This document shows, one piece after another, positions 1 through 34,231 of a DNA stretch of 34,231 nucleotides. Below the pieces are notes generated by a model that made no database searches, was not told the DNA's origin, and was given only the letters and a program-made list of their open reading frames with translations. Origin of the DNA: Bacteroidota bacterium (GTDB taxonomy: Bacteria > Bacteroidota > Ignavibacteria > Kapaibacteriales > UBA961); contig JADZAA010000058.1 of the NCBI GenBank assembly GCA_020852855.1, forward strand, positions 1 to 34,231, in the 5' to 3' direction. Positions within the stretch are counted from its first letter, which is position 1; every line of letters begins with the position of its first letter. Made by a program: the position numbers and the translations under genes.

Positions 1-2
1 AT

Positions 3-182
3 ATAACAAGCGCAAAGGATTACGAGCCTTTCGGCAAGGAATTACATTCCAACGGCAACGACCGCCTTACATTCATCGGAAAGGAGCAGGACGCTGAAAG
101 TGATTTAGGTGATTTTGGCGTGCGAAAGTACGAGGCGGATATATTTTTCCGAGTAATTATTGTTTTATATCATTCATTTTAG
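3..182 (+). pseudogene. C-terminal remnant of an RHS-repeat protein (partial, left edge)
   Basis: The frame is open from the left edge to a TAG at 180-182 and gives 59 residues. They contain the RHS-repeat-associated core signature: DYEPFGKEL, then RLTFIGKEQDAESDLGDFGVRKYEAD. The family normally continues with a conserved G-R-F/W-x-S-x-DP stretch and then a variable toxin-like C-terminus. Here the resemblance stops just after residue 47 (about base 143). A short unrelated tail, IFFRVIIVLYHSF, follows and runs into the 3' end of the convergent rfaE2 gene. I read this as a 3'-truncated RHS gene or displaced core fragment, cut off by rearrangement next to rfaE2. The 5' part lies outside the window, so an intact upstream RHS gene with an unusual short end cannot be excluded. 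Confidence 0.7.
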
Positions 183-645
183 AAATAATAGCTGTAGTTG
201 ATTTTCCTTGTGTAAGCGGAATGACGCATACCTTGCCGCCATATTCGCGCACAAAATCAGAGCCTACTATAGCCTTTGCACCGCTTACTGCCTCCGGATT
301 ATAGTCGCCTCCTTTTACAAGTACGTCGGGTTTTATCAATTTAATCAGTTCTAAAGGTGTATCTTCGTCGAATATAATTACCATATCCGTTGGTTTCAGA
401 GCATCTAAAACGACAGCACGGTCGGTTTCTGTGTTCAGCGGCCGCGCCGAGCCTTTTAAGCGTCGCACGGAATCGTCGGAATTAAGCCCAATAATTAAGA
501 TGTCACCGAGTTTTTTTGCTTCGGATAGATAATTTACATGCCCCGAATGAATAATATCAAAACAGCCGTTAGTGAAAACTATACGTTTTTTATGTTTTCT
601 GTAAGCCTCGCAAACGGAAGCAATTAAATCTCGTCCTATAATCAT
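157..645 (-). CDS. rfaE2: D-glycero-beta-D-manno-heptose 1-phosphate adenylyltransferase
   Basis: Cytoplasmic nucleotidyltransferase that activates heptose 1-phosphate with ATP to ADP-heptose, the donor for the LPS inner core. The 162-aa protein has the cytidylyltransferase-like fold signature NGCFDIIHSGH (residues 26-36, HxGH at 33-36), the GLNSDDSVRRLKG segment and a C-terminal TQGKSTTAIISKM, all typical of the HldE C-terminal domain. The frame stays open to 723, but the ATG at 645 is the better start. It overlaps the rfaE1 stop as ATGA (642-645), has GGGAGA just upstream (649-654), and gives the normal family N-terminus. In E. coli the two activities are fused in HldE; here they are separate, translationally coupled genes. 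The 3' end overlaps the RHS remnant on the other strand. Confidence 0.94.
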   Translation of the reverse strand: MIIGRDLIASVCEAYRKHKKRIVFTNGCFDIIHSGHVNYLSEAKKLGDILIIGLNSDDSVRRLKGSARPLNTETDRAVVLDALKPTDMVIIFDEDTPLELIKLIKPDVLVKGGDYNPEAVSGAKAIVGSDFVREYGGKVCVIPLTQGKSTTAIISKMNDIKQ

Positions 646-1646
646 AAATCTCCCGAAGAAGACGCGGAAAGTGCATCGAGCAAACGCGAGGTTTGTATTG
701 TAACAATGCCCGGCTCCTCGCATACCAAGCCGGCGGCTACGTTTGCCAGCCTGACTGCCTGACGAATTGAGGCACCGCCGGCATAAGCCGCAGCAAGTAC
801 GGCAATTGTGGTGTCGCCTGCACCGGATACATCGGCAATATGACGCGCACGTGTAGGAACAAAGTCAGCATCGCCGTTGCGTTCAAAAAGAGCCATGCCA
901 CGTTCTCCAAGTGTTATCAGAGCATTTTCGCATTGTAATCGTTCAAGAAGTATTGCACCGGCGCGTCTAACGTCCTCATCTGTTTTTAAGGCAAATCCCA
1001 ATGCTTCCTGTGCTTCTTTTCTGTTTGGTTTGAAACAAGTTACATTGCGAAAATCAAAAAAATTGCGATGCTTAGGGTCTACAAAAACCGGAATATTACG
1101 CTCTTGGGCAAATTGCAAAGTATCGTCAATCAAATCCGCCGAGATTACGCCTTTATTATAGTCTTCGATAATAATACCGGCAATATCTTTTTGCGAGATA
1201 AGCACTTCCACAAGTTGCCGAACTTCATTGCGGGAAATATCATCTCGTCTTTCGCGGTCTAATCGTGCTATATGTTGATTATTACCGATGATTCGAGTTT
1301 TTACCGTTGTAGGGCGCGTGTCGAGAGTTATTATTCCTTCATAGGATAGTTCGTTCTGCAAGATAATCGAGCGAATTATCGCACCGGAATTATCATTGCC
1401 CACAACACCGCAAAGCAAAGGTTTGCAACCTAGAGATTTGAGATTGAACGCAACATTTGCCGCGCCGCCGAGATGCGATGTTTCTTTTTCCACATCAATT
1501 ACCGGCACGGGTGCTTCGGGTGAAACGCGGCTTACCCCACCCCAAAAATAACGGTCTAACATTATATCGCCGATTACGGCTATGAGTTTTCCTTGACAGC
1601 GGCCGAGAAATTCCGAGGCTGTATTACTATCGAGTTTTGCGGTCAT
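642..1646 (-). CDS. rfaE1: D-glycero-beta-D-manno-heptose-7-phosphate kinase
   Basis: PfkB/ribokinase-family sugar kinase that phosphorylates heptose 7-phosphate to the 1,7-bisphosphate in ADP-heptose synthesis. The 334-aa protein shows the N-terminal glycine-rich signature GGAANVAFNL (60-69) and the C-terminal PfkB signature DVSGAGDT (272-279) with the catalytic-base Asp278. The segment DIMLDRYFWGGVSRVSPEAPVPV near the N-terminus is characteristic of the HldE kinase domain. It lies just upstream of rfaE2 with a 4-bp ATGA overlap and 65 bp downstream of the Popeye-like gene, so all may share one leftward transcript. The third enzyme, the GmhB bisphosphatase, is not in the window. Confidence 0.94.
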   Translation of the reverse strand: MTAKLDSNTASEFLGRCQGKLIAVIGDIMLDRYFWGGVSRVSPEAPVPVIDVEKETSHLGGAANVAFNLKSLGCKPLLCGVVGNDNSGAIIRSIILQNELSYEGIITLDTRPTTVKTRIIGNNQHIARLDRERRDDISRNEVRQLVEVLISQKDIAGIIIEDYNKGVISADLIDDTLQFAQERNIPVFVDPKHRNFFDFRNVTCFKPNRKEAQEALGFALKTDEDVRRAGAILLERLQCENALITLGERGMALFERNGDADFVPTRARHIADVSGAGDTTIAVLAAAYAGGASIRQAVRLANVAAGLVCEEPGIVTIQTSRLLDALSASSSGDL

Positions 1647-1711
1647 AAATTATTAAACAGTACAGATTTCAGGGTAAAATATAAGTGGTAAAACAATGAT
1701 TTTATCGGCTC

Positions 1712-2368
1712 TCAGGATTTTTTTTTTGTTAGTTTAATCACTAAATTTTTTGTGAGAACGGTTTGCATTGCCACGCGCATAGCCTCGTCATGTTCAAGCA
1801 ATTTGCGTAAATCGTCCTGCGTCCACATCAAATAGCGCGTAGGAAGCATAGTGGCTACGGTTGCAGTTGCCGCCTCGCCCGATACAAAGCTCATTTCACC
1901 TATAAAGTCATTGTGTTTGCAATAAGCAACTATCACATCATCAATAGCAACGCTTGCAAGTCCGTTTTTAATAAGAGTTAAGCGTGCTACGGGCTTTCCT
2001 TGCTCGGTCAGAAGCTCGCCCTGTGGCGCATCTACCCATACTGCTTGCTTAAGCAATGCTTTTAGTTGCACGGCACTGAAATGCTGAAACAGCGATTCGC
2101 GCAATTCTTGTTCCTCTGTATTAAAAATGGCGTTGCGTCGCTCGCGCAACAGTAACGCTACTTGTACAATGTTCACAATTACAATTCCGGTTTCCCAATA
2201 TCCGATGCTCCATTCTTGGGCAAAAACCGAATATAGAATGGCGGCTATGGCAGCGGCTATTGCCAGCAGACGTAAATAGAAAATATCGCGTACAAGATAT
2301 GCCGCCATACTTAAAACGTAGGACGTATGAATGCATATATCGGCTATAAAATGAGCATCTTCAAACAT
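1712..2368 (-). CDS. Popeye-like membrane protein with cyclic nucleotide-binding domain
   Basis: 218 aa. The N-terminal part contains about three hydrophobic segments (roughly 15-30, 33-50, 60-75), followed by a conserved-looking linker (LLLRERRNAIFNTEEQELRESLFQHFS) and a CAP/cNMP-type beta-barrel at about 110-205, including FIGEMSFVSG (155-164), the phosphate-binding-cassette region. Three membrane helices, an RR-containing linker and a cNMP fold match the layout of the Popeye domain (POPDC/BVES), known best from animals but also present in bacteria. Function is unknown; cyclic nucleotide sensing at the inner membrane is an inference. The canonical cassette Arg of CAP proteins is not evident (the stretch reads SGEAATATVAT). 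An A10 coding run (1718-1727) encodes the C-terminal lysines. It sits 42 bp downstream of the M42 peptidase in the same direction. Confidence 0.75.
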   Translation of the reverse strand: MFEDAHFIADICIHTSYVLSMAAYLVRDIFYLRLLAIAAAIAAILYSVFAQEWSIGYWETGIVIVNIVQVALLLRERRNAIFNTEEQELRESLFQHFSAVQLKALLKQAVWVDAPQGELLTEQGKPVARLTLIKNGLASVAIDDVIVAYCKHNDFIGEMSFVSGEAATATVATMLPTRYLMWTQDDLRKLLEHDEAMRVAMQTVLTKNLVIKLTKKKS

Positions 2369-2410
2369 TGCGTTGTACGTAAAAAAGTTGCTGTTTATTT
2401 TTACATTGTT

Positions 2411-3418
2411 TTATAAAGTGTCAATATAGGCCATGCACAAATCTATGGTTGCTTCAATGCCTTTTTTATGTGTTCGCTCTGCTCCATGAGAACCGGCTAC
2501 TCCCGGGCCTATAAGTGCCACCCGAACATCTTGCCCTGCGCGTTGCGCTGCCGTTCCGTCGGACGAATAGTAAGGATAAATATCCAATTTATATGAAATA
2601 TTGTTATACTCTGCAAGATTTACCAATGTTTTGCGAAATTCATAATCATACGGTCCCGATGAATCTTTGGCGCAAATCGAACAAGACGTTTCATCGCCTT
2701 CACATTGGTCGCCGAGAACGCCCATGTCAATCGTGAGCATTTTTTCAATCGATGGAGAGTATCCTGCTGCGCCGCCATGCCCAACTTCTTCATAAGTTGA
2801 GAAAAATAATTCCACAGGAACTGTTCTGCCCGCTTCGGCTATCTTTCGCGCAATTTCAAACAATACATAGCAACCTGCTTTATTGTCCAAAAAATGCGAT
2901 TTTATGTATCCGTTCGGCAATTCGCAATAGCGTGGGTCGAAGCAAATAAAATCGCCGTTGCGTATTATCAATGCACGAACATCAGCTGCGCTCTTGACGT
3001 TTTCATCAAGCCGGATATGCATTGCTTCGGCAGTGCGATTTTTCTTTTCGGCTTCATTATTGGCGTGTGCGCTCGGATTGTTCAGCATCAAAGTTCCTTC
3101 GTAAATGTGCCCGTCAAGCGTATGGATGCGCACGTATCCGCCTTCGAACGAGGGCAATAAAGGCCCGCCGATTTTTGAAACAGCAAGTGTGCCATTACTG
3201 TTAATTCCGCTTACGATTGCTCCCAATGTGTCGGTATGAGCAGCAATTGCGAGTTTAGGTTGCTCGCCCAATTTGCAACGGACAGCACCTTTTTTTGTGT
3301 ATTCGGGTTGCCAGCCGTAAGATTTAAGTAAATCAGTAATGTATTCAGTCGCTTTCCCTGTGAAGCCGGAAGGTGAATCGATTTCTATAAGTTTCTTTAA
3401 TGTTTCGTAGCTGTTCAT
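2411..3418 (-). CDS. M42 family metallo-aminopeptidase (glutamyl aminopeptidase/FrvX-like)
   Basis: 335 aa, close to the usual size of M42 (tetrahedral TET-type) cytosolic aminopeptidases, which trim peptides with a dinuclear metal centre. Candidate ligands and catalytic residues are visible in order: His61 in AAHTDTLG, Asp178 in SHFLDNKAG (the bridging Asp), the general-base and ligand pair Glu210-Glu211 in STYEEVGHGG, Asp231 in TIDMGV, and a C-terminal His (311 or 317) in GSHGAERTH. Preference for acidic or neutral N-termini cannot be read from the sequence. It lies 16 bp downstream of the biotin carboxylase gene and is probably co-transcribed with it. The start at 3418 gives a normal N-terminus directly before the IEIDSPSG motif. 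Confidence 0.88.
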   Translation of the reverse strand: MNSYETLKKLIEIDSPSGFTGKATEYITDLLKSYGWQPEYTKKGAVRCKLGEQPKLAIAAHTDTLGAIVSGINSNGTLAVSKIGGPLLPSFEGGYVRIHTLDGHIYEGTLMLNNPSAHANNEAEKKNRTAEAMHIRLDENVKSAADVRALIIRNGDFICFDPRYCELPNGYIKSHFLDNKAGCYVLFEIARKIAEAGRTVPVELFFSTYEEVGHGGAAGYSPSIEKMLTIDMGVLGDQCEGDETSCSICAKDSSGPYDYEFRKTLVNLAEYNNISYKLDIYPYYSSDGTAAQRAGQDVRVALIGPGVAGSHGAERTHKKGIEATIDLCMAYIDTL

Positions 3419-3434
3419 TTGAATTAAAGTTATT

Positions 3435-4889
3435 TTATTTATTTGTACAAATTATTTGTTCCGAAAATACGGGAGTGCGACGTTTCGCAATATCCGTAAT
3501 TCCGGCAAAAGCGGCCGCGGCAAGAATATCACGCAATTCTTCGGGAATTTCCGGTTTCCAATGTTCGGCCACATAATGCGTAGAGTAGTTTCCGCTGCGA
3601 AAAGGCGCGGAATCAAGGACGTAACGACAAAATGGGATAGTTGTGCGAAGCCCAGCAAGTCTATACGAATCAAGAGCTGCGATTGAGCGGCCTATGGCTT
3701 CATCGCGCGACGCGCCCCAGCAAATCAATTTTCCTGCCATAGAATCGTAATTTACCGTAACTTCATAACCTACATTCAAAGCGTCGTCGTTGCGAATATG
3801 CTCTCCTTTAGGCGTTGCTACATAAGATACTATGCCGGTTTCGGGCAGAAAATCGTTGTACACGTCTTCGGCGCAGATTCTGCACTCTATGGCATGACCT
3901 TGTGCGATGATTTGCTCTTGTTTCAGAGCTAATTTTTCACCGGCTGCTATACGTAATTGTTGCTCTACCAAATCAACGCCTGTTACCATTTCCGTAATGG
4001 GATGTTCAACTTGCAAGCGCGTATTAACTTCCATAAAATAGAAATCCCCCGATGCATCGAGAAGAAATTCGAGCGTGCCGGCATTTGTATAGCCTGAGTT
4101 TTCTACTAATCGCGCCGCAGCTTCACCCATTGCACGACGGATATGAGGAGTAATTGCAGTAGAGGGTGATTCTTCCACAACTTTTTGATGTCGCCTTTGA
4201 ATAGAACATTCGCGTTCGGGGAAATATAATATGTTCCCGTAATTATCGGCCAGTATTTGAATTTCTATGTGGCGCGGATTAACTATGAATTTTTCCACGA
4301 ACATACGGTCATCGCCGAAAGCGGCCATTGCCTCGCCGCTTGCCGCACGGAATGCAGCCTCGAATTCATCGGGTTTTTCAACCAAACGCATACCTTTGCC
4401 GCCGCCGCCGGCCGCCGCTTTTAGCAGTACGGGAAATCCTATTCGGGCAGCCGTAAGAGCCGCTTCTTTTTCGCTTACGGCACCGGCGGAGCCAGGTGAA
4501 ATCGGAACACGCGAGGCTATTGCAAGTTCACGGGCTGCTGTCTTATCGCCCAATGCACGGATAGCAGCCGGGCTTGGACCGATAAACGTCATTCCGGCAC
4601 CGGCTACGGCTGTTGCAAAATCAGCATTTTCCGACAGAAAACCGTAGCCCGGATGTATTGCTTCGGCACCTGTTTTTTGTGCGGCGGCAATAATTTTTTC
4701 TATTATCAAATAACTTTCACGCGGAGCATAACCGCCAATTGCAACAGATGCGTCGGCTTCTTTAACGTGCAGTGCGGCTGTGTCGGCCTCCGAGTAAACA
4801 GCTACGGTATTGATTCCCATTTTGCGGCAAGTTTTAATTACGCGCCGGGCAATTTCTCCGCGATTGGCTATAAGTATTTTTGAAAACAT
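3435..4889 (-). CDS. accC: Acetyl/acyl-CoA carboxylase biotin carboxylase subunit
   Basis: ATP-dependent carboxylation of biotin on a carrier protein, the first half-reaction of acetyl- or propionyl-CoA carboxylase. The 484-aa protein has the biotin carboxylase N-terminal domain (MFSKILIANRGEIARRVI), the ATP-grasp glycine loop GGGGKGMR (161-168), the FIGP and HPGYGFLSEN segments, and the catalytic signature EVNTRLQVEHPITE near residue 290. It is about 35 residues longer than E. coli AccC (449), with the extra length at the C-terminus; it has no biotinyl domain. No accB or carboxyltransferase gene is adjacent, so acetyl- versus propionyl-CoA specificity is unresolved. It heads the leftward block and is divergent from glmS across about 300 bp. 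Confidence 0.88.
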   Translation of the reverse strand: MFSKILIANRGEIARRVIKTCRKMGINTVAVYSEADTAALHVKEADASVAIGGYAPRESYLIIEKIIAAAQKTGAEAIHPGYGFLSENADFATAVAGAGMTFIGPSPAAIRALGDKTAARELAIASRVPISPGSAGAVSEKEAALTAARIGFPVLLKAAAGGGGKGMRLVEKPDEFEAAFRAASGEAMAAFGDDRMFVEKFIVNPRHIEIQILADNYGNILYFPERECSIQRRHQKVVEESPSTAITPHIRRAMGEAAARLVENSGYTNAGTLEFLLDASGDFYFMEVNTRLQVEHPITEMVTGVDLVEQQLRIAAGEKLALKQEQIIAQGHAIECRICAEDVYNDFLPETGIVSYVATPKGEHIRNDDALNVGYEVTVNYDSMAGKLICWGASRDEAIGRSIAALDSYRLAGLRTTIPFCRYVLDSAPFRSGNYSTHYVAEHWKPEIPEELRDILAAAAFAGITDIAKRRTPVFSEQIICTNK

Positions 4890-5195
4890 ATAGGATTTTT
4901 ACGCGCCGTTAACTATTAGACATATAACAATTAGTCGCAAAAATAGATAAACAAGGCTTAACGCGGTATTGCGCTGCCACTGTAAACAGGCAGGCATAAG
5001 CGTTGCCGCCGCTGTCGGAATGTGTCGGCATAATGCAAAATTATATGCCAATATTATTATCGGTAAGGAGTTACGTAGTTTGTTCGTCTGAATTGTTTGA
5101 TGCGGAGCAAAGATTTTTTTCAGATAATCAAGAAAATTGGCAATAGTACGTCTTTGCGCCCGATAAAATTCAAAAATATTCTGATTGGACGTGCG
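4890..5195. other. Divergent intergenic region accC / glmS
   Basis: About 306 bp separate the divergent accC and glmS starts and must hold promoters for both. The glmS reading frame remains open back to a TTG at 5097, but that extension has no resemblance to GlmS. I see no convincing promoter hexamers and no glmS ribozyme fold. The only internal pattern is a short repetition of GTCGG around 5011-5025. Confidence 0.5.
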
Positions 5196-7028
5196 ATGTG
5201 CGGAATCGTGGGGTATATCGGTGCAAAATCCGCCGCCGGACTTATTGTCAACGGCTTAAAACGCCTTGAATACAGAGGCTACGACTCGGCCGGTGTTGTT
5301 ACCGTAGAGGATGACGGGCTCTATGTAGAAAAGTGCGAGGGCAAAGTAGCCGAACTTGACCGCCGCGTTAAATACGGCGAACTTCGCGCTACATTGGGCG
5401 TTGGTCATACTCGTTGGGCTACGCATGGCGCACCGACTGACGCAAACGCACATCCGCATACGGACAATTCGGGTGCGATAGCCATTGTTCATAACGGAAT
5501 AATCGAAAATCACGCCGCAATCAAAAGCAAACTTTCCGAAAAAGGATACATTTTCCGTTCGGAAACAGATTCCGAAGTTTTAGCTGTTCTTATAGGCTGT
5601 CATTATGAGAGGTTGCGCAACCTTGAAGAAGCAGCACGTGCCGCTTTATCAGAAATAGAAGGTACATTCGGCTTGGCTATGGTATCGAGCCATGACCGCG
5701 ATATTTTAATAGTTGCACGGCGCGGAAGCCCGATAGTTATCGGTATGGGCGAGGGAGAATACATTGCCGCCTCCGATGCTTCGGCCATTATTCAGCATAC
5801 GCGGCAAGTAATATATCTCGAAGATAATGAAATGGCGGTGATACGTCGCGGCGGCTGCCTCACCAAAACAATTCAGAACGTTGCAACGAAAGGTAAAATA
5901 CACGAGCTCGATTACGATGTGGAAAGCATTGAAAAAGGCGGGTTTGCGCATTTTATGCTCAAAGAAATATACGAACAGCCAACGTCTTTTCGCGATGCCA
6001 TGCGCGGACGTCTTATGGTTGAAGACGGCAATGTAAAACTTGGCGGTCTGCGTTTGGTAGAGGACAAGATTCGTAATGCAAAAAGATTGATTTTACTTGG
6101 TTGCGGCACGGCTTGGCATGCAGGCTTGGCAGGCGAATATATGCTTGAACGCTTGGCGAAAATTCCGGTGGAGGTTGAATATGCCTCAGAGTTTCGCTAT
6201 CGCAATCCGATTATTTCGGCCGACGACGTAGTAATTGCAATTTCGCAAAGCGGCGAAACTGCCGACACATTGGCGGCATTGCGCGAGGCAAAATTAAAAG
6301 GAGCAACGATTTTGGGCGTTGTGAACGTGGTAGGAAGTACGATAGCACGCTCGACAGATGCCGGAGTGTATATTCACGCAGGGCCGGAAATCGGCGTGGC
6401 CTCCACAAAAGCATTCACTTCGCAACTTGCGGCTCTGGCATTGCTTGCTCTTTATTTGGGGCGTATGCATTCTCTTTCACAATTAGAAGGAAGTATGATT
6501 GCAGAAGCACTTCGCACTATTCCTGAAAAAATACAGTTTATTCTCGACCATGCCGAGTCGGTGCGAAGCATAGCGCAGGAATACGCCAAAGCGGATAATT
6601 TCTTTTTCTTGGGGCGCGGTGCGAATTTCCCCGTTGCTCTCGAAGGCGCATTGAAACTGAAAGAAATCAGTTACATCAACGCGCAAGGCTATCCGGCCGC
6701 AGAAATGAAGCACGGGCCTATTGCCTTGATTGACGATAAAACGCCGGCACTGTTTATAGTGCCGAAAGATGAATTGTACGAAAAAACTTTGTCGAATATA
6801 GAGGAAGTGCGCGCCCGCGGCGGACGCATCATAGCTATTGCCGGCGAAGGTGATACGCATATACAGAAATTAGCCGAAAGCGTTATCTATATACCCAATA
6901 CTTTGCCGATATTGCAACCGATATTGGCTACCATACCCTTGCAACTATTAGCATATTATATTGCGGTAGAGCGAGGAACAAATGTTGATATGCCAAGAAA
7001 TTTAGCCAAAAGCGTAACGGTGGAATAA
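5196..7028 (+). CDS. glmS: Glutamine--fructose-6-phosphate aminotransferase (isomerizing)
   Basis: Makes glucosamine 6-phosphate from fructose 6-phosphate and glutamine, the entry step to UDP-GlcNAc for peptidoglycan and LPS. The 610-aa protein matches the family length. The start at ATG 5196 is chosen because Cys2 must become the N-terminal nucleophile after Met removal (MCGIVGYIG). An upstream TTG at 5097 would bury this Cys behind 33 non-homologous residues. Class II glutamine amidotransferase motifs HTRWATHG and HNGIIENH are followed by two SIS sugar-isomerase domains (GCGTAWHAG, SQSGETADTLAAL, TKAFTSQ) and the conserved C-terminus PRNLAKSVTVE. Its TAA (7026-7028) touches an upstream in-frame ATG of pgk, so the two are likely co-transcribed. 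Confidence 0.97.
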   Translation: MCGIVGYIGAKSAAGLIVNGLKRLEYRGYDSAGVVTVEDDGLYVEKCEGKVAELDRRVKYGELRATLGVGHTRWATHGAPTDANAHPHTDNSGAIAIVHNGIIENHAAIKSKLSEKGYIFRSETDSEVLAVLIGCHYERLRNLEEAARAALSEIEGTFGLAMVSSHDRDILIVARRGSPIVIGMGEGEYIAASDASAIIQHTRQVIYLEDNEMAVIRRGGCLTKTIQNVATKGKIHELDYDVESIEKGGFAHFMLKEIYEQPTSFRDAMRGRLMVEDGNVKLGGLRLVEDKIRNAKRLILLGCGTAWHAGLAGEYMLERLAKIPVEVEYASEFRYRNPIISADDVVIAISQSGETADTLAALREAKLKGATILGVVNVVGSTIARSTDAGVYIHAGPEIGVASTKAFTSQLAALALLALYLGRMHSLSQLEGSMIAEALRTIPEKIQFILDHAESVRSIAQEYAKADNFFFLGRGANFPVALEGALKLKEISYINAQGYPAAEMKHGPIALIDDKTPALFIVPKDELYEKTLSNIEEVRARGGRIIAIAGEGDTHIQKLAESVIYIPNTLPILQPILATIPLQLLAYYIAVERGTNVDMPRNLAKSVTVE

Positions 7029-7075
7029 TGCCAGAAATACGTGTAAGACGGTCGTCAAGCAAGCATCCGAAGACA

Positions 7076-8269
7076 ATGATACGCTCAGTTTCAGACTTGA
7101 ATTTGGAAGGAAAGCGCGTTCTTTGTCGTGTAGATTTTAATGTTCCGCAAAACAGCGACGGAACAATAGCAGATGATACCCGCATAGCGGCGGCAATACC
7201 TACAATTCGAAATATTATCGAAAAGGGCGGAATCCCTATTCTCATGTCGCATCTTGGTCGCCCGAAAGGCAGCCCCAACCCAAAATATGAATTGGCATCG
7301 GTCGCCCTTCGATTAACTGAGTTACTGCAAGATGTTACGGTATATTTTGCAAATGATTGCATTGGTGAGGAAGCCGAAAAAACGGTGAAAAATGCCAAGC
7401 AAGGCGAGGCCGTATTGTTGCAGAATCTGCGTTTCTATGCAGAAGAAGAGGCTAACGATACGGAATTTGCCAAGAGATTGGCCGCACTCGGCGATGTTTA
7501 TGTAAATGACGCTTTCGGTGCGGCACATCGGGCGCATGCAAGCACGGCGGGAATAACCGAATTTTTTCCGGAGCGCGGCGCAGGGTTGCTGATGCTCAAA
7601 GAAATAAAATACTTAGGGTCGGTAATAGGTTCGCCCGAGCACCCTCTGTTGGCTATTTTGGGCGGTGCAAAAGTGTCCGGTAAAATAGACGTTCTCTCTA
7701 ATCTTTTGGATAAATGCGACGTTATTCTTATCGGCGGCGGAATGATGTTCACGTTCTTAAAAGCGATGGGCGGCGAAACGGGCGATTCAATGGTGGAAGA
7801 CGACCGCGTAGCCATGGCGCGCAAGATACTAAGTGAAGCCAAGAGTAAAAATGTGCGCCTGATACTGCCTGCCGACACGATTGCTTCAACAGAGTTTTCT
7901 AATGATACGGAGCGCAAGACAGTAGATGCCGAGTTTATTCCCGACGGATGGCGCGGCCTGGATATAGGTCCAAAAACAGCCGCTATATTCAGGCTGGAAA
8001 TTCTTGCCGCAAAGACTATCGTATGGAATGGGCCTATGGGCGTATTTGAAATGTCGAATTTTGCAGCGGGAACACGCTCGGTTGCCGAAGCCATGGCCGA
8101 AGCAACGCTTAACGGCTCGATAACAATAGTAGGCGGCGGCGATTCGGCGGCGGCGATGGCTCAATTCGGACTTTCCGACACAGTAAGCCATGTTTCTACG
8201 GGCGGCGGTGCTTCGCTCGAATTTCTCGAAGGAAAAACATTGCCCGGTGTTGCCGCTCTCGAATACTAA
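7076..8269 (+). CDS. pgk: Phosphoglycerate kinase
   Basis: Glycolytic/gluconeogenic enzyme moving phosphate between 1,3-bisphosphoglycerate and ADP. From ATG 7076 the protein is 397 aa, the normal size, and begins MIRSVSDLNLEGKRVLCRVD as expected. Visible signatures are RVDFNVP, SHLGRPKG, GGAKVSGKI, the nucleotide-binding WNGPMGVFE and the C-terminal GGGDSAAA hinge/loop. An alternative in-frame ATG at 7028 overlaps the glmS stop by one base (TAATG). It would add 16 basic residues with no family resemblance and would give 413 aa; translational coupling from it cannot be ruled out. Neither start has a clear Shine-Dalgarno. Confidence 0.95.
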   Translation: MIRSVSDLNLEGKRVLCRVDFNVPQNSDGTIADDTRIAAAIPTIRNIIEKGGIPILMSHLGRPKGSPNPKYELASVALRLTELLQDVTVYFANDCIGEEAEKTVKNAKQGEAVLLQNLRFYAEEEANDTEFAKRLAALGDVYVNDAFGAAHRAHASTAGITEFFPERGAGLLMLKEIKYLGSVIGSPEHPLLAILGGAKVSGKIDVLSNLLDKCDVILIGGGMMFTFLKAMGGETGDSMVEDDRVAMARKILSEAKSKNVRLILPADTIASTEFSNDTERKTVDAEFIPDGWRGLDIGPKTAAIFRLEILAAKTIVWNGPMGVFEMSNFAAGTRSVAEAMAEATLNGSITIVGGGDSAAAMAQFGLSDTVSHVSTGGGASLEFLEGKTLPGVAALEY

Positions 8270-8300
8270 GAGTTCAATCTCGAAAACAGCGGCTAAAATC

Positions 8301-8306
8301 AGGAGA
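8301..8306 (+). promoter_or_regulatory. Strong ribosome binding site of the rhomboid gene
   Basis: AGGAGA lies 5 nt before the ATG at 8312. It is one of the few clear Shine-Dalgarno sequences in the window and fixes that start. Confidence 0.7.
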
Positions 8307-8311
8307 CATCT

Positions 8312-9220
8312 ATGAGCTATAGCGACCGCGATTACAATTTCCGTCAACCGCAGCGCAATAAATTTTCGCTTTTTCCTCCGGTCATTAAAGCATTGCTTAT
8401 CAGCAATGTGGTAATATTTCTGTTTAGTGCGTTTTTTATCGGCTCTTTGTCTTGGCACGGACAAAAGCTCTCATATTTGTTTGAAAAGATATTTGCACTA
8501 CAGCCTGTTTTCGGCGTAGAAGATACTGCATTTTATCCTTGGCAAATAGTTACGTACTTGTTTTTGCATGCCGGCTTCTCGCATATTTTCTTTAATATGC
8601 TGGCGTTATGGATGTTCGGCGTGGAATTGGAAACGCTCTGGGGGTCGCGGCGATTTCTGATTTTCTATCTGTTATGCGGTGTCGGTGCCGGTGTAATTCA
8701 ATTACTTACACCGTTATTGCCCGATATGGCCGCCGCTCCTACGGTAGGTGCTTCCGGTGCAGTTTTCGGTATATTGCTTGCTTTCGGTCTTACGTTTCCC
8801 GACCGACCTATAATTATGTTTCCGCTATTCTTTCCCGTTCCGGCCAAAATATTCGTTATCGTTTATGCAGCAATTGACCTTATTTCGGGATTGATAGACA
8901 CTAATTCGGGCGTGGCGCATTTTGCGCATCTGGGCGGAGCTTTCGTCGGATATATGCTGTTGAAACACGGCGACGACTTGCGCATATTTGCCGCTTTCGA
9001 CCGATTATTCGCATTATTCGAACGGCGAAATATACGAATCCAACCCAAACGCAGACGAAATACCGCAGGCCGCCGAGGCACGGGGCTGTATTATGGCGGG
9101 CATGAAATAACCGAAGATGAAGTTAATAATATACTCGATAAAATCTCGGCAACAGGCTTCAGTTCGCTTTCCGACGAGGAAAAACGAATACTCTATGAGG
9201 TCAGCAAGAAAAAAGAATAA
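8312..9220 (+). CDS. Rhomboid family intramembrane serine protease
   Basis: 302-aa polytopic inner-membrane protease that cleaves transmembrane helices. Rhomboid core: a basic N-terminal cytoplasmic stretch, TM1 at about 25-45, the HAGFSHIFFNMLALWMFG segment (about 86-103) with the conserved H-x-x-x-N, the catalytic serine motif GASGAVFG (Ser148), and the catalytic histidine in AHLGG (His206). The C-terminal cytoplasmic tail (about 225-302) is basic and ends ITEDEVNNILDKISATGFSSLSDEEKRILYE. This short helical motif recurs at the end of many Bacteroidota rhomboids and resembles DUF6576. Substrates cannot be predicted. It follows pgk by 42 bp and precedes ispG by 29 bp in the same direction. 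Confidence 0.93.
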   Translation: MSYSDRDYNFRQPQRNKFSLFPPVIKALLISNVVIFLFSAFFIGSLSWHGQKLSYLFEKIFALQPVFGVEDTAFYPWQIVTYLFLHAGFSHIFFNMLALWMFGVELETLWGSRRFLIFYLLCGVGAGVIQLLTPLLPDMAAAPTVGASGAVFGILLAFGLTFPDRPIIMFPLFFPVPAKIFVIVYAAIDLISGLIDTNSGVAHFAHLGGAFVGYMLLKHGDDLRIFAAFDRLFALFERRNIRIQPKRRRNTAGRRGTGLYYGGHEITEDEVNNILDKISATGFSSLSDEEKRILYEVSKKKE

Positions 9221-9249
9221 AGCTTGAAGCGCATAAACATATAATTACA

Positions 9250-10377
9250 ATGCAACTTACAGTCTTAGGCACGGATAATAATCGCCCGGACGAAGTGCCG
9301 TTTGCAACGCAGCCGTATCGCCGCCGCATAAGCCGCCGCGTTATGGTGGGCGATATTCCGGTAGGCGGGCTTGCTCCGGTCAGCGTGCAAACAATGACCA
9401 AAACAAAAACGCATGATATAGTAGCAACCGTAGCGCAAATTCAACGTTGCGCCGAGGCCGGTGCTGATATTATTCGCGTAACGGTTAACGATAAAGAAGC
9501 GGCCGAATCCATTGGCGAAATTGTTCGTCAATCGAATGTGCCTATTGTAGCCGACATACATTTCAATCATATTTTTGCCCTGAAAGCCATTGAAGGCGGA
9601 GTGGCAAAAGTCCGAATCAATCCCGGTAATATAGGTAGCCGCGAGCGTATTAAAGAGGTTCTTACAAAAGCCAAAGAACGTGGTATTCCGATTAGGATTG
9701 GCGTTAATTCCGGCTCTCTTGAGCGCGATATACTGCTGAAACACGGCTATCCCACCGCGGAGGCTCTTTACGAAAGTGCAATGCGCCATGCCGATATAGC
9801 GGCCGATTGCGGATTTGACGACGTGGTCATTTCCGTAAAATCGACCGATGTTAGGCTTATGATTGAGGCCTACCGCATGATAGCCGAAAAAACGGATTTT
9901 CCGCTTCATCTCGGTGTTACGGAAGCAGGCACGATTCGCGTAGGCACGATTAAATCGGCTGTTGGTATAGGAACCTTGCTGGCAGAGGGAATAGGCGATA
10001 CTGTTCGTGTATCGCTGACCGATGAACCTGAAAAAGAAGTCGAGGTCGGCAAAGAAATTCTTCGCACTATAGGGCTTGCTCAACGCAGCGTTGAAATTAT
10101 CGCCTGCCCGACTTGCGGCCGGCTTGAAGTGGATCTATTTACTATTACCAACGAGCTTGAAGAACGATTAAAAGGAATTAAAAAGCCGGTTAAAATTGCT
10201 TTGCTCGGTTGCGTGGTAAATGGCCCGGGCGAAGCCAGCGATGCCGATATAGGTATTGCCGCAGGAAAAGGTGTCGGAATTTTATATCGAAAAGGCGAAA
10301 TAGTGCGCCGTATCAAAGAAAGTGAAATAGTACAAGCCGTGTACGACGAAGTTATGGCATTCCAAACTGAGGATTAG
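9250..10377 (+). CDS. ispG: 4-hydroxy-3-methylbut-2-enyl diphosphate synthase (MEP pathway)
   Basis: Iron-sulfur enzyme converting MEcPP to HMBPP in the non-mevalonate isoprenoid pathway. The 375-aa bacterial-type protein has a TIM-barrel half (VMVGDIPVGGLAPVSVQTMTKT, VADIHFNH, RINPGNIG, RIGVNSGSLE) and a C-terminal reductase half carrying the [4Fe-4S] ligands Cys286 and Cys289 in CPTCGR and Cys321 in LGCVVNGPGEA. It lacks the large insertion domain seen in plant, chlamydial and many Bacteroidetes IspG proteins, which are around 600-700 aa. The ATG at 9250 has no obvious Shine-Dalgarno; the first ~25 residues are variable in the family. A strong intrinsic terminator follows about 90 bp downstream. 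Confidence 0.96.
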   Translation: MQLTVLGTDNNRPDEVPFATQPYRRRISRRVMVGDIPVGGLAPVSVQTMTKTKTHDIVATVAQIQRCAEAGADIIRVTVNDKEAAESIGEIVRQSNVPIVADIHFNHIFALKAIEGGVAKVRINPGNIGSRERIKEVLTKAKERGIPIRIGVNSGSLERDILLKHGYPTAEALYESAMRHADIAADCGFDDVVISVKSTDVRLMIEAYRMIAEKTDFPLHLGVTEAGTIRVGTIKSAVGIGTLLAEGIGDTVRVSLTDEPEKEVEVGKEILRTIGLAQRSVEIIACPTCGRLEVDLFTITNELEERLKGIKKPVKIALLGCVVNGPGEASDADIGIAAGKGVGILYRKGEIVRRIKESEIVQAVYDEVMAFQTED

Positions 10378-10936
10378 GCGCGTGCATTAACGTAAAATCG
10401 TCGAAATAAACGAAACGGCCGAGCTTTGAATTAAAATATCATCGCTTATTATTCAAGGCTGAAAAGAAGGTGGAAATTTTTTGTTTTCCGCCTTTTTTTT
10501 TTATAGCTATCTGTTTGACACATTTTAAGTTACTTCGAAAAATACTTTGTAAGTCATGTAAAATTTACTGCAATGCGCTGTATTGACGTAAGTAATGAAC
10601 CGTATAAGTGCTTGCCAAGCGCAGTATAAGTATACCGATAGAATTAATGGATAAAATTGTAACGGCAAACCTTTCAATATCTGGATAAGAAATAGCGTTT
10701 TAGTGTAGTTGGTACAGATTGAAAGTACTTTAGAATATATGCTGCGTTTGTGCTGTTGGTCAGTGTTTTTACGTTTGAAAATTTTCTTTATATTATTATT
10801 GTGAAAATTTGCTAATTTGGCGTAACGAAATGCAAAAAAAAAGGTCATTACAGAATAAAACGGCGTGAATTTCATTGCCGTTCTTATAATTTGATTAAAC
10901 ACAGTTTCACTTTTTCTAATTATATCGAGGCAAACG
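10378..10936. other. AT-rich intergenic region between ispG and the Omp28-like gene
   Basis: 559 bp without a credible gene. It contains the ispG terminator (10467-10502), then about 430 bp of AT-rich sequence that must carry the promoter and 5' leader of the 972-aa secreted protein gene. A TATAAT at 10885-10890 lies 47 bp before that ATG, but I see no good partner -35 element. A leftward 125-codon open frame (10525-10902) looks like low-complexity noise. Confidence 0.55.
10467..10502 (+). terminator. Rho-independent terminator after ispG
   Basis: Stem AAGGTGGAAA (from 10467) pairs with TTTCCGCCTT (to 10494) with one G-T wobble across a short T-rich loop. It runs directly into a T tract up to 10502. 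It ends the glmS-pgk-rhomboid-ispG transcript. Confidence 0.85.
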
Positions 10937-13855
10937 ATGAAACAAATTGTACGATTGGCTGCGGCGGCTGTGCTGGCTGTAGCTTCGTTATTTACGCTGG
11001 CTACGGCTCAACCGGCGCAACGCGTGCTTATAGAAGAGTTTACCGGTGCTTGGTGTCAATATTGCCCTAATGGTGCAGTTGCAATTGACGAATTGGCGCA
11101 ATTATACCCTGACGATGTAACTGTAGTTGCTATACACAATGGCGACGGAATGGTTATAAATCCCGAAGACACCGATTTGCAACCATACAAAGGCGGTTAT
11201 CCTTCCGGTGCATTGAATAGGGTGTATACCGGAATTTATCCTACGAATTGGGCGCAATATATTCCCAATATGATACGCAACCCTGCCGTGGTTGATGTTT
11301 CTCTAAGCAAAGTAACCTATAATTCCATCAACCGCTCGCTTTCCGTTACCGTTAAGGCAGATTTCTTTACGGCAATGTCCGGCGATTTTCGTTTCAACTT
11401 GTATATAGTAGAGGATAGCGTGGTTGGTTCGGGGCCTGCTTACGACCAAGTAAATGCTTTCAACAACCAGCAAGGGCATCCTTTTTACGGTAAAGGTAGT
11501 CCGATAAAAGGATATGCTCATCGCCATGTTGTGCGCAAGATGATGGGCAGTTCGTGGGGAACGGCCGGAAGCATTCCGGCTACAGTAAGCGCAGGTCAAT
11601 CTGTAACTTACACGTATACTCTTTCGTTAAATTCTGCTTGGAAAACAGACCGTATCCATTTGGTTGGCGTGGTACAACAATATAACCAAAATACAAGTCA
11701 ACGTCAGATTCTGAACTCGGTAGAAGAGCGCCTGACGGTTCGTTCGGTCAAGCCTGGTTTGGTCGTACCGCCTACACCGTATCTTACGGCAAAACTTGGC
11801 GTAACGAAAGATCAGGAAATTAAAATTTCCAATCCACATACAGCACCAATCACGGTGGATATAGCGATTGACGATGCAAAAAGCGTAAATCCCGGCGGCT
11901 GGGAAGTGTCCGTAACACCTGAGTCGGCAACAATTCCGGCAAACGGAACCGTTACGGCTAAAATCAGTTTTCAAGTTCCGGCCGATGCCAGCCCGGCACT
12001 TGCCAACTTTATAGTATCGGCCACGCCTCGTCAGATAGCCGGAATTGACCCTAAAACAAACTCGACTTCTGTGTATTGCCTGAATGAGAACAGTAAATAT
12101 GCTTATATCTCCGGTTTAGTGCCTGTGTTTAACGGTGTAGATAAGTATGCTACCGCATTTATGAATGATGCAGAACTTCAAAAAGGCCTTATTCAGTTGC
12201 AATTTAACGAACAGGTACTTGCTGCATACCAATCAAACTTTGTATTATTCTATCTTCCGATCCATGGCGGATACTTTGATCAACAAAACTATCAGAGTGC
12301 AAAAATCGGTTTGCCGATAGCAGCCGCACCGGGCGTGAATTTTCCGAATTTTGCAAAACAAATCAGCGGCTGGCTGTCCGCCGGAAAACGTGTGTTTGTT
12401 TCTGCGCCGCATTCTTTGTGGTGGGCTTTAGACCAATCTGCAGCATCTGCACAAGGCAAGAACAACGATGCCATCGCATTATTTTCCAATACGCTCGGAG
12501 TATCGTTAAGCGACGCTAAAGCCCGTTTCACTGAAACGCAAAGCGGTAATAATATTTCGGTTACAATTGATAAATTTAATATCCGCGGAGTAACCGACGA
12601 TGTGGTTGGAGACCAACTTGCTTCGTTAGGCAATCCCAGCACACCCGGCTCAGGTCATTCATTCTGGACGGATATTATGAAACTGCAAACCGGAAGTAAA
12701 TCCATACCATGCTTCTTTAGCGACGAAAAACCGGCCAATATAGTAGGTGTTCGTTATGAAAAAGACAAAGCAAAATTAGTTTATTTGACATTTGGCATCG
12801 AAGCGTTAAATGGCGGTGCGCCTAACGATTTCATGGCGAAAATTACGGAATATCTTATCGGTGACTTGAAACCGAAATTGCCCGAAATATCTTCTTCGTC
12901 AGATGTCATTGATTACGGCTCAATAGAGGTAAACCAAAGCCAAGAAAAAACAATTGACGTTATGAATATCGGTGCCGCCCCTCTCACAGTCAGTACAATC
13001 GAAGTAGCCGGTATCGACGATAAAAACTTTACGATTACTGACGGAGCAACGGTTCCGTTTACTTTGGACGCAAATGAAAAACGTACACTGAAAGTAAAAT
13101 TTGCACCCGATGCAGAAAAAGATTTTCTCGCGTCAGTTGTGGTTACGTCAAACTCCGGTAACGAGGAAAATAATACTTATACAATGGATCTTCGCGGCAA
13201 AGGAAAAGTAACTGCATCGGCTAAATCTGTACTGACCGCAAGCAGTGAAAAACTCGATTTTGGCCAGGTAAGCGAGTCAAAAGAATTGTCCGTAGTGCTT
13301 ACAAATACCGGCACAAAAGAAATGACCGTTAAGTCAATAGAGTTCGTTGGCGGCGAAAATGCTAAATTTGCTACTAAAGGCTTTAAACCCAATACATTTA
13401 TCGGTACGGCAACTGCAAATAAAAAACTGCCTGTTACTATTGTATTTACACCGGGCGGAAGCGGACTGTTCGGAACTAAAATGATTGTGAAATCCGAGTT
13501 TGCCGGCGGCGGAACCGATGAATTTACCATTGATGCAGTAGGTGAGGGCATCGCAACGGGTGTCAACGAAGACGGGGCGGTTAGCGGAATTATACTGACC
13601 GCTTCGGCACAGCCGAATCCTACTGCTACAGTATCTTCAATTTCCTATACTGTAGGCGGAAATACTCCGCAAACCGTAGCAATAAACGTGGTTGATATGA
13701 CAGGGCGCGAGATGTTAAATCTAGGCTCGAACACAATGTCGCCCGGAAAGTACAATGCTTCTATTGATGCTGCAAAACTTCCGGCAGGTGCATATTATGT
13801 GGTCTTGCGTTGCGCCGCTGAAACTATAACATTGCCATTTACAATCGTTCGGTAA
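10937..13855 (+). CDS. Secreted Omp28-like/thioredoxin-fold protein with choice-of-anchor-D repeats and T9SS sorting domain
   Basis: 972 aa. Signal peptide about 1-24 (hydrophobic AAAAVLAVASLFTLATA). Residues 25 to about 270 resemble Omp28-related outer-membrane lipoproteins with a thioredoxin-like start: VLIEEFTGAWCQYCP with Cys40-x-x-Cys43, then PSGALNR and HRHVVRKMM. There is no lipobox, so it is exported rather than lipid-anchored. About 275-360 looks like an Ig-like domain, and about 375-645 resembles a glutamine-amidotransferase-like (flavodoxin-type) fold of unknown role. Two choice-of-anchor-D/ASPM-like beta domains follow (about 649-745 and 768-868), each with the DFG/DYG...NxG pattern and FxP. 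The last ~85 residues (ASAQPNPTATVSSISYTV, then VDMTGREM, LPAGAYYVVLR) form a T9SS type A sorting domain. Function unknown; a cell-surface redox or adhesion role is possible. Confidence 0.82.
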   Translation: MKQIVRLAAAAVLAVASLFTLATAQPAQRVLIEEFTGAWCQYCPNGAVAIDELAQLYPDDVTVVAIHNGDGMVINPEDTDLQPYKGGYPSGALNRVYTGIYPTNWAQYIPNMIRNPAVVDVSLSKVTYNSINRSLSVTVKADFFTAMSGDFRFNLYIVEDSVVGSGPAYDQVNAFNNQQGHPFYGKGSPIKGYAHRHVVRKMMGSSWGTAGSIPATVSAGQSVTYTYTLSLNSAWKTDRIHLVGVVQQYNQNTSQRQILNSVEERLTVRSVKPGLVVPPTPYLTAKLGVTKDQEIKISNPHTAPITVDIAIDDAKSVNPGGWEVSVTPESATIPANGTVTAKISFQVPADASPALANFIVSATPRQIAGIDPKTNSTSVYCLNENSKYAYISGLVPVFNGVDKYATAFMNDAELQKGLIQLQFNEQVLAAYQSNFVLFYLPIHGGYFDQQNYQSAKIGLPIAAAPGVNFPNFAKQISGWLSAGKRVFVSAPHSLWWALDQSAASAQGKNNDAIALFSNTLGVSLSDAKARFTETQSGNNISVTIDKFNIRGVTDDVVGDQLASLGNPSTPGSGHSFWTDIMKLQTGSKSIPCFFSDEKPANIVGVRYEKDKAKLVYLTFGIEALNGGAPNDFMAKITEYLIGDLKPKLPEISSSSDVIDYGSIEVNQSQEKTIDVMNIGAAPLTVSTIEVAGIDDKNFTITDGATVPFTLDANEKRTLKVKFAPDAEKDFLASVVVTSNSGNEENNTYTMDLRGKGKVTASAKSVLTASSEKLDFGQVSESKELSVVLTNTGTKEMTVKSIEFVGGENAKFATKGFKPNTFIGTATANKKLPVTIVFTPGGSGLFGTKMIVKSEFAGGGTDEFTIDAVGEGIATGVNEDGAVSGIILTASAQPNPTATVSSISYTVGGNTPQTVAINVVDMTGREMLNLGSNTMSPGKYNASIDAAKLPAGAYYVVLRCAAETITLPFTIVR

Positions 13856-13875
13856 ATTGAGCCGAATCTCGAGAA

Positions 13876-13914
13876 ACAAAAGCCGATGCTGTTCATTTCA
13901 GTATCGGCTTTTGT
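13876..13914. terminator. Long hairpin terminator between convergent genes
   Basis: A perfect 12-bp inverted repeat (ACAAAAGCCGAT at 13876-13887 and its complement at 13903-13914) extends through one G-T and three Watson-Crick pairs to a 16-bp stem with a 7-nt loop (13892-13898). The right side is followed by a modest T-rich stretch. It lies between the rightward 972-aa gene and leftward tsaD and probably stops transcription from the former, perhaps both. Confidence 0.8.
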
Positions 13915-13950
13915 CGTTTAATTTGGCGTAAATGTATTTTCTAATAAACG

Positions 13951-15000
13951 CTAATGTTTACGTTCCGCACGCAAAGCCGAAGACGATACGCAAAAAGTAT
14001 AGTCGCGAAATGCTTCCGTACCGTATTCGATAAGTTTTCGCGCAGCTGCAAAGCCAATCATTGCCGCATTATCTACACAATAACTCATTCGCGGTATTAC
14101 AAGTTTAGTGCCTGTTTTCGATGCTTTTTCCGCAAATATTTCTCGCAGGCGCGAATTTGCCGAAACACCGCCCGATACGACTATTGCATCCGCATTTTTT
14201 TCTTTCGTTGCGCGCATGGTCTTTGCAACGAGAACCTCCGCAACAGCTTCTTGCGCCGAAGCGCATATATCAGGTAAAATTTCCTGTGGCACACCATTCG
14301 GAAACTCTCGTTCGATAAAATAACGAATCGATGTTTTGAAGCCGCTGAAACTGAAATTATACGTGCCGTCGTGCATCATCGAACGCGGAAAGATAAATTT
14401 AGCCGGATTTCCTTGTTTTGCCAGGCGGTCTATTTCGGGTCCGCCGGGATAGCCTAAGCCTAATAATTTGGCAGTCTTATCGAATGCTTCTCCGGCTGCA
14501 TCATCAATCGTTGAGCCAAGAAGCGTATATTTTTCGTAAGATTCTGTATAGAACAAGGCTGTATGTCCGCCGCTTGCAACAAGTGCAATAAACGGAAATT
14601 CAAGCGAATCATCTTCCAAACAGCCGGAATATAAATGTCCTTCTATATGATTTATCGGTATAATCGGCAAACCGTATCGTATGGCCAGCCCTTTTGCAAA
14701 ATGCGAGCCTACGATAAGCGAACCGGCAAGCCCGGGCGAAGTTGTAACAGCAACAGCATCAATATCTTGTATGTTTATTTTCGCCCGTTCCAATGCGGCG
14801 CGAACTGTTGTTCCTACGGCTTGTAAATGTGCCCGCGAAGCAAGCTCGGGAATTACTCCGCCGTATTGCGAATGTATTAACTGCGAGGATATGATATTAC
14901 TTTGAACTTTACCGTTGCTTATTACTGCCGCCGAAGTGTCGTCGCAAGAAGACTCAATCGCCAGAATTACCGGATATTCCGACTTATCGCTTTTTTTCAC
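13951..15000 (-). CDS. tsaD: tRNA N6-adenosine threonylcarbamoyltransferase
   Basis: Transfers threonylcarbamoyl to A37 of ANN-decoding tRNAs, acting with TsaB and TsaE, neither of which is in the window. The 349-aa protein shows the ASKHA-fold start VILAIESSCDDTSAAV, the metal-binding NHIEGH (His118, His122), ALVASGGHT, the conserved GEAFDKTAKLLGLGYPGGP and NFSFSGFKT, and the C-terminal VSGGVSANSRLR and DNAAMIG motifs. Its ATG (15000) directly follows the cinA stop (15001-15003) with no spacer, so it is translated from the cinA message. Confidence 0.97.
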   Translation of the reverse strand: MKKSDKSEYPVILAIESSCDDTSAAVISNGKVQSNIISSQLIHSQYGGVIPELASRAHLQAVGTTVRAALERAKINIQDIDAVAVTTSPGLAGSLIVGSHFAKGLAIRYGLPIIPINHIEGHLYSGCLEDDSLEFPFIALVASGGHTALFYTESYEKYTLLGSTIDDAAGEAFDKTAKLLGLGYPGGPEIDRLAKQGNPAKFIFPRSMMHDGTYNFSFSGFKTSIRYFIEREFPNGVPQEILPDICASAQEAVAEVLVAKTMRATKEKNADAIVVSGGVSANSRLREIFAEKASKTGTKLVIPRMSYCVDNAAMIGFAAARKLIEYGTEAFRDYTFCVSSSALRAERKH

Positions 15001-16245
15001 TTATTTACCCCTTAATTTCTCCATTAGCATTGCAAGTGCCGCTCCTACGGTACGTTCGCGATTGATGCGTCTGTCGCTGCCGAAAATGAATTTTCGCGAT
15101 ATTACATCGCCCGAACTTGCAAGCGCTATCCAAACAGTTCCAACCGGTTTGTCTGCCGAACCGCCGCCGGGCCCGGCTGTTCCGCTGATGGCAATACCAT
15201 ATACAGCCTTGAATTTTAAGCAAACTGCTATTGCCATTTCCTCAACCGTTTCGCCGCTTACGGCACCGAATTTTACAAGGGTTTCTCTATTAACTCCAAG
15301 CTCGCTCTCTTTTGAATTATTGCTGTAAGTGATTACGCCACCTTGAAAATAAGACGAGCTGCCTGCTATGTCGGTAAGTGCCGCGCCAAGTAATCCGCCC
15401 GTGCAAGATTCGGCTACGGCAATCGTTTCGCCCCGCTCGACGAGCAATCGTGCCGCGACCGAAACCAAAGAATCGTCGTCTGTGCCGAAAATAAATTTAC
15501 CGGCACGGTTGCGTATCACTTCTTCGATACGTGCAATTTTGGCATCAATTTCTTCGGCTGATGTGCCGCGCACTCCTATTCTTAGCCGCGCACCTTGATA
15601 TGACGGTAAAAAAGCAAGTGTGCCGCTTTCTAAAAATTCCGCAGGTTCGCCGATTAAATCTGCTAAATTAGCCTCAGTTATTCCGGTGGTTAAAAGTGTA
15701 CGATAACTGACGCACTCTTTCCCCCGCGATAATTCTGCAATATAAGGCAGAACAAACTCTGTCATAATACCTTGCATTTCAGCCGGAACTCCCGGCAACG
15801 AAATTATTGTTTTGCCGTCACGCTCAAACATCATTCCCGGTGCGGTACCGCGAAAATTTGTAATAACACGACATTTTGAAGGTAAAAATGCTTGCGTTTT
15901 ATTGCGCTCGGAAAGAGCAAGTCCGCGACGTAATAATAAGTTCGTTAAAAAATGTAAAGTAGGCTCATGCAGCACTAAAGTATCATCGAAAAACTCGCAA
16001 AGAGCGTCTTTCGTAACGTCATCGTGGGTCGGTCCAAGTCCGCCGGTAATAATGACGAAATCTGAAAATCCGAGTAATCGTTTAAGTTCTTCGGTTATTT
16101 CTTGTTTCTCATCGCCAATAATTGAGTGGGCGGCAACTCTACAGCCAAGTTGCGTACATTCGGTTGCTATCCATGCGGCGTTTGTATTAACAACTTGGCC
16201 AATACAAATTTCGTCGCCGACAGTTAAAACAGAAATTTTAAACAT
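15001..16245 (-). CDS. cinA: CinA family protein (NMN amidohydrolase/ADP-ribose pyrophosphatase related)
   Basis: 414 aa, the full-length two-domain form. The N-terminal molybdopterin-binding-like domain (about 1-170) starts ISVLTVGDEICIGQVVNTN and contains the ITGGLGPTHDD motif. The C-terminal CinA domain (about 255-410) contains VAESCTGG and ISGTAGPGGGSADKPVGTVW, the NMN deamidase region. The family salvages NMN through deamidation and hydrolyses ADP-ribose; which of these operates here cannot be decided by reading. The usual TG(D/N)E(I/L)L(x)G motif reads VGDEICIGQ. It heads a two-gene unit with tsaD. Confidence 0.93.
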   Translation of the reverse strand: MFKISVLTVGDEICIGQVVNTNAAWIATECTQLGCRVAAHSIIGDEKQEITEELKRLLGFSDFVIITGGLGPTHDDVTKDALCEFFDDTLVLHEPTLHFLTNLLLRRGLALSERNKTQAFLPSKCRVITNFRGTAPGMMFERDGKTIISLPGVPAEMQGIMTEFVLPYIAELSRGKECVSYRTLLTTGITEANLADLIGEPAEFLESGTLAFLPSYQGARLRIGVRGTSAEEIDAKIARIEEVIRNRAGKFIFGTDDDSLVSVAARLLVERGETIAVAESCTGGLLGAALTDIAGSSSYFQGGVITYSNNSKESELGVNRETLVKFGAVSGETVEEMAIAVCLKFKAVYGIAISGTAGPGGGSADKPVGTVWIALASSGDVISRKFIFGSDRRINRERTVGAALAMLMEKLRGK

Positions 16246-16403
16246 ATATTGTAAGTTTGTTATTTATAGTGAAGTTGCCGGTATTATATGAAGTTATATG
16301 TTGAAAAATAATATCAATGTTGGCGCAAAACGTACGGTAACGGATTATATTTGCGAGCAGAAACAGAAATCGGAATATAATCATCAACTTTACAAAATAT
16401 ACA

Positions 16404-16664
16404 ATGCAAGAAGAAACGTTGATTACAGTGGCAACCTTCGATAACGCATTACAAGCCCATATTGTGGCGGTACGTTTACAAAGCGAAGGAATAGAAACAT
16501 ATATATTTAACGAGTATATGTCGTCAATTTTACCAATCGGAAACACGGTAGGCAGTGCAGAACTCAAAGTTTCAATAAGCGATACGGATCACGCGAAGGC
16601 TGTATTGCGTGAAATAAACGAAACAGCGAACAATGAAGCGGCCGATGAATTTCCTAAAACGTAA
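16404..16664 (+). CDS. DUF2007 domain protein (putative signal-transducing protein)
   Basis: Small 86-aa cytoplasmic protein that is almost entirely the DUF2007 fold. LITVATFDNALQAHIVAVRLQSEGIETYIF matches the family's opening beta-alpha unit (the label of a PII-like signalling protein is only a prediction), and the second half AELKVSISDTDHAKAVLREI matches the rest. The Asn/Gln-rich acidic tail is not conserved. It is transcribed divergently from cinA and ends on a TAA that abuts the stop codon of the convergent NDH-2 gene with no intervening base. Confidence 0.82.
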   Translation: MQEETLITVATFDNALQAHIVAVRLQSEGIETYIFNEYMSSILPIGNTVGSAELKVSISDTDHAKAVLREINETANNEAADEFPKT

Positions 16665-17957
16665 TTATCTAGTTTCGCTCTGTCTTTGCATTCTCTGTAT
16701 AATCAATCGCGCACCGGGTTGAAAAGTGATGTAATACCAAATCCATTCTACCATTACGCGCAAACGATTGCGGAAACTTATCAGAAAATAGATATGCACG
16801 AATGCCCAAAGGAACCATGCTAAAAATCCCGTAAATGAAATTCCTGCACTTACGGCTACTGCTTTTGCCCGTCCAATTGTAGCCATAGTTCCTTTATCGA
16901 AGTATTTGAAAGGTTTGCGATTTTCCGGCGACAATCTTTTTTTTATTACCGAGCCGACATATCGCCCTTGTTGAATTGCAACGGGACAAAGTCCGGGCAA
17001 CGGATTACCGTTCGAACCTTTGAAATTTGCCGCATCGCCTATTACGAAAATATCGGGGTGGTCGGGCAAGCTGCAGTCTGACCGAACTAATACACGTCCG
17101 TTGTCGTCAAGTTCTGCCTTAAATGTTTGCAATAGGGGGGAAGCATTGTTGCCGGCGGCCCAAATAATTGTTGCCGTGGCGATTTGTTCGGTCGCTCCGC
17201 TTTTTCGCTTAATTTCAACGCAATCGGACTTAACGTCTTGTACGGTTGCGTTGCACATAACTCGAACGCCGAGCGACTCCAGCGAAAGCCGTGCGTGTTC
17301 GGAAAGTTGAGGCGGAAACGCAGATAATATTCTGTCGCCGGCCTCAACTAGAAAAATTGCAATATCGCTTTGTTTTAATATAGGGAAATCCGGCAACATA
17401 GTATTCTTGCCTATTTCTGCCAATGCGCCTGCAATTTCAACGCCGGTAGGACCGCCGCCAACTACGATAAATGTTAGATACTTGGCAGTTTCTGTTTTTC
17501 TGCGTAGATGTTCGGCGTGTTCAAATGACGTTAATACTTTTTCGCGAATATGCAATGCGTCGTCAAGCGTTTTAAGTCCGGGAGCATCGGCACCCCATTC
17601 GGAATGTCCGAAATACGAGTGGCGTGATCCGGGTGCAAGAACAAGGTAGTCAAAACTTATTTCCCCCAATGATTTCAATGTAAGTATCTTTTGAGATGGA
17701 TTTACGCTTATTGCCTCGTCCATTTCTACCTGCACGTTGCGCACACCGCGAAATATTGTGCGAATAGGTGCCGCAATTTCAGCGGGCGAAAGTGCGGCGG
17801 CCGCGACTTGATAAAGCAAAGGCTGAAACAGATGATGATTTGTTTTATCAATAAGCAGTACCTCAAAAGGAGAGTCGATTAGCGTTTTGGCTACATTCAG
17901 ACCGCCGAATCCGGCACCTGCTATTACGACACGAGGGTATTTTTGCTTGAGCGGCAT
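16665..17957 (-). CDS. ndh: Type II NADH dehydrogenase (NAD(P)/FAD-dependent oxidoreductase)
   Basis: 430-aa non-proton-pumping NADH:quinone oxidoreductase candidate. The FAD-binding motif VVIAGAGFGGL (GAGFGG 14-19) opens the protein, the NAD-binding VVGGGPTGVEIAGALAE starts at 165, and FVIGDAANF binds the FAD near the C-terminal third. After about residue 360 a hydrophobic membrane-association region (SFTGFLAWFLWAFVHIYFLI) is followed by a basic amphipathic tail, as in bacterial NDH-2. It begins with ATG at 17957. Sulfide:quinone reductases share the fold, but the AxxxSPxEIAxPIR segment and the C-terminal LAWxxWxxxHxxxLxxFRNR pattern favour NDH-2. Confidence 0.9.
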   Translation of the reverse strand: MPLKQKYPRVVIAGAGFGGLNVAKTLIDSPFEVLLIDKTNHHLFQPLLYQVAAAALSPAEIAAPIRTIFRGVRNVQVEMDEAISVNPSQKILTLKSLGEISFDYLVLAPGSRHSYFGHSEWGADAPGLKTLDDALHIREKVLTSFEHAEHLRRKTETAKYLTFIVVGGGPTGVEIAGALAEIGKNTMLPDFPILKQSDIAIFLVEAGDRILSAFPPQLSEHARLSLESLGVRVMCNATVQDVKSDCVEIKRKSGATEQIATATIIWAAGNNASPLLQTFKAELDDNGRVLVRSDCSLPDHPDIFVIGDAANFKGSNGNPLPGLCPVAIQQGRYVGSVIKKRLSPENRKPFKYFDKGTMATIGRAKAVAVSAGISFTGFLAWFLWAFVHIYFLISFRNRLRVMVEWIWYYITFQPGARLIIQRMQRQSETR

Positions 17958-18012
17958 TTCGCGCCCGAAAAAAAATAAAACGGTTTAGTTCTAATAGAAA
18001 TCTTGTAAGGAT

Positions 18013-18921
18013 TTATTTTGCCGGAACAAGAATCCGATATTGCCCTGATTTAGGCCGAGGCAAATTGCGCTTTAGAATCCAAGGATTCAGTAACTTTACG
18101 TCTTTATAGGTAGTTCCTTGTGAGGTTGCCCATTCCGAAACAGACGGAATATCGTCGCTCCACTCGACGGTTCTCGTTTTTTGAGGCGTATAAACATCGT
18201 CGGCATCAAGAAGCAGTCCGTATTTTGCCGGATTGCCCAAAATTTCTTTTATGATTGCAATACGCAGAATATAACGCGATGTTTCCTCGTTAAGATATAA
18301 ATCGTAGAAATTATCTTTGTTTTGAAACGCTAAATTTTCGCGCAGATTTTCATGCCCCATATTATATCCGGCTGCGGTGAGCGTCCAGCCTCCGGAAGCT
18401 TTGTATCCGCTTCGCAAGTATTCAACAGCGGCTGCGGTGCTTTTTTCGGGATTGCGCCTCTCGTCTACATATTCGTCGATTTGCAACCCCATGCGTTTGC
18501 CGGTAGCGGGGATAAATTGCCATAAACCTACGGCATCTTTGGGCGAACGTGCCATAAAAAGAGCACTTTCAGCCAATGCTAAATATTTCAAATCATCGGG
18601 AACGCCTTCGGTTTTCAGAATTTTTTCAAATAAGGGAAAATATCGTCCGGCACGTTTTGCGTATAGTATGATTTGCCCGGGAGATTGCAGATTTAAGAAA
18701 AATTCTCTTTCGGCACGCTCTCGCACCTCCGGAATTTCAAGCGGAACACGCTCGCCGCAGAATGATAGATTGTCGGGCAATCTGAGTTTGCACAAGTAAG
18801 TCAGAAAATTACTCGATTCCGGTGGGGCGGCTGGTTGTTTCGGTTGACTTTGCAGTTTTGCCGAGTCGGAGCAACCAAGCGCGAAAGCTGCAACAAGCAT
18901 AATCAGGCGGATAGTTTTCAT
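18013..18921 (-). CDS. MltD-like membrane-bound lytic murein transglycosylase (lipoprotein)
   Basis: 302 aa. The N-terminus is a lipoprotein signal (MLVAAFALGC, lipobox LGC with Cys17), followed by a Pro/Gln-rich linker and an SLT-type goose-lysozyme-like domain (about 85-225). The catalytic Glu is Glu118 in LALAESALF, followed by AVGLWQFIPATGKRMGL and AAGYNMGHENL, the MltD signatures. It cleaves the MurNAc-GlcNAc bond of peptidoglycan to 1,6-anhydro products. The C-terminal 50 residues (VSEWATSQGTTYKDVKLLNPWI, then GQYRILVP) look like one degenerate LysM-like wall-binding module, where MltD normally has clear repeated LysM domains. It follows the ABC ATPase gene by 5 bp. Confidence 0.88.
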   Translation of the reverse strand: MKTIRLIMLVAAFALGCSDSAKLQSQPKQPAAPPESSNFLTYLCKLRLPDNLSFCGERVPLEIPEVRERAEREFFLNLQSPGQIILYAKRAGRYFPLFEKILKTEGVPDDLKYLALAESALFMARSPKDAVGLWQFIPATGKRMGLQIDEYVDERRNPEKSTAAAVEYLRSGYKASGGWTLTAAGYNMGHENLRENLAFQNKDNFYDLYLNEETSRYILRIAIIKEILGNPAKYGLLLDADDVYTPQKTRTVEWSDDIPSVSEWATSQGTTYKDVKLLNPWILKRNLPRPKSGQYRILVPAK

Positions 18922-18926
18922 GGCAA

Positions 18927-19553
18927 TTATTCAACGGAAATGATAGAATCGCACAACGATAATTCGTTTGGTTCGTTCGTAGCAAGAATTATGCCGCCGC
19001 CGTCTACCAGATGTGCTTGCATAAGAGAAATAATTGCCGTGCGTCCGGGTGCATCAAGATTAGACGACGGTTCGTCGAGAAATAGAATGAGGGGGCGGTG
19101 AATAGCCGCAACAATGAATTTTATGCGTTGTTTCATTCCCGACGAAAATGTCTTGATAATATCGTTGCGCCGTTTTGCGATGGAAAACATATTCAGAAGC
19201 GAATCCAAATATGTTTCATCTATGTCCAAACCACGAATTTTCTGAATTATACGGCAAAGTTCGTCGGGGGTAAACTCTTCGTACAGCGCAAGATATGGGG
19301 CTACTAATCCGCTGTGCAGTCGAAAGTCGTCGCCCCGGATGGCGTGCCCTTCCACTACAAACAAGACCTCACCGGCCATAGGAGTAAGTGCGCCGCAAAG
19401 TATTTTCACCAAAGTAGATTTTCCGGTGCCGTTTGCACCTGCAATTCCTATTGTTTGTCCGCCGGTAAGTTCGAACGAAATATCGGAAACAACATATTTG
19501 CCTCTTGTAAACGAATGAGCGAGTGCATTGGCTTTCAGCAAGAAATCGGGCAT
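18927..19553 (-). CDS. ABC transporter ATP-binding protein, CcmA-like, orphan
   Basis: 208 aa from ATG 19553; a TTG at 19607 would add 18 residues but is a poor start. Walker A GANGTGKS (39-46), signature FSSGMKQR (136-143; LSGGQ replaced by SSGM), Walker B LILFLDEP (155-162) and D-loop SSNLD are present. The H-loop histidine is replaced: the motif reads ATNEPNE, with Asn193. It is short, about the size of CcmA, the heme-exporter ATPase, but no ccmB/ccmC-type permease is in the window and the substrate is unknown. It sits between murE (66 bp upstream) and the lytic transglycosylase, so a role in envelope biogenesis is possible. Confidence 0.82.
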   Translation of the reverse strand: MPDFLLKANALAHSFTRGKYVVSDISFELTGGQTIGIAGANGTGKSTLVKILCGALTPMAGEVLFVVEGHAIRGDDFRLHSGLVAPYLALYEEFTPDELCRIIQKIRGLDIDETYLDSLLNMFSIAKRRNDIIKTFSSGMKQRIKFIVAAIHRPLILFLDEPSSNLDAPGRTAIISLMQAHLVDGGGIILATNEPNELSLCDSIISVE

Positions 19554-19619
19554 AAATGACAGAGATGCAAGCGTTACTTTTCGGAAATTTCCGGTAAAAT
19601 ATCTCAAAAATATGGGTGG

Positions 19620-21122
19620 CTACGCGCTTGCCAAGGCTCGGTCGGCTTTGGCTATTTCTTCGGCATCGTTAAAATATATAGTTTCATTGCCTATGATTTG
19701 ATATGTTTCATGTCCTTTTCCGGCTATGATGATAATATCATTTGCTCCGGCTATTGCCGCCGCCTCTCTTATGGCTGCACGGCGCGAAAGAATTGTTCGG
19801 ACATTCGGCCGCAGTTTTTCGGGAACACCCGATATAATTTCCTGAATTATAGATTCGAGCGATTCAAAGCGCGGATTATCGGCTGTAATAAACACAATAT
19901 CGGCTATTTCGGCGGCTATATTACCCATTATCGGACGCTTGAACGGGTCGCGATTGCCACCGCAACCGAATACAATAAGCAAACGTCCGCCCTGCGGAAG
20001 CAGTTCGCGGCAAGTTTGCATAGATTTTCGGAGAGCATCGGGCGTATGAGCATAATCTATAAATGCTGTGGCACCACTTTTCAGTTTCACCTGCTTCATT
20101 CGTCCGGGAGCACCTTCCGATATTGCAAGTCCTTGTGAAATATTGCGATTAGGCAAGCCTAACAGTTTTGCTAAAACAATGCATAAAGCCGCGTTCTCCA
20201 CGTTGTAATGGCCGGGTGACAAAATAGAAAACTTGGCTGCCCCGTGCAGTTTTTCGGGTAGTCTGCCTTGCAATGTCAGGGTAAAAGTCGAGCCTCCGAG
20301 TGCTATTTTTTCTTCGCTGATTACGGCATCAAATCGGTCTTCGCGGCCGGTTAAAAACGAACGTTGTGCATTTGTTTCGCACAGCATATACATAGAATAT
20401 CCGGAATCGCCGTTGGCAATAGCAATAGCATTGGGCAGCAACGAGTCGAACAGAGTTTTCTTTGCACGTGAATAATTCTCCATTGTTCCGTGAAAGTCCA
20501 GATGGTCGTGCGTCAAATTGGTGAATAATGCCGCCGAGAACGGTATTCCGACTACTCTGCGTAATGCCAGGGCATGCGAACTTACCTCCATAATTACGGT
20601 AGTAACGCCAAGTTGTCTCATATCAACAAGTAATTTGCATAATTCCGGCGATTCGGGTGTAGTGTGTGCGGCAGGCAGCATTTCTTCGCCTAAATAATTA
20701 CCGGTAGTGCCGATAAGCCCTACTTTTTCGCCGGCTGCTTCAAATATCGATTTCAATAGGAAAGTTACGGTCGTTTTTCCGTTTGTTCCGGTAACTCCAA
20801 TAATACGCATGCCGTTGGCCGGATTGTCATGAAATGTGTGTGCAGCCGCGGCAAGAGCGGCGCGAGCATCTGGAACAACTACATAAGTACATTCCGCACG
20901 GTAATTATCGGGTAGCCGCTCACAAATAATTGTTCTTGCTCCTGCAATTTCCGCCGCTTCTATATACAAGTGTCCGTCGGTGGCTGCACCGGGCATAGCG
21001 GCAAAAAGCGAATATTCGCGGCAACGTCGCGAGTCGTATTCAACTGAACTGACAAGCCGGTCGGGAATTCCGTAGACCTTTGCGGGAACAAGTGCCGGAA
21101 GAATGTCTGCAAGAGATTTCAC
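19620..21122 (-). CDS. murE: UDP-MurNAc-L-Ala-D-Glu--2,6-diaminopimelate ligase
   Basis: Adds meso-diaminopimelate to the peptidoglycan precursor. The 500-aa Mur ligase has an N-terminal UDP-binding domain (VEYDSRRCREYSLFAAMPG), the ATP-binding loop GTNGKTT (112-118), TTPESPE, the SHALALRRV region, and a C-terminal domain with the DNPR motif (TADNPRFESL), which is diagnostic of meso-DAP rather than lysine specificity. The late GKGHETYQ is also typical. The wall of this organism is therefore predicted to be DAP-type. The rest of the dcw cluster (murF, mraY and others) is absent here, so murE is separated from its usual neighbours. Confidence 0.96.
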   Translation of the reverse strand: MKSLADILPALVPAKVYGIPDRLVSSVEYDSRRCREYSLFAAMPGAATDGHLYIEAAEIAGARTIICERLPDNYRAECTYVVVPDARAALAAAAHTFHDNPANGMRIIGVTGTNGKTTVTFLLKSIFEAAGEKVGLIGTTGNYLGEEMLPAAHTTPESPELCKLLVDMRQLGVTTVIMEVSSHALALRRVVGIPFSAALFTNLTHDHLDFHGTMENYSRAKKTLFDSLLPNAIAIANGDSGYSMYMLCETNAQRSFLTGREDRFDAVISEEKIALGGSTFTLTLQGRLPEKLHGAAKFSILSPGHYNVENAALCIVLAKLLGLPNRNISQGLAISEGAPGRMKQVKLKSGATAFIDYAHTPDALRKSMQTCRELLPQGGRLLIVFGCGGNRDPFKRPIMGNIAAEIADIVFITADNPRFESLESIIQEIISGVPEKLRPNVRTILSRRAAIREAAAIAGANDIIIIAGKGHETYQIIGNETIYFNDAEEIAKADRALASA

Positions 21123-21303
21123 AATCGCGTATAAAAAGATATTAAATAATTTTTCGGTGTAATTCGCGGCTGCGTTGACGCTTCAATCCGGGTTTTCATG
21201 CGTCTGCTTTTATCTTGGGAACTATACCGAATCCAACTAAGAAACGCCTAATATCTGTACAATCGCCGCCTCTGTTTTCACAGGCCGGCATACGTCTAAG
21301 ATG

Positions 21304-22782
21304 TTAAAATACCGAAGCATCGGGCAATTGGTCGAAATACGGCGGCGGCTCGTCGTATTGATACGACAGATTTTCGAATCGTGCAAAATCTTTTAAGTAT
21401 GCAAGCTTCACCGTTCCCGTCGGGCCATTCCGTTGCTTCCCTATGATAAGTTCGCCTGTTCCGGGCGTGGGCGAGCCGTCGTCGTAAGTTTGGATACCGT
21501 ATTGCTCGCGGCGATTTACGAACATTACCACGTCGGCATCTTGCTCTATCGAGCCGCTTTCGCGCAAATCTGACAGCATAGGCGTTTTATCTGAGCGTGC
21601 CTCTACTCCGCGATTCAATTGTGCGAGAGCAATTACGGGTATATCAAGTTCTTTGGCTATTTGTTTCAGCGAACGCGAGATTATTGAAATTTCGCGCTCA
21701 CGGCTTTCGGCTTTCGGCGAGTGAATCAACTGCAAATAATCTACTATAACGGCTTGTATGTTTTGCTCGGCTTTCAGGCGGCGGGTTTTTGCGCGAATTT
21801 CCATTATTGTAAGACTTGGGCTGTCGTCTATAAATATAGGGGCTTCGGCCAAACGTCCCAGTGCCTCTACGAGTTTGGGCATAGAATCGTGGTCAAGCCT
21901 ATTCGTGCGGATTACGTGTGCATTTATTTTGGCTTCGGCACTAAGCAGGCGCAACATTAATTGCGTAGCAGCCATTTCGATAGAAAATATAGCCACAGGC
22001 TGATGATATTCAATAGCCATATTGCGTGCAATGCTAAGTGCCATTGCCGTTTTTCCCATAGAAGGACGTGCGGCTATAATAATCAAGTCTGACCGCTGAA
22101 AGCCGCCAAGTAAATCATCAAGCCGCATAAATCCCGACGCTATGCCCGTAATGCCTTCTTGCTGATGACCGTCCATCATAGCCGTTATCATGGCGAACGT
22201 ATCGCGGGCAAGCTTTCCCATACCAGTAAATCCGCGCCGCAAACGTTTTTCGGCTATGTCGAAAATCCGTGTTTCGGCTTTGTCGATTTCTTCAAGAGCG
22301 TCGGAAGTTTCATCATAGCAATCGCTTAGCACTTGTCCGGCCACTTGTATCAGGCAACGCTTCAGGTATCTTTCTTGCACTATCCTTGCATGATGTTCTA
22401 TGTTTGCCGCAGTTGGAGTTTGTGCGTTGACTTCCGTCAGATAATACGTGCCGCCTACGGTTTCAAGTTGTCCGCGTCTTCGTAATTCTTCGGCCAGCGA
22501 AATAATATCCACGCTTACTCCCCGCTCGAACAGCGCGAGCATAGTTTCATAAATGCGCTTATTGGATTCGCGATAGAACGCTTCGGATTCGAGTATTTCA
22601 ACGGCTTTCGCGATAGCGGCACGGTCTAACATCATTGCACCCAAAATCGACATTTCGGCTTCGAGAGAATGTGGCGGTGCCTTTGCACCTGCAAACTCCG
22701 CAACTACCGACGAGGATTGACGCTTGCGCCCGCCTATAAATTTCTCGAGAGGATATGTTCCTATATTTTCTTTGTCCAACAT
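21304..22782 (-). CDS. dnaB: Replicative DNA helicase DnaB
   Basis: Hexameric helicase that unwinds the fork ahead of primase and polymerase. 492 aa: a short variable N-terminal leader, the DnaB N-terminal domain (PPHSLEAEMSILGAMM at about 37-52), a linker, and the RecA-like motor with Walker A ARPSMGKT (238-245), the IFSIEMA and VIVDYLQLI (Walker B) motifs, SRSLKQIAKELDIPVIALAQLNR, the arginine-finger region and LSDLRESGSIEQDAD. No intein or insertion is present. The C-terminus (EPPPYFDQLPDASVF) is non-conserved. It is preceded by about 250 bp of non-coding DNA shared with the divergent CDF-like gene. Confidence 0.97.
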   Translation of the reverse strand: MLDKENIGTYPLEKFIGGRKRQSSSVVAEFAGAKAPPHSLEAEMSILGAMMLDRAAIAKAVEILESEAFYRESNKRIYETMLALFERGVSVDIISLAEELRRRGQLETVGGTYYLTEVNAQTPTAANIEHHARIVQERYLKRCLIQVAGQVLSDCYDETSDALEEIDKAETRIFDIAEKRLRRGFTGMGKLARDTFAMITAMMDGHQQEGITGIASGFMRLDDLLGGFQRSDLIIIAARPSMGKTAMALSIARNMAIEYHQPVAIFSIEMAATQLMLRLLSAEAKINAHVIRTNRLDHDSMPKLVEALGRLAEAPIFIDDSPSLTIMEIRAKTRRLKAEQNIQAVIVDYLQLIHSPKAESREREISIISRSLKQIAKELDIPVIALAQLNRGVEARSDKTPMLSDLRESGSIEQDADVVMFVNRREQYGIQTYDDGSPTPGTGELIIGKQRNGPTGTVKLAYLKDFARFENLSYQYDEPPPYFDQLPDASVF

Positions 22783-23031
22783 GAGTAATCGGGGCTGAAA
22801 AGCATAGCAAAATACGATTAAACTTTATGCGGCCGGAGTTATTGGCAACGAGCTGCAACAGAGCCGCATTTTTGCGGGAAAGTAAGCGCAATTTAGCGTA
22901 ATTCAAGGAAACTTTCGCTATGTTTCGTCTATATTTTTTACGGCTGCCGTATATTGTGCCGGCATTTTCTGAATAGGATAGAATATAGTGCGTTAATCCT
23001 GCGTAATTTTGTAATTTTGCAATGGTAATTA

Positions 23032-24057
23032 TTGCCCACAACATTACTCCGATATTTTGTGCAGCAGAGGCTGTCTTATTATTTACAACGATTTAGCGCA
23101 ATTACTCGGCGATGGTTCGCTTTTCGCTCGCCTACTTTTATACCTCGAATCTCGTTGCTTCTATGCGTAACGCTCGCCGGTGCGGGTATTGCTCTCGGTG
23201 CAAGTGAAAATTCACTTTCGATAGCGACAAACGGTCTGATAGCCCTCGTAGATGTACTTAATTCCATGCTGTTCATAGCTGCCGTTGACCGCGCAACCCG
23301 CGATGCCGATGCAACTTTCAATTACGGCTACGGAAAATACGAGAGTCTGGCTATGCTTACAAGTGCATCGCTGCTGACCTTTGTTGCGCTCTACGTTTTG
23401 GTGCATGCCATAGGTTTTATGGATACAACGGCTCATGGCGAGCGTCCCTGGATACTACTGACTTTCAGCCTCGGCTCCGGTGCGGCAATGTATGGCATGG
23501 CAGCAATCACACGGCGATATGCGAATAAGTTTCAATACCAAATGTTGCATTACGATGCTGCGCTTTGGCGATTGGACAGTTTTATGGAATTGATAGTATC
23601 GGCGAATATTTTGATTGGGATTATACTGCTGAATACCGGATATGGCGGCGCAGCGCGTTTGCTTGACTCCGCTGTGGCTGTTCTTCTTGTGGCTTTGGCG
23701 TTCCGCCTTCCGTTAAAGCATGGACGTTCGGCACTGAATCAAATTCTCGACCGAACTCTTGATGAGGATATGCAACTTAAATTATTGGGGGTTGTGTCGG
23801 AGAATCTACATAATTTTTGCGAATTTCGTTCTATTCGCAGTCGTCAATCCGGCCGTGATATTTTTATTGAAATGGACGTTGTTATGCCGTTCGATTATAC
23901 TCTTGAAGATGCTTATGCATTGGAAAGACAAATAGAAGTTCCCGTGAATGAATTATATCCGTCCGCTATTTTTCGAATGTATGTAACTCCATGCCCTCGA
24001 GACTGTATAAGAGAGGGCGTATGCTTTTGTCCGGTAAAAAACGTTCGGAATAAATAG
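23032..24057 (+). CDS. CDF-like cation transporter with altered metal-site positions and Cys-rich tail
   Basis: 341 aa, about six membrane segments (first at 40-56), matching the cation diffusion facilitator layout including the FNYGYGKYESLA motif after TM2. In CDF proteins the transport site is usually (H/D)xxxD in both TM2 and TM5. By eye alignment these read Ile70-xxx-Asp74 and Leu178-xxx-Asp182, so only the two Asp residues remain. The cytoplasmic domain (about 225-320) is followed by a C-terminal cluster CPRDCIREGVCFC (Cys321, 325, 331, 333), a possible metal or Fe-S site. The start is a TTG at 23032; a stop (23026-23028) lies just upstream in frame and no ATG occurs before TM1. Substrate unknown. 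Confidence 0.72.
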   Translation: MPTTLLRYFVQQRLSYYLQRFSAITRRWFAFRSPTFIPRISLLLCVTLAGAGIALGASENSLSIATNGLIALVDVLNSMLFIAAVDRATRDADATFNYGYGKYESLAMLTSASLLTFVALYVLVHAIGFMDTTAHGERPWILLTFSLGSGAAMYGMAAITRRYANKFQYQMLHYDAALWRLDSFMELIVSANILIGIILLNTGYGGAARLLDSAVAVLLVALAFRLPLKHGRSALNQILDRTLDEDMQLKLLGVVSENLHNFCEFRSIRSRQSGRDIFIEMDVVMPFDYTLEDAYALERQIEVPVNELYPSAIFRMYVTPCPRDCIREGVCFCPVKNVRNK

Positions 24058-24101
24058 AACAATTTTCTGTGATTGTCGAGATTTTTCTTTACCGGTAAAT
24101 T

Positions 24102-25277
24102 TTATTCGCTTGGCCGTTTTTTACTTCCGGCATACATTTCGTATTCTAATAATCGGCAATCTATATCGGCGTTAAAAAACTCGATTCGTCGCTTCGGGCG
24201 CAAACCGACGCATTTGGCCAAATCTAAATTTCCGGTGAAAATATAGCCGAATTTGCCGATACATTTCTGTTTGAAAAAATCACCGATGCGACGGTATTCG
24301 GCTTCGAGTTCTTCGACAATTCCAAGCCGTTCGCCGTATTCTGGATTGAGAGCGACTACGCCGTCGCCAAGTGGAACGGGCGTTTCTGCAAAGTCGCATT
24401 TTGCAAAACGAATTATATCTTTAACACCTGCCATTTCTGCGTTGTGCCGGGCAGATTCGATGGCGCGGGAGGAAATATCGGTTGCCGTAATTTGTCCGGG
24501 ATTAACATCGCAAAAAGTATGTTCAGCATTGGTGCGTAACGACTTCCATTGGTTGCGACTGAAACCTCGCAGATGCATGAATCCGAAATTGGAGCGTGCC
24601 CAAACCGACGGAATATTCCGTGCCATAAGAGCAGCCTCGATAGCCAATGTTCCGGAGCCGCACATCGGATTGATAAAAAGTCCGCTTGCCGAATTCCAGC
24701 GCATGGAGCGAATAACGGCGGCTGCGAGATTCTCGCGCATTGGTGCTGCGAACGGCATTGTGCGCCAGCCTCGTTTGGATAGCGGTTCGCCGGACGAATC
24801 GACGTACACTGAGCAGAACGAACCGTGCCAATAAAGAAAAACAACCGCTTTAGATGTATCTGAACCGGAGTCGGGGCGTTTTCCGCAACGGGAGCGGATC
24901 CTATCGGCAATCGCATCTTTGCATTTCATATTGGCATACATCGTATTGTCAATGGACGGTGTATCAACCGATGAAATTACGCTGAAATAGCCGTTATCGG
25001 GCAATAAAGATTCCCATTCTACGCCATTTACAAGCCGATACATATCGTCGGGAGAATTTGCGCGGCCGATAGTCAGCCGCATCAAGACACGTGTTCCGGT
25101 GCGCAAATGCAGATTAAGTTGCATTGCACCGACAGCAGTCGCTTCGGTTTCCACGCCGGCCGGATGTTGTCTGATTATCGGAAAACCAAGTGCGGCAACC
25201 TCTTCGGCGAGTATAGCTGCCATTCGGAGCGGGCAGGTGATAAGAACGGGAACTGCGGTATTGAGCGGCGAATCCAT
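24102..25277 (-). CDS. THUMP domain class I SAM-dependent RNA methyltransferase (RlmL/YpsC-like)
   Basis: 391 aa. The N-terminal ferredoxin-like/THUMP region (about 10-160; TCPLRMAAILAEEVAALGF, then AVGAMQLNLHLRTGTRVL) binds structured RNA. It is followed by the GEPLSKRGWR linker, then a Rossmann methyltransferase with motif I NPMCGSGTLAIEAAL (203-217), TATDIS (264-269) and motif IV NPEYGERLG (311-319). These match the 23S rRNA m2G2445 methyltransferase family (RlmL N-terminal half, YpsC). The catalytic tetrapeptide is usually NPPY; here the third position is Glu (NPEY). The exact target guanosine is an inference from the family. Confidence 0.88.
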   Translation of the reverse strand: MDSPLNTAVPVLITCPLRMAAILAEEVAALGFPIIRQHPAGVETEATAVGAMQLNLHLRTGTRVLMRLTIGRANSPDDMYRLVNGVEWESLLPDNGYFSVISSVDTPSIDNTMYANMKCKDAIADRIRSRCGKRPDSGSDTSKAVVFLYWHGSFCSVYVDSSGEPLSKRGWRTMPFAAPMRENLAAAVIRSMRWNSASGLFINPMCGSGTLAIEAALMARNIPSVWARSNFGFMHLRGFSRNQWKSLRTNAEHTFCDVNPGQITATDISSRAIESARHNAEMAGVKDIIRFAKCDFAETPVPLGDGVVALNPEYGERLGIVEELEAEYRRIGDFFKQKCIGKFGYIFTGNLDLAKCVGLRPKRRIEFFNADIDCRLLEYEMYAGSKKRPSE

Positions 25278-25373
25278 ACGCGAATGGAATGTATAAATGA
25301 AAATTTATGGCAAAGATACTTGTGCACGGCAAATTTACGCCGAAATTCGTTAGAGAAACTGTAGCGAAAGATT

Positions 25374-25865
25374 ATGAGAACAGCAGAATATTGGATAGAG
25401 CGTTTAGGGCTGTTGCCGCATGTTGAAGGCGGCTGCTATCGTGAAATTTACCGCTCGTCGGGAATAATTACGGCCGGTGCTTTGCCGCCTGAATACGGCA
25501 GCCGGCGAAATTACGCGACATCAATCTACTTTTTATTGCAAGGCAATGATTTCTCGGCATTTCATCGTATTCGACAAGATGAAATATGGCATTTCCACGA
25601 CGGCTACGATATTTTGTTGCATTGTATTGCACCCGACGGAACGTATAGTGTGCAAAGATTGGGTGTTGACTTGGGAACGCCGCAAATTGTAATTCCCGCG
25701 GGAACATGGTTTGCCGCAGAATTGGCAGATAAAGACGGATTTGCACTTGCGGGGTGCGGTGTTTCGCCCGGATTCGACTTTCGGGATTTCGAGATGCCGG
25801 GACGTGATGAATTAATCGCACTTTTTCACCGACATGCAAATATAATACGCCGCCTGACACGCTAA
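25374..25865 (+). CDS. DUF985 (Cupin_5) family protein
   Basis: 163 aa, a single-domain cupin. Family signatures are visible throughout: LGLLPHVEGGCYREIYRS at the start, TSIYFLLQGNDFSAFHRI, DEIWHFHDG with the cupin histidines, PQIVIPAGTWFAAEL, and GCGVSPGFDFRDFEM. Members are small cytoplasmic proteins with a possible sugar- or metal-binding barrel; biochemical function is not established. ATG at 25374. It is divergent from the RNA methyltransferase across 96 bp, and sucD follows 160 bp downstream. An A/T-rich stretch with a weak 6-bp inverted repeat (25944-25949 / 25970-25975) lies between it and sucD. Confidence 0.85.
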   Translation: MRTAEYWIERLGLLPHVEGGCYREIYRSSGIITAGALPPEYGSRRNYATSIYFLLQGNDFSAFHRIRQDEIWHFHDGYDILLHCIAPDGTYSVQRLGVDLGTPQIVIPAGTWFAAELADKDGFALAGCGVSPGFDFRDFEMPGRDELIALFHRHANIIRRLTR

Positions 25866-26025
25866 ACATAAGTGCGAGTATATTGAAAGGCTTGAAAAAT
25901 TAAATTGTGCCCGTACCTGCGCAATTTTATGATAAATCAAAATATACGGCATAAAAAATAAAAAAATATCCGTATTTTCGTGTATTAATTTCGAAGTCTT
26001 TTACACAATCAATTCAATTCGTTTC

Positions 26026-27306
26026 ATGAGTGTTTTAGTTAATTCAAACTCTCGTGTCTTAGTGCAAGGCATAACCGGCTCGGAGGGTACGTTCCATACG
26101 AGTCAAATGCTGGACTATGGCACAAACGTGGTAGCCGGCGTAACCCCGGGCAAAGCGGGGTTGATGTACGAAGGTAAGGGCGATGACTCTTTTAACCGTC
26201 CCGTGCTTGTATTTAATACTGTATCCGATGCAGTAAAAGCGACGAGGGCAAACGTTTCGATAATTTTTGTACCGGCTTCTATGGCCGCCGATGCCATATT
26301 GGAAGCGATAGCGGCTGATATGCCGCTTATTATCTGCATTACAGAGGGAATTCCCGCACGCGATATGATAGCGGTAAAGTCGGCTCTCGATAATTCAAAT
26401 TCACGGCTTATCGGGCCTAATTGCCCCGGAATCATTACGCCCGGCGAATGTAAAATCGGCATTATGCCAGGATTTATTCATGCAGTCGGGCATGTGGGAG
26501 TCGTTTCGCGCAGCGGAACACTGACTTACGAAGCAGTAAAGCAATTAACCGATATTGGTTTGGGGCAGTCAACTTGCATCGGCATAGGCGGCGACCCGAT
26601 TGTCGGAACGCAATTTATTGATGCCATAAAATTATTCAATGCAGACCCCGATACCAAAGCCATTGTTATGATTGGAGAAATCGGCGGAAGTGCGGAGGAA
26701 GAAGCAGCGGCTTATGTGAAAGAATACGTTACAAAGCCGGTTGTCGGGTTTATTGCGGGGCGTACTGCACCTCCGGGCAGAAGAATGGGGCATGCAGGGG
26801 CGATAATTTCAGGCGGTAAAGGAACAGCCGCAGAAAAAGTTGCCGCAATGCGCGAAGCAGGCATCTTTGTAGCCGATTCTCCGGCAAATATAGGGCTGAC
26901 CGTAGCAAAAGCCTTGCGCCTTACAAGCGAAACACCGACCAAAAAAGTAATTGCGGCAAAAAAAGATACCGCACTCCAAACAGAAGTATCCGAAACTATA
27001 TCTGAAATTCCTGCAACGACAGACGGATCCGCTCCCAAGCGCGGACGCGGTCGCCCGAAAGGTTCGTTTAAGGTAAAGCCGGCGACAGATGAAACAGCTC
27101 CCAAGCGTGAGCGCGGTCGCCCGAAAGGTTCAGTTAAGAAGAAGAAAGCGGTAAAAACCGGGCATAAGCGTCCTCCGGGTCGCCCGAAAGGTTCAGTTAA
27201 GAAGAAGAAAGTGAAAAAAAACAATAAAAAACAGCTTATGTCTGTTGCCGAGCAAGTTACAACGGTTGCGTCGAATATTGATATGACATCTGCAAGTAAC
27301 GCATAG
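26026..27306 (+). CDS. sucD: Succinyl-CoA ligase alpha subunit with C-terminal AT-hook-like tail
   Basis: 426 aa. Residues 1 to about 300 are a complete Suc[16 protein letters not shown] (CoA-binding Rossmann), [40 protein letters not shown] and the phosphorylated histidine His256 in [14 protein letters not shown]. SucD normally ends there (E. coli 289 aa). This frame continues without a stop for about 126 residues rich in Lys, Pro and Thr, with three GRPKGS motifs at residues 342, 364 and 385, each preceded by basic or proline residues and followed by lysines; the last two are followed by KKKK. This is the AT-hook-like minor-groove-binding pattern. The beta subunit gene sucC is not adjacent. 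The tail end ([21 protein letters not shown]) is uncharged. A DNA-binding role for the tail is inference. Confidence 0.9.
27049..27211 (+). repeat. Tandem in-frame repeat encoding the GRPKGS units of SucD
   Basis: Three copies start with GGTCGCCCGAAAGGTTC at 27049, 27115 and 27178. Copies 2 and 3 are identical over 34 bp (27115-27148 and 27178-27211). Spacings are 66 and 63 bp, that is 22 and 21 codons, so the frame is preserved. Identity at the DNA level indicates recent duplication or gene-conversion-like exchange. Confidence 0.9.
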
Positions 27307-27386
27307 AAACGAACTGCTGTAAAGCGGCGATAAAAATGCCGCATACGGTATTTAATCACAAATAAAACAACAAATTGGAAGACATG

Positions 27387-27815
27387 ATGAAAGAACGGAC
27401 ATTTGCAATTATCAAGCCGGACGCTGTTCGCAAGAATGTAGTCGGAGAGATTATTGCCGCAATTACGCAAGCCGGATTTACAGTACTTGCAATGAAGATG
27501 ACACGCATCAGCCGCGCTCAAGCCGCCGAGTTTTATGCAGTTCATCGCGGGCGCGGATTTTTTGACGAGTTGGTTGATTTTATGAGCAGTGGTGCTATCG
27601 TACCCATAGTGCTCGAAAAAGAAAACGCCGTAGCCGACTATCGTGCGCTTATCGGCACTACTGACCCGGCCGAAGCCGCAGAAGGTACGATTCGTAGAAT
27701 GTTTGCTTCGTCGAAGGGCGAAAATGCGGTGCATGGTTCAGATTCCGTTGAAAACGGAAAAAACGAAACAGCATTTTTCTTCGCTGAAAGCGAAATTGCC
27801 GGAAATCGTGCATAA
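27387..27815 (+). CDS. ndk: Nucleoside diphosphate kinase
   Basis: Balances nucleoside triphosphate pools by ping-pong phosphotransfer through a histidine. The 142-aa protein begins [17 protein letters not shown] and contains [17 protein letters not shown] and the active-site NAVHGSDS with His116. ATG codons at 27384 and 27387 are both possible. I chose 27387 because GGAAG (27377-27381) sits 5 nt before it. The C-terminal AFFFAESEI is standard. It lies 80 bp after sucD, with a terminator downstream. Confidence 0.95.
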
Positions 27816-27863
27816 AACCCGCCAAATTCCAACTTAATATGGAGTTGCATACATAGAAAAAAT

Positions 27864-27908
27864 AGGCTCCGCCTCGGCTTAACGTCGGTGCGGGGCTTGT
27901 TTTTTATT
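27864..27908 (+). terminator. Rho-independent terminator after ndk
   Basis: Outer stem GCTCCGC (27866-27872) pairs with GCGGGGC (27890-27896). After one mismatch an inner 5-bp stem closes a TTAAC loop (27879-27883). TTGTTTTTTATT follows. It ends the sucD-ndk transcript before the NUDIX gene. Confidence 0.8.
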
Positions 27909-27941
27909 GATATTTGCTTTTAACGGGAACTTTTTACAGTT

Positions 27942-28475
27942 ATGAAAGTCCTAATACGTAACAGCAGTACTAAAATACTCGGAACAAATCCATTCTGGGA
28001 TTACGTGCAAGAAGAGTATCTTCTGCCTGACGGAAAGCCTGCGCCGTATTATTATGCTCGTTCTCGCAACTCTTCTATAGTCATTCCGCAATTAGACAAC
28101 GGATTATTCGTTTTGGTAAAACAATTCCGTTATCTTGGTGGCAGAACCGGAATAGAATTTCCGGGTGGCGGGCATAAGCCGGGACATTCGCCCGAAATGA
28201 CTGCACACGAAGAAATGCGCGAAGAGGCCGGGATAACCGAAGCAGAACTTACGTTTATCGGTACGTTCAATCCATGCATCGGAATTACCGATGAGGTATG
28301 CTCTGTCTACTATGCTAAGGCGACAAGTCTGTCGGTGCCGCAGCCGGAGCCCTCGGAGGAAATCGAGGTGATTTTCGCAACTGCCGAAGACATTTGTAAA
28401 TTTATCGCACAAGGAGAAATATGGAACGGTATGAGTTTGGCCGCATGGGCGTTATTTCGTCTGCGAGGCTTATAG
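27942..28475 (+). CDS. NUDIX hydrolase, ADP-ribose-pyrophosphatase-like with divergent Nudix box
   Basis: 177 aa, architecture of ADP-sugar/ADP-ribose pyrophosphatases: N-terminal beta region (YYYARSRNSSIVIPQL), VLVKQFRYLGGRTGIEFPGGG, then the Nudix box at about 76-98. The consensus is Gx5Ex7REUxEExGU. Here the first Glu is His82 and the Arg of REU is Glu90 (AHEEMREEAGI), while Glu91, Glu94 and Glu95, the metal-binding core, are retained. Downstream FNPCIGITDEVCSVYYA fits ADPR-type enzymes. Substrate unknown; activity is plausible but not certain. The last 55 bp overlap the next gene in another frame. Confidence 0.83.
   Translation: MKVLIRNSSTKILGTNPFWDYVQEEYLLPDGKPAPYYYARSRNSSIVIPQLDNGLFVLVKQFRYLGGRTGIEFPGGGHKPGHSPEMTAHEEMREEAGITEAELTFIGTFNPCIGITDEVCSVYYAKATSLSVPQPEPSEEIEVIFATAEDICKFIAQGEIWNGMSLAAWALFRLRGL
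28412..28416 (+). promoter_or_regulatory. Ribosome binding site inside the NUDIX gene
   Basis: AGGAG, 4 nt before the ATG at 28421, lies within the NUDIX coding sequence. It supports starting the secreted-protein gene at 28421 instead of the next in-frame ATG (28445), and so supports a 55-bp gene overlap. Confidence 0.7.
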
Positions 28476-29467
28476 GACGGACAATAATAGCTTCTGCAAT
28501 AATTGTTGCATCTTTTGCATCGGTTACTGCGCAAGAAGCTCAGGTTGCAGGACAGCCGATTCGAAAAAAATACTCGATTAAGGTTGATTTTCCTCAAAAC
28601 GTGGCAAGCAGCTATGCCATGACCGAAAAAACAATCGTAAAGCGCGATTATCGCGACGACCAGCATAAAAATTACGAACGTGAAGTGTCGTATTATTTTA
28701 CAATGGGTACAATCGGCGAAACAGAAGATGGGTTGACAAAATTATTATGCAATATAGATTCGCTGAAATATTCGTTCAAAGAGGGCAATGTAGCCCTGCA
28801 ATATGACTCGCAAAATCCGCGCGCCTCGAATATTAAAGGTGATTTTGCGGACTTGACTTATACGCAAGCCCCGCTGAACCATATGTTCGTATTGTTATTG
28901 GACAAAAAGAATATTGTAAAAGGAATTACCGGAAACGGTGAAAGCGGAGATGTTGAGTGGTTGCGCAACTTTATTCTTGTGGAGGGTGCGGAATCTATGG
29001 ACACCGCACAGAAATTTTTGTGGCTTGACGGCATATCGCTCAACCGATTGCAAACGCTGGTAGATATGAATGGCGGCCTTATACGCGAAAGAATGTTGAT
29101 AGCCGATGATTCGTCGTGGTCGCAACCTTCGCTTATTCGGCTGGATTGCATAGAATTTACCGATACGCTAACGGCAAAAGTAACGGCTGTTTCCCGTGGC
29201 GTATATTCGATAGAATCAACTGTTTCGGGGCTGAAAGCGAATGTTAACCGCGAGCATCGGATGTTTGGAATACCGGGGCCGGGAACAGTGCTGTCCACAG
29301 AATACGGCAGCGGAAAAACAAAATTGAAAGTCAATCAGAAAGGTTCGATACGCGGCTACGATGCCGATTTTACCGCAAAGTTGAATTGCCGGTACGGAAA
29401 CGAAAAATTTGTTCAAACAATTACGACTTCAATAAGATGCTCTATTCTAAATCAATTCGGCTGGTAA
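28421..29467 (+). CDS. Exported protein of unknown function (DUF6263-like organisation)
   Basis: 348 aa. A signal peptide is visible: a longer than usual n-region, hydrophobic TIIASAIIVASFASVTA, probable cleavage before Gln38. The mature part is predicted beta-rich with no cysteine motif or lipobox. It has a region KYSIKVDF...VSYYFTMGTIGETEDGLTKLLCNIDSLKYS, then an ordered domain with TVLSTEYGSGKTKLKV near the end. The layout (modified input strand, then ILYY/VSYY-like strand, dG-l, DSl) parallels the next gene product, suggesting distant paralogy. I do not recognise a biochemical function. It overlaps the NUDIX gene by 55 bp and the following lipoprotein gene by 31 bp, each in a different frame. 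Confidence 0.72.
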   Translation: MERYEFGRMGVISSARLIGRTIIASAIIVASFASVTAQEAQVAGQPIRKKYSIKVDFPQNVASSYAMTEKTIVKRDYRDDQHKNYEREVSYYFTMGTIGETEDGLTKLLCNIDSLKYSFKEGNVALQYDSQNPRASNIKGDFADLTYTQAPLNHMFVLLLDKKNIVKGITGNGESGDVEWLRNFILVEGAESMDTAQKFLWLDGISLNRLQTLVDMNGGLIRERMLIADDSSWSQPSLIRLDCIEFTDTLTAKVTAVSRGVYSIESTVSGLKANVNREHRMFGIPGPGTVLSTEYGSGKTKLKVNQKGSIRGYDADFTAKLNCRYGNEKFVQTITTSIRCSILNQFGW

Positions 29468-30510
29468 ATTTTCTTAGGCTTACGGTATTATGCGTCTGTA
29501 TCATTGGCGTTTCGGGTTGCAGCGAAACTAAACAAGAAAATCCCGAACAAACGTCGGTTAAATCAGTCGCACCCGCACCTGCGGAACTCTCCGAGGCACG
29601 TCCGCTTGCAGGTGCCGAAGCAGAAGTTAAATCATTGCAGTATAGAGTTAAGCCGGGCGATGTATTCCGCTATAAATTCAGCCAGCGCGATAAACTCGTG
29701 CAAGATGGAATGAATGCCGAAACGGAGCAAATTCTATATTATACAAAAACTATAAAAGCCGTAAAATCAGACGGCTCGGTAGAAATGTCGGTACGCTATG
29801 ATTCAATTCGCCTTTCGAATGATTATCCGGATGCACAAGACTCAACAAAACGTGCATCATCAAGCTACAATTCTTCCAATAAAGCCGACCGTGAGAATAA
29901 AGAATACAGTCAGTATAACGGCATTATCGGCGAAGATGTTACAATGCTTGTTTCAAAAGACGGACGTATCAGCGAAATCAGCGGTCTTACGCCACTGTTG
30001 TCTAAAATTTTCGGCGAAATGAAAGATTCGCTTAATGTGCAAATGCAGGAGCAGGCACTCGAACAAATTAAAGTGCAACTTTATCTGCGCCCGATGCAAC
30101 AAGAATACCAAAACTATCCCGACGGCGGTACAATAGATTCGTCAAAATCATGGAAGCGCAGCGAGCGTTCTCCTTTATCGGGTGTTTTCCTCGTGGATAA
30201 TGATATTGCGTATCGCCTCGACGCGGTGAAAAATGTCGGTATGCGCAAGGCTGCCTATATTTCGGCCAAACTCACTTCCAAAATCGTTAATCCTTTGCAA
30301 AAGCAAGGCTCGATAACGTTTAAATTGAATAAATCAGAAATTTCCGGTTCGGGCGAAACCGTTCTCGATGTGGATAAAGGATATACTATATTGAAGAAAA
30401 ATACTATCAACACTATGATTGATGCGGTGTTGGGCGATGCAAAAACAAAACAGTCGAAACGTGCTTTGCAAACGCTTGTTTCTACCATGAAAGTCGAATT
30501 GATACGGTAG
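29437..30510 (+). CDS. DUF6263-like lipoprotein of unknown function
   Basis: 357 aa from ATG 29437. The frame is open back to 29386, but that extension (MPVRKRKICSNN...) would precede the signal sequence and is unlikely. Signal LRLTVLCVCIIGVSGC with lipobox Cys28 gives a lipid-anchored periplasmic or outer-membrane protein. After a Pro/Glu-rich linker comes YRVKPGDVFRYKFSQRDKL, TKTIKAVKSDGSVEMSVRYDSIRLS, a low-complexity Ser/Asn/Asp linker (about 140-165), GEDVTMLVSKDGRISEISG, and later GSGETVLDVDKGYTILKKN. The pattern of strand-rich DUF6263 proteins in Bacteroidota fits; function is unknown. It is the last gene of the rightward NUDIX unit and is followed by two hairpins. Confidence 0.74.
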   Translation: MLYSKSIRLVNFLRLTVLCVCIIGVSGCSETKQENPEQTSVKSVAPAPAELSEARPLAGAEAEVKSLQYRVKPGDVFRYKFSQRDKLVQDGMNAETEQILYYTKTIKAVKSDGSVEMSVRYDSIRLSNDYPDAQDSTKRASSSYNSSNKADRENKEYSQYNGIIGEDVTMLVSKDGRISEISGLTPLLSKIFGEMKDSLNVQMQEQALEQIKVQLYLRPMQQEYQNYPDGGTIDSSKSWKRSERSPLSGVFLVDNDIAYRLDAVKNVGMRKAAYISAKLTSKIVNPLQKQGSITFKLNKSEISGSGETVLDVDKGYTILKKNTINTMIDAVLGDAKTKQSKRALQTLVSTMKVELIR

Positions 30511-30530
30511 TGTTCGACTACTTGCTAAAA

Positions 30531-30571
30531 ACAAACAATATTACACCCGAAAATCCGAAAATATTGTTTGT
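30531..30571. repeat. 12-bp perfect inverted repeat
   Basis: ACAAACAATATT (30531-30542) is exactly complementary to 30560-30571 across a 17-nt spacer. It sits 21 bp after the lipoprotein stop, just before the terminator hairpin. It could be an mRNA 3'-stabilising stem or an operator for the leftward DUF302 direction. Confidence 0.75.
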
Positions 30572-30579
30572 GGAACAAT

Positions 30580-30610
30580 AAAAAATACCCGCTGTCGGCG
30601 GGTATTTTTT
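30580..30610. terminator. Bidirectional terminator between convergent genes
   Basis: A-run (30580-30585), then TACCCGC (30586-30592), loop TGTCG (30593-30597) and GCGGGTA followed by TTTTTT (30605-30610). The stem is 13 bp and has a U-tract on both strands. It separates the rightward lipoprotein gene from leftward DUF302. Confidence 0.9.
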
Positions 30611-30661
30611 ATATACGAAAGAAAGTACTGTTCAATTAAAGCCGGCATTTAATTTTGCATA

Positions 30662-31048
30662 TTACAGACTCTCGATTACATTGCGTAATTTCATTTGAAC
30701 TTTAACGGCTGTTTCGGCTAACCCTTCGCTTTTAACAGCCTGCATAGAAGATACAGGATCTACGGCCGACACTTCTACTTGCTCATGGTTTATTTCTTGT
30801 AAAACTACGTTGCAAGGTAACATAGCACCTATATGCGGTTCGGCTTTTAATGCCTCGTAAGCAAACGCCGGATTGCAAGCGCCAAGTATATGATAAGGCC
30901 TGAAATCTACGTCCAATTTCTTTTTAAACGTAGCTTGTACGTCTATCTCGGTTATTACTCCGAATCCTTCCTCTTTTAACGCTTCAACAACCTTTTCTTT
31001 AATATCTTCGAAGCGGCCGCTCAGTATTTTCGAAAAATGGTAAGCCAT
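30662..31048 (-). CDS. DUF302 domain-containing protein
   Basis: 128 aa from ATG 31048, set by GGAG (31054-31057) 5 nt upstream. The frame extends to 31075 but those nine codons lack support. Nearly the whole protein is the DUF302 fold: EALKEEGFGVITEIDVQATFKKKL, then YHILGACNPAFAYEAL and the GAMLPCNVVLQE motif with its conserved cysteine. The family is widespread, and a heme- or metal-binding role has been suggested but not settled. It stands alone, leftward, with a terminator at its 3' side shared with the lipoprotein gene and about 250 bp of non-coding DNA upstream of it. Confidence 0.9.
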   Translation of the reverse strand: MAYHFSKILSGRFEDIKEKVVEALKEEGFGVITEIDVQATFKKKLDVDFRPYHILGACNPAFAYEALKAEPHIGAMLPCNVVLQEINHEQVEVSAVDPVSSMQAVKSEGLAETAVKVQMKLRNVIESL

Positions 31049-31053
31049 TGTAA

Positions 31054-31057
31054 CTCC
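31054..31057 (-). promoter_or_regulatory. Ribosome binding site of the DUF302 gene
   Basis: GGAG on the minus strand, 5 nt before the ATG at 31048. It decides that start over the upstream one at 31075. Confidence 0.6.
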
Positions 31058-31300
31058 GTTTTTATGAAAAAACATTTTTTTTTATCTTGTTTTTTACCGA
31101 GTTCCTGTCGGGTGTGCAATAACAAGCGTAAGCAATATGAGCTGTATTGTAAAAAACAAAAATAAAACGCTGACTTTCAGACGAAAAAGTGTGTTAAATA
31201 TTTTAATGAAATATTAAATCGACCGATCAAGGTTCAATCCGAATTGCAGAAAAACTTCTTTGAAGATGAATTGTTAAGCTAAATTTCTATTTCTTGATTT

Positions 31301-32848
31301 TTATTTTTCCAACAAGGCAAATTTGGCGAATTGTTCCATGCATACTTCAAGTGCAACACGGAGTATTTCATCGGTTTCTGTTCCTGTTGCAAGCGGATTG
31401 CCGTTCTCGTCGGCAAGTTTAAATTCCTCGCGCTCAAGCGAGCCTTTGAGTAAATCGAATAATTCGTCCTGCGAGCGTGTTCCGTCTGCATTGCGTAAAA
31501 GAATAAGCGGAACAGGTTCGTCGAATTGAGCTGCCGAATGGTGTAGGGTAGAGGCTACATTGCCCGACAGAGCCTGCAGTCGCGCCACATCGCTTATTTT
31601 AGGATACGCGCCGGCTTTGGCAACGGCTAATGTAGGTCCGTCGTAAAAATAGCCAAGCATATCGTCATAGCATTGTCTGCAAAGAGCAATTATCGTTTCC
31701 TCGTCACTTTCAACATTGCTCGAGCTACCCGATTTGCGCAATAAATTGCTGAAAGTTACGGGTAGCGGATTGCACTCGGCCAAATAGGCTATAGCCCGTG
31801 CAAGCGTTGGATTACCGCTGCCGATAACTAATCCGTTTGGTGCTGCATATTGCGGAACACCTTCGGGTGAATCATCTGTACGAGTAAGCGAAGAGCCGAT
31901 ATAAAGTCGTTTGAAATTTGAGTTGTCAAGCTCATGCGGCGAGTTGCTTTCGGCTTTGCATAGCAACGTTTTGCGAAATTGTCGCCCTATAAAAAAGTCC
32001 AGCCATTGCTCGCGCTCTATGCGGTCAGAAGCACGATTCGAGATTTCTTGCAACACTCGCTCGGGTGCATTATGCAGTTGCGTTCCTTGTGAAAATGCTT
32101 CGGCTACGTATTCCAAGCCGTTGTTTCGTGCCTTTTCGATAAATTCATGAAAATACGACGGTGTATTGTCGTCCTCAAAGTATTCATGGCCTAAATACGC
32201 ATCGTTACTACGACCGAACGAGTCCGAAGTCGAATTTACCACAGCCGAATACGCGGTATTATCGCTACCTCCAATCTGTTTTACATCTTGCAGGAATGTA
32301 CGCGATGCACCTATTCGCTCGTAAATATCGGCAGTCGGCGGAATGCCCGATTCCAATACTTCGCGAATCATACGATAGCCATGCCAGCCGGGATAAGCAT
32401 TGTAACTTATGTATCCGATGCCGTGGGGCGTTAACAATTCTGCATATATTCGCATTATCGCTTGTTGAACATCTGGTGGAACCCATGAATAAACGCCGTG
32501 CGTGATGATATAATCGAAACTGCCTAAATTTTGCGGTAGATTTAATATGTCAGCCGTATAAAAGCGACAGTTTTTCAGATTAAGTGCGGCAACCGAACGC
32601 TCGGCAGCAGTAATATGTACGGGGGCATAATCTATACCGACACATTCTGCATCGGGCAAAGTATAGGCGATATTCAGCAGATTGCCTCCGTCGGAGCAAC
32701 CAAGCTCTAAAACGCGGCAATTTTGTGAATCTGGTGCGTCAACGCCGTGAAGTATCGCAACTGCGGCCAATCTCGACGGATGCGTTTGCGAGAAGGCCGC
32801 GCCGGGATACGGCAAATTATCGTAAGATTGGGCAGTACTCATCGGCAA
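31301..32848 (-). CDS. Methyltransferase with regulatory domain, resembling rickettsial OmpB protein-lysine methyltransferases
   Basis: 515 aa. The N-terminal Rossmann domain has YDNLPYPGAAFSQTHPSRLAAVA (9-31), motif I RVLELGCSDGGNLLNIA (45-61), GIDYAP and the family-specific HGVYSWVPP (117-125), followed by GYISYNAYPGWH. The middle (about 190-300; FHEFIEKARNNGLEYVAEA) matches the methyltransferase regulatory domain, and about 310-500 the PKMT C-terminal region. The nearest characterised relatives are rickettsial PKMT1/PKMT2, which methylate lysines of surface protein OmpB. The substrate here is unknown; a surface protein is an inference. The ATG at 32842 is an equally good start. It is monocistronic with AT-rich flanks. 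Confidence 0.85.
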   Translation of the reverse strand: MPMSTAQSYDNLPYPGAAFSQTHPSRLAAVAILHGVDAPDSQNCRVLELGCSDGGNLLNIAYTLPDAECVGIDYAPVHITAAERSVAALNLKNCRFYTADILNLPQNLGSFDYIITHGVYSWVPPDVQQAIMRIYAELLTPHGIGYISYNAYPGWHGYRMIREVLESGIPPTADIYERIGASRTFLQDVKQIGGSDNTAYSAVVNSTSDSFGRSNDAYLGHEYFEDDNTPSYFHEFIEKARNNGLEYVAEAFSQGTQLHNAPERVLQEISNRASDRIEREQWLDFFIGRQFRKTLLCKAESNSPHELDNSNFKRLYIGSSLTRTDDSPEGVPQYAAPNGLVIGSGNPTLARAIAYLAECNPLPVTFSNLLRKSGSSSNVESDEETIIALCRQCYDDMLGYFYDGPTLAVAKAGAYPKISDVARLQALSGNVASTLHHSAAQFDEPVPLILLRNADGTRSQDELFDLLKGSLEREEFKLADENGNPLATGTETDEILRVALEVCMEQFAKFALLEK

Positions 32849-33102
32849 AATATTATTTTGGTTTATGTTAATCGAAATTTCGTAAAATTTCCGACAGCGA
32901 TTTTATCAAAAAAATATTCAGGAAAACGAAATGTAATAAAATATTAAGATTTAATCGGCCGCGCCGTAAAACATTAAAATAATAGGTAGTCTGACGATAA
33001 ACCAGATTTTATATGTTCGAGAGTAAATCGGTTCCGATAATTAACGAACAAAAAACAAAAATATAAAAAACAGTTTTTTGTATTCGGCAGTTAATAATAA
33101 TT

Positions 33103-33801
33103 TTATTTAGAATTGTTTTTTGTTTCGAAAGCAGGGGCAAGCGGCAACCTCGAGTCCAAACACAGCAAATAGCTCCCTTGGTGAAGTTCTATGCCTACAT
33201 TCGGCGAAATGGCGCGGTTACGCGCACCTTCGCGCCTACCTAATCTCAGTTCTTCATTGTCGAGTCGCCATTCAAGTCCGCGTGTGGTAACGCGAGCCAA
33301 CGGTTGAGGTATCAAAGAAACTATTTCGCCTGTATGTAAATTAACTTCCAACGATTGATTTACAGGAACGGCATAACGGCCGCTGTCGTAAATGCAAAAG
33401 CAAGCATCTGTATTTGGATTTGCCGCATACTTCATCAAAACGCTCCAATTATTCAAGGTATGCTCGAGTTCGCCTCCCTGAAAACCGCATAGCAAAAAGC
33501 GACGTTGTCCGTTATTGAGCGCATAGCGCAATAACTTCTCAAAATCATTGTCGTCTTGCCCCGCGTCGTAAATAAGTTTTGTTCCGGCAAGTTGTAAATC
33601 GTCGCGGTTTTCGGCTGTCAGCGAGTCGAAATCGCCTATCGCTTCTTGCGCCGAAACTCCGATTTTGGCCAACGAAAGAGCCGCACCGTCGGCGGCAATT
33701 ATGGGAAGTCGGCTGTTTTCAAGAAAAAATTGTCGCTCAGGCAACGAACCGTCCAATGCAAGCAAAACATCGAAACCGGAAGCAGAAAAACTGAGAATCA
33801 T
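33103..33801 (-). CDS. thiN: Thiamine diphosphokinase
   Basis: Makes thiamine diphosphate from thiamine and ATP. 232 aa, within the family range. Visible motifs: IIAADGAA (34-41), the catalytic-domain GDFDSL (56-61), DAGQDDNDFEKLLRYAL (79-95; the usual DQ-xND-EK) and GGELEHTLNN (109-118; usual GGRxDH), with a C-terminal beta-sandwich including ARVTTRGLEWRL and SPNVGIELHQGSYLL. Glu for Arg in GGELEH is a visible departure. The ATG (33799-33801) overlaps the stop of the upstream T9SS-cargo gene as ATGA (33798-33801), so it is translationally coupled to it. No thiamine-pyrophosphate riboswitch is expected in this arrangement and I see none. Confidence 0.9.
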   Translation of the reverse strand: MILSFSASGFDVLLALDGSLPERQFFLENSRLPIIAADGAALSLAKIGVSAQEAIGDFDSLTAENRDDLQLAGTKLIYDAGQDDNDFEKLLRYALNNGQRRFLLCGFQGGELEHTLNNWSVLMKYAANPNTDACFCIYDSGRYAVPVNQSLEVNLHTGEIVSLIPQPLARVTTRGLEWRLDNEELRLGRREGARNRAISPNVGIELHQGSYLLCLDSRLPLAPAFETKNNSK

Positions 33802-34231
33802 CGCAGAACATTCAATAAAAAAGATTTTTCAGGAACTTTACCCGAAAGCAGGCAAATTTGATACGTTCCGCAAGGTAATTTATTTTTCGGAATAATTATT
33901 TCTTGTTTTTCCCGCGTCAAATCAAAACATTTTTCACTCATAATTATTCTGCCTGCAATATCGGTAACGGCAATTTCAATATCGGCGGGCAACGGCAAAT
34001 TGAATTTAATGTACAATAATTCGTTGTCCGAAGATAATGCAATATTTTCGAGCGAATATTCAGAATTATCGAAATCTGCGGCAGTATTTGCCGAACGGGA
34101 ATAATAATATAATTGTGCCGGAATATTTAAATCGGAGTACTCGCTAATCGTAAAAAATCCCGTACCATTCGCATTGAAGCATATACCTTCGCCTTGCGGC
34201 TCGGCGATATATTGTGAAATAATAATCGGTG
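33798..34231 (-). CDS. 3' part of a T9SS-exported protein with C-terminal sorting domain (partial, right edge)
   Basis: The frame is open from the right edge to a TGA at 33798-33800 (about 143 residues). An internal TTG at 34016 is not the gene start: the reading continues upstream without a stop. The upstream part reads ISQYIAEPQGEGICFNANG, then TGFFTISE and LYYYSR, a pattern seen in repeat-rich exported proteins of Bacteroidota. The last ~75 residues, with LPADIEIAVTDIAGRIIMSE, PCGTYQICLL and SFLLNVLR, are a T9SS type A sorting domain. No catalytic domain is in view. It overlaps thiN by 4 bp. Confidence 0.8.
   Translation of the reverse strand, partial: PIIISQYIAEPQGEGICFNANGTGFFTISEYSDLNIPAQLYYYSRSANTAADFDNSEYSLENIALSSDNELLYIKFNLPLPADIEIAVTDIAGRIIMSEKCFDLTREKQEIIIPKNKLPCGTYQICLLSGKVPEKSFLLNVLR

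Follow-up and report, generated by a model that had tools for sequence, protein, structure and literature searches.

Conserved Gene Neighborhood in Kapaibacteriales Encoding a Paralogous Pair of Exported Proteins with Predicted Lipid-Carrier-Type Barrels

LolA and LolB, which together with RseB/MucB and LmcA are periplasmic lipid or lipoprotein binders, are paralogues, one soluble and one lipid-anchored. The large lipid transfer proteins include lipovitellin (1lsh), ApoB (9bd8 and 9bd1), MTP (6i7s), and honey bee vitellogenin (9ens). In a vitellogenin study, the presumed lipid-binding region of the protein is assigned to domains other than the N-terminal barrel (PMC8727950); lipid binding therefore does not follow from the barrel by itself. 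PA1994 (DUF1089) has a beta-sheet wrapping a helix, and the structure report lists DALI similarity to lipovitellin and LolA (PMC2954207). A search of the open-license literature found no paper on DUF6263, the family to which we relate two exported proteins here.

The window analyzed is a stretch of 34,231 nt, contig JADZAA010000058.1 (GCA_020852855.1), from a Bacteroidota bacterium of UBA961 in the Kapaibacteriales. Three genes on the plus strand are of concern. A 177-aa NUDIX hydrolase resembling ADP-ribose/NDP-sugar pyrophosphatases (27942–28475) is followed by a predicted exported, soluble DUF6263-like protein, here called EXPA (28445–29467 from the preferred ATG 28445, or 28421–29467 in the longer reading of the ORF list from the alternative ATG 28421), and by a DUF6263 lipoprotein gene (29437–30510, with the stretch matching PF19777 at 29770–30378). 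All three open reading frames claimed in the earlier note are present and the genes are real. Chance overlap of reading frames was ruled out because all three are conserved as proteins across genera. Upstream on the same strand lie the conserved neighbors sucD, encoding the succinate-CoA ligase alpha subunit (26026–27306, NF004230 456 bits), and ndk, encoding nucleoside diphosphate kinase (27384–27815, Pfam NDK 178.5 bits). RNA folding placed strong terminator-like hairpins with U-rich 3′ arms on both sides of the trio and on the same strand, one between ndk and the NUDIX gene (27857–27905, –28.7 kcal/mol, z –5.5) and one 3′ of the lipoprotein gene (30578–30612, –20.6 kcal/mol, z –5.7). A simple terminator scan did not list either hairpin. 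The scan for sigma-70 promoters and terminators returned 11 and 5 sites, where 7.1 and 4.3 were expected, and was uninformative.

The adjacency of these genes is conserved far beyond the strain, across the order. Of the 61 genomes of the order, 51 had one EXPA match each, and 50 loci carrying the EXPA gene were compared (the window and 49 read from relatives). The gene was located downstream of ndk in all 49 relatives' loci, with sucD present in 48 of them and the remaining locus stopping at a contig end. The lipoprotein gene came next in 39/49, while 10/49 had EXPA without an adjoining lipoprotein gene. By sequence comparison, sucD-ndk-(NUDIX)-EXPA-DUF6263 is a conserved gene neighborhood. 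Across 80 named loci, the slot after NUDIX was filled by EXPA (48), NamZ (22), DUF6263 alone (1), or another gene (9). Elsewhere in the class, outside this order, ndk/NUDIX is often followed by NamZ, a wall-degrading enzyme. EXPA was considered as a functional substitute for NamZ and rejected; a NamZ family member was still found in 59/61 genomes, on contig C32 in the window's own genome, so no functional swap is implied.

The overlaps of 55 and 31 bp reported in the earlier note are arithmetically right for starts at 28421 and 29437. The smallest possible overlaps are 31 and 7 bp and no later standard start abolishes either, but the 55 bp figure (28421–28475) holds only with start 28421 and falls to 31 bp (28445–28475) with the later start. 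Nearby ATG, GTG, or TTG candidates for EXPA were limited to 28421 and 28445. The sequence AGGAG (28412–28416) sits 4 nt before ATG 28421 and arises from the NUDIX codons CAA-GGA-GAA (Gln-Gly-Glu); the ATG itself arises out of frame from ATA-TGG, the Ile-Trp of the conserved GEIW(D/N)GM motif. This motif was borne by 46 of the 49 junctions compared (window plus 48 named loci), with A as the third base before TGG in 22/46 and AGGAG in 2/46. AGGAG was thus ruled out as a conserved ribosome site, and its proposed role as a dedicated signal for the second start is weak, since it is coding sequence that relatives seldom contain. Because the AGGAG and ATG of 28412–28423 consist of conserved NUDIX-motif codons and AGGAG is so rare among junctions, 28445 is the likelier start of EXPA. 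This start gives a signal peptide of normal length, judged by inspection. An SD-like 4-mer or longer was present at only 3 of 22 other hand-picked start sites; SD use therefore seems exceptional in this window. With a candidate start within –12 to +35 of the NUDIX stop in 37/49 junctions, the spacing is ordinary compact packing, and the overlap itself is ordinary.

At the second junction, the lipoprotein start position common to relatives is nested in the last EXPA codons (NTG-G-TAA, a 7-bp overlap). ATG or GTG occupies this position in 22/40 loci, and 5 more have ATG in a 10-bp version; in all, 27/40 lipoprotein starts arise from the final or penultimate (Trp) codon of EXPA. The window reads CTG at this position (29461), making ATG 29437 the nearest standard start. 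With the lipoprotein start lying within or next to the final EXPA codons, the two genes are probably translationally coupled, and the nested starts of relatives fit the co-translation that had been proposed from the overlaps.

The two exported proteins were also found to be related to each other. The lipoprotein exceeded the curated DUF6263 (PF19777) cut-off with 45 against 26.7 bits and is a member of that family. The window EXPA (28421–29467) matched no Pfam family at E up to 1, whereas six orthologues passed the DUF6263 cut-off (G014, G023, G030, G042, G056, and G060, the last being locus L076). Profile–profile comparison of the EXPA and lipoprotein families with hhalign gave a probability of 98.1% (E 8e-14, 269 columns). 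Together, the six orthologues and the profile match argue for EXPA as a related sister family that has diverged; its predicted fold is the same. EXPA formed one side of a branch (50 rows, SH-aLRT 100) in a quick tree with long branches and uneven composition, from which the truncated L070 lipoprotein was left out. On this evidence, EXPA and the lipoprotein are old, divergent DUF6263 paralogues, with EXPA as one clade within the order. The earlier note had described two envelope proteins of unknown function; their paralogy goes beyond that description. The lipoprotein form of DUF6263 occurs class-wide, and N-termini of class-level members read as lipoproteins. Signal peptides were assessed visually and with a simple Cys pattern that flags 12/50 EXPA leaders and misses 2/40 lipoproteins. 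Since the pattern also flags EXPA, an invariant Cys was used to separate the two: Cys28 is invariant in 26/26 aligned lipoproteins, and no Cys is invariant in 48 EXPA proteins. EXPA is accordingly predicted to be a soluble export lacking the lipid anchor and its paralogue a lipoprotein.

The NUDIX protein has a Pfam NUDIX domain at 42.8 bits (cut-off 21.1). The full Nudix box follows the pattern GX5EX7REUXEEXGU. This full box is absent from the window protein, where His and Glu replace the box E (82) and R (90), positions that vary in the family; G76, E91, E95, and G97 were conserved in 32/32 aligned rows and E94 in 29/32. The closest solved structure was Bdellovibrio NudF/NDPSase (Bd3179, 5c7q, E 9.4e-15). 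This enzyme and the ADP-ribose pyrophosphatases, the closest solved relatives, have the Nudix-helix glutamates in common with the window protein, but neither published signature is present in it. According to PMC4629899, ADP-ribose pyrophosphatases carry a Pro at +15 from the Nudix-box Gly, and NDP-sugar hydrolases (NDPSases) have Asp-X-Lys at G22+65. In our alignment Pro is at +14 in 32/32 rows, with Cys at +15 in the window. At the Asp-X-Lys site the window has Asn-Gly-Met, and the family has Asp first in 30/32, Met third in 28/32, and Lys in 0/32. The protein may be a cytosolic nucleotide-sugar or ADP-ribose pyrophosphatase, and its tie to the exported pair would be one of position, not of a common pathway.

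AlphaFold models were obtained for EXPA (pLDDT 90.9) and the lipoprotein (85.5). Built from separate alignments, both ranked the lipovitellin N-terminal barrel first, with Z 15.2 (rmsd 4.4 Å, 220 residues) for EXPA and 14.9 (4.1 Å, 221 residues) for the lipoprotein. Within the lipid transfer group MTP scored lowest (Z 12.9 and 12.3 for EXPA and the lipoprotein), and other barrels scored close behind, including a type VI secretion chain (9jg8_A, Z 12.4 and 11.9) and autotransporter barrels (11–12), so the lipovitellin match partly reflects general barrel geometry. Foldseek TM-scores to lipid transfer proteins were 0.35–0.45 with rmsd of 7–10 Å. The predicted models also matched LolA (8cgm, Z 8.1 for EXPA) and MucB (6in8, Z 8.9 for the lipoprotein). 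PDB profile searches with both proteins up to E 10 gave no match to lipid carriers or large lipid transfer proteins, and a Pfam scan up to E 1 gave no lipid-carrier, vitellogenin, LolA, or LolB family. Both exported proteins are predicted to be a large beta-barrel with inner helices, most like the N-terminal barrel of lipovitellin, ApoB, and MTP and less like LolA/RseB. Both end with the barrel, whereas the large lipid transfer proteins continue with a helical domain and lipid-binding sheets.

Based on these models, we give a probability of about 0.3 to the reading that the paralogous barrels are a periplasmic carrier and its anchored partner, with NUDIX joined by position only. In the periplasm, soluble EXPA and the membrane-anchored lipoprotein would bind a cargo of hydrophobic or amphipathic character, be it a lipid, an acylated protein, or a lipid-linked glycan, and one might deliver it to the other in the manner of LolA and LolB. 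LolA itself was found in 52/61 genomes (45 over the cut-off), with a family member elsewhere in the window's own genome, which, like the 10/49 loci without an adjoining lipoprotein gene, weighs against this reading; LolB was found in 0/61. The most ambitious form of this idea is a long shot: DUF6263 would comprise bacterial barrels of the vitellogenin/ApoB/MTP type, and the coupled soluble and anchored pair of Kapaibacterium relatives would be a carrier-acceptor relay for periplasmic lipids or lipoproteins where LolA is present and no LolB is recognizable. A scaffold or adaptor that binds proteins rather than lipids, as chain 9jg8_A of a type VI secretion cargo complex would, is a doubtful alternative; with either model this chain is the first match below the lipid transfer proteins, within 0.5 of MTP, but at least five vitellogenin/ApoB/MTP entries outrank it in each list, and no secretion genes were found among the 8 window proteins scanned. 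We regard EXPA as very improbable as an integral outer-membrane beta-barrel. Autotransporter, CymA, and porin barrels do match at Z 8–12, the strands are long, and many EXPA orthologues have an aromatic last residue. However, the overlap with the lipoprotein gene partly dictates this aromatic end, and of 10 EXPA rows without that gene 5 end in Trp or Tyr and 5 in a non-aromatic residue; the paralogue is lipid-anchored, and three helices are predicted mid-EXPA.

Gene content bears on whether the NUDIX enzyme belongs with the pair. The earlier note had given it a shared job with the envelope proteins, which would place all three in one pathway, such as nucleotide-sugar hydrolysis coupled to a matching envelope glycan. 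NUDIX is adjacent in 37/50 order-level loci with EXPA, and the wall-degrading NamZ fills the same slot in relatives. However, NUDIX is absent from the other 13, all of which keep the lipoprotein gene as well (as a short ORF in L070), and it remains downstream of ndk in 8/8 genomes that have ndk but no EXPA gene. No NUDIX of comparable score was found in the 13 genomes, where the best hit scored 70 bits and the window protein 233. Because the 13 loci belong to three families (f2, f6, and f7) and the 8 genomes to one (f8), independent loss events are few; within that scope, NUDIX looks like a mostly independent neighbor of the pair. With the Asp-X-Lys signature missing as well, we consider a common pathway unlikely. 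A stronger contender, about as probable as the carrier reading and likewise short of even odds, is that only the neighborhood is conserved, with housekeeping (sucD, ndk, NUDIX) and envelope genes sharing transcripts and compact junctions without a common pathway; the exported proteins would then serve the envelope in some way other than carrying lipids. The varied slot after NUDIX, the unlinked losses of NUDIX and EXPA genes, and the compact packing of most NUDIX junctions favor it; the adjacency of EXPA and the lipoprotein gene in 39/49 loci of many genera, mostly with nested starts, exceeds random packing and speaks against it.

Herein, two envelope proteins of one order, and DUF6263 more widely, gain a concrete structural hypothesis, a lipid-carrier-type barrel. 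If true, it bears on outer-membrane lipid or lipoprotein delivery in bacteria without recognizable LolB and on bacterial counterparts of the animal lipid-transfer barrel. Our results also illustrate that a coupled-looking overlap can result in part from codon conservation in the upstream protein; the interest of the locus lies in the predicted fold and the soluble and anchored pair, not in the overlap. Within DUF6263, EXPA stands apart as a clade of the order missed by Pfam in this window. PA1994 is smaller, dimeric, and of another family than EXPA and the lipoprotein. The N-terminal barrel of the large lipid transfer proteins is the best match over about 220 residues, although identity to lipovitellin is 7–9%, TM-scores are below 0.5, and sequence homology is not detectable. 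LolA/LolB, RseB/MucB, and LmcA match more weakly (Z about 7–9), are smaller than our proteins, and give no LolA/LolB sequence match, but they, too, are barrels with inner helices, as predicted for EXPA and the lipoprotein.

The three ORFs claimed in the earlier note are present: a NUDIX hydrolase gene (27942-28475, +, Pfam NUDIX), the gene of an exported soluble protein, EXPA (28421-29467, +, no Pfam family), and a DUF6263 lipoprotein gene (29437-30510, +, Pfam DUF6263). Hairpins with U-rich 3' arms lie upstream of the NUDIX gene (z -5.5) and downstream of the lipoprotein gene (z -5.7). Gene order was compared across 61 genomes, namely the window's own genome and 60 relatives. EXPA gave a single match per genome in 51 of the 61, and 49 loci were read among the 50 EXPA-bearing relatives. 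All 49 loci carried ndk upstream of EXPA and 48 carried sucD, the remaining locus stopping at a contig end. The adjacency is conserved outside this strain, with NUDIX present in 36 and the lipoprotein downstream of EXPA in 39 of the 49 loci. Among 80 named loci collected via NUDIX, a selection that presupposes this gene, the next recognised gene was EXPA in 48, NamZ in 22, DUF6263 alone in 1 and another gene in 9; the lipoprotein was also present in 21 of the 48 EXPA loci. Among the named relatives, many are MAGs that go by the label Candidatus Kapaibacterium, Ignavibacteria, Chlorobiota or Bacteroidetes. Two genes run convergent to the trio, encoding a DUF302 protein (30662-31075, -) and a methyltransferase that combines a regulatory domain with a PKMT-like C-terminus (31301-32848, -).

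Elsewhere in the class, beyond this order, 29 loci were read, which came from 28 of the 31 genomes of the class that were listed with DUF6263; 22 of the 29 loci had sucD and ndk upstream of the DUF6263 gene. Five scanned genes lying between ndk/NUDIX and DUF6263 were all NamZ (5/5); a sixth, from locus L096, matched no Pfam family. In L096, a gene at 4951-6027 (-), located between NUDIX and the DUF6263 lipoprotein, encodes a diverged exported protein with a weak DUF6263 match. Since L096 belongs to another order, a second soluble DUF6263-type copy may predate Kapaibacteriales. Neither sucD nor ndk was recognised in 9 chosen loci from other classes.

The window SucD (succinate-CoA ligase alpha, 26026-27306, +) has a long basic C-terminal tail (residues about 298-426) with three RGRPKGS-type, AT-hook-like motifs. 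Tails of at least 25 aa were found in 29/43 order-level and 43/57 named loci (full-length matches; the two sets have genomes in common). They are mainly lysine/alanine-rich, resembling histone H1, and GRP motifs occurred in 1/43 and 5/57 loci, respectively, with 11 in L146. A metabolic enzyme would here carry a DNA-binding-type tail throughout the class.

The reported overlaps of 55 and 31 bp are correct given starts at 28421 and 29437. No later start abolishes the NUDIX/EXPA overlap: the only standard start codons near the beginning of EXPA, 28421 and 28445, are both inside the NUDIX gene, and the overlap is therefore at least 31 bp. AGGAG (28412-28416), previously read as the signal serving the EXPA start, forms with ATG 28421 part of the NUDIX codons Gln-Gly-Glu-Ile-Trp, within a conserved motif of the NUDIX family (consensus GEIWDGM; window GEIWNGM). 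This motif was present in 46 of 49 junctions (the window and 48 named loci); AGGAG was found in only 2 of the 46, and an A preceded TGG in 22. A candidate EXPA start fell within -12 to +35 of the NUDIX stop in 37/49 junctions. SD-like 4-mers or longer occurred at 3 of 22 other, hand-picked window start sites, mostly starts of the longest ORF. Because AGGAG is rare in relatives and coding, and SD-like sites are few in the window, we prefer 28445, judging the signal peptide by inspection. As such, the overlap is ordinary. At the second junction, the lipoprotein start of relatives is often nested in the final EXPA codons as NTG-G-TAA, the terminal Trp codon plus stop. Across 40 rows (the window and 39 relatives), ATG or GTG occupied this position in 22, and 5 had a 10-bp version with ATG from the last-but-one Trp codon. 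The window has CTG; of the 12 remaining rows, 9 had another codon and 3 were not judged, the automatic ORF being in another frame.

A job shared by NUDIX and the exported proteins, as proposed in the earlier note, finds no support in the relatives. NUDIX is missing from 13/49 loci, each of which retains EXPA together with the lipoprotein (a short ORF in one); the best NUDIX in these genomes reached at most 70 bits, against 233 bits for the window protein. Of 10 EXPA-less genomes, 8 have ndk, and NUDIX lies downstream of it in 8/8, separated by two genes in one. The 13 loci represent three families and the 8 genomes one, making independent events few. NUDIX looks independent of EXPA and the lipoprotein; the conserved trio is real, but the NUDIX link looks positional. 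In seven of the eight genomes (L209-L214 and L216, family f8), a long ORF of ~790-1090 aa takes the place after NUDIX, with similar hydrophobic N-termini; the L216 copy is cut by the contig end. The nearest solved relatives of NUDIX are Bdellovibrio NudF/NDPSase and ADP-ribose pyrophosphatases. PMC4629899 gives two substrate signatures, for ADPRases and NDPSases, and both, as given there, are absent from the window NUDIX.

By sequence comparison, the two exported proteins are paralogues. With the lipoprotein alignment cleared of 10 EXPA rows, the two profiles matched at 98.1% probability (E 8e-14, 269 columns), and six EXPA orthologues exceeded the Pfam DUF6263 cut-off. EXPA formed one side of a branch (50 rows, SH-aLRT 100) in a 124-row tree, made by a quick method and rooted for drawing only. 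One Cys is invariant in the lipoproteins (26/26 aligned) and none in EXPA (48 aligned). Class-level DUF6263 N-termini were lipoprotein-like, 22/24 by pattern and the remaining two by eye. The simplest history is one duplication of a DUF6263 lipoprotein followed by anchor loss in one copy, a direction not proven by the tree. A third DUF6263-like protein of this genome (L120, contig C77, 235-1134, +) sits on a long branch among phylum-level DUF6263.

Both proteins are predicted to fold as a barrel. AlphaFold models from separate alignments reached pLDDT 90.9 (EXPA) and 85.5 (lipoprotein). In the Foldseek ranking, the six leading hits of EXPA were MTP, lipovitellin, ApoB and vitellogenin entries, and the three leading hits of the lipoprotein were ApoB and MTP entries; TM-scores, normalised by query length, were 0.35-0.45. 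VIA-align matched the N-terminal barrel of lipovitellin to EXPA (residues 17-264; Z 15.2, 4.4 Å, 220 residues) and to the lipoprotein (residues 17-260; Z 14.9, 4.1 Å, 221 residues). The top six and five rows, respectively, were all lipovitellin-family, MTP being lowest (Z 12.9 and 12.3). Next ranked 9jg8_A, a type VI secretion cargo-complex chain bound to VgrG (Z 12.4 and 11.9); no paper on BtapC was found in the open-licence literature. Autotransporter barrels and CymA followed, then LolA/MucB/LmcA types (Z 7-9). The best lipovitellin-family member stands ~3 Z units over the first unrelated row and the weakest only ~0.5; middling Z is common, and a shared fold shows no function. Sequence searches with both exported proteins gave no support for a lipid-transfer-type barrel. 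For a bacterial protein in which a sheet wraps around a helix, PMC2954207 lists both lipovitellin and LolA as similar by DALI.

Our comparisons establish the gene order, the paralogy, the soluble versus Cys-bearing forms and the nested starts. By analogy with LolA and LolB, a soluble and an anchored form with hand-over, EXPA and the lipoprotein may bind a hydrophobic cargo that passes between the soluble and anchored DUF6263-type forms. Counted against this reading are EXPA without an adjacent lipoprotein in 10/49 loci and LolA in 52/61 genomes (45 over the cut-off). LolB was found in 0/61 genomes, which leaves room for another acceptor and proves nothing. The new content is a pair of DUF6263-type proteins, one soluble and one anchored, with a predicted lipid-transfer-type barrel.
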